From Planctomycetaceae bacterium (lineage in GTDB: Bacteria > Planctomycetota > Planctomycetia > Planctomycetales > Planctomycetaceae): a stretch of DNA of 64,000 nt. This document shows positions 1 through 64,000 of this stretch, piece by piece. A program made the position numbers and the translations under genes. The DNA is taken from NCBI GenBank assembly GCA_028284485.1, contig JANQRQ010000248.1, positions 1 through 64,000 of the forward strand, given 5' to 3'. The notes under the pieces are model-generated. The model was not told the origin of the DNA, searched no databases, and was given only the letters and a program-made list of their open reading frames with translations. The number at the start of each line of letters is the position of its first letter. Positions within the stretch are counted from its first letter, which is position 1.

Positions 1-10
1 CATGAATGAG

Positions 11-778
11 TCATTCCTTCAACCCACCGAACCGCCGATCGCGCGACGCAAAGTCCTGAAGTGCATCAACAAGGTCCGGCTCTCGAAATTCGGGCCAGCA
101 TTTCTTGGTGACCCAAATTTCAGCGTAACTAATTTGCCACAATAAGAAGTTGCTAACTCGCATTTCGCCGGCTGTCCGAATCAAAAGATCGGGATCGGAC
201 ATTCCGCCTGTATACAGTTGTTGCGAAATCAACTCTTCGTCAATGGCATCGGGATCAAGCGCGCCGGTCGAGGCATCGCGCGCGATGCTTCGAACAGCAT
301 CCACCAATTCACTGCGACCGCCGTAATTGACAGCGAGGCAAAGTCGCATGCCCGTATTGCCTTCACTGAGTTTCTCGGACTTGTCAATCTCCCGGATGAC
401 GCCATCACTCAGGCCTTCTCTGCGCCCGATGATAGAAAATCGCAGCCCCTGCCGGAGAATTTCCGACCGCTCTTCGACGAGATACTGCTGGAGCAACCGC
501 ATCAACAAGTCGAGTTCTTTGGGTGGACGTTTCCAGTTTTCACTGCTTAGGCAGTAAAGCGTCAGTTGCTCGATGCCGAAGTCAGCGCACGATTCGACAA
601 TCGTCCTCACACTTTTCACGCCGCGTCGATGTCCCTCAATGCGAGGCAAACCACGTTGTTTGGCCCATCGCCCGTTTCCATCCATGATGACGGCGATATG
701 TTTCGGCAATTGCTCCGGTGTCAAGCCGATGCTTGATGGACCTATAGCCGTTCTCGGCGCCGCTGTCACAACTGCCAC
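11..778 (-). CDS. uppS: Isoprenyl transferase (undecaprenyl diphosphate synthase)
   Basis: Cis-prenyltransferase that condenses isopentenyl diphosphate onto farnesyl diphosphate to make the C55 lipid carrier of cell-envelope polymers. The family signature with the catalytic Asp, IMDGNGRWAKQRG, sits at about residues 31-43, followed by GHRRGVKSVR; the C-terminal LLIRTAGEMRVSNFLLWQ block and the YAEIWVTKKCWPEF block are both present. At 255 residues it is normal length. The start used is GTG at 778; a second GTG three codons in is an equally possible start, and the Shine-Dalgarno signal is weak. On the same strand an ATG lies at positions 3-1, ten bases past the stop, and probably begins the next gene outside the window (often cdsA in other bacteria; this is inference). 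Confidence 0.96.
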   Translation of the reverse strand: MAVVTAAPRTAIGPSSIGLTPEQLPKHIAVIMDGNGRWAKQRGLPRIEGHRRGVKSVRTIVESCADFGIEQLTLYCLSSENWKRPPKELDLLMRLLQQYLVEERSEILRQGLRFSIIGRREGLSDGVIREIDKSEKLSEGNTGMRLCLAVNYGGRSELVDAVRSIARDASTGALDPDAIDEELISQQLYTGGMSDPDLLIRTAGEMRVSNFLLWQISYAEIWVTKKCWPEFREPDLVDALQDFASRDRRFGGLKE

Positions 779-1054
779 GTTTGTCGGACTCTCTGTCTGA
801 ATGCCCGCGATTAATGAGAAACCGCCGCAGCGTTTACCGATCGAACCAGTTAAGCCGATTCCGATGACAACGCCGGACTTCGGCCGATTGCGCGAAAGCC
901 CAACGCCACTCGTTGAAATCTCGGCGAACTACGATCCATTCTGGCAGTTCTGCCGCCATTCTCCAAGCCCAGTCTGCACGTTCCCTAGCGAAGGGGAACG
1001 AGAAAGGAGCCGAGGATCGAATTGATCAGCATCAGAAATGCAGGGAGCACACTT

Positions 1055-1243
1055 CTATTGAAGTTGCAGTTCTGCAAAGTTCTCTGCCTCTTCGACGTAA
1101 AGCGTCTGCTCCCAGTAGGACGGACAGTTATTCGGCGAACTAATACCCAATCGAACGCGGTCCTCATAAATATCGAGAACCGTCACATATATATCTTCGC
1201 CGATCACCAACCCCTCGTTGACCCCGCGGGAGAACACTTGCAT
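1055..1243 (-). CDS. csrA: CsrA-family RNA-binding regulator
   Basis: Small post-transcriptional regulator of 62 residues. The strand order of the CsrA fold is clear: MQVFSRGVNEGLVIGEDIYV, then VTVLDIYEDRVRLGISSP, then a short C-terminal helix around YVEEAENFAELQ. The VRLGI segment is the best-kept family hallmark. It differs from common CsrA proteins at the N-terminus (MQVFSRG instead of MLVLTRK), so RNA affinity could be altered. ATG start at 1243 with a GAGG box eight or so bases upstream. No flagellar or fliW gene is visible in this window; it stands alone, about 280 bases before uppS. Confidence 0.88.
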   Translation of the reverse strand: MQVFSRGVNEGLVIGEDIYVTVLDIYEDRVRLGISSPNNCPSYWEQTLYVEEAENFAELQLQ

Positions 1244-1573
1244 TATATCGCCTCGTTATAAATTAACGGGAAAGTTATTTTCGAAAACCTGCAGCAATTG
1301 AAGGGCCATTGTGACGAACCAACTCGTTGAGGGCAAGCAGTAAGATCGCGGAAATTTTTTGAGTTTGCGTTTCGGATTTTCGACACTTGACAATCGAACA
1401 ATCTTCGTTCAACTAAATCTCTTCGCAACGTAATTTCATGGGCAAAACTGTTACACTTTTGCAAGATGACTCGTGAATAATTATGAGAATTCTCAATCGG
1501 CAACAAAGCAACCTCTTAACAAATTGACGCACAGCCGAAATTTTTTTCACATCGCGACTTGGAGATTATTGTT
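1244..1573. other. Divergent intergenic region between csrA and the 2-hydroxyacid dehydrogenase
   Basis: About 330 bases, noticeably more AT-rich than the flanking genes, with runs of A and T. It must hold the promoters for csrA (leftward) and the dehydrogenase (rightward). A TTGACA hexamer is present at 1387-1392 on the plus strand but no convincing -10 partner was found, so no promoter is called. No ORF here looks coding. Confidence 0.5.
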
Positions 1574-2575
1574 ATGAAGTTGGTCGTCTTTCCTGCAATC
1601 GATGATGATCGACTCACTCGTATCCGCGAAGTCGACGAATCGCTGGATGTCGTTAATCCACCCGACGACGAAACCGCCCTCGCTGAAATCGTCGACGCAG
1701 AAGCCTTCTTTGGAAAGATCACACCTTCATTGTTGGCCGCCGCAAAAAAACTACGCTGGGTGCAATCACCAACTGCGAGCCTGGAACACTATTTGTTTCC
1801 CGAACTTATTGAGCATCCCTGCCAATTGAGCAACATGCGAGGACTGTTTTCCGACGTGATTGCCGATCATGTTATGGGGTACATTCTTTGCTTCGCCCGC
1901 AACCTGCATCTCTACCTTCGCCAACAAATACGCCATCAATGGGAACCGATTGGCGGCGAAGAAGAACGCGCCGGCTTTTTGTATGGTCCGGGACATGTTA
2001 GCGCTATCGATCGCGCGCATATTCACTTATCCGACTGTACGATTGGTGTGATTGGCGCGGGCAATATCGGCTCGGAGATCTGTCGACGTGCCGCTGCGTT
2101 TGGAATGAACCCAATCGCAGTCGACCCGATCCATCGAGAAGTACCGGGAGCCGTGCCCGAAGTTTGGATGCCCACCGAACTTCCGAACTTGCTCAACGAA
2201 AGCGACTTTGTCGTCATCGCCGCACCGCATACCCCGGCCACAGAAAAACTTTTTCGCGCGGAACAGTTTGGAAACATGCGCCGATCCGCCTATTTGATCA
2301 ACATTGGCCGTGGAATTATCGTTGATCTTGCCGATTTGACAGCGGCACTACAAGAAGGTGAAATCGCCGGTGCAGGACTCGATGTTTTCGAAACAGAACC
2401 ATTGCCGGAAGATCATCCGCTTTGGGACATGGAGAATGTCATCATTACTCCGCATGTCGCTGCCGCATCCCCGCATATCGCCGAGCGTCATTTGGATACA
2501 TTGCTCGAAAATATTCGCTGCTTTGTTGAGGACCGCGAACCGATCACCTTGGTCGATAAGAACCAATGGTTCTGA
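1574..2575 (+). CDS. D-2-hydroxyacid dehydrogenase, NAD-binding
   Basis: Member of the D-isomer-specific 2-hydroxyacid dehydrogenase family (333 residues), expected to interconvert a 2-oxoacid and a D-2-hydroxyacid with NAD(P)H. The Rossmann signature GVIGAGNIGSEICRRAAAFG is intact, and the three catalytic positions can be seen: Arg in INIGRG, Glu in DVFETEPLPEDHPLW and His in ITPHVAAASPH. The exact substrate cannot be told from sequence. The start chosen is ATG 1574, because GGAG at 1561-1564 is correctly spaced for it; a TTG five codons earlier would place that box inside the gene. It stands alone, convergent with the downstream SDR gene. Confidence 0.93.
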   Translation: MKLVVFPAIDDDRLTRIREVDESLDVVNPPDDETALAEIVDAEAFFGKITPSLLAAAKKLRWVQSPTASLEHYLFPELIEHPCQLSNMRGLFSDVIADHVMGYILCFARNLHLYLRQQIRHQWEPIGGEEERAGFLYGPGHVSAIDRAHIHLSDCTIGVIGAGNIGSEICRRAAAFGMNPIAVDPIHREVPGAVPEVWMPTELPNLLNESDFVVIAAPHTPATEKLFRAEQFGNMRRSAYLINIGRGIIVDLADLTAALQEGEIAGAGLDVFETEPLPEDHPLWDMENVIITPHVAAASPHIAERHLDTLLENIRCFVEDREPITLVDKNQWF

Positions 2576-2693
2576 GTTTTCTGCAGGATCGCTTGCATGG
2601 CCATGTATCCGCGGCTTGGAACGCGGCGACATTGGGACACGCCGGCGCTCTTTGAAGGCTGCGATTGCCGAGAGACTTCGAAGCAACTCGAAA

Positions 2694-3425
2694 TTAACCA
2701 CGGCCCAAGTAAAGTTGGTCACGTGGCAACACAATCGCTTCTAAGAAGTTAACATCCGGAGGCAATGTCAGCATCGAAATCGCCGCCCGCGAGATACATT
2801 CGATGCTCATCATCGGCTCCTCGTCGGAATCTGCTCCGGTATCGGTCCGGCGCTCGACGAGGACATTTCCCGGATGTAAGCAACTGCACGTAATGCCGAA
2901 TTCGCGTCCGTCCAATGCAATCGCCTGAGTCAAACCCCAAACTCCAAACTTAGCCGCGGCATAAGGAGCGCTTCCATTTCGTGGACGTTGCGCCGAAATT
3001 GAACCGATATTGAGGATGCGCCCACCGCCGTTGTCTTTCATGATGGTAAATGCCGCACGGCTGCACAGAAATGCTCCCGTCAAACATGCGCCGATGACAT
3101 TGTTCCACCCATCGAACGTGACTTGATCCAGCCGGCCGCCATCGAAGTTTCCCGCATTGTTAATGAGAATATCAACGCCGCCGTATTGCTGCATGACGGT
3201 CTCGAAAAACGCATCCACCTCCGACTCGTATCCAACATCAGCCGACTGTGTAACAACTTCGAAACCTTGTTCGCGGAACTGGGCCGCAGTCGTTTCAAGC
3301 TTCTGTTGGTTGCGTGCACAAATGGCGAGCCGGCATCCCGCCTGCGCGAGAGCTTCGGCGATTCCCTTGCCGATCCCCTGATTAGCACCAGTGACGACAG
3401 CGATTTTGCCCGCTAGCTGCTCCAT
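2694..3425 (-). CDS. SDR-family NAD(P)-dependent oxidoreductase
   Basis: Classical short-chain dehydrogenase/reductase of 243 residues. Visible motifs: the nucleotide-binding TGANQGIGKG near residue 13, NNAG around residue 87, the catalytic Ser in GSISAQRPRNGS, and the catalytic pair YAAAK. The overall length and motif spacing match classical SDRs such as 3-oxoacyl-ACP reductases and sugar or polyol dehydrogenases, but the substrate is not determined. An AGGGA box lies about 10 bases before the ATG. It lies downstream of the six-gene membrane cluster on the same strand, separated by about 100 bases, so it could be co-transcribed with it. Confidence 0.93.
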   Translation of the reverse strand: MEQLAGKIAVVTGANQGIGKGIAEALAQAGCRLAICARNQQKLETTAAQFREQGFEVVTQSADVGYESEVDAFFETVMQQYGGVDILINNAGNFDGGRLDQVTFDGWNNVIGACLTGAFLCSRAAFTIMKDNGGGRILNIGSISAQRPRNGSAPYAAAKFGVWGLTQAIALDGREFGITCSCLHPGNVLVERRTDTGADSDEEPMMSIECISRAAISMLTLPPDVNFLEAIVLPRDQLYLGRG

Positions 3426-3524
3426 CGAATGATTTCCCTTCGCGCCATGATCGACTGCCTGACACTAACGGTACTTGCGGCTGCCAGATCACTACCAAAT
3501 CCGCAATGCAAAACTTCGCAACGG

Positions 3525-4400
3525 TTATAAACCGACGCGTTTTTGCAACGGATCGATCAGCCACAACCAATCGTCAAACAAGAATTCGAAACGAATCGCC
3601 AACAATGCAATACGTCCCATCACCGTATATCCGAAAGAGGCACCAAACGTAATCATGAGGACCCAAATCCCGACGCGCGACACATGCCCCACCACTCCTT
3701 TGTGCTCAATCGAAAAGAAGAAATAGACCAGACACGCCATGATTCCCAGAATCATGATCCAATTGCGAATACAAGCCCACACGTCGATCGAACCATCGGT
3801 CGCAACGACTAACGGCACAATGCTGTTCGCGATTTGGCTCAAGAAATCGGCCTCGATAAATCCGACCATTCGAATTCCCGCTGTCGTGCCGACAATGAAC
3901 GCTAACGGCCATCGGGCAATCCACGCTCCCTTTGGCGCTAATCGCCAAAGCAACATCACACCGAGTGCAAGCGGAATCAAATTCATATACCAATACGCAC
4001 CATACAAAGGTGACAGGCCCGGCATCGCCCACGACTGAATCCACGCGGGCCAAAGTTTTCCCAACAGGTTCGGAATAATCACCCCCCAAAACTGCACGAC
4101 CATCCAGTAAGCCGCCGACACACCAACCACTACCGATTCGGCAAACTTGTACAACGGATTATCGCGATACAAAAACGAAAAGATGCACAACGTGAATATC
4201 GCCGCTGCCCACACACCAAATGTGCGCGATACGCTCAGCGTTGCCGTTCCGGCTGCGATCTCAGCCACTCCGGCCTCGGCCTGCTCGCCGCCAAGTTCTT
4301 GAACGTAAACGCTGCCGATCCCTACCGTCGCGAAGCGATAAGACAAATAGATTCCGGCAATCACCAGTACGATCAGCCAAATGAGGGTTTCACGCTTCAT
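3525..4400 (-). CDS. Polytopic membrane protein of the GlmL/DUF6754 cluster (last gene)
   Basis: Not recognised as a named family. The 291 residues contain about seven hydrophobic segments (roughly 5-22, 60-78, 90-112, 137-153, 163-180, 209-229 and 243-262), so it is an inner-membrane protein with little soluble mass. The segment after TM1 (about residues 25-58) is a short Gly/Ala/Glu-rich loop. Its ATG overlaps the stop of the preceding gene by four bases (ATGA), which implies translational coupling and a shared complex. It is the last of six consistently spaced minus-strand genes that start with the GlmL-type ATPase at 11644. A role as channel or scaffold subunit is inference only. Confidence 0.85.
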   Translation of the reverse strand: MKRETLIWLIVLVIAGIYLSYRFATVGIGSVYVQELGGEQAEAGVAEIAAGTATLSVSRTFGVWAAAIFTLCIFSFLYRDNPLYKFAESVVVGVSAAYWMVVQFWGVIIPNLLGKLWPAWIQSWAMPGLSPLYGAYWYMNLIPLALGVMLLWRLAPKGAWIARWPLAFIVGTTAGIRMVGFIEADFLSQIANSIVPLVVATDGSIDVWACIRNWIMILGIMACLVYFFFSIEHKGVVGHVSRVGIWVLMITFGASFGYTVMGRIALLAIRFEFLFDDWLWLIDPLQKRVGL

Positions 4401-5263
4401 GCCGATACCCCTCCTCGTCTTCGTTCGATGAAGTAGATCGTGTTTCCACCGATAATCAAGGCGATCATCAATAAATGGGCAACTAGCTGCGGCCCCATGC
4501 GCCGCTTTGCTTCGAGATATTTTGGGTCCGGACCGTCTGGTGCGTATTTGTTGACGACCAGTTCTTCGTATTCAGCAGCCCCTTTAATTGCCGCCAGCAT
4601 GCCAGGAAGTTGCTGGGGAACGTAGGGGTAGAACAAAGGTGCCTGCACTCCCGTACAACCGGCAACAATCCGAATGTCATCGGGGTACGGTGTCGATGCA
4701 TACTGCACCCATTCCTTTGTGCCCGGATACCCAGCCGAAACATTGACAATCAAATCCATATCTTGCACGTTGTCGACATCGAGACACATCGGAATCTGAT
4801 CGATGTTCGTTCCGCGGGCGTCGGTGGTATACAACTGGCGAAGGTTGGTAACAATCACTTTGATCACGCCCTCCTCGCCGGACTTGTACCCCAAGTCCAC
4901 ATAGTCGACGCCGTAAACCAATCCCGGAAAGTCAGCGCGAATCACTCGGTTGATCGAGTCTTGGATCATTTGCGGCCCGGCCGGCCACAATGTCGTAAAA
5001 TACATCTTGAGGCGCTTTTCGCAGCAATGCCGCACGAATGAAGTCGCCATGGGCCCCAGTTCACCCTCGCCTGACGGGTCGTAATCGAAAGCCATCAGGA
5101 CCTTGTCGCCCTCGTTCAGGCGTTCGACTTCTTCGAAGACAACCACAGCCAACCCGGTCGGCTTTTCGGGAAACTGCAACTGCATCAAGATGGGAATCCC
5201 AACGGCCAATGCCATCAGCAGAAACACCCAGCGCCGATCCAGAGTCTTAAAGAATTGATACAT
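4397..5263 (-). CDS. Membrane-anchored protein with large extracytoplasmic domain (GlmL/DUF6754 cluster)
   Basis: Unknown family, 288 residues. One hydrophobic segment near the N-terminus (about 13-30) and one near the C-terminus (about 262-280, followed by the basic tail FIERRRGG) enclose a soluble domain of some 230 residues. That domain has a conserved look: FDYDPSGEGELGPMATSFVRHC, two adjacent Cys (HCCEKR), and VNVSAGYPGTKEWVQY. With a short N-terminal tail the positive-inside rule suggests the big domain faces the periplasmic side. It is coupled by a 4-base overlap to the polytopic protein downstream, so the two are likely partners. No enzymatic motif was recognised. Confidence 0.85.
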   Translation of the reverse strand: MYQFFKTLDRRWVFLLMALAVGIPILMQLQFPEKPTGLAVVVFEEVERLNEGDKVLMAFDYDPSGEGELGPMATSFVRHCCEKRLKMYFTTLWPAGPQMIQDSINRVIRADFPGLVYGVDYVDLGYKSGEEGVIKVIVTNLRQLYTTDARGTNIDQIPMCLDVDNVQDMDLIVNVSAGYPGTKEWVQYASTPYPDDIRIVAGCTGVQAPLFYPYVPQQLPGMLAAIKGAAEYEELVVNKYAPDGPDPKYLEAKRRMGPQLVAHLLMIALIIGGNTIYFIERRRGGVSA

Positions 5264-5376
5264 AGGCTTTCGCGTCCTTGATTCAACGACTGTCCGTCGT
5301 GATTCCCATTTGTTAAGCCGTTGAGTGATTTTGCGAATAGGGCTGACTACGGAAATCTCTCATGGTCTTGGTCTGT

Positions 5377-7206
5377 CTAATCTTCTCGCGAACCCAAATA
5401 AGACCGATCGATTCCCAACAGGACCTTTAACGAAACGGATGCAATTCCGAGTGCCACGCCGATCATGATGGCCCGGTTCCCTGTCGTGACAAAAATACTC
5501 ATGATGTAAATCGTCAATTCATCGATGCGAAACGCTTTCAGGGCATCGGGAATCCAAGCGGTCATCGCAACCCCGATATAGGTACGACCCAACAAGATGA
5601 TGAACGCCGTTCCCAACAGCAAAATCGCTTCGAGATTCTTGGCGCGAAACGCGCGAAACGCCGCCGATGCCACATAAAACGCCAGCATGGCAAACATTGT
5701 GGCGGTCAGCGGTTTGAACGCGTACTCATACAACCACCAGAACAGGTTGCCTCCCGACTGGTAGGGACCGGACCAGGTGTACTTCGGAGTGTGGGCAGCC
5801 GTAAACAGTTGATAAACGCTCTTTTTCCATTCAAATTCGCTGCGGAAATCGGCGAGCAGCCAATCTCGCTGACCGGTCGATAGATTCGTCCCTGGAAGCT
5901 TCAACAAGTCCTGAAAGATTGTTTTTCCGCGCCCACCGGCCGTGGGAGATGCCGCAAAGAATGCTGCCATCGCACCAGCCTGCGCTCCTGTGAACGTCTC
6001 CGCTTGAAGCTGATCGACAAGATCGGCAACGGTGATGCTTTCGTCGTTGGCAAACTGCCCGATTGCAGCTTGCTGCGAATTGGTTAGCTCGACATCGTCT
6101 CCAGGGGGATGAAACGGATCAATCTCAGTCACGCCCTGCTCTTTTTCTGCCAGCATTTCACATGCGGTCTTGGCCACCGGCTGTGCTTGGCCGGCGCCAT
6201 CGAGCACGGTTATCAATTCCTCAGCGGTCCAGCCGCCGCGCAGATTTCGTTCGACGACTTGTTGTTGTTCTTCGGTCAAAGGCTCGCCGAGACCGTTCAA
6301 TTCGTCGATAAACTGCTGAATCTCTGCCTCCGATGCCGGGCGCAGCGGAGGGAAGACGTTGATCAATGCATCGCGTTGGGACCGCGACATCGGCCCCGCC
6401 ATGCTCAGCTGTTGGGGCGACACCGAATAAGAAACAACGTCGGCGAGCGATGCCGGAACGGCAAACCCCGTTGGCACTGCATCGACATCGATCGTTGTCG
6501 TTTTCTGGCTGGCTTCGTAGATCGAATCCACCGCTTGCTGCCATCGCGTGTCATCGCTCATGGCAGCGAGTTCTGTGCGCGATGCCTCGTCCATGACGCC
6601 ACGAAAACTGAGGGCAGAATGATCGCTGTAATAGAATGCCTTTCCGCGTAAGCTTTCCGGTGGTTGAGCCGCTTCGGCCAAGTTCTCAACAGTGCACTGC
6701 CACTCCAAGGTTTGCTTGAAGGATTTCAAATCCTCGATCTGATTCGGCAATATCCAGCCGCGGAAAACGATCTCGCCCTGCTCTTGAGACATTTGTCGCC
6801 GCACGGAATCGGGAAGTTGCGCCTCTTCCTTCTCTGGGATTTCACCCGCAATCCGTGTGACTTGAGATTCGGGAAAAGCAGCAGCGGGGAGACTGGCAAA
6901 TGTTTCACCGTAAAACTCCTGGTCGGAAGCCGGCGGTGACCCAATTTTCCCAAGACCGGCTGCCAACGTCAGCAAGAAAGCGATTAGCGTAACGGCGGCG
7001 TATCCCCAACCCGGCACGCGATCGCTGATTTTCTTCAGATTCACCTTCATCAAGTTGCCGCCGCCCAGAATGAAGGCAATGGCGGCCAGAATATCGAACC
7101 ACACGGTAACGACTTCGCCCCAGCTTTCGGTCGCGGGAATGAAGGCGGCCGCGATGAGCAAGAATCCGCTGATCGTCGTAATCAGTAAGGGAACTGTACG
7201 TTTCAT
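5377..7206 (-). CDS. Large membrane protein, helical insert between membrane bundles (GlmL/DUF6754 cluster)
   Basis: 609 residues with no family recognised. Three hydrophobic segments lie at the N-terminus (about 6-24, 33-50, 68-88), then about 390 mostly helical, Gln/Glu/Ala-rich soluble residues, then three or four hydrophobic segments near the C-terminus (about 490-600). The soluble part has loosely repeating helical units, for example LTEEQQQVVERNLRGGWTA and LTNSQQAAIGQFAND, reminiscent of protein-interaction repeats. It lies 66 bases after the DUF6754 gene and 113 bases before the next, on the same strand. It may be the structural core of the cluster's complex; that is inference. Confidence 0.85.
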   Translation of the reverse strand: MKRTVPLLITTISGFLLIAAAFIPATESWGEVVTVWFDILAAIAFILGGGNLMKVNLKKISDRVPGWGYAAVTLIAFLLTLAAGLGKIGSPPASDQEFYGETFASLPAAAFPESQVTRIAGEIPEKEEAQLPDSVRRQMSQEQGEIVFRGWILPNQIEDLKSFKQTLEWQCTVENLAEAAQPPESLRGKAFYYSDHSALSFRGVMDEASRTELAAMSDDTRWQQAVDSIYEASQKTTTIDVDAVPTGFAVPASLADVVSYSVSPQQLSMAGPMSRSQRDALINVFPPLRPASEAEIQQFIDELNGLGEPLTEEQQQVVERNLRGGWTAEELITVLDGAGQAQPVAKTACEMLAEKEQGVTEIDPFHPPGDDVELTNSQQAAIGQFANDESITVADLVDQLQAETFTGAQAGAMAAFFAASPTAGGRGKTIFQDLLKLPGTNLSTGQRDWLLADFRSEFEWKKSVYQLFTAAHTPKYTWSGPYQSGGNLFWWLYEYAFKPLTATMFAMLAFYVASAAFRAFRAKNLEAILLLGTAFIILLGRTYIGVAMTAWIPDALKAFRIDELTIYIMSIFVTTGNRAIMIGVALGIASVSLKVLLGIDRSYLGSRED

Positions 7207-7272
7207 GAATGGAATCTCCGAAACGTGGACATTCTCAATCTCCGAGTTGTCTTAATATGGATGGCGAATGCA

Positions 7273-8523
7273 TCACCCGAAAAATCCGTTGTTGACCAGT
7301 TCGTGATATGTGGCGATCAAACAGCCGACGATAATCCCGACAGCCACAATCAGTTTGCCGAAGTCCTGCCCTTTCAAACTTCCCAGTTCTTCCGACGAAC
7401 CGGAAAGATAAGCCGATGCTGCGAAGAGCTCCTCGCCGATCAAGGTGTAATCGCATGCCGCCACGAAGAAGGGAAGTTGTGCCGGCTGAGCGGTGCCCGC
7501 AATTTGAATGGCACCGATCGAATTGCCCGTTTCCGCCAAAATGAGCGATTCGGCGAAAAAAGACCCCATATAAAAGCAGGCGGCTGGTTTTTCACGGACC
7601 ATCATTCCGGACAGATACGCCACATACCCGAACTGCTCATCGGTGACGTAGTAGATCAAGTCCTCGTTGTAGGCGTCGGGGCGACCGGCTGACAGATACG
7701 AACCTTCAATCGTTTCGCGTGCCGCAGTCATCACCAACGAACGAGCGGTGGGCACTTCGACGCGGGCTTCGTACTCCGCAGCGGTTCGTGCCACGCGCGC
7801 CAGAATCGTGATCGCTGCAATCGTTTGAATGTCTTTCATGTCCTGTACGCCAGGTACGAACAGGCACGATCGTCCCATTTCAGTCGCGCGACCGACCGCT
7901 TCGCTGACCGCTTCGAGCCCGGCGATCTTGCGAATCTTCAATTGGATGCCGGCGCGGGCGAGCAGAATAAATGTAATCACTGCCCCACTGATCAGCGCGG
8001 TGACAATCGCCAGCCAAGTGCGATGACCTGCGAACCACTCGCGGGTCGAATACACCGCCTCGGTCGTCTCCGCATAGGGCGACGTTCGGCCATCTAAAGT
8101 GGTCGCTTGAACGCGAAAGAAATAGGGCTCCCCACGCTCGCTGTTCTGCACGGTATAAACGATGTGTCCCTGTTCGTAATCTTCTGCCGTGGGAACAACA
8201 AGCGCCACCTCGCTATACAGTCCTCCATATTCGCCGGCACGCGAGACAACATACGTGACCAAATCGTCAGATGTGAGATCCTTCGGATCGTCGGGGGAAA
8301 GCGAAAATGTCAGCTCAATCTCTTCACCGCCGTCCCACGGATGGTCTTCTGCTGAGATTTCGGTTGGCGCTCGTAAGCTTGCAGGGTCACCGGCCTCACC
8401 AGCGTCGGTATCGACTTCCTGGCCGACCGCTGAAATCGGCAACAGGCAAATCACACAGAGAACCATCAGAAGTTCTTGCGTTCGCTCCATCAATCGCTCC
8501 CGAAAGTGGCTGGGCCACTGCAA
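7273..8523 (-). CDS. DUF6754-like membrane protein with fibronectin-like domain
   Basis: 416 residues. Order: a signal-like hydrophobic N-terminus (about 16-34, ending near VGQE), a beta-rich fibronectin type III-like domain (about 50-155), a transmembrane helix (about 168-190), a conserved soluble domain (about 195-385) beginning GLEAVSEAVGRATEMGRSCLFVPG, and a C-terminal transmembrane helix (about 388-408). The second domain resembles what databases call DUF6754; I assign this from memory of the family's appearance, not from a search. Motifs such as GRPDAYNEDLIYYVTDEQFGYVAYLSGMM look strongly constrained. No function is established for this domain to my knowledge. Fourth from last in the six-gene cluster. 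Confidence 0.82.
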   Translation of the reverse strand: MQWPSHFRERLMERTQELLMVLCVICLLPISAVGQEVDTDAGEAGDPASLRAPTEISAEDHPWDGGEEIELTFSLSPDDPKDLTSDDLVTYVVSRAGEYGGLYSEVALVVPTAEDYEQGHIVYTVQNSERGEPYFFRVQATTLDGRTSPYAETTEAVYSTREWFAGHRTWLAIVTALISGAVITFILLARAGIQLKIRKIAGLEAVSEAVGRATEMGRSCLFVPGVQDMKDIQTIAAITILARVARTAAEYEARVEVPTARSLVMTAARETIEGSYLSAGRPDAYNEDLIYYVTDEQFGYVAYLSGMMVREKPAACFYMGSFFAESLILAETGNSIGAIQIAGTAQPAQLPFFVAACDYTLIGEELFAASAYLSGSSEELGSLKGQDFGKLIVAVGIIVGCLIATYHELVNNGFFG

Positions 8524-8592
8524 ATGTCAGACCCTGTTGGATTCTTTCTGATTCTCAATCAGCCAAGTAAGCCGACTCGCCAAGGGAATTCA

Positions 8593-9720
8593 CTAACTTC
8601 CGATGATTTCTACATTCGCCCGCGCCACCACAAACGTTTGGCCGGCTTCGCTTTTCACTTCTAACACACGCGCTTTCGACTCGGATTCCAAATCAACCGG
8701 CTGAGTCGGTAGAGCCGCGACTTCCCCGATCAGACCGAAATGTGGATCCCGAATAACTCGTATTGGAGTGCCGATTTCCAACAGCCCATCCGAATGTTCA
8801 CCCTCTTTGATTTGTTGCCGCTCGCTTTCACTCAGCGGAATGACGATTTCGGGCCGCATGACTCCCGCACGAATCTGTGTGGCTCCGCTGACGGCGGCAT
8901 CATCCCCTTCCCGTTCGGAGAAAAGTTGAAATGTTCGCTCCGCCATGGCGATTTCGCCAAATCCCTCCGTAATGACCAGCGTTAATCCGACCTGTTCCGA
9001 ACCAGTAATGGCGACCCCCAGGTCGTATCCCAAAATGTCACGAAGGTCCTGATCGTCCATCCCACCGGAGACAATTGCGGACACACCAACGTCGATGGCT
9101 TTGCGAACAGCGCCTGCACTCATGCGGGCACCACCAATCACGATGGCTCCTTGCATGTCATCGGTAATAAGATTCTGCGTGAGTTCTTCGGTGTGGCCGC
9201 CGCACGCCATGCGGATTCTTCCATAGGTCTCGCCGCCGATACCAAAGATCCCCTGAATGTACGACACATCCGCTTCGATGGAGACACCCTCGTTGGGTAG
9301 AACTTCCACGACCTCGCCGGCCAAATAGGCCAGCACTTGAATTGGCAGAGGTTCACCTCGAATAATGAGCTGACCCGTTACGCCGGAAATTGATTCGATC
9401 GTGCCGGCAACTTTCGAGCGATACTCCGACTTGAAGAAACCGAAAATCCCTTTGGTGCGGGCCAGCGCATCCCCGACTTCAACGGTGTCGCCTTCCTGCT
9501 TGAGCATGCACTCCACAACATCCGCCGGAGGCAACGACAATAGATTCGCCATGTTGAGCGGCGTAATATCACCCGGCATGAACGTTTGGGCGACAACTTG
9601 TTGCGCTTCCACAGTTGTGCCGGTTTCGACCAGTACGTCACCGGGAATCGGCAAGATGCGGCGACAACGGTACCGCATGCGGTTACTAACTTTCAGCCCG
9701 GGAGTATATGCGTGTGCCAT
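8593..9720 (-). CDS. Protein with tandem barrel-sandwich (RnfC-like) modules, GlmL/DUF6754 cluster
   Basis: 375 residues, soluble, no signal peptide. The N-terminal half contains segments typical of biotinyl/lipoyl-like barrel-sandwich folds: ILPIPGDVLVETGTTVEAQQVVAQ (about 24-47), KQEGDTVEVGDALAR (about 74-88) and a GTIESISGVTGQLIIRG strand pair (about 105-121). Such modules occur in RnfC/NqrA and in carrier domains, but no obvious modified-Lys motif is present. The middle has IVIGGARMSAGAVRKAIDVGVSAIVSGGMDDQDL, a Rossmann-like alpha/beta look, and the C-terminus ends in short beta segments (GTPIRVIRDPHFGLIGEVAALP). The gene lies 118 bases after the GlmL-like gene. A cytoplasmic adaptor between ATPase and membrane parts is a guess. 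Confidence 0.83.
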   Translation of the reverse strand: MAHAYTPGLKVSNRMRYRCRRILPIPGDVLVETGTTVEAQQVVAQTFMPGDITPLNMANLLSLPPADVVECMLKQEGDTVEVGDALARTKGIFGFFKSEYRSKVAGTIESISGVTGQLIIRGEPLPIQVLAYLAGEVVEVLPNEGVSIEADVSYIQGIFGIGGETYGRIRMACGGHTEELTQNLITDDMQGAIVIGGARMSAGAVRKAIDVGVSAIVSGGMDDQDLRDILGYDLGVAITGSEQVGLTLVITEGFGEIAMAERTFQLFSEREGDDAAVSGATQIRAGVMRPEIVIPLSESERQQIKEGEHSDGLLEIGTPIRVIRDPHFGLIGEVAALPTQPVDLESESKARVLEVKSEAGQTFVVARANVEIIGS

Positions 9721-9838
9721 TTTGTGTGACTTTGATAATTCTCCGACCCACTCTCACCGCTTGGCTAAGCAAGGAGAGGATCATTCACAAAACCTTAAAT
9801 TGATCATCCGACTTCAATCTGTCGCGGCTGCCCGCTTG

Positions 9839-11644
9839 TCAATCCGGATATAAACCCAACGCTTGCACCCATTGTTCGATACTCTTGCGGCATTGCTCGC
9901 GGTTTTCGGGCAACTGAAGAGGCCGCCCTCGGCCGTCCAACACGACGCCGACCTCTCCCCCTTTGACTTCTCGTTCAACGGCCGTTCCGGGGCCGGCTCC
10001 CATATCAAAACCGCGGGCCGGTTCGACTCGTAGCTTTGCGCGGACTCCGGAAGCGAACGGAATGCAACGCAAATCGCCGACCGTAATGTTCCCCTGCTCG
10101 TTGATACCATCGCCCTCAAGGGAAAACTGAAAGCACGGTTTGCCCGGCTTTCCTTGGCCCCTCGGTGCCACGCAGGTCCCCAGGTAAATCAAGCAGTCCT
10201 TTTCGAAGACTTCTAAAGCGGCTTGTTTATGCACTTGAGCTAACACACCCAGGTGGGGCATCATAAAAATGCTATCCTTGGCCAGCGTCGTGATTCCCTC
10301 CGGTTCGAATGCATCGATCAACATCGCCGCCGTCTGCTGCATCCGCGGCGCATGGGAGAGCACTCCCCCCGAAGCGACGAGCAGATCCAACGCCATATTG
10401 TCGACAATCGTTTGCCCACCCGTCTGTTGGCTGAAAGTATCGCCGACCGTCCGCTGCTGCTGAACACCTTGCAGAGTCGTTGCGAACTCTTTGTGTTGAA
10501 TGTACGCCAGTCGTAGGGCTTCCCGGGCGACGGCTTGTTCGAAAATCAACGCCTCCAAGGTTTGCGGAATCGTCGTCGGCCGAATCATTTTGTTCTTCAC
10601 ACGATTACGCAGTTCACGTTCGTCCATTTCCAAATGCACCCACTGCAGAATCGTGGGCATTGTCGCTTCGGCACAAACGTTGGAGATGGAATAGCTCATG
10701 CCCAAGTTGGCACTAACCGTTCGATTGAATGTCTTGTCAAATACACTGAAGACATCCGTCGTGGCACCGCCGATGTCGACACCGACCGCGTTGATATTTT
10801 GCTGCTCGGCGATTGTTTGCAGAATGTTTCCGACAGCCCCTGGTGTGGGCATAATGGGCGCGTCGGTCCATTCCATGAGCTTTTCGTAGCCGGGGGCATG
10901 CGCCATGACATGCTCGAGAAACAAATCGTGTATGCGATCGCGGGCGGGTCCCAGATTTTCCCGCTCTAACACAGGCCGCAAATTGGGGACGACCGACAAG
11001 TCAATCGAATCATCAAATGTTCTCTCAACCAGCGGAGCCGCGTCCTGATTGCCGGCATAAATGACGGGCATACGATACTCGCCGCCAAATCTTGGTTGCG
11101 GTTTTGCCGGTGCCACCAGTTCGGCGATTTTGACAACGTGAGTTGTCGTGCCGCCATCGGTTCCCCCGGAAATCAAAATCATATCCGGCCGCAGTTCGCG
11201 AATGCGCTGAATCTGTTCGTGCGGCAATCGTTTGTCGTTTGACGCAATCACATCCATCACGATCGCTCCGGCTCCGAGTGCAGCACGTTTGGCGCTGGCG
11301 GCCGTCATCTCACGGACAACGCCGGCGACCATCATTTGCAAACCGCCGCCCGCGCTGGATGTCGAAATATAGATATCGCATCCTTCGCCGTCGGTCGCAG
11401 GCCGGATGATATTGCCGTTATCGTCGATCAATCGACGGTTTGCTAACTCTCCGACTTCGGTGACGGCATTGACGACGCCCATCGTCACATCGGCTGCCGG
11501 CTCTTCGACGGTTGTCGGGGCTTCCCCACGAAATGTTTGCCGATAGTGACCATCGATCTTTTCAATCAGGATCGCCTTGGTGGTCGTGCTGCCACAATCG
11601 GTTGCCAGAATCACATTGATGTTGTTGGTATCGACGCTGATCAT
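9839..11644 (-). CDS. GlmL/MutL-family ATPase (actin/Hsp70 fold)
   Basis: 601 residues with the two nucleotide-binding signatures of the actin-Hsp70 superfamily as seen in GlmL (MutL), the reactivating-type protein encoded with adenosylcobalamin glutamate mutase: DCGSTTTK at residues 16-23 and DIGGATTDVFS at about 290-300, with SGGTDGGTTTHV (159-170) and LLVASGGVLSHAP near 430 completing the site. Length fits the family. No cobalamin mutase (GlmE/GlmS or a B12-binding domain) occurs in the window; instead five conserved envelope-associated genes follow on the same strand. It is the first gene of the cluster; 180 bases without a gene separate it from the gene upstream, where a promoter is likely. 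The mutase role should therefore not be assumed. Confidence 0.87.
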   Translation of the reverse strand: MISVDTNNINVILATDCGSTTTKAILIEKIDGHYRQTFRGEAPTTVEEPAADVTMGVVNAVTEVGELANRRLIDDNGNIIRPATDGEGCDIYISTSSAGGGLQMMVAGVVREMTAASAKRAALGAGAIVMDVIASNDKRLPHEQIQRIRELRPDMILISGGTDGGTTTHVVKIAELVAPAKPQPRFGGEYRMPVIYAGNQDAAPLVERTFDDSIDLSVVPNLRPVLERENLGPARDRIHDLFLEHVMAHAPGYEKLMEWTDAPIMPTPGAVGNILQTIAEQQNINAVGVDIGGATTDVFSVFDKTFNRTVSANLGMSYSISNVCAEATMPTILQWVHLEMDERELRNRVKNKMIRPTTIPQTLEALIFEQAVAREALRLAYIQHKEFATTLQGVQQQRTVGDTFSQQTGGQTIVDNMALDLLVASGGVLSHAPRMQQTAAMLIDAFEPEGITTLAKDSIFMMPHLGVLAQVHKQAALEVFEKDCLIYLGTCVAPRGQGKPGKPCFQFSLEGDGINEQGNITVGDLRCIPFASGVRAKLRVEPARGFDMGAGPGTAVEREVKGGEVGVVLDGRGRPLQLPENREQCRKSIEQWVQALGLYPD

Positions 11645-11824
11645 TTGAAATGGTTACAGATTGCTTGCGTACTCTTTAAAGAAGCCCGACCCATAATGGG
11701 TCATCGCTTCGATCCGGATTTTCAGTTCGTTTCCAATTGGTTGTCACCTCGAAACGCTTACAAGTTCTTCTTTGAAAACTGCCTCCGGCGAAGTAATTTC
11801 GCGAACCTTTGGCTATGGCATGTG

Positions 11825-12178
11825 TCATTCGTCGCGGTGTGGTAGAGACTTTTTTTCTTCGCGTGCTGAGCAAGAATCCTCTAATGCCTCGATGCGGCCA
11901 ATAAGGTAGTCGACCGAACCTCGGCGTTCGAGAAACGTCGCAAAATGACGGCACCCCTCACCGTTTGACAAGCTCGACAGAATTGGACCGAAGAAATGCA
12001 GTGACTGCGCGCCCACGAAATTCAACGGACGTGACATTTCCAAAAACAAAAGCGTCGGCGTTGTCAGATGACGCTGCACCACCTGTCGACAAACCCATTC
12101 GACGGCGACGGCTTCCTGCTCGTTCGGTACGGCCGGCCCAGGCGGATCGACCGCAAATGCATGCTTCAACCACTGCAT
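11825..12178 (-). CDS. Conserved small hypothetical protein
   Basis: 117 residues, no named domain recognised. The sequence looks real rather than a shadow: compact alpha-helical composition, WVCRQVVQRHLTTPTLLFLEMSRPLNFVGAQSLHFFGPIL in the middle, and a charged C-terminal tail. It begins inside the last codons of the upstream gene (13-base overlap with the membrane protein ending at 12166), which argues for an operon of two. Cytoplasmic or peripheral membrane location is likely, since no signal peptide is present. Function unknown. Confidence 0.72.
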   Translation of the reverse strand: MQWLKHAFAVDPPGPAVPNEQEAVAVEWVCRQVVQRHLTTPTLLFLEMSRPLNFVGAQSLHFFGPILSSLSNGEGCRHFATFLERRGSVDYLIGRIEALEDSCSAREEKKSLPHRDE

Positions 12179-12603
12179 AAGTCGCCCTCCTGTTGACGAA
12201 GTTGAGCTCGAAGATACGCAATCGTTTGATTCGGCTCTTGGCCGAGCAAGACCTGCACGCTTTGAAATGGGTCGGCGATCGACGGCTTGGCACGTCGAGA
12301 AAGCAACACTCCGCGACGATCATAGGCCAGTCGCCGAAATTCGGACCAGCGATACCGGCGACGCTGCCAAAGGCCTTGAACCGTAATCCCTTCACCATCA
12401 GCGATATACTTGCTGGGAAAGTAGAATCGGCTCAGCGAAACGATGAGAACGCCGGCAGCGAAAACACCCCACCAGACGTCTTCCATCAGGTCGAACGCCA
12501 ACCAGGCTGCAGCACCAATGACGAGGGAGGCAAGAATGGCCGCACCCAACCGTTCCCTGGCGGGATGTACTTTCCATGAGATGAAACCGTCCGTGTGTCC
12601 CAT
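12166..12603 (-). CDS. Small membrane protein with PH-like domain
   Basis: 145 residues. Two hydrophobic helices at about 20-36 and 42-60 are followed by a beta-rich segment (YIADGEGITVQGLWQRRRYRWSEFRRLAYDRRGVLL) that looks like the bacterial PH-like domain found in small two-helix membrane proteins, then a C-terminal helix (QTIAYLRAQLRQQ). Function unknown. It overlaps the downstream 117-residue gene by 13 bases. The start is ATG at 12603. The family assignment is by appearance only. Confidence 0.72.
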   Translation of the reverse strand: MGHTDGFISWKVHPARERLGAAILASLVIGAAAWLAFDLMEDVWWGVFAAGVLIVSLSRFYFPSKYIADGEGITVQGLWQRRRYRWSEFRRLAYDRRGVLLSRRAKPSIADPFQSVQVLLGQEPNQTIAYLRAQLRQQEGDLCSG

Positions 12604-12717
12604 CGATTTCCAAGCTGGTTGTTAATCTCGCTTGCAGCAACCACGCAAATTGCCCATTCGCGCGGGGATGACAACTTCGCCACAAGATACCGCGCCGCAA
12701 CGGCGAATGCGACCCGC

Positions 12718-13500
12718 TTATGTGGGCAATCCGAACAATCGGCGGGCATTTTCCGTCGTCGCGTTCGCCATTTCGGACAGGCTGACGCCATAGACCCCGG
12801 CCAGGCATTCCGCTGTGTGCGCCACATAGGCCGGCTCATTGCGCTTACCCCGCTTCGGCACCGGTGCCAGGTAAGGAGCATCGGTTTCCACCAGCACGCG
12901 ATCGAAGGGAACTTCGGCGACGACCTTGCGCAAATCATCGTTTTTCTTGAATGTGACCATACCGGCGAATGAGACGTACATCCCCATTTCGAGACACGCT
13001 TGGACCGTCGCCACACTGCCGGTGAAGGAATGCATGACACCCTGAAGCGGACCGTTTTGCGCCGCGTCGCGCAGGTGGCTGACGATGTCGTCTTCGCAGT
13101 CGCGCATGTGAACGACAAACGGCAAATCGTGCTGCCGCGCGAGAGCAATGTGCCGCTTGAAGTACTCCGATTGCAAGTCAAACGGTGCAAAGTCCCAGTA
13201 GCGGTCCAGCCCTGTTTCACCAACCGCTACAACCTTCGGATCGGTCACCAACTGCTCGATCGTCTCCCAGTCGCCCGGCTGTGCTTCGGAAACATAGTTC
13301 GGCTGGATACCGACGGCGGCATATAGCAGTTCATGTTGCGATGCCAATTCGACCGCACTACGGCTGCTGTCTGCCGTTGTGCCGATGGTCACCACCGCCT
13401 CGAGGCTCGCTTCGCGGGCTCGTTCGACAACCTGCTCACGATCGTCCGCGAAGGCGTCTTCGTCGAGGTGAGCATGCGTGTCGATGAGAGAGTATTGCAT
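12718..13500 (-). CDS. TatD-family metal-dependent hydrolase
   Basis: 260-residue TIM-barrel hydrolase of the TatD family (deoxyribonuclease or related phosphoesterase activity is known for some members). Metal-binding and signature segments are all present: DTHAHLDEDAF at the N-terminus, VGETGLDRYWD, VVHMRDCEDD, HSFTGS and the C-terminal VETDAPYLAPVPKRGKRNEPAYV. The ATG at 13500 is preferred; a TTG six codons upstream would add residues not expected in the family. Located downstream of the nuo block on the same strand, after 193 bases without a gene. Confidence 0.94.
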   Translation of the reverse strand: MQYSLIDTHAHLDEDAFADDREQVVERAREASLEAVVTIGTTADSSRSAVELASQHELLYAAVGIQPNYVSEAQPGDWETIEQLVTDPKVVAVGETGLDRYWDFAPFDLQSEYFKRHIALARQHDLPFVVHMRDCEDDIVSHLRDAAQNGPLQGVMHSFTGSVATVQACLEMGMYVSFAGMVTFKKNDDLRKVVAEVPFDRVLVETDAPYLAPVPKRGKRNEPAYVAHTAECLAGVYGVSLSEMANATTENARRLFGLPT

Positions 13501-13593
13501 AATTCCAAGATTCCGCAATCGACTTACGCAACGTGCTGCCCTTCATTGACCTCGTATCAGATGCGGCGCAGCGATCGGCGTTTCGGTACGGCT

Positions 13594-13640
13594 ACAGCGT
13601 GTTATGCTGAGTTGTGGCCGCGGCCATCACGTTTTGTTCT
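13594..13640. repeat. Intergenic motif, copy 1 of 3
   Basis: A stretch with the pattern AGCGTGTTAYGCT, then about six bases, then GGCCGCG, recurs at 34629-34672 and 62556-62600, always between genes and always in the same orientation relative to the plus strand. The first part can form a short hairpin (AGCG/CGCT, imperfect in this copy). Function unknown. Confidence 0.4.
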
Positions 13641-13693
13641 ATGATTGCCGGCTCCCACAGCCCAGAAACGCCGATGAGAAAAAGTAAATCGCT

Positions 13694-14137
13694 CTAGACG
13701 CGAATGGCCGCCGCGGCCGATTCCGACAGCTCGCCGAGCTTGGCGACAGCATCGCGCTCGTCGCTTAATGCCGACTCGACAACTTCAAGTGCTTCGGGAT
13801 CGTCTGCGCACGCGGTCGTGGCGTCTGTTAGTTGTGAAATCAGTGATTCTTCGTCAGCAATCAACTGATCCAACAAGTATCCCAACGCCACATAATGCAG
13901 ATCCGTGTAATCGGTGGGATAAGTTCCGAAGTCGACAAAGGATTCTCGTTCCGAAAGCAATCCGGCAATACGGGCGACATGCATTTGTTGCCGTGCGACA
14001 AGTTGCTCGATCGTTTGTCGGCTCGATTCAGAACCGGCGGCCGTCCAAGGCCAGCTTTCGCCCGTGTATTGCAGCAGGCTCCGCCCGATAGATACGAGCA
14101 ATTGTCGAAGGGCCGCATTCGATTGGGAATCGGACAT
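13694..14137 (-). CDS. Conserved helical protein downstream of nuoN
   Basis: 147 residues, entirely predicted helical and acidic, without signal peptide or membrane segment. Segments such as IEQLVARQQMHVARIAGLLSERESF and HYVALGYLLDQLIADEESLISQL look like a four-helix bundle; ferritin-like or stress-bundle proteins are possible, but the metal-ligand pattern is not clear enough to claim. Only 27 bases separate its ATG from the nuoN stop, so it is likely the last gene of the nuo transcript. Function unknown. Confidence 0.74.
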   Translation of the reverse strand: MSDSQSNAALRQLLVSIGRSLLQYTGESWPWTAAGSESSRQTIEQLVARQQMHVARIAGLLSERESFVDFGTYPTDYTDLHYVALGYLLDQLIADEESLISQLTDATTACADDPEALEVVESALSDERDAVAKLGELSESAAAAIRV

Positions 14138-14164
14138 GCTGTCGAATTCAATGAGGATATCAGG

Positions 14165-15775
14165 TCAGGGAAGAATTACGTTGGCAACATCTTGCGCCGT
14201 CTGACTCAACCCTTGAATGGCAATGCCCAAGAGGACGACCGGCACGGAAACGGTGATGATATAAGCGCTCGCAATCGTAGGAACAGCGACGCGTTTCGAC
14301 TGCTCAGTCGCAGGTGCAATAAACATCGCCTTAAGGACGCGAATGTAATAGAACAGGCTAAACACGGTATTGAGTCCACCGATTGCCAATATGGCCCACA
14401 TCGACCAATGGACCGTTCCGGCTTTGAACAGAGAAGCAAAAATCACCAGCTTCGCGAAAAATCCGCCCAGCGGCGGCAAGCCGGTCAGACTGAACATAAA
14501 GATCGCCATACAGATGCAAAGCGCCGGGGCTTGTTGCGATAGTCCTGCATAGTCGCTGATTTCTTCGCTGAAAATTTCATTGCGAATGAGCGCCACAACC
14601 GCAAAAGCGCCCAGGTTCATGAACATATAAACGAACAGGTAATACAAAAGCCCTTCGATACAGCGTATGGCCTCTGTATGCACGTTAATGCCCGAATCCG
14701 CCGGTGCATTCAAAATGACCAATAGTGCCCCAACCGCCATCAGCATGTAACCGGCATGGGCGATCGTGGAATAAGCAAGCAGCCGTTTGATATTCGTTTG
14801 CGCATAGGCTGCCAGGTTTCCAAAAGTCGCGGTCACCGCAGCGATCACCCCGATGCCGATACCCAGCGAAACGTACATATTCGACAAACTAGCACCGCTT
14901 GGATCGCCAATTAATGCGAGGCAAAAGCGGACGAGCAATGCAAACGCCGCCCCTTTCGAAGCCACCGACAGAAATCCGGCCACTTCGGCTGAAGCCCCTT
15001 CGAAGGCATCCGGGCACCAAAAGTGAAAAGGCACAATCGATAATTTGAAAGCGACACCGACTAACACCATCAACGCTGCCAGCATCAAGGTTCGCACCGT
15101 CGCATCCGACATTCCGGCTTCGCCGGAAACGATCATATTGATCCGGTCGGCCATTTCCGGAAGGTTTGCGGTCCCCAATAGGCCCCCGATCAAACTCAGG
15201 CCATACAGCATGACCCCGGCGGCACCCGCGCCGTACACAACATACTTCAAGGCTGCTTCACTGCTGAGCTTGCGTCCCTTGAGAAACCCAACCATGGCGT
15301 AACTGGGTACACTGGTCATTTCGACCGCCAGAAACAGCATCAGCAAATGGTTGGCCGATGTCATCAGCATCATCCCGATGGTCGACCCCAACAGTAGCGC
15401 GTAGAAGTCGGGCCCATCTTCTTCATCGGGAATTCCGCTCAGCACGGTCAATGCGACCACAAATGTCAAAAACAGCGACAGGAACAAGCGGAAAAACGCC
15501 GTAAACTGATCGAAGACCAACAGTCCGGTGAAAAACGTCGACGAGTCCAGCACTTCGGTCCGCAGTTGATAAAACTGCGTTAACGAAAACATGAACGAGA
15601 CCAGTGCCCCGAGCAACGCCATCCAGTAGGTCGGGATAAACCGATCGGCGTTAAACAGTCGCACGAACAGCAGCAGCACAATCGTCACGCATAGCACCAA
15701 CTCGGGCGCAAACAACCACAACGACACCTGCGTTGTGTCATGCACGACTCGTTCGACTAGTGTATTAAAATCCAT
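14165..15775 (-). CDS. nuoN: NADH-quinone oxidoreductase subunit N
   Basis: Antiporter-like proton-pumping subunit of respiratory Complex I, 536 residues with about 14 transmembrane helices. The proton-antiporter core is visible: FKLSIVPFHFWCPDAFEGASAEVAGFLSVASKGAAFALLVR (TM7-8 region, with the conserved Lys) and IKRLLAYSTIAHAGYML. NuoN is recognised rather than NuoL/M by the CPDAFEGA version of the motif. It follows nuoM by 39 bases and is the last recognisable Complex I gene of this operon. Confidence 0.95.
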   Translation of the reverse strand: MDFNTLVERVVHDTTQVSLWLFAPELVLCVTIVLLLFVRLFNADRFIPTYWMALLGALVSFMFSLTQFYQLRTEVLDSSTFFTGLLVFDQFTAFFRLFLSLFLTFVVALTVLSGIPDEEDGPDFYALLLGSTIGMMLMTSANHLLMLFLAVEMTSVPSYAMVGFLKGRKLSSEAALKYVVYGAGAAGVMLYGLSLIGGLLGTANLPEMADRINMIVSGEAGMSDATVRTLMLAALMVLVGVAFKLSIVPFHFWCPDAFEGASAEVAGFLSVASKGAAFALLVRFCLALIGDPSGASLSNMYVSLGIGIGVIAAVTATFGNLAAYAQTNIKRLLAYSTIAHAGYMLMAVGALLVILNAPADSGINVHTEAIRCIEGLLYYLFVYMFMNLGAFAVVALIRNEIFSEEISDYAGLSQQAPALCICMAIFMFSLTGLPPLGGFFAKLVIFASLFKAGTVHWSMWAILAIGGLNTVFSLFYYIRVLKAMFIAPATEQSKRVAVPTIASAYIITVSVPVVLLGIAIQGLSQTAQDVANVILP

Positions 15776-15814
15776 TGCCAGTCAATTCAATTGGAGAACG
15801 CCTGCAGCTTCTGT

Positions 15815-17452
15815 TTACTTCAAAATGCCTGATATCGCTTCGGAAGTCGACTGAACGGCGGCTGCGTAGTTTTGATATCCCTGGTCAAGCGACTGAACCA
15901 AGTACGCCATCGACTCTCGCATGATGCCGAACATCGACTCCGGATAAATTCCCAGTATGATCGCAAACACCAAAAGAATGGCTCCGACGGTCATTTCTCG
16001 GTAATTCATCGGCACGATAGCTTCGGCGTGCGGGCCTTTGTATTCCGGGCCCAAATAAACCCGTTGAATCGTCCACAAGATATAGCCAGCGGTCAGAATC
16101 ACTCCGGAGGCGGCGATAATCGCCAGCACCGGGGAGTAGTTCCACGCGCTTAAGATGACAAATACTTCGCCGATAAATCCGCACAGTCCCGGTAGGCCCA
16201 AGCCGGCGAAGAAGATACCGGCCGCCAGTCCGGTGTAAACCGGCATCAGCCCGGCCAATCCGCCGAATTGGTTCAAATCGCGGTGATGCACCCGGTCATA
16301 AATCACGCCCACCATAAAGAACATGCCGGCCGAAGAAACGCCGTGTGCCAGCATTTGGAACATGGCTCCATTCATTCCCATCAACCAGTAGTCTCGTCCG
16401 ACCGCAGCACTATCTTCGCCGATCTTCCAGACGGCGATTCCCAAAAGCACATACCCCATGTGACTGACGGAACTGTAGGCCACCAGCCGTTTGAAGTCTG
16501 TTTGTGCCAAGGCGGCGAATGCTCCGTAAATGATGCTGACCGCACCAATGACGACCAAGGCATAGGCAGCGTATTGAGCACCGACCGGGCAGATCGGGAA
16601 GGCGATTCGCAGAATTCCGTATCCGCCCATCTTCAGCAGGACGCCGGCCAGAATCATACTAATCGGCGTTGGAGCCTCGACGTGCGCGTCGGGCAACCAG
16701 GTGTGGAATGGGAAAGTCGGAACCTTAATCGCAAACCCGATGAACAGAAGAATGAACGCCGTAATCTGCACGGTTCGATCAAACGTGATCCCAGCAACAT
16801 TCCCCTGCCCGATTTGTGTTAAAGCCAAAATGTCGAACGATGAACCGCCCGGAAGGTTTGAGCTTCCGAAGTAGAACATCAGCATGGCAATCAGCATGAG
16901 GATACTGCCGGCCAGCGTATACAGGAAGAACTTGATCGCGGCGTACTCTTTGCGGGGCCCGCCCCAAATTCCGATGAGGAAGTACATCGGCAGCAACATC
17001 ACTTCCCAGAACACATAGAAGAGGAAGAAATCGAGCGCCAGAAAGACTCCCAACATGCCGGTTTCCAGCAGCAGGTACAAAATCAGATAACCTTTGACCT
17101 GCTTTTCGATGCTCCACGATGCCAGCATTGCCAACATACAAATGAAACTCGTCAACAGCACCAGCGGCACGCTAATTCCGTCGTAGCCAAGTTGGTAATT
17201 GATATTCCAAGATTCAATCCACACATGGGAAACGCCACGAGTGCCGTCCTCTTGAACCGGTTGAATTCCGGGCTCGGCAGCGCTGAAATCGTTCAGCAAG
17301 AACAACGTGAGCATAAAGGTCACAACGGTGAAGACCAGCGCCGTCATCCGCATCGGCTCGACCGCCTTTTTATTGAAAAAGGCGAGAAACAACGCGCCGA
17401 GTGCCGGAGTGAAGATAATCGCGGTCAGCAGAAAGGTAGGGCTCAGGCTCAT
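15815..17452 (-). CDS. nuoM: NADH-quinone oxidoreductase subunit M
   Basis: Second antiporter-like subunit of the Complex I membrane arm; 545 residues and about 14 transmembrane helices. Diagnostic block: KVPTFPFHTWLPDAHVEAPTPISMILAGVLLKMGGYGILR; the DFKRLVAYSSVSHMGYVLLG segment follows. The VEAPTPISMILAG wording separates NuoM from NuoL (which has EGPTPVSALVHS in this organism). Placed 62 bases after nuoL and 39 before nuoN, same strand. Confidence 0.96.
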   Translation of the reverse strand: MSLSPTFLLTAIIFTPALGALFLAFFNKKAVEPMRMTALVFTVVTFMLTLFLLNDFSAAEPGIQPVQEDGTRGVSHVWIESWNINYQLGYDGISVPLVLLTSFICMLAMLASWSIEKQVKGYLILYLLLETGMLGVFLALDFFLFYVFWEVMLLPMYFLIGIWGGPRKEYAAIKFFLYTLAGSILMLIAMLMFYFGSSNLPGGSSFDILALTQIGQGNVAGITFDRTVQITAFILLFIGFAIKVPTFPFHTWLPDAHVEAPTPISMILAGVLLKMGGYGILRIAFPICPVGAQYAAYALVVIGAVSIIYGAFAALAQTDFKRLVAYSSVSHMGYVLLGIAVWKIGEDSAAVGRDYWLMGMNGAMFQMLAHGVSSAGMFFMVGVIYDRVHHRDLNQFGGLAGLMPVYTGLAAGIFFAGLGLPGLCGFIGEVFVILSAWNYSPVLAIIAASGVILTAGYILWTIQRVYLGPEYKGPHAEAIVPMNYREMTVGAILLVFAIILGIYPESMFGIMRESMAYLVQSLDQGYQNYAAAVQSTSEAISGILK

Positions 17453-17514
17453 GGTTTGTCAGTTTTCCTGCGACAGATCGATCGATGGGCCGAGGCAGTC
17501 GTCCACTTTATGGA

Positions 17515-19938
17515 TTAATACTTGGGAAAGAATGCAAACAACAAAACGAACAGCGTTAACACGCCAACGGCGATGAACATGATGTATTGGCGAAGCCGGC
17601 CGGTTTGAACGACTCGCAACGATCGGCCGATGCCAAATACAACATTTCCAACAAGATTGACCAGCCCGTCGACGATTCCCTCGTCGAAGAGGCGATCCCA
17701 TTTCGAAATATTAATGGCCGCACGGCAGGCACCATGCAAAATGCCGTCGAACACCACACGATCGGTGGCTGCACACCAGCCGGCCACAACGCGTGAAGGC
17801 CGCACGAACATGGCATCGTACAAGTCGTCGAACCGCCACTTTTCAACCAAAAACGTATACAGGCCGGTAAAGTGTCGCTGGATATCCGCCGGATTAAGGA
17901 CATGCGCCCCATACAGCAAATAGGCGATAATCGCCCCTGAAACTGCGGCGAACAATGCCATCACACCCGCTTCATGATGCACGTCGTGAATCAAGTCGTG
18001 CCCAGGTAACGACACCGCAGCCGCCTCGACTCCGGTTGCAACGCCCGCCGGTTCACTGTGGCTCAACATGGAATACAAAAAGCCCTGCTCGCCACCAATG
18101 GCACATCCGGCCGCAAACACCGACAGCACCAGCAACGGCCCCGTCATCACCCACGGCGATTCGTGCACGTGGTCGTACAATTCCTGATCGCGTGGCTCAC
18201 CGGCAAATGTATAAAACCACAACCGGAACATGTAAAACGCCGTAATGCCCGCTGTTACCAGCGGCACGATAAACAGCAAGAAATGTCCCGGGTTCAAATT
18301 GGTATGCGCCAAGGCTGTGGCGACGATGGCATCCTTCGAGTGGTAACCCGAAAAGGCAATCACCGTACCGGGAATCGCCAAACCCGCGATGGCGATCACT
18401 CCAATCAGCATCGTATAGGCCGTAATGGGCATTTTACGCCGCAGCCCGCCCATGCGCGGCATTTCCTGCTCGTGGTGACAACCGACGATCACACTCCCCG
18501 ACGCTAAGAACATCAGCGACTTAAAGAACGCGTGAGTCACCAAATGGAATAGGCCGGCCGCCCAGCCTCCGAGCCCGATGCCGAGCATCATGTAGCCCAG
18601 TTGGCTAATTGTCGAATAGGCAAGGACGCGTTTAATGTCGGTCGCCACAACGGCAATTGTCGCCGCCAGAAACAAAGTAATGCAGCCGATATAGGCAATC
18701 GTCAGCAGAACTTCCGGCGTAAATACCGGGTAAAAGCGGCCTGCCAAATAGACACCAGCCGCGACCATTGTGGCCGAGTGCACCAAAGCCGACACCGGTG
18801 TCGGCCCTTCCATTGCATCGGGCAACCACGTTTGCAACGGAAACTGTGCACTTTTGCCGATGCACCCACCGAAAACTCCCAGCCCGGCCACAATCAGCAA
18901 TGCGTACGGAATTGTCTTCGGTTCGTGCGTTTCGGGATCTTCCAGGCGATGACCATGGGCGTCGCGCAAATAAACGACGTCCTCTTCTTCGTTGACATCA
19001 ATCTGGCCGTCGTTGCCGCGGACCATTTCAAATAGCCCGGGCTTGGCGGCGTGCCCATCGGTCGATTCCTCCCCGACAAACCGAAACGTTCCGCAGTATG
19101 TCCACAGAATCATCAAGCCGATGATAAAGCCCCAGTCGCCGACGCGGTTAACGATGAACGCCTTGTTCGCCGCCGTGCTCGCCGACTTTCGTTCGACGTA
19201 GAACCCGATCAATAAATAACTGCAAATGCCGACCAGTTCCCAAAACACGAACACCTGGAAGATGTTCCCCGCCAGGACTAATCCGAGCATCGAAAAACAA
19301 AACAGCGACATGTACGAAAAGAACTTGTAGAAGCGACCGGGACGGTGAAAATGCCCACCATCGGCCGTGTGGACCTCGTGGTCGACATGGTCCTCGGTTA
19401 ATTCGTCGCTCATATATCCGATGGCAAACACATGGATACACGTCGCAATGAGCGTCACCATGGTGAACATCAAGAGCGTCAGGCTGTCGATGTACCAATC
19501 GAGCGTCACTTCTAAGCCGCCGAATGTTCCCAGCGAATACATCGTGCCGGAAAATGTCGTGGCAACGGCGTCGTGATGCACGCCAGATTCAGACTCTTCG
19601 CCCTCGGCATGTTCGGCATGCGCCGCCTCTTCAGCGTGCCCTTCGTCGCCATGACCTTCGTCACCGTGGCCCTCGCCACCATGTTCGCCTGCCGAAGCGT
19701 GATGCGAGTCGGTCCCCTTCAAGACGACCCAGTCGGTTGCGTTGCCCCATTTCATCAACGCCGTGAAACTGCACAAGAACCCGATCCCGATACAGGCAAC
19801 CGCGATATAAGCTGCGGTTCGGCTGACCCGGGGCCATAAGAAACCGCCGAAGATCTCCACTGCAAAGCCTGCAAGAGGCAGCAGCCAGGCGATCCCCAAC
19901 AGTAAAGCCAGTTCGTTGCCGATAGATTCCGTTGGCAT
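17515..19938 (-). CDS. nuoL: NADH-quinone oxidoreductase subunit L with His-rich loop
   Basis: Distal antiporter-like subunit of Complex I with the lateral helix. Core motif GKSAQFPLQTWLPDAMEGPTPVSALVHSATMVAAGVYL is intact and IKRVLAYSTISQLGYMMLG follows. At 807 residues it is much longer than the usual roughly 610-650. Two insertions account for much of this: residues 75-123 are very rich in His, Glu, Asp and Gly (repeated GHGDEGHGDEGHAEE type sequence), and about residues 290-345 form an acidic soluble loop (VRGNDGQIDVNEEEDVVYLRDAHGHRL). A further 200 residues at the C-terminus carry extra loops and a final transmembrane helix. The ATG is eight bases after the nuoK stop. Confidence 0.96.
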   Translation of the reverse strand: MPTESIGNELALLLGIAWLLPLAGFAVEIFGGFLWPRVSRTAAYIAVACIGIGFLCSFTALMKWGNATDWVVLKGTDSHHASAGEHGGEGHGDEGHGDEGHAEEAAHAEHAEGEESESGVHHDAVATTFSGTMYSLGTFGGLEVTLDWYIDSLTLLMFTMVTLIATCIHVFAIGYMSDELTEDHVDHEVHTADGGHFHRPGRFYKFFSYMSLFCFSMLGLVLAGNIFQVFVFWELVGICSYLLIGFYVERKSASTAANKAFIVNRVGDWGFIIGLMILWTYCGTFRFVGEESTDGHAAKPGLFEMVRGNDGQIDVNEEEDVVYLRDAHGHRLEDPETHEPKTIPYALLIVAGLGVFGGCIGKSAQFPLQTWLPDAMEGPTPVSALVHSATMVAAGVYLAGRFYPVFTPEVLLTIAYIGCITLFLAATIAVVATDIKRVLAYSTISQLGYMMLGIGLGGWAAGLFHLVTHAFFKSLMFLASGSVIVGCHHEQEMPRMGGLRRKMPITAYTMLIGVIAIAGLAIPGTVIAFSGYHSKDAIVATALAHTNLNPGHFLLFIVPLVTAGITAFYMFRLWFYTFAGEPRDQELYDHVHESPWVMTGPLLVLSVFAAGCAIGGEQGFLYSMLSHSEPAGVATGVEAAAVSLPGHDLIHDVHHEAGVMALFAAVSGAIIAYLLYGAHVLNPADIQRHFTGLYTFLVEKWRFDDLYDAMFVRPSRVVAGWCAATDRVVFDGILHGACRAAINISKWDRLFDEGIVDGLVNLVGNVVFGIGRSLRVVQTGRLRQYIMFIAVGVLTLFVLLFAFFPKY

Positions 19939-19946
19939 TTTTATCT

Positions 19947-20255
19947 CTATCCGCGTAGCTCGTCACCGCGGTCGACGTCGATCGTCAGGTGGTTGTTGTA
20001 GAAGTTCAACGCAATTGCCAGCGCGACAGCCGCCTCGGCAGCTGCCAACACGATGACAAACATCGCGATCACATGACCATCCAGTCCCAAAGCTGTATAT
20101 CGCGCGAAGGCGACGAAATTGACATTAGCACCGTTGAGCACCAACTCGACACCCATCAACACACCAATGCCGTTTCGCTTTGAAGCCATGCAAATCACGC
20201 CGGTCACAAACATCACCGCACCGACAAACAGATAGTGATTCAACCCGACTTCCAT
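19947..20255 (-). CDS. nuoK: NADH-quinone oxidoreductase subunit K
   Basis: Small membrane subunit of Complex I, 102 residues and three transmembrane helices. The two membrane glutamates important for proton transfer are in place (LMGVELVLNGANVNFVAF and VLAAAEAAVALAIALNFY). Length and order match the family exactly. Sits between nuoJ (73 bases upstream) and nuoL (eight bases downstream). Confidence 0.97.
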   Translation of the reverse strand: MEVGLNHYLFVGAVMFVTGVICMASKRNGIGVLMGVELVLNGANVNFVAFARYTALGLDGHVIAMFVIVLAAAEAAVALAIALNFYNNHLTIDVDRGDELRG

Positions 20256-20328
20256 CTGTAATCCTCAAAATTCCTAATTCAACCGCTCTGCGCCGACCAA
20301 CGACCTCTGCAACACCATCTCGGTCGTA

Positions 20329-20955
20329 TCACTCTTCGACGGTGTCGGACCTGCGTTTTGCGCGGGCCAAATAGGCCGCACCAATTAACACGACCAATAA
20401 ATGAACCGACACAATTTCAAACGGCAGCAAATATCCCGTGCTTAACGGGCTATGAATGTCGGCCCCGAGATCCCGGTCAGGCCGCAGTCCGATAAACGCC
20501 AAACCAAGTGGACGAGTCGTATTTCCCTGCGAAGAAGCATTAAAACCTTCGCTGACGCCTGCTCCTAAACCAGATGGAGATGCAGCACTCGACACGTTCT
20601 CCCAATTCACTGCACCAACGGTGGAATACACCATCGCCAAGAACAGGATTCCGATGCCGCCAGCTAATACTCCTTCAGCCGGGGACATGCGAATTCGAAT
20701 GTACGGTCCACTGGCTGTCAGCATGACGCCAAAAATTAGCAGAACAACAGTCCCACCGACATAAACCAAGAGTTGCGTCGCACCAACAAAATCGGCATCG
20801 AGCAGAAAGAACAACCCCGCCGTCGCACCGAGCGACATCACCAGCCAGAATGCCATGCGGACAATGTTCTGACTCATGACGACGGCGATGGCTGCACCGC
20901 AGGCAATGATGGCAAACAGCGCAAATAAGCCGGAATGGATCTGTTCAGCACTCAT
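20329..20955 (-). CDS. nuoJ: NADH-quinone oxidoreductase subunit J
   Basis: Membrane subunit of Complex I, 208 residues, five hydrophobic helices with the family block ATQLLVYVGGTVVLLIFGVMLTA around residues 57-79 (the flexible TM3 region). The loop between TM4 and TM5 is expanded to about 50 Ser/Gly/Asn-rich residues (about 120-170). The ATG overlaps the nuoH stop by four bases, so nuoI is absent from its usual place between H and J. Confidence 0.94.
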   Translation of the reverse strand: MSAEQIHSGLFALFAIIACGAAIAVVMSQNIVRMAFWLVMSLGATAGLFFLLDADFVGATQLLVYVGGTVVLLIFGVMLTASGPYIRIRMSPAEGVLAGGIGILFLAMVYSTVGAVNWENVSSAASPSGLGAGVSEGFNASSQGNTTRPLGLAFIGLRPDRDLGADIHSPLSTGYLLPFEIVSVHLLVVLIGAAYLARAKRRSDTVEE

Positions 20956-22235
20956 CGGTTGATTGCCTCCCGATCCTGGTTCGCAGCTATGATTGGATCT
21001 GACGCATTGACATTCTCATGTGGGGGCACCACTCGACCGTCAGGCCCTGCTTCAAAAGCGGAGTCTAACGAGGTGACGGACGATTCATGCAACCGTTCAG
21101 CAATCGGTTTGCGTCCCAAACTGGGCAAGTCCAGAATCGATACCATCAAAGGCCAACAGATCGCCCCTAAGAACAAGAAACAGCTAATCGGCACGAGATA
21201 CTTCAAACACGTGGTCATCACTTGATCGATTCGCAGACGAGGCAGCGTCCAACGCACCCAGATCTGCACGAACACCAAAAGCGACGCCTTGGCGATGAAG
21301 ACCACCATCCCGATGAGGTTGGCGAAATACATAGCCGCGCTGGACGAACCAAGATTCAATGGGTCGAGCCCTGGAATGCCGATATGCCAACCGCCGAGGA
21401 ACAAGATTGCCGCGACTCCGCACACAATGAACATACTGGCGTATTCGGCCAAGAAGAAGAATGACCAACGCATGCCGCTATACTCGGTGAGGAACCCGGC
21501 CACCAATTCGCTTTCGGCTTCGGCCAAGTCAAAGGGGGCCCGCTTACAGCTCGCCGTCGCGCAGGTGAAATAGGCAAAGAATCCGACAAAGGTAAATGGA
21601 TCGTTGAAAATCAGCCAGTTTTGAATTCCGCCCGATTGCATTTGGGCAATATCCCCGAGGTTCAGGCTGCCAGCCGCAACGACTGGTATCAACACGCAAA
21701 TCGCCATCGGGATTTCGTAGCTGACCATTTGCGCGGCTTCACGCATCGAGCCGAACAAAGCCCATTTCGAACCGCTGGAATACCCGGCGAGAATCACTCC
21801 CAACACTTCCAGCGAGAGAATCGCCAAAATCAAGAACAGGCCGACATCCAAGCTGACGGCCACCCAGCCGTCTGCGAATGGCAACATGATGAACGCCATG
21901 AACGACGCGATCACCACGATATAAGGTGCCAGGCGAAACAGCATTTGGTCCGAGGCCTGTGGAGCCAAGTCTTCCTTTTGAATCAGCTTGACGCCGTCAG
22001 CCAACGACTGCAGCCAACCGAATCGGCCACCAGTTCGAGTTGGCCCCAACCGGTCCTGGATTCGACCGGAGACCTTGCGTTCGGTCCAAATGAAGATCCC
22101 AGCGGGCAGCCCAAAAAAGGCACCGAGCAGCGCAACATGCACAATCGCCGCTAAAACAAGCGCCCAACCTGAGGATATCCCGTCGATGGACTCGAAATAC
22201 TCGGCGAGATTACTAGCAGCCAATGTCACTGCCAT
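20952..22235 (-). CDS. nuoH: NADH-quinone oxidoreductase subunit H
   Basis: Membrane subunit that forms much of the quinone chamber of Complex I. Recognised by RKVSGRIQDRLGPTRTGGRFGWLQSLADGVKLIQKEDLAP and FFAYFTCATASCKRAPFDLAEAESELVAGFLTEYSGMRWSFFFLAEYASM, both hallmark regions of the quinone-binding end. 427 residues, with a polar C-terminal extension of about 60 residues (after ICWPLMVSILDLPSLG) not usual in short NuoH proteins. It is the first gene of this operon; 394 bases without a gene lie upstream and should hold the promoter. Confidence 0.96.
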   Translation of the reverse strand: MAVTLAASNLAEYFESIDGISSGWALVLAAIVHVALLGAFFGLPAGIFIWTERKVSGRIQDRLGPTRTGGRFGWLQSLADGVKLIQKEDLAPQASDQMLFRLAPYIVVIASFMAFIMLPFADGWVAVSLDVGLFLILAILSLEVLGVILAGYSSGSKWALFGSMREAAQMVSYEIPMAICVLIPVVAAGSLNLGDIAQMQSGGIQNWLIFNDPFTFVGFFAYFTCATASCKRAPFDLAEAESELVAGFLTEYSGMRWSFFFLAEYASMFIVCGVAAILFLGGWHIGIPGLDPLNLGSSSAAMYFANLIGMVVFIAKASLLVFVQIWVRWTLPRLRIDQVMTTCLKYLVPISCFLFLGAICWPLMVSILDLPSLGRKPIAERLHESSVTSLDSAFEAGPDGRVVPPHENVNASDPIIAANQDREAINR

Positions 22236-22629
22236 GTTCGTCCTTTAACGTGACGGATCCCACGCCTACCGACTCCAATCGGCGGGACAAGTCGGTTCGA
22301 TCTCGAATGGTCCCAACAGTTGGCCTGAGGACAATTCTCGAGAAATGCAGCCGGCGACCCGTAAATCTATGCGCAGATGCGCGCGTTTACTGCAATTGAC
22401 GTCAACAAAGCGTGAACTATGCCACAACGACCTGCGGGATTCAAGCGAAGCGAAGGCCAAAACGAGCGGAAAAAACCGTCCGACGGCCACATTCCGAGCC
22501 TCTCCAATCGTGCCGCAAATCGAGTCTCAAGAATGGGAATACCACGCCGCCAGCCGTCTCGCAAATGCGAATCGGTCAGGGGCGTGCGACAAGAACGGAA
22601 CCCAGAGGGCCGCTTCGACCGGCCGACAC
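22236..22629. other. Intergenic region upstream of nuoH
   Basis: 394 bases between the nuoH start and the end of the ExbD gene, both on the minus strand. It should contain the nuoHJKLMN promoter and any terminator for the Exb operon. No convincing terminator hairpin, tRNA or coding ORF was found. Confidence 0.5.
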
Positions 22630-23070
22630 CTACTGTGGATCGGTCGCAAAGTCGATTTGGTCAAAGCCCGCCGCCCGACAGGTATCGTAGACCGCAATGA
22701 CGTCGCCAAATGGGACATCTGCGGCCGTATCGAGAATTACGGGCATTTCTGGCGCGACTTCAGCGAGTTCCATTAAGACGGACTTCAGCGCTACCCAGTC
22801 CCGATGTTCGATCGAGTTCAACTCAAACAGGGTCGCATCCCCCTCTCGTTTGAGGCCGATCCAGATATCGCCCAGCGGATCGAGTTGTTCCACCGGCTCT
22901 GCACTGGCGATTGAGCCACCGGCCAGTTCGGCCGGGAGAAGCGATTCACGAATTTGCCCCACAGATGTGCAGACAAAAAAGATCAGCAGCAAGAAAACCA
23001 CGTCGATCATCGGCGTCATCGACGAATTCTCGCGCGTTGATTCTTCCAGATGGTAAGTGGGGATTCGCAT
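22630..23070 (-). CDS. ExbD/TolR-family biopolymer transport protein (second copy)
   Basis: 146 residues from ATG 23070 (a TTG 12 codons earlier is possible but less likely). Topology is that of ExbD: a short cytoplasmic N-terminus, one transmembrane helix SMTPMIDVVFLLLIFFVC with the essential membrane Asp at residue 23, and a periplasmic domain. The C-terminus VPFGDVIAVYDTCRAAGFDQIDFAT is the conserved ExbD end. Together with the ExbD gene upstream it would form the proton-channel heteromer around ExbB. Gap to the preceding ExbD stop is 80 bases. Confidence 0.88.
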   Translation of the reverse strand: MRIPTYHLEESTRENSSMTPMIDVVFLLLIFFVCTSVGQIRESLLPAELAGGSIASAEPVEQLDPLGDIWIGLKREGDATLFELNSIEHRDWVALKSVLMELAEVAPEMPVILDTAADVPFGDVIAVYDTCRAAGFDQIDFATDPQ

Positions 23071-23150
23071 GCGACCATACTTTACGAATGAGGCCGATTG
23101 TTCCAACCGTTAACTAACTTTCATGTTTGCTCGCTGCATCGCCGCCTGGT

Positions 23151-23570
23151 TCAATCGGGCATGACGGCAAATCCGATATCACGATGGCCCGCCTTCGCGC
23201 AGGCCAACAGTAGCGGTTCGATCTCGCCGTACGGCACGTTACGATCGGCCCGAATGCGCACTTCCAACGCGCGTTGATTCTGTTGGGCTGTCCCGCCCTG
23301 GATCATTTGTTCCACTTGCGTGAAACTCACGACATTCCCGCCGACATGCAATTCGGTGTCGGCCGTAACCGTAATCACCAATCTGCGGGGAACGGTTAGT
23401 TCGTCTTGTTCCGCCTGCGTGGCAGTCGGGAGTTCCACCGGCTCCATCGATTGCGTGCGTGCCAAATGACTCGCCGCCAAAAAGAAAATGATTAGCAGAA
23501 ACACCACGTCGATTAACGGCGTGATATTGAAGATGATCTGCTTTTTCATCGATCGAGAGGGAAGCCGCAT
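23151..23570 (-). CDS. ExbD/TolR-family biopolymer transport protein (first copy)
   Basis: 139 residues. Transmembrane segment NITPLIDVVFLLIIFFLAAS carries the conserved proton-conducting Asp (residue 20); the C-terminal VPYGEIEPLLLACAKAGHRDIGFAVMPD is the family's conserved end. Its ATG overlaps the ExbB stop by one base (TGATG), indicating tight coupling. Two different ExbD copies after one ExbB is a common arrangement in planctomycetes and suggests a heteromeric ExbD dimer. Confidence 0.93.
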   Translation of the reverse strand: MRLPSRSMKKQIIFNITPLIDVVFLLIIFFLAASHLARTQSMEPVELPTATQAEQDELTVPRRLVITVTADTELHVGGNVVSFTQVEQMIQGGTAQQNQRALEVRIRADRNVPYGEIEPLLLACAKAGHRDIGFAVMPD

Positions 23571-24394
23571 CAGTTCGTCTCCCGCTCGATCGCTACCGAC
23601 TGCACCCGCCGTTCTGGCTTGCGCGATTCCGTTGCGTCCTCACCTCGATTCGCCCTCGGGACTTTGCGTTTCACGACAAGCGACCGTTTGAAGTCGGCGA
23701 AGACCCGCAGAGCCTCAAGCGATGCATCAGCCACAAGCTCGTCAATACGATTACGGAAATATGCAAAGCTCGCCATGGCCGGCACAGCCACTCCCAGCCC
23801 CATGAGCGTCGTTATGAGAGCCTTGTAGATCCCGGGCGCGAGATCCTGCGGTTGTGGCGTCGCTTGCAACTCAAACTCATGAAAGGCATTCATCATGCCC
23901 CACACTGTTCCCAACAGACCCAGCATCGGTGCCAGTGTGTGAATCAGCGACAAATACTCGATCTTGCGAAACAACCGAGCTGACTGTTCCGTGCTGGCGT
24001 CTTCCATCGCTTTTTCGATGTCGGAATACCCCAATCCGACTTCCGCCAACCCAGCTTCCAACACCGATGAAAGATAGCTGGGCCGCAATTTGCATTGCTG
24101 CTCGGCCTGCTTGATTTCCTTACGGGCGATCAGTTCATGCACTTCATCTGCCAGGCCCGGCGGCATGAGCGCGTTACGACGAATCGTAATCAGATGCTCG
24201 ACAATCAATGCCACCATCGCAAAGCTGAGAAACAAAATCAGTACACCGACCGTTCCACCTGCCGAGAATAACTCTCGCAAGTTGAGCGGTTGCGCGGCGT
24301 CAGCAGAATTCTGCTGGGCATACAAAGGCTGGCAAAGCCCCAAACTAAGCAGAATCGCCAGCGCAATTGTCTTGCTAATTCCTCGTGCGTGCAT
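23570..24394 (-). CDS. MotA/TolQ/ExbB-family proton channel
   Basis: Stator-type proton channel of 274 residues. A cleavable-looking signal segment (residues 1-27, ending AQQ) precedes the first channel helix (about 45-68). The family core is plain: LSLIHTLAPMLGLLGTVWGMMNAFHEFE (about 147-174) and IYKALITTLMGLGVAVPAMASFAYFRNRID (about 187-216). The C-terminal 45 residues are basic and probably cytoplasmic. It converts proton motive force into movement of a partner reaching into the periplasm; the neighbouring VWA protein with a TonB-like anchor is the obvious candidate. Confidence 0.93.
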   Translation of the reverse strand: MHARGISKTIALAILLSLGLCQPLYAQQNSADAAQPLNLRELFSAGGTVGVLILFLSFAMVALIVEHLITIRRNALMPPGLADEVHELIARKEIKQAEQQCKLRPSYLSSVLEAGLAEVGLGYSDIEKAMEDASTEQSARLFRKIEYLSLIHTLAPMLGLLGTVWGMMNAFHEFELQATPQPQDLAPGIYKALITTLMGLGVAVPAMASFAYFRNRIDELVADASLEALRVFADFKRSLVVKRKVPRANRGEDATESRKPERRVQSVAIERETN

Positions 24395-24510
24395 TTTCCT
24401 TCATCCCTGAGCGTCTTGCTTGGAACCGAGTCGCGACCGTCATCGCTTCCGAAAAGAACGTGGCTGTGCTTTTCCGGCGACATGCGATGCGAATCTTCGC
24501 CATCCTTTCG

Positions 24511-25527
24511 CTACGATCCGCCAACTGAACCCAAGTAACTCGAAGCCTGTTCTGCGAATGGAGTTTCGGTGTAATTCTTAATAACCTCTCGAAGGAGAGA
24601 CTTCGCTTCTTCGATTTGCCCGGCGCTTGCCAGCGACTTCGCCGCCTGAAAGTGGGCATCGGCCGCCAAGTGGTGATCATAATGATAGATGAACGGGACC
24701 CACAAGAATGATTGGGCGGCACGCTCGTATTCGTGGCGTTGGCTATGCGCCAGCCCTAACAGGTAATGGGCACCCCCACGGAGGTCTTCTGGAACGTCAT
24801 GGAATTGACGATTCCAACGCTGCATTCGGCTTTCCGGAATTTCACCTGATTTCAAATCGATTCGCCAAAGTTGCACGCGGGCCAGGTGACGAACTCGCTC
24901 GTTGACACTACTGGCCAGTTTTTCCATTTCCCCTGCGGCGCGACGACCCCAATCGGGGTGCTCGAACAGCAGACTGGCCCCGATTAACCGAGCAACATCG
25001 GACCTGTCGTCCAACCACGACTTTGCCGCGGCCTCCGTTGCCGATTTAAGGGGTACGGCCATCCACGCCACTGGAATGAGTTTGAAATGGCGGGTATTCG
25101 GATCGCTGGAGACCAGTGAAACAAACCGCGTCCCCGCCGCAACGTAGTCTCCGCGGTACAGGGCACAACGAGTGAGCAGCGCCACAATTTCGCGACGAAC
25201 CCACATGCGGCTTTCGATATTCAATGCCTCGTGAAGAGATTTTTCCGCGGCAACGACTTGTCGTTCCGCGAATTGAGCAGCACCGGCTTCGTGCGGTTGG
25301 CTGTAGTTCGTTGTAATCGAGACGACTTCCGATGCCGGATAGGTCCGTGGCGGGGCATCGGGATTCAATCGGATGCGAATGATGTCGCCGTTGTACTCGA
25401 GGATTTCGCATTGCAATGCGACGCGACCGGAAAGCTGTGGCCGCTGCAATTCAACTCGGTCCTGAGCAAACACATCGCCGATGTTCGTCGCCTGACTGAT
25501 CCCGATGCAGATCAGGATGCGCAGCAT
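24511..25527 (-). CDS. Secreted TPR-like repeat protein of the Exb/VWA cluster
   Basis: 338 residues from ATG 25527, which gives a proper signal peptide (MLRILICIGISQATNIGDVFAQD); an in-frame ATG 30 codons upstream would bury the signal peptide. After a short beta region (about 30-75, LQCEILEYNGDIIRIRL) the protein is helical with TPR-like repeats, for example ARHLARVQLWRIDLKSG and the C-terminal DAHFQAAKSLASAGQIEEAKSLLREVIKNYTETPFAEQASSYLGSV, a good TPR pair. Likely periplasmic, assembling the machine powered by ExbBD. Placed 116 bases before the ExbB start. Confidence 0.8.
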   Translation of the reverse strand: MLRILICIGISQATNIGDVFAQDRVELQRPQLSGRVALQCEILEYNGDIIRIRLNPDAPPRTYPASEVVSITTNYSQPHEAGAAQFAERQVVAAEKSLHEALNIESRMWVRREIVALLTRCALYRGDYVAAGTRFVSLVSSDPNTRHFKLIPVAWMAVPLKSATEAAAKSWLDDRSDVARLIGASLLFEHPDWGRRAAGEMEKLASSVNERVRHLARVQLWRIDLKSGEIPESRMQRWNRQFHDVPEDLRGGAHYLLGLAHSQRHEYERAAQSFLWVPFIYHYDHHLAADAHFQAAKSLASAGQIEEAKSLLREVIKNYTETPFAEQASSYLGSVGGS

Positions 25528-25676
25528 GACAGCATATGTCGCCGATTCCTGGCCGCGAAAATCGCGTTCGACTTGATAATTGCTGAATTCCACGAGCCTG
25601 GTACGCCGACGAGACAAAGCAAATCGCTCTCATCGCCGCCTTTTCAAATGAAACTTTCGGGCATACAAACGATCGA

Positions 25677-26717
25677 CTACTGCCGCTTCAATTGCAGCAC
25701 GTCGCGATACAAGTAGGTCCCGTTGTTTTCGCGCGCTAGTTTCTTAAGAAAGCTATCAAATTTGTGTCCGAGATCGGGACCCTTTCCAAACTCGATGCAA
25801 TGAATTCGGGTTTGGTTGCGATTCGCGCGCCGAACATCATCCAAGTCGCGAGGTGTTAATATGTCGTCGGCGTCGGTTAAGAAGAAAATCACGTCCGGCT
25901 CGAATCGCAATGCCAACATCAGCGCGGGCTTATGAAATGTCCCGCCGTCGGCAATGATGCTGTCGATAAAGAACCCGGCACGGGTTCGGTTGACGTCGGT
26001 CGCGAAATACATCTTGGCCGGTCCACGACCGTCGGTCATTTCTTCGGGATACTTGTTGTAGAAAATGATTTGAAAGCGCTGCTCTGCATCGAGACTTTGC
26101 AAACTGGCACGCAAGTCAGCCTTGGCGTATAGGAAAGCTCCGTCGTCGTACATGCTGGCCGAACGGTCTACAACGTAGACGAAACTGTCACCGCTATCGC
26201 TAATTCCCAGGTATCGTGTTTGACGCCTTTGGGGTTGATGCGCTCCGGAGGCACCGCTGGGCCCGGCGGGATTGAGAATATCGTCCAAGTCACCTGACAA
26301 TTCGGCACTTTGTTCCGGGCCACGACCAATCACGCTGCGCGGATTGTCCGACGGAAGGTCGACAAATTCCTCAAGCAGTTCGTTCGTCTCTTCCTGCGCT
26401 TTGGCAGCGGAGTCTTCGGTTGAAGAATTGAATGAGGGCGAATCTTCCGCAGTCGAGTCGCTTATCGTCTCCGATGGGGCCACTTTTTCGTCAACCTGCT
26501 TCAAATACAGGCCCACCAATCGGTAATCGTCCCCTTCTCCATTTGCTTCAGGACCCAATGTGCCGCATCCACGTAAAGAGGCCGCTAACGCCAGCAGCAT
26601 TCCGACATGCAGTGCCGCAGAAATCACCCAACTTGGGGCGCTAATACTCGGTGGCGACCAGCGCCAGGGGCGACGGTATGAAGAAGCGAATGTTTGAGAA
26701 GAGGATTCGCGCGACAT
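25677..26717 (-). CDS. VWA-domain protein with TonB-like membrane anchor
   Basis: 346 residues. A basic N-terminus is followed by a single transmembrane helix (about 29-48) containing S33-x3-H37 (SAALH), the same spacing as the Ser-His motif through which TonB and TolA contact ExbB/ExbD or TolQ/R. Then comes a long acidic, Ser/Glu-rich linker (about 55-165) and a C-terminal von Willebrand A domain (about 172-346) with a complete MIDAS site: DRSAS at 184-188, the Thr in DGGTFHKP, and the Asp in FFLTDADD. So the VWA head is placed in the periplasm on a flexible tether. It is encoded just upstream of the TPR, ExbB and two ExbD genes. The energy-transducer idea is inference. Confidence 0.88.
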   Translation of the reverse strand: MSRESSSQTFASSYRRPWRWSPPSISAPSWVISAALHVGMLLALAASLRGCGTLGPEANGEGDDYRLVGLYLKQVDEKVAPSETISDSTAEDSPSFNSSTEDSAAKAQEETNELLEEFVDLPSDNPRSVIGRGPEQSAELSGDLDDILNPAGPSGASGAHQPQRRQTRYLGISDSGDSFVYVVDRSASMYDDGAFLYAKADLRASLQSLDAEQRFQIIFYNKYPEEMTDGRGPAKMYFATDVNRTRAGFFIDSIIADGGTFHKPALMLALRFEPDVIFFLTDADDILTPRDLDDVRRANRNQTRIHCIEFGKGPDLGHKFDSFLKKLARENNGTYLYRDVLQLKRQ

Positions 26718-26772
26718 TGTGACACTTTAGTTGCGTATCCTCGACCAAACCGCGCAGCCGATACGAAAAATG

Positions 26773-27819
26773 TTATGGCTGCGCATTGTTCGTACGATTG
26801 AGTTGATCGAGGTAACGCTTGGTAACGTCAATGTAGGCGGCCCCGTCGGGCGGTGTGTAATCAAACTCGTTGGGATCCAATTCGGCGTTGAATTCAACGT
26901 CGTTGAAATCGAGGGTCACCATCGGACGGTACAAATCGCGATCGGGTCGTTTCTTGAGATACAAGATCCGCCTGGGAAACAGGGAATCCTGATCGAAATA
27001 AATGCGGATCGAATCGGGTACATAATGAGGCAGCTCCGCTGATTGGCCCGCGGCAGTCGCGGGCCATTTTTGCAGGAACTGGGCATTCCAGCGTCCTTCA
27101 ATCACGGTGAACTGTTCTTCATCGACGATTTCCGTTTTGGCGGTCTCGAAATCGACAGCTCTCGATAACGAGGCCAGTAACGCGGGAAGCCCTCCCAAAC
27201 CTAACTCCGCAACGAGAATCTGCTCTGGGCTCTTTTCGGTCGCCGCGACCGCTTCGAGAATTGCTTCGACGTCTCGCCGGGTGATCCGGATTTCGTCCCC
27301 CTCGTTCTCTTCGCTGCCGGCGACAAATCCCTTGGTTGTGATGGTTTGACGAGTCCACAACGTGTTGCCGTCGCAAACTTCCAGTACAGTTCCCTCGGAG
27401 TCACCGACTTGCACGGTAAAATCAAGCCGAAGCTTGAGATCGCGCCCCTGCAGATAGCTTCCCGTCAGACGGAACTTTCGTTCGTCCATTGCCACTGTTT
27501 CGACCAGTCGTGCCCTTACCGAATCGTATTCGGTGATCAGCCTTTCGCTGGCTTGCTTGAGAATTTCGTTCGGATCGCCAGAGTCCCCGGTTGGGGCGGA
27601 TTGTTCGCTGCCACCGATTTCAATCGACTCGACAGCGGCATCAGCTTCTTCTTCGGCCGCCTGCTGCGAAAGTAGTGCAGGGATCATCGCCATGGCCTCG
27701 CGACCATCGGCTAAAGCCGATTTCACCCCGGGGAATGGACCAATCCGCAAGCTGTAATAGGCGAAACCTAGGACAAACAAGAAAGATACGGCAAATGTTA
27801 ATTTGGGAAACTTTTTCAT
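26773..27819 (-). CDS. LolA-like protein with N-terminal membrane anchor
   Basis: 348 residues. An N-terminal hydrophobic helix (about 8-24) anchors or exports it; the linker to residue about 85 is acidic. The rest looks like a LolA-type half-barrel: SVRARLVETVAMDERKFRLTGSYLQGRDLKLRLDFTV, CDGNTLWTRQTITTKG and the C-terminal YRPMVTLDFNDVEFNAELDPNEFDYTPPDGAAYIDVT, the last being the typical LolA end. It may carry or sense lipids or lipoproteins in the periplasm. First gene of the Exb cluster; an inverted repeat (GCGCAGCC with GGCTGCGC, 26754-26784) overlaps its stop codon but is not followed by a T-run. Confidence 0.75.
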   Translation of the reverse strand: MKKFPKLTFAVSFLFVLGFAYYSLRIGPFPGVKSALADGREAMAMIPALLSQQAAEEEADAAVESIEIGGSEQSAPTGDSGDPNEILKQASERLITEYDSVRARLVETVAMDERKFRLTGSYLQGRDLKLRLDFTVQVGDSEGTVLEVCDGNTLWTRQTITTKGFVAGSEENEGDEIRITRRDVEAILEAVAATEKSPEQILVAELGLGGLPALLASLSRAVDFETAKTEIVDEEQFTVIEGRWNAQFLQKWPATAAGQSAELPHYVPDSIRIYFDQDSLFPRRILYLKKRPDRDLYRPMVTLDFNDVEFNAELDPNEFDYTPPDGAAYIDVTKRYLDQLNRTNNAQP

Positions 27820-28125
27820 GTTGTCCGGAAAAAACGGGATTTACCAAAGATTCCGATCACGTTCGGCCGATTAGTGATTCATACGACGTCCAATCCACGG
27901 GCGTTGACTTTGCCCGATCGAAAAATCGTTCGTCGAGCGGTCATGCAATCGGGCGTAGCGGGTTATTTTACGCCGAATCGAACATTCAGGTCGACCGCAA
28001 TGCGAGTCGAATTGTGACAAAACTTTGGTCGATGGGACTACCAAGCATCGAAGGACGCGCGAGTGTGGAGTGCCGCGGTTGAAACCACGGCAGATTCCCT
28101 CCCGCCATACCCAAAAGGGGTAATG
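27820..28125. other. Divergent intergenic region
   Basis: 306 bases between the LolA-like gene (leftward) and the lipoprotein gene (rightward). No ORF in it looks coding. It must contain both promoters; no clear -35/-10 pair was identified. Confidence 0.5.
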
Positions 28126-29277
28126 ATGAAATACTACTTTTTGGCGCTAGGAACTCTGGTCGTAGTCTGTGTCGGCTGTTCCATCGATGGCCAGCAGATC
28201 GTTGACAAAGGTGAACACTTTGCCCCGCCGGCATCCATGATGGAGCGCCCCGGACCGATGGTTGACGGACCTGGACCGGGGGTCATGCCGATGATGATGG
28301 CGGCACCACCGCAAAGTTTTGCGGCCACAACCAGCGAAGTCCGCTTCGTCGGGCCTTCTGGTATGCGGGTCGGTTGGCAGATTCCTGCCGGCTATGCAAG
28401 CAATCAGCTGACGGCTCCGCAGCGGTACAACTTCCCGCAAGGGGCAACGTATCGGCTGAAGCTTTCGGACATTCCGAATCGCGAAGGAACCGTCCTGTAT
28501 CCGACTTTGCAGGTTTATCCGACGCACCCGACGACCGACGCCTACTTGTCGCACAACAGCATTCCGCTGGAATTGACCGACGAGGATCTGGACCAGGTCG
28601 AAGCCAACAACTTCGTCACCAAGGTGATCTACCTTCCCGATGCCAAGTTCCAAGAACTGGCAATCGCCGGCGTTGAAACACTCGTCTCCACTCGGCTTGA
28701 TCCCGGTGTTGATCCCGTGGAAATGGCCCAACGTCGTGGAACGATCATGGCAGTCTTGCGAGTCGGTAATCGCGATCTCGAAATGCCCGCAGCCACTGAC
28801 GACCAAGCCTATGGCGCACCGAACGGATCAATTCATCAAATCTCACATACCCAGGTCGACGGCGATAAGGGACACCGTGTTCCTCCGATGCCGGTCGCGC
28901 ACGACGCCGGCAATTCGATGCAGGTCCCGGGACCGATGTTGATGGGAATGCCCGGTGCACCCGGAGCTCCTGCCAACCACATGGTTTCCGGTGCTCCTGG
29001 AGCGCCCATGTGGGGAATGCCGTTAACCGGAACGCCAATCGGATTGCCCGGCCCGCCGCACCTTCCCTTGGGGAAACCGGCCAGCCTCAAATCTCATACT
29101 GTTCGTAACCTGACCAAAACGGAACTACCCGAACCGGTTGATCACTTCCTGCTGGACGTGAAACACAAGCCAGGCCTGAGCTTGCCGAAGCCTGTCGAAC
29201 ACGTACAGTACTCCGAGACGCATCCGACGTATGCTCCCGGAAAAGTGAGCTATCCGGCATGGGCAGCTCCCCAATAG
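28126..29277 (+). CDS. Secreted lipoprotein-like protein with Gly/Ala/Pro-rich tail
   Basis: About 383 residues. The N-terminus [18 protein letters not shown] looks like a lipoprotein signal ending at Cys18, although the lipobox is not canonical. Residues about 75-230 share a domain with the next gene: [25 protein letters not shown] matches TYRLKIADMPEYPGVELYPTLEV there, as do the following [23 protein letters not shown] and SSEEIEYALDGRMVTRVIYLEQ. The C-terminal third has collagen-like [18 protein letters not shown] stretches and a basic/Pro tail. GTG-rich upstream codons belong to a longer ORF that lacks a signal; the ATG pair at 28123/28126 follows an AGGGG box. Function unknown; a surface role is likely. 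Confidence 0.8.
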
Positions 29278-29380
29278 GTTGAGATATCGTTGAGGAACGT
29301 CGTTCTGTAAACGAACGAAGACCTTCTCAAACTAGAATCCCTGCGATCCCGATTCGCAGGCGGCCTCCCCCAAACCATCA

Positions 29381-29417
29381 ACCGACTGTCGCTGAAATAC
29401 TACGGCAGTCGGTTTTT
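29381..29417 (+). terminator. Intrinsic terminator after the lipoprotein gene
   Basis: Stem of 11 base pairs (ACCGACTGTCG at 29381-29391 with CGGCAGTCGGT at 29403-29413, one G-T pair), 11-base loop, followed by five T residues at 29413-29417. It lies about 100 bases past the stop codon and separates this gene from the next operon. Confidence 0.85.
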
Positions 29418-29577
29418 GGTAGGCCAAATAGAAAAAAGCGGCCGAAGTTCTCACATCGCGAAGCACTTCGGACAATGGATTCGCAAGAACAGCAACCTGA
29501 GACAGAATCTTCCAATCGTCGAAGCGACAGATCGCTGCTCAATCGATTGGAGAAATCTCCAACTGGAACCGGGAGAA

Positions 29578-30330
29578 ATGTCGTTGGTCACCTTTCGTCG
29601 CAACTTGGGTCCCAGCCTCGGCCGACATCTGCCGATTCTCTGTGGGCTAGTCTTGTTGACGACCTGTACGATGGCCAGGGCGCAGTCACCTGGAGCATAC
29701 GGCTATTATTCGCCGTTGCATCATACGGCCCCTCCCGGCATGATTGCTCAATGGCAGACGACGATCAATCGCTCCAACGCCGGATATTTCCAGCCTGTGC
29801 GTGTGGAGCTCCCCAGCCAGGGAACGGTCGTTTACTACAGCGATTCCGGTCGTAACGAGTCGGTTTTGCCGGCACCGGCACAGGTGGGGCTGCTCGTCGG
29901 CCACACGTACCGACTGAAGATTGCCGACATGCCCGAGTACCCGGGAGTCGAACTGTACCCAACTTTGGAAGTAATCGACCGCTTGCATCCGCCGGTCGGG
30001 CAAATCGATCGGTACCCGATTCCGGTCCGATTTTCGAGCGAAGAAATTGAGTACGCCCTCGACGGCCGGATGGTTACTCGAGTTATCTACCTGGAGCAGC
30101 CGCAACTGGCTTATCCGGGAATGCTGTCGAATGGACGCGATATACGAGACGTCGATCCTGGTTTGAACCTCTTGGAAGAAGCCGACATTGCCGGACGACC
30201 GATGCTGATTATTCGACTCGGTGGTCGAATGCCGCCGATCGAAGGTTACGATCCATCATTCTTCGGAAGTGGCGCTCCCGTCGCGGCGCAGCCCAATCAT
30301 GCCACCGGCCAGAACGGGGGCAAACCATGA
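29578..30330 (+). CDS. Secreted protein, paralogue of the upstream lipoprotein
   Basis: 250 residues from ATG 29578, chosen because it gives a signal peptide (LPILCGLVLLTTCTMARAQ, cleavage near residue 36); a reading frame open for 54 codons before it is not credible coding. The mature part contains the same domain as the gene upstream (TYRLKIADMPEYPGVELYPTLEVID...IPVRFSSEEIEYALDGRMVTRVIYLEQPQ). This looks like an old duplication with divergence. Its stop overlaps the start of the DUF11 gene (ATGA), so the two are translated together. Function unknown, likely envelope or matrix protein. Confidence 0.8.
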   Translation: MSLVTFRRNLGPSLGRHLPILCGLVLLTTCTMARAQSPGAYGYYSPLHHTAPPGMIAQWQTTINRSNAGYFQPVRVELPSQGTVVYYSDSGRNESVLPAPAQVGLLVGHTYRLKIADMPEYPGVELYPTLEVIDRLHPPVGQIDRYPIPVRFSSEEIEYALDGRMVTRVIYLEQPQLAYPGMLSNGRDIRDVDPGLNLLEEADIAGRPMLIIRLGGRMPPIEGYDPSFFGSGAPVAAQPNHATGQNGGKP

Positions 30331-31625
30331 AGCGATTCAGCCGCCGCCTACGAAGACGTTGGTTCAATTCCGATCGAAACCGCATTGGGCGTTGTGTGGC
30401 CTCATGCAGCACAGCTGCAGTAATCGGTCTGCTGTGCTCTTGTGCCTCGATCGATCAAACGACCTCGACGAGCGGACCGAACGACTCCTTAGCACAAATC
30501 AGCGGCGGTTCCTTGCCCCCGCAAATGATGAATCCGGGCATTGCACCACCGCTTATGGTGATGAATGAGTATCCGCAAGCCGGTGTAGCGCCTGCAGCCG
30601 TGGAATCTCGGCCTGCAGAGCCCCGACGGGCGATTCAATCGGTGTCGTTTGAAGAAGCGGCCGTTGAGATCGAACAATCTGGCAATCACGTTTACGATCC
30701 GCGTGCCGTCCACGAACATCCGGACGAATACATTTTCGACGGAGGCGACCGCGGACTTCCCATGCACTACGAAGGGCCGGCGCGGGCAGGACTGGAGTCG
30801 GAAGACACAATCGGCGAGTATCGAGACGATTCGGGGCGAGCACGTGTCACGGTTTCCAACCGAGTCGCCATTTATGCCCCGCGATTCAGTTCGGTGCGTA
30901 GCGTCAGTGTGCCACACGCCGGATCGGCGATCGAGCAGATCGGTCGATCGATCAGCCGCACACGAAACGACGCGCTGCGAAATCGCACGGCGATCACCAA
31001 TCATCAGCAGCGTCTCGGCTCGGAACGTGTTCTCGTTCGATCACGAGCCAGCGGCCTCGATTCGGAAGCGATCCGTCATCGCATGCAACAAATTACACGC
31101 GTCAGTGGACATACGAAGCTGGCAAATCTGTATGAAGACTTCGCGTTCTTGCGATCCGGTCGGCTGAGGCAAGCGGATGAAGCGAGCTTGGCATCGGCCA
31201 TTGCAGCGGCTGAAACCTGGACGCAAAACACATTTCCGGTCATTTCATCCTCACCGATCGCTGTTCACGAATTGGCGTCTGAATCGCAACCCGATCAGAT
31301 CATCGAGATTGATGACGGACACAAGACTCCTGGTCAGTTGCGCGTCATCAAGTTGGCTGATAAAGAGAGTGCGGAATCGGGCGACGTGATTACCTTTACA
31401 CTTCGCTACGACAACTTGGGCGATCGGGATGTCAGCGAGGTTCGAATTATCGACAAGTTGACGCCACGCCTCGAGTTCGTCGAAGAGAGTGCATCGTCGG
31501 ATCGGGAAGGCGATATCGTCGTCGAAATGACCGAGGACGGTAGTATTATGCTCATCTTCGAATTCGCCGAGCCATTGCCAGGAAAAACTGGAGGGGTCAT
31601 CACCTTCCAAGCCGTGGTTCGATAA
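30327..31625 (+). CDS. DUF11-domain lipoprotein
   Basis: 432 residues. The N-terminus is very basic (MKRFSRRLRRRW) and leads to a lipoprotein-like signal AVIGLLCSCASID; the lipid-bearing Cys is probably residue 37 or 39. Middle region (about 50-310) is low-homology, with helical Arg-rich parts. Residues about 325-432 form a DUF11 beta-sandwich: SAESGDVITFTLRYDNLGDRDVSEVRIIDKLTPRLEFVEES, typical of surface proteins with repeated such modules; here only one is present. Coupled by a 4-base overlap to the secreted protein upstream; likely acts with it at the cell surface. Confidence 0.82.
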   Translation: MKRFSRRLRRRWFNSDRNRIGRCVASCSTAAVIGLLCSCASIDQTTSTSGPNDSLAQISGGSLPPQMMNPGIAPPLMVMNEYPQAGVAPAAVESRPAEPRRAIQSVSFEEAAVEIEQSGNHVYDPRAVHEHPDEYIFDGGDRGLPMHYEGPARAGLESEDTIGEYRDDSGRARVTVSNRVAIYAPRFSSVRSVSVPHAGSAIEQIGRSISRTRNDALRNRTAITNHQQRLGSERVLVRSRASGLDSEAIRHRMQQITRVSGHTKLANLYEDFAFLRSGRLRQADEASLASAIAAAETWTQNTFPVISSSPIAVHELASESQPDQIIEIDDGHKTPGQLRVIKLADKESAESGDVITFTLRYDNLGDRDVSEVRIIDKLTPRLEFVEESASSDREGDIVVEMTEDGSIMLIFEFAEPLPGKTGGVITFQAVVR

Positions 31626-31804
31626 CGGAATCATCATTGATAGCTGTTGATTTGAACAAGTCGACTGCGATATCTGGGAGAGATAGAAACAACATCGAAG
31701 AACGCGGCCCGCAGAAGACAACCGCAGGTACCTGAGACCTGTCGTCAACGAAAGCCCGCTCACAAGACATAGCATGAAATCACCCACGGGTTCCCGCGAA
31801 TCCG

Positions 31805-31850
31805 GACCCGCCACGTCGACACGTCGTGGCGGGTCGTTTCTTTCTTTGTT
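31805..31850 (+). terminator. Intrinsic terminator after the DUF11 gene
   Basis: Perfect 11-base-pair stem (GACCCGCCACG at 31805-31815 with CGTGGCGGGTC at 31825-31835), nine-base loop, then a T-rich tail GTTTCTTTCTTTGTT. It ends the two-gene secreted-protein operon about 180 bases past the last stop. The rest of the 330-base gap (31626-31955) shows no gene. Confidence 0.85.
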
Positions 31851-31955
31851 CCTGCGGGCGCGGCCTGCTAATGTATGGCTGAGAATGGCAGAGCACATCG
31901 TGCGAATTGACAGATTGGGTGCTCGTTCGCAACCTCAATGGGGAATGAAGAAAAC

Positions 31956-32285
31956 ATGTCGGAATACTTTGTGAACTCCGATGATCGTCACCGCCGAAAT
32001 ATTTTTCCCGGTGTCGACATTCAAACAACCGCCGGCGATCACATCATGCTGAGCCTTGTGGAATTTGAACCGGGAGCGATCGTCGAAGCACATTCGCATC
32101 CCCACGAGCAAGCGGGCATGGTGCTCGAAGGCAGGGCACACTTTTTTGTGGGCGACGAAGATCGAATACTCGAACCGGGCGATATGTATACGATTCCCGG
32201 CGGAGTCACACATCGCGTTGTGGCACTCGACGGAGTCGTCAAAGCACTCGATGTCTTTCACCCGATTCGAGAAGACTATCTCTGA
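31956..32285 (+). CDS. Cupin-domain protein
   Basis: 109 residues, one small beta-barrel of the cupin superfamily. Both cupin motifs are seen: VEAHSHPHEQAGMVLEGRAHFFVGDE with the metal-binding His-x-His and the Gln/Glu positions, and PGDMYTIPGGVTHRVVALDG with the third His. Such single cupins can be metal-dependent isomerases, dioxygenases or sensors, and the substrate is not predictable. ATG 31956 was preferred to one six codons upstream because of GGGAA about 10 bases before it. Single-gene unit, convergent with the formyltransferase-fold gene. Confidence 0.88.
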   Translation: MSEYFVNSDDRHRRNIFPGVDIQTTAGDHIMLSLVEFEPGAIVEAHSHPHEQAGMVLEGRAHFFVGDEDRILEPGDMYTIPGGVTHRVVALDGVVKALDVFHPIREDYL

Positions 32286-32342
32286 CCAACCGCAGATGCC
32301 TGTTCCGCACGAGCCGCATCTCGCCCCAATGAATCCGTCGAG

Positions 32343-33215
32343 TTATCGGACGTCTTTGAGCGCGCGTCGCCATTCGCCCCAACTCATCAGGCGGTTTCCG
32401 GCTCGACAGAAACCGCGAACTTCGTCAGCCGTTGGAAACGACGAATAATCTCCTTCGCCATGAGACGTCGTTCCCTCAGCACTCGTCAACCGACCCGCCA
32501 GCCATTCACCCAAAATCCGCGACCCTTCCTGCATACGACCCCGATACAACTCGAAATGGGTTACTCCGTCGGGGACGGCTGCTTGCTGCTGATACAAAAT
32601 TCGGCCCGTGTCGAATTCATCGTCGACACTGTGGATGGTATATCCGGAGACATCGAGCTCACGCTGAATCGTCTGAAAGATGGGATCAGGCCCGCGCAAC
32701 GCCGGTAGTAAACTCGGGTGCATGTTGACACACTGACGGCGCGGTATGTTCCGGATGTCAGGGCCGATCCATTGATTGAAATAATAGGACGCGATGTAGT
32801 CAGGATTGAGAGACCGGATCCAATTCATCGTCTCCGCATCGTTGACGTCCTTCGTCAGTCGAACCTCGCTGCCGAGTTGGGAAAGCCCATTCGGGCGACG
32901 GCGCAACCGCAAGAGTGCCCACGACACATCCGCGATGAATGCGTTATAAAACGTGTATCGCCATCCGGTCCGTTGAACCAACGTGCGAACTGTCGCGAGT
33001 GGGCCTTTGTCTTTAAAAACCCTCGCCGTTAATCCGACTCCGACGATGTCGATTCCCGGCACGTTTGTCAGCGTGTTAATAATCGTTGCACCAAAAAGTG
33101 CTGGCGATGTCAGCAAGACGACGCGTGGCGGCGTGCCTGTCGCGGGATCAACTTCGGCTGGCATTTCGCTGGTTTCAGGATCGTCGCTAGGGCTAACCGA
33201 TTGGTGTTTGGGCAT
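32343..33215 (-). CDS. Formyltransferase-fold protein (Fmt-like)
   Basis: 290 residues with the fold of 10-formyltetrahydrofolate-dependent transferases (methionyl-tRNA formyltransferase, GART, sugar N-formyltransferases). The catalytic triad is complete: N164 and H166 in CVNMHPSLLPALRGPDP and D202 in DDEFDTGRIL. The family's C-terminal tRNA-binding domain of Fmt is missing and the first 30 residues are disordered, so this is probably not the housekeeping fmt. It lies 70 bases after the GNAT gene on the same strand, and an aminotransferase fusion is upstream, which suggests N-formylation of an amine made by these genes (inference). Confidence 0.85.
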   Translation of the reverse strand: MPKHQSVSPSDDPETSEMPAEVDPATGTPPRVVLLTSPALFGATIINTLTNVPGIDIVGVGLTARVFKDKGPLATVRTLVQRTGWRYTFYNAFIADVSWALLRLRRRPNGLSQLGSEVRLTKDVNDAETMNWIRSLNPDYIASYYFNQWIGPDIRNIPRRQCVNMHPSLLPALRGPDPIFQTIQRELDVSGYTIHSVDDEFDTGRILYQQQAAVPDGVTHFELYRGRMQEGSRILGEWLAGRLTSAEGTTSHGEGDYSSFPTADEVRGFCRAGNRLMSWGEWRRALKDVR

Positions 33216-33284
33216 AGCAGGCCTGCCATGATGGACTGCATTCCACCCCGCAGCCTTGGCAAACTATCGAATTCGCGATGCAAG

Positions 33285-34442
33285 TTAATCGACGCTTTCG
33301 GTACCGTTCTCAGGCAGACACGGATGTGGCGGAAACAACGCGTGAAACCATGTTCGAACAACGAAACCAGAAATCGGGTCTGCACCTTTGACGTAGAAAT
33401 AAAGGGGCACATGAAAACAACCCAGTTTTCGCCGTTTAAAGACATCGGCCGATTGGCCGACGAACATTTGATTGACGTCCTGCCGATAACCAAAATCCAT
33501 CGCGTGAAAGAACAAATTGAAATACAAATCGCACTTGGGGTTTAATTCGTAATCCACGCCGACAAACATCTGGTGAAAGTTCTCATCGGTGTGAATCGAA
33601 ACGGCGAAGGCGACGACCCGTTCCGCTTCGTAGATGAACGTAAATGCGCTTTCATCGGGCAAATGGCGAGCAATCTCGCGAAACACGTCGGGCGGTAGCT
33701 TTTCGAGCTTCACAGCAGCACGATGAAACACCGCTTCATACAGTTCGTGCACTTCATCCGTGATGACGTCTGCAGCCCCATCGCGTCCGGACATTTGGAC
33801 GACTCTTAAATCCGTATTGGCAAATTTCTTTTGCGATTGCCGAATCGGATAACGCTTACGCGATTTGAGGTTGGTCAAATAGTCTTCGAAATCAGAAAAC
33901 TCGGGCGAAACGCAATTCATCGGCAGGCTATCAGCACGGCGGTAACCGAGATCGTCCAATTCGCCGAGTTGGTCACACTCCTCGGCTGTGAATTCCTTAA
34001 AGACGATTGCGCGGGCTTTCTCTTCGCGCGCGAATTGCAGAAGAAAATCGTCGAGCGTCTTGAGGACTTCGGCTTTGTCGGCGTCTGCGGAAATCCGGAG
34101 ATGATTCTGCCCCGCCGAATATGAGAGTCCGCAAAACACAACATTAAAGTTCAGCAGGGGCGGCACCACCCGGCCGAGTGCCCCTGCCAGTTTCTTCGAC
34201 CACCCGTCGGCTAGAAGTGCTGCGTTGACTCGATAGGTACAGGCACAAACAGTCGCGACGGCATTCCCATCAGCATCGCGAAACACCAAGTGTCGAAATC
34301 GCCCTGTTCCCGCCATGCTTCGCTCGATCGCACGAATAAACCTCGGATCGTGGAAGGGATCTTGGGCGCCTCGACGAAGAGTGTTCCATTCGTCGACATC
34401 GACGTTATCAATCGTCTCGTAAACCGTCAGCTTGTAAGCCAT
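33285..34442 (-). CDS. GNAT/FemAB-like N-acyltransferase
   Basis: 385 residues, the length and layout of double-GNAT proteins of the COG3146/FemAB type. N-terminal half: WNTLRRGAQDPFHDPRFIRAIERSMAG and CGLSYSAGQNHLRI; C-terminal half: KSRKRYPIRQSQKKFAN, a basic segment typical of this group, and AFTFIYEAERVVAFAVSIHTDENFHQMFVGVDYELNPKCDLYFNLFFHAMDFGYRQ, the acyl-binding half. The donor (aminoacyl-tRNA, acyl-ACP or acyl-CoA) is unknown. It lies between a reductase-aminotransferase fusion (287 bases upstream) and a formyltransferase (70 bases downstream), all on the minus strand. Confidence 0.83.
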   Translation of the reverse strand: MAYKLTVYETIDNVDVDEWNTLRRGAQDPFHDPRFIRAIERSMAGTGRFRHLVFRDADGNAVATVCACTYRVNAALLADGWSKKLAGALGRVVPPLLNFNVVFCGLSYSAGQNHLRISADADKAEVLKTLDDFLLQFAREEKARAIVFKEFTAEECDQLGELDDLGYRRADSLPMNCVSPEFSDFEDYLTNLKSRKRYPIRQSQKKFANTDLRVVQMSGRDGAADVITDEVHELYEAVFHRAAVKLEKLPPDVFREIARHLPDESAFTFIYEAERVVAFAVSIHTDENFHQMFVGVDYELNPKCDLYFNLFFHAMDFGYRQDVNQMFVGQSADVFKRRKLGCFHVPLYFYVKGADPISGFVVRTWFHALFPPHPCLPENGTESVD

Positions 34443-34628
34443 TGTCAGATTTCAATCGGTTTGAACGAACGGCCGTCGGCCTGACCGCCACCCGCCGGAA
34501 GTCGCGATCCGGCGGTGATCGTCTCGCTGTTGACAGAGAAGCGATGACGCTGAACGACCGCTCAATTCATTCTTGCGCAAGGTACCTCATCAACTATCAA
34601 TTTGGGTTTTCCACAGCGACGATTGTTT

Positions 34629-34672
34629 GGAGCGTATTACGCTGATTCTCGGCCGCGACAGAAGTTCATCGT
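34629..34672. repeat. Intergenic motif, copy 2 of 3
   Basis: Carries AGCGTATTACGCT, a spacer, and GGCCGCGACAGA, like the copies at 13594-13640 and 62556-62600. In this copy AGCG and CGCT pair perfectly around a five-base loop. Same plus-strand orientation as the other two although the neighbouring genes differ in direction. Confidence 0.4.
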
Positions 34673-34728
34673 TCCAGAATAGTCGCTTCGCACGACCCAG
34701 ATCCAGGGACGAAAAATGGTTAGCTGAT

Positions 34729-37314
34729 CTAGACCGATGGCTCCCGGGATGGTGCCGTCATCCCTGACGCATTGCGCTCGTTTGCGTTGTGCTCGCCGAT
34801 ACTACTTTTTGCAATCGTGCCCGTTAGCATATCGGTTGCATGATCGATATCTCGGCACGTCGTCTCGAGCGCGTTCAAAAAGTGCTGAGTTTCGTCCGGC
34901 GTAATTGTCAGCGGGGGCTCGATTCGAAGCACCAACGGATTCGAACGAGTGAATTGCGTATAGATATTGTGCCCGATCAGCAATGACTGCATCGCATGCA
35001 GCACATGAAAACTTTTAACGGTTTGCTCTAATCCTGGCATCAAGAACGCAGCCAGACCGGTTTGATCGCTGCCTTTCCAGTGCGCGCGAATACTGGCCGG
35101 CAGAACAGAAAACTCCAGACCAAGCAACAATCCCCGGCCGCGAACTTCGTTCAAACATCGAAAACGTTTGCAGAACTCTTTCATGGTATTCAAAAGCTTC
35201 TCGCCATGATCGCGAGCATTATCAGCAAGATTCTCATTGCATGTCGTTCTAAGTGCTGCCAAACCGGCCGCGCAGGCTAAACTTCCGCCACCGAAAGTAC
35301 TGGTATGCAGTGCAAATGACTGTATCGAGCCGTAGGCTTTTAACCAGTGGTCCCTCCTGGCAACCATAGCACCGACAGGCATCAATCCGCCGCCCAGCGA
35401 TTTTGCGATCGTCACGACATCGGGAGTCACCTGTTCGTGGTCGACTGCAAACATTGCACCGGTCCGGCCCAATCCTGATTGGATTTCGTCGACAATCAAC
35501 AACGTTCCATTGGCCCGGCACAGAGCTTGAGCTTCGCGCAAATAGCCCGCCGGCGGTACGTTCATGCCCCCTTCTGCCTGGATCGGTTCCACAACAAATG
35601 CCGCGAAGCGCCGTGTCGATAAAGCGCGTTCCAACGCCGTGAAATCGCCATAAGGAATCGAGTCGCAGTCGGGCAACAGCGGTGCAAACGGTGCTTGGTA
35701 ATCCCGATTCCCAGTGACCGACAATGAACCCAACGACTTCCCGTGAAACGAACCTTGGCAGGATAGCAATCCCGGTCGGCCCGTCGCAGCACGCGCCAGC
35801 TTGAGAGACGCCTCGACCGCTTCTGTGCCACTATTAGTAAAGAAGACCATCTCGAGTTCGGGCGGCGTCAAACCGGCGATGCATTCCGACAATGCGGCGG
35901 CATAGGGATTGACAGCCGACTGGGCAAATCCGGGCGCTTGTTGCGCCAAGGCCTGCTCGATGGACTGCACCACAGCCGGATGGTTGTGCCCCAAATTGAC
36001 CGATCCAAAACCTGAAACGAAGTCGAGATATCGCTGCCCTTCGTCATCGATCAGGTAATTTCCTTCGCCCCGGACAAACGTTTTTACAAACCCGCTCGAT
36101 TGCCCGAGAGCCGACATGACGGGATTGATGTGCCGCGAATGACGTTTCGCCGCATGAGTGGCCAGTTGATCGATCGGCGGGGCAGTTTCCCATTTGCGAG
36201 TGCGGCTCCCGCTGGAGACGACCTTGTGAAACCGAACGATTGAAGAATCATCGAGAGGGTGCCCGAACGAATAAAACCGCGAAAAGTCGAACCCATGCGA
36301 TTCGGCGACCTTTCCGATCTCCTGAATCGTATCGAGGTCCAAAGTTCGCCCCAGCGACAGATTCTCTTCGCGATTCTCCAATGCCAACAACATCGTCTCC
36401 CCGAGGCAGCTGGGAATCATGCCATGTTGAAATCGCAATAACTTCGAATCGCGGTTCATCGAATCTGGTAGTTGCACCATTCCGCCGGTTAACACCAAAA
36501 CGTCGTCCCGCATCGCTGCGGTCCCGCGAACGTCGGTGGGCACGCCGACATCCACCACAATACTTCCGGGGAGCAACCAAGACTGATCGATGCAGTCCCC
36601 TGTCGAAGTCGCCGTGATGACCACGCGCGAACGAGAAAGAGCTTGGGGAATATCAAGAACAAGATCGGCACCCAGTTTTTGTGCCAGCTTTTCTGCCGGT
36701 TTCGACGACCGTCGACCGACGAGAATCAGTTCTCCACAATGCGGTGCCAACAGCGCCGCTGCTGCCGACGCGATGCTGCCTGGGATTCCAACGACCGCAA
36801 CAGTTTCTTGTCGCAGGTCGCAGTTGAACTCTTCGATTGCGTGATAGAGGTTTTGCAGCGCCGAGTACACGGTGAGACTGTTTCCGGTCGTCACAGCCAC
36901 AGGGCTGTGCTCGGCGACATGGACACCGCGCCCTCCGACGATTCCTGTCATGGAACCCAATCCGATGATCCGCGCGCCCCAGTCGACTGCCATCTCGACT
37001 GCCTCGTTGATCAATTCGAGTGCTCGGTCCGGCTCCTCCAAGATTGAAACCGCATCCATGGGAATCTTGTAAAGACGACCGCCCGTGACCATCCCCAATG
37101 GCGATTGAAGGTCAACCATCTCATCAATCGACTCGGGATGCGGATTCGGGCTCACATCGCGCCGTTTATGGAATTCGGCAATCGCATTGTGCAGATGGGC
37201 GCCGAGCCCCAAGGGATCGACACCATACTTCTCTTGGAGAGTTCCATCGAAGTCCAGATCCATCAGCGAATCGGTCTTTGTGGTGATCGGATGGATCATA
37301 AAAGCGAATTTCAT
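34729..37314 (-). CDS. Acyl-ACP reductase-like / class III aminotransferase fusion
   Basis: 861-residue two-domain enzyme. Residues 1-370 resemble aldehyde-forming fatty acyl-ACP reductase of cyanobacteria (AAR): VAVVGIPGSIASAAAALLAPHCGELILVGRR is the NADPH-binding segment, DVLVLTGGMVQLP follows, and C303 in IPSCLGETMLLALE occupies the place of AAR's acyl-accepting Cys; GRTLDLDTIQEIGKVAESHGF aligns with the AAR end. Residues about 405-840 are a class III PLP aminotransferase: FTNSGTEAVEASLKLARA, GSFHGKSLGSLSVTG, LIVDEIQSGLGRTG with D609, and TIAKSLGGG with catalytic K638. Both active sites look complete. Simplest reading: acyl-ACP is reduced to an aldehyde that is transaminated to an amine (inference). 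Confidence 0.9.
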   Translation of the reverse strand: MKFAFMIHPITTKTDSLMDLDFDGTLQEKYGVDPLGLGAHLHNAIAEFHKRRDVSPNPHPESIDEMVDLQSPLGMVTGGRLYKIPMDAVSILEEPDRALELINEAVEMAVDWGARIIGLGSMTGIVGGRGVHVAEHSPVAVTTGNSLTVYSALQNLYHAIEEFNCDLRQETVAVVGIPGSIASAAAALLAPHCGELILVGRRSSKPAEKLAQKLGADLVLDIPQALSRSRVVITATSTGDCIDQSWLLPGSIVVDVGVPTDVRGTAAMRDDVLVLTGGMVQLPDSMNRDSKLLRFQHGMIPSCLGETMLLALENREENLSLGRTLDLDTIQEIGKVAESHGFDFSRFYSFGHPLDDSSIVRFHKVVSSGSRTRKWETAPPIDQLATHAAKRHSRHINPVMSALGQSSGFVKTFVRGEGNYLIDDEGQRYLDFVSGFGSVNLGHNHPAVVQSIEQALAQQAPGFAQSAVNPYAAALSECIAGLTPPELEMVFFTNSGTEAVEASLKLARAATGRPGLLSCQGSFHGKSLGSLSVTGNRDYQAPFAPLLPDCDSIPYGDFTALERALSTRRFAAFVVEPIQAEGGMNVPPAGYLREAQALCRANGTLLIVDEIQSGLGRTGAMFAVDHEQVTPDVVTIAKSLGGGLMPVGAMVARRDHWLKAYGSIQSFALHTSTFGGGSLACAAGLAALRTTCNENLADNARDHGEKLLNTMKEFCKRFRCLNEVRGRGLLLGLEFSVLPASIRAHWKGSDQTGLAAFLMPGLEQTVKSFHVLHAMQSLLIGHNIYTQFTRSNPLVLRIEPPLTITPDETQHFLNALETTCRDIDHATDMLTGTIAKSSIGEHNANERNASGMTAPSREPSV

Positions 37315-37755
37315 GTCGTCGACTCGTTGCAGAGTTCACTAATTCCGTGTGAAGCATCTTCTGCATAAACATTAAGTGGTCAGGTGCTGAAACTCTGTCT
37401 TAAGCACTCGGGAATAGATAGGGTCGCGCTACGCGATACGAACTGTAGGTACAGACGTGGCCGAGATTTCGGGTATTGGAGAGTTTGGAAACGCAAATTG
37501 AGCAATCCGATAGCTTAGAGGTACCGGGGAATATGTGTCAACTTGCTAAACCGACAAATTGCCCGTGAAACAGCGGACTTTGACTCATTTGGCGCTCTCC
37601 TCGGATCGAAGTACGAAAAAACCGCGTCCCGTCGACACCGTCAACTCTGACAATTCGTCTTCGGGACGCGGATCAGGTCATAACCAGCGTTCGGACTCAC
37701 TTTTCCGTTTCAATTCCCAAGCGACGAGTCCCAGTCGCGACGATCGCCGGCGAAT
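37315..37755. other. Intergenic region between the fusion gene and the secreted-protein gene
   Basis: 441 bases, both neighbours on the minus strand. It holds the terminator of the right-hand gene (37616-37671) and presumably the promoter of the reductase-aminotransferase gene. AT-rich around 37370-37560; no other gene seen. Confidence 0.5.
37616..37671 (-). terminator. Intrinsic terminator of the secreted-protein gene
   Basis: Read on the minus strand: CCGCGTCCCG (37671-37662), a 30-base loop, CGGGACGCGG (37631-37622), then six T residues (37621-37616). A perfect 10-base-pair stem about 85 bases past the stop at 37756. Confidence 0.8.
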
Positions 37756-38433
37756 CTAATACTTCAACTCGACGATTCGACCCGGAATCAAACGCACTTT
37801 TCGATACCCCAGGTCTTTGATCTTCACTTCGTAATCGACTGTGTATTGCCGACCATGCCGGTCTTCGATTCGACTCTCGATGCGGACCAACTCAAAAATC
37901 ACGTCGTAAATATGGGGAACACCGGGGACGAGCGCCTTCACGTCGAATCGCCAGATTCCATCTTCGTCGATGTTTCCGTCCATACCCGGAACAGTCACTT
38001 TCACTCGCGTGTTCGCTTCCACAACTTCACCTAATTCGGCGGCGGATGGAACGGTCACCTCGAGCATGGCTGCACGGGGATGCATTTCGTCTGGAATCTC
38101 ACGAGTCTTTACTCGATAAGTCATGCCCAACGTCCCCGGCGGACGCAACATGTCAACAGCGACGACCGAAGGATTCGCCATCGGTTGTGGAGGCATCATT
38201 CCTCGCTCGACATGTGGCATTGGGGGACCCGGCATCGGACCGCGAACCGGAGGCCCAGGGTCGTGGTGGTATTGATAACCAAAGCTCTGATGCATCTGGT
38301 GGCCTTGATCCGCGCAACCGCATTTGCGCTTTGAAAGAATCCCTCCAGCCTGAATGGGGGAATCACAAACAACAACCAAAACCGCAACTGCGCACATCGA
38401 CGGAAGAATTGTTCGAACAGGATCGTGTGTCAT
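37756..38433 (-). CDS. Secreted protein of the 28-30 kb paralogue type
   Basis: 225 residues. Signal peptide about 1-29 (hydrophobic core MCAVAVLVVVCD, cleavage near IQAGG), then a Cys/His-rich short part (KRKCGCADQGHQMHQSFGYQYHHDPG) and a Pro/Met/Gly linker (PVRGPMPGPPMPHVERGMMPP). The folded part (about 95-225) has GMTYRVKTREIPDEMHPRAAMLEVTVPSAAELGEVVEANTRVKVTV, whose arrangement recalls the [10 protein letters not shown]...LYPTLQV domain of the two paralogues at 28-30 kb. AAAGGAG box about 10 bases before the ATG. Monocistronic with its own terminator. Function unknown. Confidence 0.78.
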   Translation of the reverse strand: MTHDPVRTILPSMCAVAVLVVVCDSPIQAGGILSKRKCGCADQGHQMHQSFGYQYHHDPGPPVRGPMPGPPMPHVERGMMPPQPMANPSVVAVDMLRPPGTLGMTYRVKTREIPDEMHPRAAMLEVTVPSAAELGEVVEANTRVKVTVPGMDGNIDEDGIWRFDVKALVPGVPHIYDVIFELVRIESRIEDRHGRQYTVDYEVKIKDLGYRKVRLIPGRIVELKY

Positions 38434-38858
38434 ATCTACCGTACTCCTTTACGTGGCTGGCTTGCGATAACCGTTTCTTTATCTGACCGAATTGACGACA
38501 GTTCGTCGCCGGCAAGCATTGTCATGACGAACATGACAATGTCAGCCCTCGGTCAATTGGTCGTCGCTTATCGATGGCGCTTTGACCTTTCGATCATTCG
38601 CCACGTCGTCCAGTCCACGGAAAAATCAGTGTTTTGAAATGACGCGTATGTGCGTCGTCAGATAGCCTTTCGTGGCTGAGATCGGTCCGGCTCGGTGCTG
38701 CACTACTGCAAGCAGAAGTTGTCGGCACCTAAAGATGCGGTAACCACGTCGTGGTCGGCCGCGTCAGAGAATCCGACAGCCGGAATTCGAACCCGCGGAC
38801 AACTCTATCACCCGTACCAAGTGACGCCCCGAATTCTTTTCCACGCGGAGGAATTTCC
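38434..38858. other. Intergenic region with tRNA-like remnant
   Basis: 425 bases. Holds the promoter side of the secreted-protein gene at left, small hairpins (GACGC/GCGTC at 38641-38656), and the tRNA-like 3' half at 38772-38823. Nothing else recognised. Confidence 0.5.
38772..38823 (-). pseudogene. tRNA-Thr(GGT)-like 3' half (remnant)
   Basis: Read on the minus strand, this piece has CACTTGGTACGGGTG (anticodon loop TTGGTAC, anticodon GGT, with a 3' anticodon stem GGGTG), a variable region, the T-arm core GGGTTCGAATTCC, and an acceptor-like TGTCGG. That matches the 3' half of tRNA-Thr(GGT) genes, whose acceptor is often GCCGACA/TGTCGGC. The 5' half is missing: the anticodon stem partner CACCC is damaged and no D-arm or 5' acceptor strand is found before it. 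So it is a fragment, not a working tRNA, possibly the leftover of an integration site. Confidence 0.5.
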
Positions 38859-40307
38859 TCAATTCACTTTGGGCGTTTCAGGCGTTCTGCGACCTGGGAA
38901 ATCTGGGTCGGCAAGCTGGCTGTCGTTCGATTCTAGCGAATAGAACGGGTCGCGATGTTCGGAAACCCAGTTCGCAAGCAACCCAGACAGTTCCTTCTGG
39001 ACACTCCGATAGCCGGCATCACCGGCAAGGTTGACGATTTCTTCCGGATCGTTCTTCAAATCGTACAACTCTTCGCCATGCTCTATGTAATTGTTGTACT
39101 TGAACTCATGGGTCCGAATCATTCGAATCGGATTGACCCATTTCTGTTTCCCATAATACTGGCTGATGACAAAATCGCGCTTTGTTGCCGGCTTCTCACC
39201 GGTTAACAGCGGCTTCAAAGACATACCGTCGCAATTCGGCACTTTCGACCCGGCAAAATCGAGCAATGTCGGCACAACATCGGTCAGCACGGTATCGAAG
39301 TCGTCGACTCGCTTCCCACGCATTCCACCAAACGCCTTAGGAACGCGCGCTACGAACGGCACACGGACCATGTGCTCGTACATAAACGGACCTTTGAAGA
39401 TCAGTTTATGAAACGTATCCATGTCGCCATGGTCTGACGTTGCAAATGTGCACGTGTTCTCGCGCAGCCCCAAAGCTTCCAGCGAACCCAAAACGCGTCC
39501 ATATTGGTCGTCGACTGCCTTAACTTTCCCTCGGTAGAAGTCGCGGTATTGCTCCCATACCGGCTGCTCTTGCCCCCAAATCAAAGTCCCTTGGTTTTGG
39601 GTCATAAACTTCTTGTGAATCGACGGCTTCTTCTCAAACGTCTCTTTGTGCCACGATTCGGAAAGGGGAACTCCGAGCGCAGAGACATCATTCTGGTTGG
39701 GGCGGAACCGATAAATGTCATGCGGATTCAGGTACATCAAAAACAACGCCCACGGACGGTCGTCGTTGGCCTGTTTCTTCAGAAACTCGATACCATGATC
39801 GGTTGTTTGGGCATCGCGGCTGCGCGTGTTGCGTTCATCCCAACCGGCATTTCCAACGGAATCGTCACCCAAATGCCATTTACCGAAGAACCCTGTCCGG
39901 TAACCGGCCCGCTGCAGCATCGTACCGATCGTTTCGTGCCGCAAAGGGGCGCCACCGGTCGCCCCGTTGTTTCCGTAGACTCCGGTCGTTGACGGATAGA
40001 ATCCGCTCAGCAGCGACGACCGGCTCGGCGAACATTGTGGAGTCGTACAAAATGCATTGTCGAAAGAGACTCCATCAGCCGCGAGTTGATCCAAATGCGG
40101 GGTCTCAAAAAACGGATCGACGAAACCGGCCGCCTGCCAATGCTGTTGATCGGAACAGAGAAACAACAAATTCGGCTGTTTTCGGTTCTGTGTTTCGTCA
40201 GCTGATGTCGCTGTTGAGAAACCACCCAACATCCCGGCACCGGCTGCGGTCGCTCCTAGAAAATCACGACGTGAAATGGACACGGCCTGCTCCCTCTTCA
40301 ATTCCAC
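38859..40307 (-). CDS. Tat-exported sulfatase
   Basis: 482 residues. A twin-arginine signal (SISRRDFLGATAAGAG) precedes a type I sulfatase domain. The formylglycine motif is C92-S-P-S-R in FCTTPQCSPSRSSLLSGFYPS, and FGKWHLG, the second family motif, is present; TSDHGDM carries further metal ligands. The usual DD pair at the N-terminus is CSDQQHW here. C92 must be converted to formylglycine by a sulfatase-modifying enzyme, not encoded in the window. Likely removes sulfate from algal polysaccharides in the periplasm or outside; substrate unknown. The next gene on the same strand is a Tat-exported oxidoreductase 39 bases upstream. Confidence 0.94.
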   Translation of the reverse strand: MELKREQAVSISRRDFLGATAAGAGMLGGFSTATSADETQNRKQPNLLFLCSDQQHWQAAGFVDPFFETPHLDQLAADGVSFDNAFCTTPQCSPSRSSLLSGFYPSTTGVYGNNGATGGAPLRHETIGTMLQRAGYRTGFFGKWHLGDDSVGNAGWDERNTRSRDAQTTDHGIEFLKKQANDDRPWALFLMYLNPHDIYRFRPNQNDVSALGVPLSESWHKETFEKKPSIHKKFMTQNQGTLIWGQEQPVWEQYRDFYRGKVKAVDDQYGRVLGSLEALGLRENTCTFATSDHGDMDTFHKLIFKGPFMYEHMVRVPFVARVPKAFGGMRGKRVDDFDTVLTDVVPTLLDFAGSKVPNCDGMSLKPLLTGEKPATKRDFVISQYYGKQKWVNPIRMIRTHEFKYNNYIEHGEELYDLKNDPEEIVNLAGDAGYRSVQKELSGLLANWVSEHRDPFYSLESNDSQLADPDFPGRRTPETPKVN

Positions 40308-40346
40308 CGAACCGATCAGTTCATCTCGTCGACACCTGCGGAAGGA

Positions 40347-41630
40347 TTAGACCTTCGGTTCCCAGCCCGGCTCGTACTCGCGTTCCCAATAAGCCATTGC
40401 CTTATCGTCGCCGATAATGTGGCCATTCGCCGAATTGCAATTCAACGTGCGGCCCGTCCGATGGGCGATGTTGCCCAAATGGCATAACAGCGTGCTCTTG
40501 TGGCCTTTTTCGATTTCGGCGTTGAGTTCCAACGGAGTGTCGTTTCGAATCGCCGCGATAAAGTTGGCGATATGAATCGCATCGCCGCGCTGACCGCCCC
40601 CTTCTTTGATCACCTTATCTCGATCATCGTAAACCGTGTAGCCCCCGTTCCCGTCGAGAGCCATGGTTCCTCCTTCGCCATAAAACTTGACGAATCCCTC
40701 CCGGTGCCTGTTGCAGGAAAGTCCCTGCCACGTCAGTGTCTTTTCACCTTCGAACTCGAATGCCACAACATGCGTATCAGGAGTCTGCTGGTCATCATCA
40801 AAGCGATACCGTCCACCACTCGATGTCACACGAATGGGATAGTCGACACCTAATCCCCATCGACACAGGTCAATGGTGTGGACACCATTGTTGCCCAACT
40901 CACCGTTGCCCCAATGCCAGAACCAATGCCAGTTGTAATGCACGCGGTTGTCGTAATAGGGCACGCGCGGTGCCGGTCCTTGCCATAGTTCGTAGTCGAG
41001 ATTCTCCGGAACAGCCGCCGGCTTTCCGGTGCCGATCGGCCCGCGCGAATTTCCATACCAACTTCGAGAGCAATAAACACGACCAATCACACCGTCATGC
41101 AGTAACGCCATCGCCTCGTGAAATGCCGGTCCGCTGCGGCGCTGAGTTCCTAATTGAACGGCCCGGTTGTTCTTGCGTGCTGCTTCGACCATCAGCTCTC
41201 CCTCGCGCGGGTTATGGCTGCAAGGCTTTTCGACATACACATGCTTGCCCGCTGAACAACCCAAAATCGTCGCCGGTGCGTGCCAATGATTCGGTGCGGC
41301 ACAGACCAATGCATCCACCGACTCATCATCGAGAATGCGTCGGAAATCGCCGATCGGCTTTGGCGATTTGCCGACTTCCTTTTCGACGCTCGCGGCGGCG
41401 GCACTGGCGCGGTTCTCGTCGACGTCACACACGTATTTCACAATCACACCCGGTTGCTCCGCAAAGCCTTGTGCCAGCGCACGTCCCCGACTAAGCCCCA
41501 TCACTCCGACCGTGACCGTTTCCGACGCCGATTGCGCAGCCCGCAAGGCTCCGCCGGCCAATGCCAAACCGGCTGCGCTACCCATAGCGGTATTATTCAA
41601 GAATTGTCGGCGGTGAATCGATTGGGCCAT
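40347..41630 (-). CDS. Tat-exported Gfo/Idh/MocA-family oxidoreductase
   Basis: 427 residues. Signal with twin Arg (SIHRRQFLNNTAMGSAAGLALAGG) then a Rossmann domain beginning VGVMGLSRGRALAQGF and the family's EKPCSHNPREGELM motif (catalytic Lys in EKP). The C-terminal half carries the planctomycete form of the domain (YDNRVHYNWHWFWHWGNGELGNNGVHTIDLCRWGLG). Known relatives use a tightly bound NAD(P) outside the cytoplasm to act on sugars; the substrate is not predictable. Ends 39 bases before the sulfatase start, so the two are probably one transcription unit. Confidence 0.92.
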   Translation of the reverse strand: MAQSIHRRQFLNNTAMGSAAGLALAGGALRAAQSASETVTVGVMGLSRGRALAQGFAEQPGVIVKYVCDVDENRASAAAASVEKEVGKSPKPIGDFRRILDDESVDALVCAAPNHWHAPATILGCSAGKHVYVEKPCSHNPREGELMVEAARKNNRAVQLGTQRRSGPAFHEAMALLHDGVIGRVYCSRSWYGNSRGPIGTGKPAAVPENLDYELWQGPAPRVPYYDNRVHYNWHWFWHWGNGELGNNGVHTIDLCRWGLGVDYPIRVTSSGGRYRFDDDQQTPDTHVVAFEFEGEKTLTWQGLSCNRHREGFVKFYGEGGTMALDGNGGYTVYDDRDKVIKEGGGQRGDAIHIANFIAAIRNDTPLELNAEIEKGHKSTLLCHLGNIAHRTGRTLNCNSANGHIIGDDKAMAYWEREYEPGWEPKV

Positions 41631-42000
41631 GAGTTATGTCTCCTGGTAAGTTGACTGGTCGTTTATGAACTGCTTGTCAGAATCAGCGGGGCGCGGTCTT
41701 CGTAATGATCTTTCGAAAGCATCACCACAAAACGCTCGACTCGATACTTCGGCGAAAAAGGAAACATCACCAAACTACGTTATCACGTTCCTCCGACACC
41801 GTCGAGCAATTACTCAGTGCGAACTGCTTTTCTCAGCTGCACGAACGCCCCCGGGCATGCGTCAATCTCGGCCAACAGACCCGGCCGTATGAGAATCGCA
41901 AGTTCGGCTTTCGTTCAGTTGTTGAATCGCCAATTCAATCGCCGCGTTTGCTGCATCGAGTCTCCACGGATAAACTCGGTTCGATTCCTGACACAAAGAA
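41631..42000. other. Divergent intergenic region
   Basis: 370 bases between the leftward oxidoreductase and the rightward amidase. Several short ORFs in it overlap in different frames and look like noise. Both promoters should be here; none was resolved. Confidence 0.45.
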
Positions 42001-43356
42001 TTGGTTCATGCACAACCTGACCGTTTTGGTGATCCATTGAATCTGTTTCCCAATTCTGATGACACGATCGCGGGCTTCTCGAAGAAGCTGCGCTCCGGCA
42101 GTTCGAGTTGTGTGTCGTTGTTAGAGCGTTGCCTTTCGCGCATCGACGAGCTCGAATCGAGCATCCACGCCTGGGTGAATGTCGATCGCGAAGCTGCAAA
42201 AGCCCGCGCACGCGAACTCGACGAATTGGCACAGGCCGGCAATTGGCAGGGGCCGCTTCACGGAATTCCGATCGGCATCAAAGACATTGTCGACGTCGCC
42301 GGTTTTCCAACCGCTGTCGGTGTCGACTGGTACGCCCAAGAAAACGCCGCAGCCGATGCACCGCTTGTGGCCCAACTTCGTCAGGCAGGCGCGATCATCT
42401 TGGGAAAAACTGTCACCACCGCATTTGCCAGTTTTGATCCGCCGGTCACTCGCAATCCTTGGAACACAAATCACACTCCCGGTGGTTCTTCCAGCGGTTC
42501 GGCGGCGGCCGTCGCCGCTGGCATGTGCCTGGCAGCCATCGGTTCGCAAACTGGTGGATCAATCACACGGCCGGCATCGTTCTGTGGCGTGGCCGGCTTC
42601 AAACCGACGTTCGACCGTATCTCCGTCGACGGCGTGTTTCCCCTGGCGCCAAGCCTCGACCATCCCGGTCCTATCGCGCGAACCGTTGATGACTTGGCGA
42701 TTCTGGCGGAAGTTCTGATGTCGCCATCCCCGCGGTTGGCAGATGAAGCAGACACGGGTGACGTACCCACCCCGAGAATCGGCCGATTGACAGGTTTATT
42801 CCAGGACCGAGCAGAACCAGCGATGAAAACGGCATGCGATACTGCAATTCAGACTTTGCAGTCAGCCGGTGCCGACGTCACCGATGTTTCCCTGCCTGAA
42901 TGTTTTGACAAGTTGCTGACGCATCATCGCTGCATCATGGCTGCCGAGGCCGCTGCCGTTCACGAGGTCGAATTCGAAGCATCCCCCGATCGTTTTCCCC
43001 CCTGCATCCGAGAACTCGTCGAGGAAGGATTGGCTTACTCCGCGGCAACGTACATTGCCGCACGCAACCATCAGGAACGGTCACGGACTGAGGTCGTGGC
43101 TAGTTTCGGCGACGCCGATGTGCTGATCACCCCTGCCGCGACCGGACCAGCCCCGGATTTGTCGACGACCGGCGATCCCAGTTTCAATTCGCCGTGGAGT
43201 CACACCGGCTTTCCGACGGTCTCGTTTCCAATCGGACTCGCACCAGATGGGCTACCACTCGGTATTCAGTTGATTGGCCGGCCCGACGATGAACAGCGGC
43301 TATTTCAAGCCGCCCGTTGGTGCGAAGCAGAGATCAGAGAATCACACGCTGGCTGA
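42001..43356 (+). CDS. Amidase (amidase-signature family)
   Basis: 451 residues from a TTG at 42001; another TTG at 42037 (giving 439 residues) with GGTG five bases before it is as plausible, so the start is uncertain. The Ser-cisSer-Lys triad of the amidase-signature family is complete: K94 in GIPIGIKDIVD, the cis-Ser in TPGGSSSGSAAAVA and the nucleophile S187 in GSQTGGSITRPAS. The family includes glutamyl-tRNA amidotransferase GatA and various amide hydrolases. No gatB or gatC is adjacent and the protein is shorter than GatA, so a catabolic amidase is likely. No signal peptide. Convergent with the DUF1501 gene. Confidence 0.92.
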   Translation: MVHAQPDRFGDPLNLFPNSDDTIAGFSKKLRSGSSSCVSLLERCLSRIDELESSIHAWVNVDREAAKARARELDELAQAGNWQGPLHGIPIGIKDIVDVAGFPTAVGVDWYAQENAAADAPLVAQLRQAGAIILGKTVTTAFASFDPPVTRNPWNTNHTPGGSSSGSAAAVAAGMCLAAIGSQTGGSITRPASFCGVAGFKPTFDRISVDGVFPLAPSLDHPGPIARTVDDLAILAEVLMSPSPRLADEADTGDVPTPRIGRLTGLFQDRAEPAMKTACDTAIQTLQSAGADVTDVSLPECFDKLLTHHRCIMAAEAAAVHEVEFEASPDRFPPCIRELVEEGLAYSAATYIAARNHQERSRTEVVASFGDADVLITPAATGPAPDLSTTGDPSFNSPWSHTGFPTVSFPIGLAPDGLPLGIQLIGRPDDEQRLFQAARWCEAEIRESHAG

Positions 43357-43368
43357 ACGTCGCCAATC

Positions 43369-44802
43369 TCAAGCCAATAGCTTGTCAACAACATGCGACG
43401 GTTCCACGCCGGTCAGCCGATGATTGAGACCCTGGAACTTGTAGGTCAGCCGCGTGTGATCGAAACCGAGCAAGTGCAAAATCGTGGCGTGCAGGTCGCG
43501 CACGTGGACGCGGTCTTCGACTACGTTGAAGCCGAACTCGTCGCTTTCGCCCAAGGTCACACCCGGCTTGATCCCGCCACCCGCCATCCACATCGTGAAC
43601 GCATTGGGGTGATGGTCGCGTCCATCGCCGCCACCACCTTGCACCATGGGTGTGCGGCCGAACTCGCCGCCCCACAGCACCAGCGTATCGTCGAGCATAC
43701 CTCGTTGCTTGAGGTCCTTGATTAGTGCCGCGCAGGCCTGATCTGTATCTTTGCAATTCGTTTTGAGGCCGTTGACCAAATCGCCGTGCTGATCCCAGGC
43801 TTCATGGAACAGTTCCACAAACCGCACGCCCCGTTCCACCAGTCTTCGGGCCAGAAGACAATTATTCGCGAACGACGGTTTCCCCGGCTCGGCGCCATAC
43901 ATTTCCAAAACGTGTTTTGGTTCCTGAGACAACTCCATTAATTCGGGAGCACTCGACTGCATACGAAACGCCATTTCGTACGAGTTGATCCGCGTCGCGA
44001 TCTCAGGATCGCCCACGGCGTCCAAACGAATTTGGTTAAGCCGAGTGATGGCGTCGATCGAATCTCGCTGCAATTCTCTGTCGATGCCACCAGGATTCGA
44101 CAGATACAACACCGGGTCGCCACTGCCGCGGAATTGCACACCCTGGTACACAGTCGGCAAAAAGCCGCTGCCCCAATTGGAATTCCCACCGCTCGGCCCC
44201 TTCTTGCCGGAACTAAACACAACAAACCCGGGCAGATCGCGCGATTCATTCCCCAAGCCGTATGTCACCCAGGCACCCATACTGGGCCGCCCAAATTGTT
44301 GCGAACCGGTGTTCATCAAGATTTGAGCCGGTGCATGGTTAAACGCATCGGTCACCAGAGACTTGGTGATGGAGATATCGTCAACCACTTCCGCCAGGTG
44401 CGGTAAGAGTTCCGACAGTTCGGCCCCACACTCTCCGTATCGGGCAAATTTGAACTTCGGACCGAGCAATGTCGAATTGGGATTAATGAACGCCGCACGG
44501 TAGTCTTTGATCAACTCAGCCGGCGGGAGGGTACCATCAAATTTGGTTAACTGTGGTTTGTTATCGAACAACTCCAAATGACTCGGAGCACCCGCCATAA
44601 ATAAGTAAATGACGTTCTTCGCTTTGGCCGGGAAATGCGGCTGCCGCAAGGCGTGCGGATCTTTGGGCGATGCTGCCGACTGTTGCTGCAGCAAATCGTT
44701 CATGGCGATTGCGCCCAAGCCAACTCCGCACTGTTTAAAGAACCAGCGTCGGGTCACGGCCGTGGGATCGGCTTGCTGATAGAAATGATCCTGACAATTC
44801 AT
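43369..44802 (-). CDS. DUF1501-domain protein, Tat-type signal
   Basis: 477 residues. Twin-Arg signal ([19 protein letters not shown]) and a sulfatase/phosphatase-like fold of the DUF1501 family: [21 protein letters not shown] near residue 63, [21 protein letters not shown] in the middle and the C-terminal [13 protein letters not shown]...[21 protein letters not shown], which is strongly family-specific. Function is not established. It begins 50 bases after the DUF1080-PSCyt1-DUF1553 gene, the usual planctomycete partner, so the two are expected to work together. Confidence 0.95.
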
Positions 44803-44852
44803 GACTTCAATTCCCTGACATCAGTTGGCACGCAATCTAGGGCGCGATTCAT

Positions 44853-48650
<3,798 letters not shown>

Positions 48651-48833
48651 ACTTGGCTCCTCATCTCGCAATGCTGCATTGCAGCTAGCTGCCGTGCAGC
48701 GAACTCGCCCTGCGGCCCCATTCCACGCAGATCAACCACCTATTGTGTACGACGGACCACGCCTTCTTCAATCGCAACCGGGGTCACCGGCTACACTCTC
48801 GGAATTCGCGAAAGCAAAGCCCGGAACAGGCCA

Positions 48834-50111
48834 CTACTTATCGCCGATGCAGTACAAATACTCCTGCCGTCGGCCTTGCTCTTCCTGGGCGACCCGCGTG
48901 TAAATGCGGCTGCCGGCAATCACCGGCGTCGCGAAGCAGATTTCTCCCAGTTTGTTCTCGCCAATCTGTTCAAACCCTTCGGGAGAAGCCCGAAAAATCA
49001 CGGTTCGACCCGATTCGTCAGTCGCGTAAATACGGTCGCCGACCAATACGGGGGAGGACGAAAACGTCCCACCGATTCTCGATTTCCAAATCTCCTTGCC
49101 GGTATCACATTTCCAACAGACGGCAAAGCCGGCATCGGCCACCGCATACAGGTAACCGTCTTTGACCAGCATTGAAGGAACATAAACCCGCGTTCCGTTT
49201 TCCCAGGCAATTTCACCGGAACCATCGGCGCGCACCGCCGACACATGGTTTCGCGGATAGCCGCCACTCGTATAGATCAATTCGCCGTCGGTCACGGTCG
49301 ACGTCACACATTCGGTGGTCGCTCCTTCGATCTCCCACAGTTTCTCGCCGGTCAATGGATCGAAACCGGAAACATGGTCGCAACCAGTCATCACCATTTG
49401 ATCGCGGCCCGCAACATTCAAAATGATTGGCGAAGGATAATTCGGCGTTTCGGGGCGATCGTGCCGCCACACGATTTCGCCGGTTCGCCGATCGAGACCA
49501 GCGACCGCTCCACCCGATTTGTTATCGGCCGAGACGATGACCAGCGGACCATAAACCGCAGGCGACGAACCGTAGCCTTGGTGCACGACGTAGTCGGTGA
49601 TCTTCTGCTGCCAGAGTATTTCCCCGCGCAGCGAGAGCGCTGTGATAACCATCGCATCGTCATTCAGGAAGTTGATGAACAATCGCTCACCGTCACTCGC
49701 CACGGTCGACGAGGCCGCAGTCCCCTTTTTGTTACTCGGCGGTGTGAAATTTCCTTTGTGAACGTCGGTCTTCCAAACTTGCTTGCCGGTGCCGCGTTCG
49801 AAACAGAGGACCGACCGGGACTCTTCCGCTTCGTCGGCTGTCGCCAAATAGACAAAGTCGCCCACTACAATCGGCGAGCCATGCCCTTTGCCCGATACCG
49901 GCGCTCTCCAGAGAACGTTTTCCGACTCGCTCCAGACCAGCGGCGGGTTCTGATCGTCTGCTGCCACCCCGTTGCGCGATGGACCACGCCACCAGGGCCA
50001 ATCGGTTTTGGTGAAGGGGCCGACTTCGGCGTTCGCGTCGTCGGCCATCGTCGGTACTGCAACAAGGATAAAGGAACAAATCGCTAGGAGAATTGCTGAG
50101 GTTCGAAGCAT
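48834..50111 (-). CDS. Secreted PQQ-binding-like beta-propeller protein
   Basis: 425 residues from ATG 50111, which gives a signal peptide (MLRTSAILLAICSFILVAVPTMAD). The body consists of repeated propeller blades with Trp-docking-like segments: VLWRAPVSGKGHGSPIVVGDFVYLATAD, IVWRHDRPETPNYPSPIILNV, EKLWEIEGATTECVTSTVTDGELIYTSGG and EIWKSRIGGTFSSSPVLVGDRIYATDESG. Such PQQ-like propellers in planctomycetes are mostly scaffolds or enzymes without proven PQQ. Located upstream of the large DUF1553 gene, 183 bases away. Confidence 0.92.
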   Translation of the reverse strand: MLRTSAILLAICSFILVAVPTMADDANAEVGPFTKTDWPWWRGPSRNGVAADDQNPPLVWSESENVLWRAPVSGKGHGSPIVVGDFVYLATADEAEESRSVLCFERGTGKQVWKTDVHKGNFTPPSNKKGTAASSTVASDGERLFINFLNDDAMVITALSLRGEILWQQKITDYVVHQGYGSSPAVYGPLVIVSADNKSGGAVAGLDRRTGEIVWRHDRPETPNYPSPIILNVAGRDQMVMTGCDHVSGFDPLTGEKLWEIEGATTECVTSTVTDGELIYTSGGYPRNHVSAVRADGSGEIAWENGTRVYVPSMLVKDGYLYAVADAGFAVCWKCDTGKEIWKSRIGGTFSSSPVLVGDRIYATDESGRTVIFRASPEGFEQIGENKLGEICFATPVIAGSRIYTRVAQEEQGRRQEYLYCIGDK

Positions 50112-50465
50112 GAGATTCCTGTCGTCTCGGTGGGCCAAGTTTGGGGTGGGAGCAATCGCCGTCGTTTACAAAGCACGCCGCGTCGGCAGACGATTGCATT
50201 CGCGAGGGCAAATACCCTGGTGAGCCGCCTGCGTCGATGTCTCGTCGTCGATGTCTCGTCGGTTTCGAAAAACCGACTGCAGTCAGCCTACCGCGCAGCG
50301 GCGTCCGGAACAACTTTCTCGCAGTTGATCTGGCTGGCGAAGACCACTTGCTCCACTCTCCCGCTAAGTTCCGAATCCGACAACGATACTACCGTCTCCC
50401 TCTGCAACGAATTGCATCTAGCCGCGAGAAATCATCGTAACTACTGGTACCGGGCTCCCGCCTCG

Positions 50466-50527
50466 GAACGCACCGAATACGTGGCTCCTGCCTCGTACAA
50501 ATGGATTCCCGCCTCCGCGGGAATGAC
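50466..50527 (+). repeat. Repeat family A, copy 1 (short form)
   Basis: Begins GAACGCACCGA, contains GGCTCCTGCCTCG and ends with ATTCCCGCCTCCGCGGGAAT, a hairpin. Matches 62151-62239 over its left part almost base for base; the right-hand GGATTCCCG...GAATGAC module is 25 bases here against 51 in the other two copies, so it has an internal deletion. Confidence 0.7.
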
Positions 50528-50823
50528 GTTGTCTAAGGCTCGACCTCAAAATGCCCTCACCCGGCCTGCGGCCGACCTCTCCCAGAGCAACGAACTGCAT
50601 CTGGGCGCGGGGCCGTCACAGTATCTACCCAATGTGGCCGAGTTGGTGGGCAACGATCCTTCACAAACGCTGCGCGCGAATGTCGCACTGGCCAGAGGCC
50701 CTCACCACCAACCCCTCTCCCAGCGGGAGCGGGGAGTATGTTGCCGGATTCGGTTGGCCGAAGGAGAGGTGTCGGGGGGCGTTTTCAGATGATCACGATA
50801 ACTCTCCGCTCCACGCGGGGTGC

Positions 50824-50846
50824 CACTGCTGGCTTGCCCAGCAGTG
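50824..50846. repeat. Repeat family B hairpin, copy 1
   Basis: CACTGCTGG, loop CTTGC, CCAGCAGTG: a perfect nine-base-pair stem. The second copy at 52411-52433 has CACTGCTTG, the same loop, CAAGCAGTG, so one base pair has changed on both sides. Confidence 0.7.
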
Positions 50847-50900
50847 CTTTGCGTTGGTCACGGCGCATCTCATGATGCGGCGAATTGCATCTGTCGATTC

Positions 50901-51302
50901 TCACCCGGTAAACATCGTCGATCGCTCGACCAGGCACAGGTGGTTGCCAAACGGGTCTTCGATGTAAAACGACTTTTCGCCCCATGGTCGCTGGGCAATC
51001 TCACCAGCCGGGTCGCCGTGAACGTCTCCCTCAGCGAGTTTGGCCCCCGCTGTTTGCGCAGCTGCATAGGACGCCTCGATATCGTCGACAGCCAAATAGA
51101 TATGGTCCGGACTTGGCGTGGCGTCGAAATCGTCCCCATCTGCCCGTGGGTCGAGACACGCGAGAATTGTCCCCTCACAATTGAAGTAGTGTCGCCCGTT
51201 CGAAACGCGGCTCCCCTCCATTCCCAACAGTGTCGCGTAGAAACTCGCGGCCTGCTCGATATCACCCACTTGAACAATCACTCGAAACAACTTCGCCGAC
51301 AT
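50901..51302 (-). CDS. VOC-family (glyoxalase/dioxygenase-like) protein
   Basis: 133 residues, one vicinal-oxygen-chelate module pair: ELFRV-type first strand (KLFRVIVQVGDIEQAASFYATLLGMEG) and the second module PDHIYLAVDDIEASYAAAQTAGA...SFYIEDPFGNHLCLVE. The last strand with Glu is where the metal ligand sits in glyoxalase-type enzymes. Function (lyase, resistance protein or dioxygenase) cannot be told. Its ATG is at 51302; the gene upstream on the same strand is a methyltransferase ending 88 bases away. Confidence 0.88.
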   Translation of the reverse strand: MSAKLFRVIVQVGDIEQAASFYATLLGMEGSRVSNGRHYFNCEGTILACLDPRADGDDFDATPSPDHIYLAVDDIEASYAAAQTAGAKLAEGDVHGDPAGEIAQRPWGEKSFYIEDPFGNHLCLVERSTMFTG

Positions 51303-51390
51303 GTTGCACTCCCTGATCAGAAGTCGATCGACCGAATCATAAGTCGAGTTTCATGCATAGACCGCTTCTGCTCTGATGGCTCATTTGCGA

Positions 51391-52125
51391 TCAACCAGCG
51401 CCTGGTTTGAGCTGCATGAGCAACAGCATCGGCCAGCCGGCATAACGAACTGCGCGCGGCGACTCGGCTGCCAGCTCGTCATCAACAATATGCTCGGTCA
51501 TGTCGTCGATCGACAGGTCGGCTTGCACAACCGCACGAACATAATCGGAAAGACAATGCTCCTGGCTTGCGGGTCGTGTAATTGATCCCGTTTCCGGATC
51601 GGTAAACCGGGCCTGAGCATCCCGCAGATTCATGGCCGGATGCATCACCGACACGATGATTCGCCCATCCGATCGACAGACACGGTGCATTTCTCGGAAC
51701 AAACCATTCAGATTGGTGACATGGTCGATGACCAAGCCGCACACGACGCGATCGAAGCTGTTCGAACTCAGCGGGAATGCCGACTCGATATCGTGCTCGA
51801 CAAAAGTGATTTCACGGCCGGTCACTTTCGATTGGGCCTGCGCCAACATGCCAGCGGAAAAATCGATCCCCGTGACTCGCGCTCCGTTCTCTGCCATTGC
51901 CAACGCATGCCGCCCCGTGCCGCAACCGACATCTAACACCTCCAGGCCGGCAACATCACCAAGAACGGGCGGCAGGAACCGATTCTCCAATTTGATCAAC
52001 GGGTTGTCTTCGTCGTCGTAAATCGTCGACCAGCGGTCGTAACCATGCTGCGTTGATAAATCGACAAACAAGTCCCGTCTCCCCCCGGGAGAGGGGTCAG
52101 GGGTGAGGGCCCTTTTTGCCATCAA
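51391..52125 (-). CDS. Class I SAM-dependent methyltransferase
   Basis: 244 residues as drawn from ATG 52125. Motif I is EVLDVGCGTGRHALAMAENGARVTGIDFS (about 60-88), followed by ERVVCGLVIDHV-like post-motifs (FDRVVCGLVIDHVTNLNGLFREMHRV), as in ubiquinone/menaquinone-type methyltransferases; substrate unknown. The first 17 residues (MAKRALTPDPSPGGRRD) are translated from a dispersed intergenic repeat and are probably not native. A TTG at 52071, preceded by GGGGGGAG seven bases away, may be the true start and gives 226 residues beginning LFVDLSTQHGYDRW. Confidence 0.85.
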   Translation of the reverse strand: MMAKRALTPDPSPGGRRDLFVDLSTQHGYDRWSTIYDDEDNPLIKLENRFLPPVLGDVAGLEVLDVGCGTGRHALAMAENGARVTGIDFSAGMLAQAQSKVTGREITFVEHDIESAFPLSSNSFDRVVCGLVIDHVTNLNGLFREMHRVCRSDGRIIVSVMHPAMNLRDAQARFTDPETGSITRPASQEHCLSDYVRAVVQADLSIDDMTEHIVDDELAAESPRAVRYAGWPMLLLMQLKPGAG

Positions 52126-52217
52126 TTCGGTCTCCGTTTTTCAGGAGAATCACAAGCCCTAGGAAATCGGCGGTCCCTTTTTGTTTCTTTCGTGGTCATT
52201 AACAATTCACAAGCATC

Positions 52218-52268
52218 GTCATTTCCGCGCAGTAAGCTTGTCCCCGCGTAAGCGGGGAACGGGAATCC
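52218..52268 (-). repeat. Repeat family A, copy 2 (inverted)
   Basis: Reverse complement of the 51-base right module of the copy at 62189-62239; by eye 44 of 51 positions agree and both start GGATTCCCG, contain CAAGCTTAC and end AATGAC. Contains a CCCCGC...GCGGGG stem. Confidence 0.75.
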
Positions 52269-52410
52269 AAAAAAGTATTTCTTCACCACGGAGTCACTGG
52301 GGGCACGGAGAGAAATCGAACAACAATGCTTTAGCATTCGTTTTGTTGTTCACATATCGTTCCACTATTCATGAAACCAATTTGACCAATTCAGCGAGCG
52401 ATTCGTGTGC

Positions 52411-52433
52411 CACTGCTTGCTTGCCAAGCAGTG
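52411..52433. repeat. Repeat family B hairpin, copy 2
   Basis: CACTGCTTG, loop CTTGC, CAAGCAGTG. Compared with the copy at 50824-50846 a G-C pair has become a T-A pair while the loop is unchanged, which points to selection on the hairpin. Confidence 0.7.
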
Positions 52434-52573
52434 CGGTGATGAATTGTCTGCGACTTCCCCGCGCGAGAAAGAATCGCGCATGGACTGCTACCGACTCGGC
52501 AGGAGCCTCGCCCTTCCATTCGTCCGACTCGAAAATCACACTCCCTCTCACCCCGGGGAGCGGGGTGAAGGCC

Positions 52574-52999
52574 TCACTCCTCCGCTTCTACCGCCAAGTA
52601 CACGATCGAATTGCGGGGAATCCAAAACTCCATCCCTTCGTTTTTGACGCCGATGTTTTTGAACACCTTTTTGACGTACGGCGCTTTGACCGCAACCGGC
52701 ACACCCTGCTCCGCACCACTGCCCCCTTCGAGTACGATCCACTCGTCATCCAGTTTGAGCAACCTGCCTTCGATCGGGCCCTGTTGCACATCCTGGGAGT
52801 TTCTTGCCAGATGCACCGTACATTCTTGACCAATCGGCAGCGCCAAAGGTTCGCGCGGGAGATCGGCTCTGAATTGCGATTGCTCGGCTTGAAGTGTCTC
52901 CACTTTTCGCGGCGCCGCCGGCTCCTCGACTGCTCGCTCATCCGCCTGCAGACTGAAAGCGACAATTCCCAATACCGCAACAACGACTAGGTACCGCAT
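52574..52999 (-). CDS. Small secreted protein, unknown
   Basis: 141 residues from ATG 52999, which has an AGGAG box four bases before it and gives a signal peptide (MRYLVVVAVLGIVAFSLQADE); 15 codons upstream another ATG is in frame but lacks these. The mature part is a small beta domain: VHLARNSQDVQQGPIEGRLLKLDDEWIVLEGGSGAEQGVPVAVKAPYVKKVFKNIGVKNEGMEFWIPRNSIVYLAVEAEE, similar in look to short SH3- or KOW-like folds. Function unknown. It is transcribed toward the methyltransferase region, with repeats between. Confidence 0.72.
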   Translation of the reverse strand: MRYLVVVAVLGIVAFSLQADERAVEEPAAPRKVETLQAEQSQFRADLPREPLALPIGQECTVHLARNSQDVQQGPIEGRLLKLDDEWIVLEGGSGAEQGVPVAVKAPYVKKVFKNIGVKNEGMEFWIPRNSIVYLAVEAEE

Positions 53000-53287
53000 T
53001 GCACTCCTCGCTCCTCTTTGAGAATCGTTTTCAAACCATGCCATGAGGGAAAACCCTCAATGCTGTAAGAGATGTCATCGGTGACGAAATTACTTCGCCG
53101 TATGGCGCGACAGTATAGTATCGTAATACCAATTGCGTCTTGGTCAGTTTTTGCGTCCTGTGCAAATCGCATCCGTGGGGCATGGCGCCGCCCCCAACGT
53201 CGGTCGCATCAGCCAGGGTTTCGGACCAATTTCGAGTTCGGTTCGTACGCCGATGAAATCGTCGTTGAATTCACTGGGAGCCTCAGT

Positions 53288-54403
53288 ATGCCGACATATA
53301 ACGACTTACGCCCGGAGAACGATTTCAAAAAGAAAGACTACGAACTGATCTTTCCAAGCATGACGAAAACGGAGAAGAAGCGCTGCATTCAAAACTTACT
53401 GACGTTGCGAAGCGGCCTGGATGAGCGCGTCGCCGTACGAAAATCGGACCACAACCTGATTGTCGCCAGTTGGAACATCAAAGAGTTCGGTCACACCACA
53501 CAACGGTTACCGGAGGCATATTTTTACATTGCAGAAATCATCAATCGCTTCGATTTGGTGATCGTGCAAGAAGTGAAATCGACGCTCAAGGATCTCCACA
53601 TTGTCATGCAACTGTTGGGCCCTGATTGGTCATACATCGTGAACGACATCACTGAAGGGGACGACGGCAACTCAGAACGCAGCGCCTATATCTTTAACAT
53701 CAAGCGGGCCGTCTTCGGCGGGCTCGCCGGTGAAATCGTGCTGTGGGACAGCCTCACGGCGAATTCCTCCATCAAGCAGCTCAAGCGTACGCCCTACATC
53801 ACCGGTTTTCGCGCCGGATGGAAGACCTTTGCCATCGTCAATCTGCATCTGCATCCCGGCGAGGAGGATGACGACATATTGTTTCGCCGGGAAGAGGTCG
53901 AGTTGTTGCTTGAAGCTATCGAAGAAAAAGTCAGCAAAGGCCGCCTGTGGAACGACAATCTCATTTTGGCCGGCGACTTTAACCTGTACAACGGATCGGA
54001 CAAAGACGACCCGACAATCGAGTTGTTCAATGATAATGGCTTTCGCGAAATCGAAACACTTGTCGGCGTCGACACGAACGCTTCGCAAACCGAAGCTTAC
54101 GACCGATTGTTTTTGACAAACAACGAGTATTTTACCGTCGGGCGCGACAGCTCAGGCGATGAAGTCGCCGGTGTGTTCAACTGCTTCGATTTCGTCTACA
54201 AGACCGGTCAGGAATCGAGCTACAAAGCGGTCATGCAAAAGCGCTACACCGGTGTGAAGGATATGACCGACCCGGACAACCTCAGGTCCTATTACAACCA
54301 TCCGTGGCGGAAGAACCAGATGTCTGACCACTTTCCCATCTGGTTTGAGCTCATCATTGATTCGTCCGACGAATTCTTACAGGAAAAGTTGGCGAGTTTT
54401 TGA
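53288..54403 (+). CDS. Endonuclease/exonuclease/phosphatase (EEP) family protein
   Basis: 371 residues from ATG 53288 (GGGAG seven bases upstream); an ORF open for 72 codons before it lacks coding character and was discarded. Core motifs of the EEP superfamily: VASWNIKEFG, FDLVIVQEVKS with the metal-binding Glu, LILAGDFNLYNG with Asp and Asn, and SDHFPIWFELI, the C-terminal Asp-His pair. Such proteins cleave DNA, RNA or phosphoester lipids. The N-terminal 55 residues (PTYNDLRPENDFKKKDYELIF...) form a helical extension. No signal peptide. Divergent from the small secreted protein at left; 288 bases of promoter region between. Confidence 0.9.
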   Translation: MPTYNDLRPENDFKKKDYELIFPSMTKTEKKRCIQNLLTLRSGLDERVAVRKSDHNLIVASWNIKEFGHTTQRLPEAYFYIAEIINRFDLVIVQEVKSTLKDLHIVMQLLGPDWSYIVNDITEGDDGNSERSAYIFNIKRAVFGGLAGEIVLWDSLTANSSIKQLKRTPYITGFRAGWKTFAIVNLHLHPGEEDDDILFRREEVELLLEAIEEKVSKGRLWNDNLILAGDFNLYNGSDKDDPTIELFNDNGFREIETLVGVDTNASQTEAYDRLFLTNNEYFTVGRDSSGDEVAGVFNCFDFVYKTGQESSYKAVMQKRYTGVKDMTDPDNLRSYYNHPWRKNQMSDHFPIWFELIIDSSDEFLQEKLASF

Positions 54404-54536
54404 ACTGAATCCATCAACGATGGATAAATTGCACAAGATTCGTTCGCGGCCTTTATCCAAGCCGAACTCGAGGATTCGACTGTGTTGCGGTTGCAAAACC
54501 GCCGTCGTGACCCTTGCGGCAACATCACACGGCTCT

Positions 54537-55703
54537 TTAAACGGCATCCACGAAATCGCCTTGGCTCTGCGGAATCTGCAGTGTCTCTCGCGCCTGGCGG
54601 GCCAGGTCTTCCGCCTCAGCTGGTGTTTCTGCCAAAACGGTGAGATGTCCCATCTTTCGGCCGATGCGGGCTTCCCGCTTTCCGTACAGGTGGAGCTTGA
54701 GGTCATTTACCTTTAATGCCCTCGTCCAATCTGGTTCTCCGTTTTGCCAAAGGTCACCCAACAAGTTGGCCATTGCAGCCGGGCGCAATTGCGTCGTGGC
54801 ACCGAGGGGTAAACCGCAAACTGCCCGTACCTGCTGTTCGAACTGGCAAGTTGCGTGGGCATCGACCGTGAGATGTCCCGAGTTGTGCGGGCGCGGCGCA
54901 AGCTCGTTGACCAATAATTCACCACTGGTCGTCAGGAAGAACTCGACACAAAGCACGCCGATTACGCTGAGTTCGTTGAGAATGACGCGTGTGATTTCTA
55001 TCGCTTCGGCACGAATGTGCTCTGAAAAAGCGGTTGGTGTGACCGAAACATCGAGAATGTGATCTTGGTGCGTGTTGACCATGGGGCCATAAAACACGGT
55101 CGACCCATCTTGGCCGCGCGCAGCAATCACGGATAATTCGGCTTCGAAATCGACAAAGCGTTCGAGGACCGCATCTTGACATTTCAATTCGGCCCACGCC
55201 GATTCGAATTCTTCTCGCGAATCGATTCTGATCTGACCTTTGCCGTCGTATCCCCATGCGGCAGTTTTCAGAATAGCCGGCAAATTGTCATCGCCAACGG
55301 CGCTGAGATCGGACAGTGAATGAATCGGTCGGAATGGTGTCAGCGGTATGCCTGTGGACTCGAGAAACCGTTTTTCCCGAAGGCGCTGTTGAGTCGTATG
55401 TAGCACGTGGCCAGCCGGATGAACTGGAACGAATCGGTCGATCGCATCGATCGTTTCGCCGGGTACGTTTTCAAATTCGAAAGTAACAACATCAACCTGG
55501 CGTGCGAACTGGGACACGGTGTCCAAGTCAAGATAGGACGATTGGATTTCAACATCAGCAACTTGTCCAGTTGGTGTGTCATTGTCTGGTGAAAGGACAT
55601 GTACACGAAAGCCCAATCGTCGTGCAGCAATAGCGAACATTCGACCTAACTGACCGCTGCCCAAGACACCAATGGTTGAACCAGGAAGAACAGCTTGGCT
55701 CAT
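54537..55703 (-). CDS. purK: 5-(carboxyamino)imidazole ribonucleotide synthase
   Basis: 388-residue ATP-grasp enzyme that makes N5-CAIR from AIR, ATP and bicarbonate in purine synthesis. Typical parts: [28 protein letters not shown] at the N-terminus, [13 protein letters not shown] (ATP-binding loop), [14 protein letters not shown] and [32 protein letters not shown]. The ATG overlaps the purE stop by four bases. A longer in-frame ORF reaches 56033 but its first 110 codons lie inside purE in another frame and are not coding. Confidence 0.96.
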
Positions 55704-56212
55704 AATTCGGAATCCTTCATGACCGTGTCTTCTTGTTTCGCTGCAAACTCTTTTAACTTGACTCGCAATTCCGGAATCTCGTTGGCCAGCATTCTCACGG
55801 CCAATAGCGCCGCGTTCTTTGCCCCCGATTCTCCTATGGCGAGCGTCCCGACCGGAACACCACCCGGCATTTGAACGATTGAGAGGAGCGAGTCGAGCCC
55901 CGACAACGCTCGCGACTGCACAGGCACGCCCAGTACTGGCAGCGTCGTCAACGAGGCCACCATACCGGGAAGATGGGCTGCACCGCCGGCTCCGGCAATG
56001 ATCAGCTTTAAACCGCGCTCTTCTGCATCGCAAGCATAGCTAACCATCCAATTGGGTGTTCGATGCGCGGAAACGACCCGGCATTCATGAGCAACGTTGA
56101 ACTCCGACAGCAATTCGGAAGCTTTTTGCAGCGTCGGCCAGTCCGATTTGCTGCCCATGATGATGCCAACAATGGGTTTATTTGTATTGCTCATTTCCTC
56201 ATCCGTTGCCAT
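55700..56212 (-). CDS. purE: 5-(carboxyamino)imidazole ribonucleotide mutase
   Basis: 170 residues, class I Pur[26 protein letters not shown] with the catalytic His, [15 protein letters not shown] and [34 protein letters not shown]. It converts N5-CAIR to CAIR. Two ATG codons (56212 and 56194) are possible starts, each with a GAGGA too close to be ideal; the first is used. purE and purK are coupled by a 4-base overlap. Nothing else of the purine pathway is in the window. Confidence 0.96.
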
Positions 56213-56641
56213 TCCTCATAACTTCGAATTCGATCGAAAAAAAACGTACAAAGCGCTGGGTCTCCGGTGCCCATGGAAAGTTTCCGTCCGCGGCTCGCTT
56301 TCACCGGCGATGCGGTGGCGACCTGGGGCATTCGGATAACCTCGGATTCGGCATGCACGGTGTTCTCGCCTTTGATGCTTGCACGACACCAAAATCTCTG
56401 CCTAGTGCTTTCGAACGCCAATAAACCGTGGTTCCCTCGTCGACGTTGAGCCTAATGGTACACGCGATCCCTGCGTGAGTACCGGCGACCTGAGCGTTCT
56501 CCTGCTAAAACTGTCACTCTTGCGACGGTAGAAAACTAGAACCATATCTTCTTTAGCATAAGAACTTTATGAATATTTTCCAGCCAGTCAGCGACTCATG
56601 CGGAGCACTTGAATTCCTGGTTTTCAGATAAGATTCTTATT
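56213..56641. other. Divergent intergenic region
   Basis: 429 bases between purE (leftward) and the DUF2294 gene (rightward). It becomes AT-rich from about 56510. A short inverted repeat GGTAC...GTACC is found around 56457-56485. No other feature could be supported. Confidence 0.4.
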
Positions 56642-57181
56642 ATGACGTTAAAATCACGAATAAATATTGACGATATCTATTTCGCGTTTTATTATTCACG
56701 ACACGTAAGCCGTGCCAAGGGCATTGAAAGCCTGCGAGACGACGAAAACGGACGGCCGAATTTGAGAACGGGACCGAAGCACGACCGAGCGGAATTGAAA
56801 TCAGCAGAAATGAGGAATCAACGAGAAACGGAACGAGAAATCAGCAAGGCAATCATCCGTTTCGAAAAAGAATATATGGGGCGCGGTCCGCTCGAAACGC
56901 GCTCCTACATTATCGATGATTTAGTCCTCGTGCGATTGAAAAACGTTTTGACACCTGCCGAAATGAAGCTGTCCGAATTGGAAGAAAGAGAACGGGGACG
57001 ATACTTAATAAAACAAATGAGGCAAGAATTGATTGAACGTGGTCGGCCACTACTCGATGCCGTTATCAAAGATATCTTGTCAGTCGAAGTCGTCAGCTTG
57101 CATACAGACATCAGCGCCAAGACTGGCGAAAGAATTATCGTTTTCACTTTAGAGCGACGGCCGAGTTTTGCCGAAGCGTAG
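56642..57181 (+). CDS. DUF2294-domain protein
   Basis: 179 residues from ATG 56642; a TTG 11 codons earlier is also open. Residues from about 68 onward are a standard DUF2294 domain: REISKAIIRFEKEYMGRGPLETRSYIIDDLVLVRLKNVLTPAEMKLSELEERERGRYLIKQMRQELIERGRPLLDAVIKDILSVEVVSLHTDISAKTGERIIVFTLE. The first 55 residues are polar and unlike the family, so the true start could be the ATG at 56810, although no good ribosome site precedes it. DUF2294 proteins are frequently encoded with DabA/DabB; here they are 650 bases apart on the same strand. Biochemical role unknown. Confidence 0.88.
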   Translation: MTLKSRINIDDIYFAFYYSRHVSRAKGIESLRDDENGRPNLRTGPKHDRAELKSAEMRNQRETEREISKAIIRFEKEYMGRGPLETRSYIIDDLVLVRLKNVLTPAEMKLSELEERERGRYLIKQMRQELIERGRPLLDAVIKDILSVEVVSLHTDISAKTGERIIVFTLERRPSFAEA

Positions 57182-57204
57182 TTAAGAGAATTTTACGGTT
57201 GATG

Positions 57205-57342
57205 ATCGGCCGGGGCTTGACGGTCCTTAAAGCTGTGCCTAGCATCTGGCCGATGAGAATTACGGCTGAGTTGAAGTTGCTTGGCGAATGTCAAACAGTC
57301 GGTTGTAACAGGTTTTCGTTGCATGGGATCAAACGCCCGTGC
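57205..57342 (+). ncRNA. Possible structured RNA 1 (ends in the first terminator)
   Basis: Between DUF2294 and the first terminator the sequence can fold into a long-range helix (ATCGGCC at 57205-57211 with GGCCGAT at 57248-57254) and a hairpin (GCATGGG at 57321-57327 with CCCGTGC at 57336-57342) that abuts the terminator stem. It could be the 3' part of the DUF2294 message, a small RNA, or a leader with a regulatory terminator. No known RNA family was recognised. Confidence 0.4.
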
Positions 57343-57387
57343 AAAAAGGCCGAGAGGTTGCGAGATGCGACCCCTCGGCCTTTTTTT
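57343..57387 (+). terminator. Intrinsic terminator after DUF2294
   Basis: AAAAAGGCCGAG (57343-57354) pairs with CTCGGCCTTTTT (57374-57385) for 12 base pairs, and seven T residues end at 57387. The A-run on the left makes it able to work in both directions. Confidence 0.9.
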
Positions 57388-57598
57388 GTCTCCCGCAATC
57401 GAAGAGCGGCGCACGACAAGATGAGTTTGAATGTCAAATCTCAGGTGACGCAACTTATTCGTAATACGGAGTGTGACTCCTTTGATGACGACCGGCAGCT
57501 TCCGACGATCTTCAACTGTAACTTCACATGACGAGGTGCACAGCGCATCTCCTATGCTCGGCCCACTGCAAATCCATTAAGTGCAAGTAAGGAATTCA

Positions 57599-57735
57599 CC
57601 CCGATATTTTCGGGGAGTTTAATCCCGTCGTAGACGCGATGCCGAACTCAAGCATCGGCATCGACATACGCAACGGGACTTCAACCACACATGAACACGC
57701 TGAAGCCGCGACGGTGGGGCTCTCCGTCCGGACAG
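57599..57735 (+). promoter_or_regulatory. Structured 5' leader RNA of dabBA (candidate attenuator or riboswitch)
   Basis: Three hairpins follow each other before a terminator: CCCCGA/TCGGGG at 57599-57615; a nested pair made of an outer TCCCGT (57623-57628) with ACGGGA (57673-57678) and an inner CGATGCCGA (57637-57645) with TCGGCATCG (57655-57663); and GACGG (57710-57714) with CCGTC (57724-57728). AAGCCG at 57703-57708 could also pair with CGGCTT of the terminator's 3' arm, an alternative fold of the kind used by attenuators. It matches no riboswitch class I can recall. The dabB start is 52 bases past the terminator. Confidence 0.55.
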
Positions 57736-57778
57736 GCCGGGTGTTGAACGCTAATGGCGTTCGCTTCCGGCTTTTTTT
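57736..57778 (+). terminator. Intrinsic terminator directly upstream of dabB
   Basis: GCCGG (57736-57740) and GAACGC (57746-57751) pair with GCGTTC (57757-57762) and CCGGC (57767-57771), with a small internal loop, followed by seven T residues (57772-57778). No gene ends just before it, so it most likely acts on the dabBA leader itself. Confidence 0.85.
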
Positions 57779-57829
57779 GTACTGACAATTACCGAACGAA
57801 ACCGAATTTCACCTTGGAGTTTTGAATTC

Positions 57830-59413
57830 ATGGAGACCGTCATTACCGTATTGCTGCTCCCAGTTCTCTTCCTGCTCGCTGGTGCGACTTTGCCAGCGCG
57901 TCTCGCAAACTCCAGGGCAAAGCAGTTGGGTCAGTTGGTGACAGGGTTAGCCGGAGTCGAGTGCATACTGGCATTCGGAATTGCCATCGCTTACGCAGTG
58001 TCGGGCGGCACACCTACTTCGATCGTGCTGGCCGAAGACACATTGGGCTCAGGAGCGGCGATTGGCATTTATTTTGACGGAGCGAGCAGCTTAATGCTCG
58101 CGCTTGTCAGCATTGTTGGTTTCGTTGTCGCTCGCTACTCGATCCGGTACCTCGATGGCGAAGCAAACCAGGGGCGTTACTTTCGTTGGCTTGGCTTCAC
58201 ACTCGGTGCCGTTTCGCTCATGGTGATCGCTGGAAACCTTGTGTTGTTTTTCGTGGCCTGGGTGATGACAAGCCTGGGCCTGCATCAATTGCTGATGCAT
58301 TACCACCACCGCGAGGCCGCACACCGAGCTGCCTGGACGAAGTTCGCAATCAGCCGCCTGGGCGATGCATTCCTCATTGCCGCCTTGGTGTTGATCTTCA
58401 AGACCTTTGGGACATTCGAGTTCGCCGAGTTGTTCTCTAAAGCGGAAGCTGCGGTGGTGGCTGGCCAAATCACCTCAAGCCACGTGGCCATCGGGTGGCT
58501 GTTGATCCTCGGGGCGGCGACGAAATCTGCTCAATTTCCGTTCCACACGTGGTTGCCAGACACGATGGAAACGCCAACGCCCGTTTCGGCACTCATGCAT
58601 GCAGGAATTGTCAACGCCGGCGGATACTTGATTATTCGTATGAGCCCACTCGTTGCGATGGCTCCCTCGGCGCTGATGGCATTGGCTGTTATCGGAACAG
58701 TGACCGCATGCTTTGCCGGTATCGTAATGATGACTCAGACCAGCATCAAAAGATCGCTGGCCTATTCAACGATCGCTCAAATGGGATTCATGATGTTGCA
58801 ATGTGGACTGGCAGCTTTTCCAGCAGCCATGTTGCATATTGTCGCTCATTCGCTGTACAAGGCTCACGCGTTCCTAAGCAGCGGCAGCGTAGTGTCCCAA
58901 TTCCCGGCGACCGCAGCAGCAGAATCTCGACCGGTCGGTTTGCGCCCCCGTTTCGCCTACCTGTTGGCAGCCATCGCGGCGACCGCGTCGTGTTGCGTTG
59001 CCGTCTCTGCGATGCTCGGCATTGATATTCACACAAAGCCCGGTGGCCTCATACTGACAGTCATCCTCGGTCTCGCGGTAACAACATGGGCCTGGCGATT
59101 GTTCTCCCTGGGTAAGCGGGTAACAACACTCGTCGCGCTTGTCGGAACTGCCGCACTCATTTTCGTCTACGGTGCCAGCTATCTCGCCGTCGATCGCTTG
59201 CTGGAAGCGCCCGTCGTCGACATGCCAACATCGATGCAGTTCGTACTCATCGGCATCGGAGTCGGTTTTTGCACTCTGTTCGGATTGCACACGATCGTTC
59301 TTGCGAAATTGCGGCCAACTTGGCTGGAACCGCTCCGAGTTCATGCATCGAACGGTTTCTACATCGATACCGTCTATCAACGTGTCTTAACTGGGTTCGC
59401 GAAACTGTCGTAA
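57830..59413 (+). CDS. dabB: DabB, membrane subunit of the energy-coupled inorganic-carbon pump
   Basis: 527 residues, about 14 transmembrane helices, of the NuoL/MrpA antiporter superfamily. The antiporter core is KSAQFPFHTWLPDTMETPTPVSALMHAGIVNAGGYLIIRM followed by SIKRSLAYSTIAQMGFMMLQCG. It is told from NuoL by its short length, the LHQLLMHYHHREAAHRAAWTKFAISRLGDAFLIAAL segment and the DabA gene next door. DabB is thought to carry cations that energise DabA's CO2 hydration. GGAG at 57816-57819 lies ten bases before the ATG. It is the first gene of the two-gene operon behind the structured leader. Confidence 0.94.
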   Translation: METVITVLLLPVLFLLAGATLPARLANSRAKQLGQLVTGLAGVECILAFGIAIAYAVSGGTPTSIVLAEDTLGSGAAIGIYFDGASSLMLALVSIVGFVVARYSIRYLDGEANQGRYFRWLGFTLGAVSLMVIAGNLVLFFVAWVMTSLGLHQLLMHYHHREAAHRAAWTKFAISRLGDAFLIAALVLIFKTFGTFEFAELFSKAEAAVVAGQITSSHVAIGWLLILGAATKSAQFPFHTWLPDTMETPTPVSALMHAGIVNAGGYLIIRMSPLVAMAPSALMALAVIGTVTACFAGIVMMTQTSIKRSLAYSTIAQMGFMMLQCGLAAFPAAMLHIVAHSLYKAHAFLSSGSVVSQFPATAAAESRPVGLRPRFAYLLAAIAATASCCVAVSAMLGIDIHTKPGGLILTVILGLAVTTWAWRLFSLGKRVTTLVALVGTAALIFVYGASYLAVDRLLEAPVVDMPTSMQFVLIGIGVGFCTLFGLHTIVLAKLRPTWLEPLRVHASNGFYIDTVYQRVLTGFAKLS

Positions 59414-59500
59414 ACAGTAACGCGAAAACCCACACCTTTACCATTCACACTTCAGCAACACCAATCACACGCCAGTAACGCGTCAAAGGAATCGAATACC

Positions 59501-62095
59501 ATGGCTACTGCGAACACAGTCCCACAACAAACGTCCCTGCCCAACAGTTTCCAACCGTCGGAGGCATCGCGCCTTCATCTCAACTTCGATCTCGATCACG
59601 TTGAATCAGTTTTGAAGCAAGTTCAGGAAAGAATTACTCCGGTTTGGCCTCTGAAGGATTATGTCGCGGTCAATCCTTATGCAGGTTTCGCGGACCAGAA
59701 GTTTCTTGCAGCGCGAAACAGCCTGCAAGCTGTGTCAGACATCGAGATGCTGATGCGTGTCGATTACTATCGTGAACAATTCGCGGCGGGCACACTACGT
59801 AAAGCCCACATCAATACCGCCGTTGATGAACTTGTCGCCGACAAAGTGGTGGGAGCCGAACGGATCGATGTCAATCAGGTTGTCGCGTTGCTTCAGGATG
59901 AATCGCACGCAGGTGCTTCTCTTGACGCGAACTCGGAGCAGGATCGAAAGTCAGTTCATCGAATTCGGACGTTTGTCGACATGTTGGATCATCACACCGG
60001 GTCCGATTGGTCTCGATTCATTTGCGAAGAGGTATCGAAGCATTGCGCTGCCCACTACGACCAAGGCCAGGCGATCTGGAAGAGTCCCTGGCAGGAATCG
60101 TCACTTTACGAGGCGTGGCGCCAAGCAGCGCAGTACGATCGCACGTTTGCCATTCTCGGCGTCGCTGGCTTACGCCAGCTGGTTTCCAGCCTGCCTCCGA
60201 ATCCGCATGCCGCAGTCGTGACGTTGCTACGGCAGCTTAAAGTGCCGACGAGTCTGTGGGCGGACTACTTGTATTGCGAAGCCCTTGCCACACCTGGCTG
60301 GAGCGCTTGGACGAATTATCACATTCAAATGGCAGAACGCCAGGGGGAACGCAACACCGACTTCGCCGGTTTGTTGGCAATGCGTTTAGCCTATTCGGCA
60401 ATACTGTGTCGGCAATGCGACTTTCATGTGGATTGGAATTCTTTCGCGGATGCTCACTATCGGGCTGGCGATCAGCCTTCCGAATCAAGCGACGAAGACG
60501 TCCTTCGATACGCCCTGTTAAGAGCCAGCGAAGTCGCTTTCAGAAATCAACTGCTGGATGACTTAGCGAATGACGACACCGAGTCCCCCGGCAAACCGAA
60601 TTGCGATCGAAGGTTGGCCCAACTCGTGTTTTGCATCGACGTTCGCTCGGAACGAATTCGCCGGAACTTGGAGGCGGTTGCCGGCAACATCGAGACATTT
60701 GGATTTGCGGGCTTCTTCGGGCTACCGATCGAATTCGTCCGACTCGGCGAAAATCAGGGTTCCTCGCAAGTTCCCGTCTTAATCTCACCACAGTTTACGG
60801 TCTATGAAGAATTAACCGGTGTCGACGCAAACCATGCTGAAACAGCGATTGAACGACGATCGACACGCCGCTTTTTGCGAAAAGCCTGGAAGGACTTTCA
60901 GAATTCCGCCGCGAGTTGTTTCGCTTTTGTGGAAACGACAGGACTGTTTTATGCCATTAAACTGTTTGCACAATCGGCCGGCTTCGGACAAACCCGCCCC
61001 ACCCAATTCGACGGCATCGAGGAACCGCTACGGCAGCGTCTCGCGCCGGTGTTACCAGTCGGCCACCATCAAGATCTCAGCCTCTCCGAACAGGCAGACA
61101 TGGCGGAATCGATCTTGCGCGGTATCGGCATCGTTGACGGCTTCGCTCGCTCGGTTGTCCTCTGCGGGCATGCCAGCCGGACAGAAAACAATCCACTACA
61201 AGCCGGACTTGATTGCGGCGCGTGCGGCGGCCACTCGGGCGAGGTGAACTCACGTTTGGCAGCCAAGCTGCTGAATCATCCGAGCATTCGCCAGGCTCTC
61301 AGGCGACGAGGCATTGAAATTCCAGATGATACGCACTTCGTCGCAGCGCTTCACAACACAACGACCGACGAACTGGAGTTCTTCGACACATACGACGTAC
61401 CGGCATCGCATCGACTTGATTTGCTGCATCTGCAATCGATTGCCGATTCGGCGTCGCAAAGGACTCGCAGCGAGCGGTTGGCCCAGCTTCCCGGCCCCAA
61501 TGCTGACGATTTGTTTCGGCGTAGCTCGGACTGGTCGGAAGTTCGCCCCGAATGGGGACTGGCGGGTAATGCCGCATTCGTCGCTGCACCACGCACGTTG
61601 ACGGAATCTGTTTCGCTCGAAGGTCGATCGTTTTTGCACAGCTACGATTATCGCAACGATCCAGAGTTCGCTGTCCTGGAACAGATCATGACCGCTCCCT
61701 TGGTCGTCGCACACTTGATCAATATGCAGTACTACGCATCAACGGTCGAACCGTCGAAATTCGGCAGTGGAACCAAGACAGTCCATAACGTCGTTGGCCG
61801 ATTCGGACTGTTCTCGGGCAACGGTGGCGACCTGATGACAGGCCTCCCCTGGCAATCCATTCACGATGGACAGGATTTCCAGCACCATCCACTTCGGCTG
61901 CTTGCCATTATTGCGGCGCCGCGCGAGGCCATTCAAAACATTATCGAAAACCAAGAATTGCTAGCAAACCTATTGGCGAACGGATGGCTGCAACTTGTCG
62001 CCGTCGAAGACAACAAATACTACCGCCTCACCGAGCAGCTTACATGGGACGAATTGCAGTCCAGTGCATTGTCAGCGACGGCATGCATCGCATGA
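59501..62095 (+). CDS. dabA: DabA (DUF2309/UPF0753), zinc-dependent carbonic-anhydrase-like subunit
   Basis: 864 residues, cytoplasmic, peripheral on DabB. DabA hydrates CO2 to bicarbonate in a one-way, energy-coupled manner, concentrating inorganic carbon. The four zinc/active-site residues known from Halothiobacillus DabA are all in place: C378 and D380 in LVFCIDVRSE, H557 in VLCGHASRTENNP and C572 in GLDCGACGGH; the 15-residue distance between the last two is the same. A start at ATG 59501 with AAAGGA ten bases upstream is clear; 87 bases separate it from dabB. In a presumably heterotrophic planctomycete the bicarbonate would feed carboxylases rather than CO2 fixation (inference). Confidence 0.95.
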   Translation: MATANTVPQQTSLPNSFQPSEASRLHLNFDLDHVESVLKQVQERITPVWPLKDYVAVNPYAGFADQKFLAARNSLQAVSDIEMLMRVDYYREQFAAGTLRKAHINTAVDELVADKVVGAERIDVNQVVALLQDESHAGASLDANSEQDRKSVHRIRTFVDMLDHHTGSDWSRFICEEVSKHCAAHYDQGQAIWKSPWQESSLYEAWRQAAQYDRTFAILGVAGLRQLVSSLPPNPHAAVVTLLRQLKVPTSLWADYLYCEALATPGWSAWTNYHIQMAERQGERNTDFAGLLAMRLAYSAILCRQCDFHVDWNSFADAHYRAGDQPSESSDEDVLRYALLRASEVAFRNQLLDDLANDDTESPGKPNCDRRLAQLVFCIDVRSERIRRNLEAVAGNIETFGFAGFFGLPIEFVRLGENQGSSQVPVLISPQFTVYEELTGVDANHAETAIERRSTRRFLRKAWKDFQNSAASCFAFVETTGLFYAIKLFAQSAGFGQTRPTQFDGIEEPLRQRLAPVLPVGHHQDLSLSEQADMAESILRGIGIVDGFARSVVLCGHASRTENNPLQAGLDCGACGGHSGEVNSRLAAKLLNHPSIRQALRRRGIEIPDDTHFVAALHNTTTDELEFFDTYDVPASHRLDLLHLQSIADSASQRTRSERLAQLPGPNADDLFRRSSDWSEVRPEWGLAGNAAFVAAPRTLTESVSLEGRSFLHSYDYRNDPEFAVLEQIMTAPLVVAHLINMQYYASTVEPSKFGSGTKTVHNVVGRFGLFSGNGGDLMTGLPWQSIHDGQDFQHHPLRLLAIIAAPREAIQNIIENQELLANLLANGWLQLVAVEDNKYYRLTEQLTWDELQSSALSATACIA

Positions 62096-62130
62096 CCGCT
62101 GGTGCAAACTTTCCAAGACGGATTCCGCTC

Positions 62131-62239
62131 GTTCCCAGGCCGGAGCCTGGGAACGCACCGATCACGAGGCTCCTGCCTCGTTCCAAATGGATTCCCGCCC
62201 CCCGCCTTCGCGGGGGCAAGCTTACCGCGCGGGAATGAC
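62131..62239 (+). repeat. Repeat family A, copy 3 (complete)
   Basis: Three hairpin modules in a row: GTTCCCAGGC with GCCTGGGAAC (62131-62154, perfect ten pairs, four-base loop), CGAGGC with GCCTCG (62165-62180), and the 51-base GGATTCCCG...GAATGAC module (62189-62239). The second and third modules recur at 50466-50527 and, inverted, the third at 52218-52268. Confidence 0.75.
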
Positions 62240-62555
62240 ATGATATGGGGCCCTAGCTCGAAACATCCTCCCATAGATGCCATTCGATGCAGCGGGCAAG
62301 GTGTCGATGGACTTCGTTGCCGTCAAATGCGATGCTGAAAATTGCCAGGCTGCCATGCGCCCGACTGCACGGCATGTTTCCATCCGTTGGCATGGCGATG
62401 CCCCAGCGGATCGAGCTAGCAGCTCTTCCTTGTGCCCGCGAAACCCGATTTTGACCCAGCGAACGCCGTGGGACCGCGAGTCAGGTCGGTTTTACATTGT
62501 CGAAATACGCAATAACGTGACATCTAGAGTGCCACAGACCTAGCATTCCGTATTT

Positions 62556-62600
62556 ACAGCGTGTTACGCTATTTTGTGGTCGCGACAGATACGTTTTGAC
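62556..62600. repeat. Intergenic motif, copy 3 of 3
   Basis: ACAGCGTGTTACGCT, spacer, GTGGTCGCGACAGAT, then ACGTTTTG. Shares the last part with the 13594 copy (CACGTTTTG) and the CGCGACAGA part with the 34629 copy. Confidence 0.4.
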
Positions 62601-62713
62601 GGAATTCAACAGGCGTATCTCGGAAGTCAGCGATTCCCGCCTTACTCCACACCACGTGTCATAACCCGACAATATCCATCCGAGAAGAATCGGTTCATCG
62701 ATCCGGAGAAACC

Positions 62714-64000
62714 ATGAAGAAATTTCACCCCGTCATCGTTGTCACCACAATGTTGGTCGCCTGGAACACAACAGCCGTTACAGCCGATGAACCGGAATTC
62801 GAATCGATCTTCGACGGTAAGACGCTGAACGGTTGGATGGGCGATCCGAAATTGTGGTCGGTGCAGGATGGAGCGATCACAGGTGTGACCACTGACGAAG
62901 AGCCATTGCCATACAACAAGTTTTTGATTTGGGAGGGCGAGGTCGAAAACTTTGTTTTGCGGGCGAAGGTTCGGTTAATTGGCAACAGCAACTCGGGCAT
63001 TCAATACCGGTCGATCCATCTGAAAGATGCCGGCGAGTTCGTGGTCGGCGGGTATCAATGCGATATTCATCCCGCTCCACAGAATAACGGCATGCTGTAC
63101 CACGAACGAGGACGGGGGATTGTCGCCACTCATGGCCAAAAGGTTATCGTCGACAACGCAGGCGACAAATGGATTGCAGGTACAACCGGGCCGATCCAAG
63201 AGATCGAGCTTGATGAGTGGAACACGTTTGAAATCATTGCCCAAGGCAACAAGCTGACACACAAACTTAATGGAAAGGTGTGCGCTGAGATTATCGACCA
63301 TCACGAGGAAGGTCGGTTAATGAAGGGGATCGTAGCCATTCAGGTCCACCGCGGTCCTGCGATGCGGATTCAAGTTAAAGACATTGAACTGAAGCGTTTG
63401 CCGGCGGGCGGCCTATTGTCGCTGGAAGATGCACCGATACCAGACGACGCTCAAAAGGTGCCTGCCCGTCGACCAGCCAACCGAAGGCCAGCACGACGCA
63501 AGGCGGCCGATCCTCAACCCGCGGATCAAAAAAAAACGGAAACCGAGACGCAACAGTCAGCCGCAGCGGCTAAGCCACGAAACAAACGGCCGACCGCAGT
63601 CGGCCCGGCCATCGGTGGCAACAAGGCGACTCCGATCGACCGCATCAAAGTCGCCAAAGGGTTTCAGGTCGAGCTTTTGTATTCGGTGCCGGGGCAAGAG
63701 CAAGGTTCGTGGGTGAATTTGTGCACCGACGACAAGGGACGGATTCTTGTCAGTGACCAATTTGGCGGCTTATACCGCATGACTCCCCCGCCTCCCGGCA
63801 CTCCGATTCGCCGGAAGGATGTCGAAACCGTGCCTGCTGACATTCGGGCCGTCAACGGAATGGTGTGGGCATTCGATGCGCTGTATGTCGGCGTGAACGA
63901 CTACGAGCAGAAGATTTCCTCCGGTTTGTATCGCATTACCGATAGCGACGGCGACGATCAACTCGACAAAGTCGAAGTGCTCCGGGAAATCAGCGCCAGG
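62714..64000 (+). CDS. DUF1080 / sorbosone-dehydrogenase-like protein (3' end outside window)
   Basis: 429 codons are visible and the frame is still open at the window edge. A signal peptide (MKKFHPVIVVTTMLVAWNTTAVTAD) is followed by a DUF1080 domain (about 26-235; FESIFDGKTLNGWMGDPKLWSVQDGAITGVTT, SNSGIQYRSIHLKDAGEFVVGGYQCDIH), a disordered Arg/Ala/Gln-rich linker (about 245-305), and the start of a propeller (IDRIKVAKGFQVELLYSVPGQEQGSWVNLCTDDKGRILVSDQFGGLYRM) typical of the sorbosone/glucose-dehydrogenase-like membrane-bound proteins of planctomycetes. A cytochrome-type heme domain often follows further on. GGAG six bases before the ATG supports the start. Confidence 0.9.
   Translation, partial: MKKFHPVIVVTTMLVAWNTTAVTADEPEFESIFDGKTLNGWMGDPKLWSVQDGAITGVTTDEEPLPYNKFLIWEGEVENFVLRAKVRLIGNSNSGIQYRSIHLKDAGEFVVGGYQCDIHPAPQNNGMLYHERGRGIVATHGQKVIVDNAGDKWIAGTTGPIQEIELDEWNTFEIIAQGNKLTHKLNGKVCAEIIDHHEEGRLMKGIVAIQVHRGPAMRIQVKDIELKRLPAGGLLSLEDAPIPDDAQKVPARRPANRRPARRKAADPQPADQKKTETETQQSAAAAKPRNKRPTAVGPAIGGNKATPIDRIKVAKGFQVELLYSVPGQEQGSWVNLCTDDKGRILVSDQFGGLYRMTPPPPGTPIRRKDVETVPADIRAVNGMVWAFDALYVGVNDYEQKISSGLYRITDSDGDDQLDKVEVLREISAR

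Follow-up and report, generated by a model that had tools for sequence, protein, structure and literature searches.

A conserved leader RNA with two probable hairpin switches in series between mpsC and the dabBA carbon-pump genes of planctomycetes

Within a 64,000-nt stretch of DNA from a Planctomycetaceae bacterium (hereafter the window, meaning the whole of the stretch that was analysed), the gene mpsC and the dabBA inorganic-carbon pump genes are separated by a conserved, previously undescribed leader RNA that holds two probable stop-or-go hairpin switches in series. It is very likely that a conserved attenuator acts in cis on dabBA from this region, and we hold with moderate confidence to the fuller reading in which the mpsC-dabB intergenic region is the dabBA 5' leader, made up of two serial transcription attenuators that are worked by a trans-acting factor. 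Little has been learned of how bacteria sense CO2 or bicarbonate and adjust the DAB (MpsAB) pump to them, and the literature searched revealed no RNA-based control of it. Related leaders before planctomycete genes of CO2 and bicarbonate metabolism point to an unrecognised control of carbon uptake, and tandem attenuators common to DabBA, carbonic-anhydrase and SulP genes provide a direct handle on the signal.

The locus and its promoter

Reading along the + strand, mpsC is followed by a 648-nt gap and then by dabB and dabA (Table 1). A DabA protein (PF10070) adjoining a NuoL-like DabB identifies the locus as a DabBA inorganic-carbon pump, and the Pirellulaceae are the closest named relatives of the window's DabB. 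A complex I type cluster of NuoL/NuoM-like genes is also found in the window, at 14726-19341 on the - strand.

Table 1. Features of the mpsC-dabBA region, in window coordinates
Feature	Position	Strand	Basis
mpsC (DUF2294/PF10057), 123 aa, HTD subtype	56810..57181	+	Pfam E 1e-34
Sigma-70-type promoter, TTGACG-17-TAGCAT	57217..57245	+	sequence match; aligned relatives
RNA1, whole: stem P1, hairpin P2, terminator T1	57264..57387	+	fold and covariation
RNA1 stem P1	57264..57300	+	both-side changes in 7/9 pairs
RNA1 predicted antiterminator, 5' strand GGUUUU	57311..57316	+	complementary to T1 5' arm AAGGCC, 57346-57351
RNA1 hairpin P2, conserved loop (GGAU...A[C/U]G)	57319..57344	+	covariation, 17 sequences
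RNA1 intrinsic terminator T1, seven T at 57381-57387	57346..57387	+	-26.5 kcal/mol; covariation
Spacer hairpins, lineage-specific	57599..57678	+	z -6.3; absent where spacer short
RNA2, whole: hairpin P1' and terminator T2	57698..57778	+	fold and covariation
RNA2 hairpin P1' (CCG-n-GACGG...CCGUC-CGG)	57698..57731	+	covariation
RNA2 intrinsic terminator T2, hairpin to 57772, seven T at 57772-57778	57735..57778	+	energy scan; conserved relatives
dabB, NuoL-like subunit of inorganic-carbon pump	57830..59413	+	PF00361/PF00662
dabA (PF10070)	59501..62095	+	Pfam E 1e-259

A sigma-70-type promoter sits between mpsC and the first terminator, T1. Its TTGAC and TA are unchanged in all 11 aligned sequences, the form in relatives reads CTTGAC-N6-TCAAG-N6-TAGANT, and in most dabB loci the start of the -35 box and the poly-T of T1 lie 163-168 nt apart. 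Scanning the window from T1 to dabB uncovered no promoter-like site; by computation, the region has the layout of an attenuation leader, with a promoter, a terminator-bearing leader, a first gene and no promoter in between. Measured against shuffled sequence, the fold from the start region of the RNA1 promoter through T1 has a z of -5.7 and that of 57599-57830 a z of -4.3. No conserved short ORF was found when a leader peptide was sought in RNA1, and a BLAST search of the leader against its own genome returned no second copy. In most relatives an inverted repeat, CTTGAC-N6-TCAAG, overlaps the -35 box (57216-57233 and equivalents) and is imperfect in the window; a DNA-binding regulator may use this repeat as its operator.

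Two covarying RNAs before dabB

The loci compared are those of DabB relatives found in 101 family genomes and on genome contigs. In the RNA1 alignment, 95.7% of cells pair, and 25 of the 34 pairs have changed on both sides with pairing kept, whereas 500 shuffles give 9.6 +/- 2.1 and a control with slid partner strands no more than 9; P2 by itself has compensatory changes in nine of nine pairs across 17 sequences. The GGA in the loop of P2 was rejected as a site of the CsrA type, since its GG covaries (GAG/CUC in L046 and L070). Both terminators precede dabB in eight close relatives (L044, L045, L046, L047, L050, L010, L051 and L070) as well as in L184 and L185, which belong to two other families, and two loci (L048 and L049) have T1 only, with many loci being related, such that the locus counts are not independent. 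In L049, about 40 nt lie between the end of T1 and the start of dabB.

The second element, RNA2, shows covariation in 13 of 26 pairs, against 5.7 +/- 1.7 in shuffles, and the same structure folds when it is realigned with L184 and L185. Its terminator, T2, was missed by a simple terminator scan and detected by an energy-based scan, at about -22 kcal/mol, and is kept in the eight close relatives plus L184 and L185. The GCU that flanks P1' (57699-57701) can pair with the T2 5' arm, an outer helix that amounts to only 3 bp in most members and fails in some (L045, L184). The covariance model of RNA2 (R2) picks up the P2-T1 half of RNA1 as well, and RNA2 accordingly resembles a cut-down copy of the RNA1 module. 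A weak R2 match of 19.9 bits occurs elsewhere in the window, at 40416-40490 on the - strand. What we took to be a guanidine-III-like resemblance in the GGACAAG of RNA2 was rejected, as the loop is not conserved and Rfam gave no match.

These boundaries revise the first-pass annotation of this DNA, which had described 57599-57778 as one leader of three hairpins and a terminator that controls dabBA by attenuation. The three hairpins are present, at 57599-57615, about 57623-57678 and 57706-57731, and the terminator is as described, with a hairpin at 57735-57772 and a run of seven T that ends 52 nt before the dabB ATG; it is real and conserved. Correct, too, was the remark that no gene ends just upstream that would need T2, for mpsC stops at 57181 and T1 intervenes. 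The unit itself does not hold: only the last of the three hairpins belongs to a conserved element, RNA2, and the first two lie outside it because the spacers of L050 and L047, with a T1-to-RNA2 distance of only about 35-60 nt, have no room for them. Conservation and covariation upstream of other dabB genes, the check that it named, are found for RNA1 and RNA2, and not for 57599-57778 as a whole. That annotation did not include T1, the upstream promoter or RNA1, which is the second and stronger leader RNA.

It had further suggested that the leader switches through an alternative pairing of AAGCCG (57703-57708) with the 3' arm of T2. The complementarity is there, the six bases being pairable in 88.7% of cells, but the pairing shows no compensatory change, and a switch is disfavoured because AAGCCG is part of the covarying lower stem of P1'. 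With the first two hairpins also missing in relatives, a single leader at 57599-57778 that works in this way has scarcely any probability. The broader claim, that dabBA is under transcription attenuation, is well supported by conservation, by compensatory changes, by the lack of an intervening promoter-like site and by the same arrangement in relatives.

Two terminators in succession might also have a mundane origin, T1 ending mpsC and T2 insulating a dabB that has its own promoter, with no regulation involved, and T1 does lie about 190-215 nt past the mpsC stop in most loci. This explanation is highly improbable, given that a promoter is found between mpsC and T1 and no promoter-like site past T1, that hairpins beyond the terminators covary and the tandem design is kept, and that DUF2294 genes of the HHD type (see below) are without such a terminator.

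A predicted antiterminator and a proposed mechanism for read-through

When RNA1 is folded only as far as the T1 5' arm, that is, before the 3' arm has been made, the 5' arm (AAGGCC) is predicted to be paired upstream in 17 of 17 members, and its partner in nearly all is the sequence just 5' of P2 (mostly GGUUUU), such that the pairing extends P2. The mean antiterminator pairing probability over the 17 RNA1s is 0.87, compared to 0.56 with the linker shuffled, and in 12 members at most 10 of 200 linker shuffles reach the native value; for the window's GGUUUU-AAGGCC the mean is 0.90, against 0.60 with shuffled linkers, 3 of 200 of which are as high. Eighty-three percent of cells in this helix are paired, a value not above shuffles, and there are no compensatory changes, so that the support for the antiterminator comes from complementarity and position and not from covariation. 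Alternative pairings of GGUUUU are predicted when the full window leader is folded. The predicted layout of RNA1 is that of a classic attenuator: an early antiterminator would be displaced by a terminator that competes through strand exchange.

A plausible sequence of events is as follows. Transcription of dabBA would start at the promoter at 57217-57245, and RNA1 would fold P1 and then P2. The emerging 5' arm of T1 would first pair with GGUUUU and so lengthen P2 at its outer end, and T1 would form once this extension is given up. A polymerase that passed T1 would then meet RNA2, with its reduced hairpin-plus-terminator, ahead of dabB. Read-through is presumably decided by a trans-acting factor, the likeliest of which would be MpsC, encoded immediately upstream and binding hairpins of the P2/P1' type; inorganic-carbon status is the probable signal, and the pump would be made only on need.

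Distribution and target genes

R1, a covariance model of RNA1, was run on the window's own genome and on 170 family and 398 class genomes, with matches below about 40 bits being mostly plain strong terminators. The genome itself has one true site, a reverse-strand match having been rejected as a palindromic terminator, and further strong sites occur in the family and class genomes; the match at L190 proved to be false. All but two of the clear sites come immediately after mpsC. At G003:C40 the order is RNA1-dabB-dabA, with no mpsC within 9 kb and the genome's only mpsC on another contig, a split that fits a diffusible factor. At L191, where the R1 score is weak, the leader is followed by a carbonic-anhydrase-like gene and then by mpsC.

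The genes downstream of RNA1 relatives are dabB, carbonic-anhydrase-like genes, and Usp plus a SulP transporter. Carbonic-anhydrase-like genes come next in L130 and L131 (weak by Pfam) and in L186, L187 and L189 (Pro_CA, E 1e-7 to 7e-21), a SulP gene following the carbonic anhydrase in L186 and L189, and Usp plus SulP come next in L132, L134 and L192, and also in L175. The next gene is without apparent carbon link in L133 and without a Pfam match in L188. L130 and L131 share the order mpsC, RNA1, a 39-aa ORF, RNA2 and a carbonic-anhydrase-like gene. A search of the 170 family genomes with R2 gave only weak matches beyond the dabB loci and one mpsC/carbonic-anhydrase-like locus.

This distribution bears on whether RNA1 could be a free-standing gene for a trans-acting small RNA, with dabB transcribed separately. 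The unit from promoter to terminator, about 140 nt, would suit such a gene, but nearly all clear loci have a same-strand carbon gene after RNA1, the gap from terminator to start codon is sometimes only about 17-50 nt, and RNA2 is without a promoter; we give the small RNA gene very little credence and retain a cis-acting leader.

Several features of these loci fall outside the two RNAs. A conserved ORF of about 39-46 aa that ends in GDPTxIYLA follows RNA1 at L048:2437-2576 (+) and, between RNA1 and RNA2 on the minus strand, at L130 and L131; a similar ORF end (GSLADIHLA) follows T1 at L213, and Pfam found no match for ORFs of the GDPTxIYLA type. In genus g56, the gene just before mpsC encodes a small, secreted-looking protein with a PLRC end and has an extra hairpin-terminator leader in front of it (L173:1024-1161 (+), L174:4083-4219 (-) and L175:3724-3839 (-)), so that an attenuator of this kind may act on mpsC as well. 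In distant planctomycetes, mpsC and its terminator are followed by PEPCK-like genes (L198; L199 by eye), by a DUF4914 gene (L201) or by a SulP locus (L200), and in an AT-rich planctomycete (L227) near-identical tandem hairpin-terminator units, GGAAGACTACGGCAAAGACCCAT...GGGTTGTTGC plus terminator, come after mpsC; these divergent leaders (L198-L201 and L227) are grouped by their position after mpsC and are only candidate homologues of RNA1.

Association with mpsC and the nature of the effector

The leader follows mpsC more closely than it follows dabB. On genome contigs, 75 dabB loci had 800 nt or more of preceding sequence; mpsC lies upstream in nine of them, exactly the nine that have RNA1, and RNA1 was found in none of the 60 loci searched among the 66 without mpsC, where the best score was 26.9 bits. 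This association does not reflect DabB closeness alone, because L073 (55% DabB identity) lacks both mpsC and RNA1 and L070 (47%) has both. The RNA leader is not general to dabB, and is confined to loci with mpsC apart from one case in which the genome carries mpsC at another place. The class scan agrees in that PF10057 is present in 127 of 398 genomes and R1 matches of at least 45 bits occur only in genomes with PF10057.

DUF2294 proteins were split by a His motif into an HTD type, to which the window's MpsC belongs, and an HHD type. Of 40 loci with an HTD-type gene, some of which were found through RNA1, 33 have a same-strand terminator no more than 420 nt downstream (11 of the 16 found via PF10057 alone) and 2 have one on the opposite strand; for HHD-type genes the downstream terminator is found in 1 of 25. 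The HHD-type motif reads GRGPK...SLHHDIS in L211, L215, L219 and similar loci, which have no downstream terminators, and in HHD-type loci another PF10057 gene, in divergent orientation, is often found at a distance of 0.7-1.3 kb.

The AF2 model of MpsC (pLDDT 93.8) consists of a helix, two strands, two helices and two strands. A PDB sequence search with MpsC came back empty, and fold searches gave nothing significant (Foldseek best E 0.034; VIA Z <=7.2, to unrelated proteins). The model therefore speaks neither for nor against RNA binding. We put forward MpsC as the effector of the attenuators tentatively, as a reading that could well prove wrong.

A new riboswitch class would be a different solution: RNA1 and RNA2 would themselves bind bicarbonate or another ligand linked to carbon (metabolite, nucleotide or ion) and change over between antiterminator and terminator, and mpsC would be just a co-located pathway gene. 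The covarying, structured RNA before a terminator, promoter-proximal and in cis to the transport and enzyme genes of one pathway, is what such a class would look like. We nevertheless consider it unlikely, since there are few conserved unpaired nucleotides of the kind that form a ligand pocket, RNA1 is tied more tightly to mpsC than to any one target gene, and RNA2 and the SulP and carbonic-anhydrase leaders keep little beyond a hairpin plus terminator. The observations suit a protein effector, MpsC, no less than a riboswitch. The first-pass recognition of no known riboswitch class stands: an Rfam search at gathering scores of the window and 18 related loci gave no match, and one at E up to 10 gave chance matches only.

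More doubtful than the effector role itself is its extension to a family, in which HTD-type MpsC (DUF2294), as the first of a new group of antitermination proteins that bind RNA, would sense inorganic-carbon status and act via P2-type hairpins in the tandem attenuators of dabBA, carbonic-anhydrase, SulP and perhaps PEPCK operons of Planctomycetota. If true, such a role would account for the presence of MpsC beside bicarbonate transporters. The mpsC link in any case offers a testable role for a protein family that is without one; a full-text literature search found no informative paper on DUF2294.

Comparison with known systems

Protein-dependent antitermination and attenuation leaders include PyrR-pyr, LicT/SacY-RAT, ANTAR, TRAP and HutP. 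In such leaders a hairpin can be extended at the expense of the terminator 5' arm, attenuators may be arranged in tandem, as in pyr, and the regulator gene can be adjacent. The planctomycete leader resembles them in its predicted layout, as the hairpin extension predicted for RNA1 overlaps the terminator 5' arm, the probable attenuators are in tandem and mpsC adjoins them. It differs from the PyrR, LicT, ANTAR, TRAP and HutP systems in its protein, for Pfam assigns MpsC only PF10057 and no solved structure matches significantly. ANTAR leaders, which have two small hairpins with six-base loops bearing A at position 1 and G at position 4, are not matched here: the P2 loop is 8 nt long (GGG-AUCAAACG-CCC), P1 is an interrupted long stem, no ANTAR-type hexaloops are present and no Rfam family was hit. 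The leader likewise gave no Rfam T-box match.

Transcriptional metabolite and ion riboswitches share with RNA1 a cis-acting leader and an aptamer-like P1-P2 upstream of a terminator and, in RNA1, a predicted antiterminator, but none of the known classes in Rfam is matched, and the full-text literature search found no bicarbonate or CO2 riboswitch. The Rhodopirellula-1 RNA motif, a candidate cis-regulatory RNA of Proteobacteria and Planctomycetes with no Rfam number (PMC2864571), is like RNA1 and RNA2 a planctomycete candidate cis RNA; it is set apart from them by description only, and identity is possible.

The nearest parallel in gene content is the MpsAB system of Staphylococcus aureus, a DabBA-type bicarbonate system in which mpsC follows mpsAB behind a weak terminator and mpsA expression is lower at 5% CO2 (PMC6689103). 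MpsC was earlier set aside as non-functional for the S. aureus transporter: deletion of mpsC leaves growth unchanged, and in E. coli mpsAB is functional when mpsC is absent (PMC6689103), results that count against MpsC as an effector. Outside staphylococci, mpsC was reported not to be co-located with mpsAB (PMC6689103), and the planctomycete mpsC-dabBA loci are a counter-example. Both arrangements place mpsC beside a bicarbonate pump with a terminator in between; unlike the S. aureus gene, which lies downstream, planctomycete mpsC precedes dabBA, with the attenuators between them.
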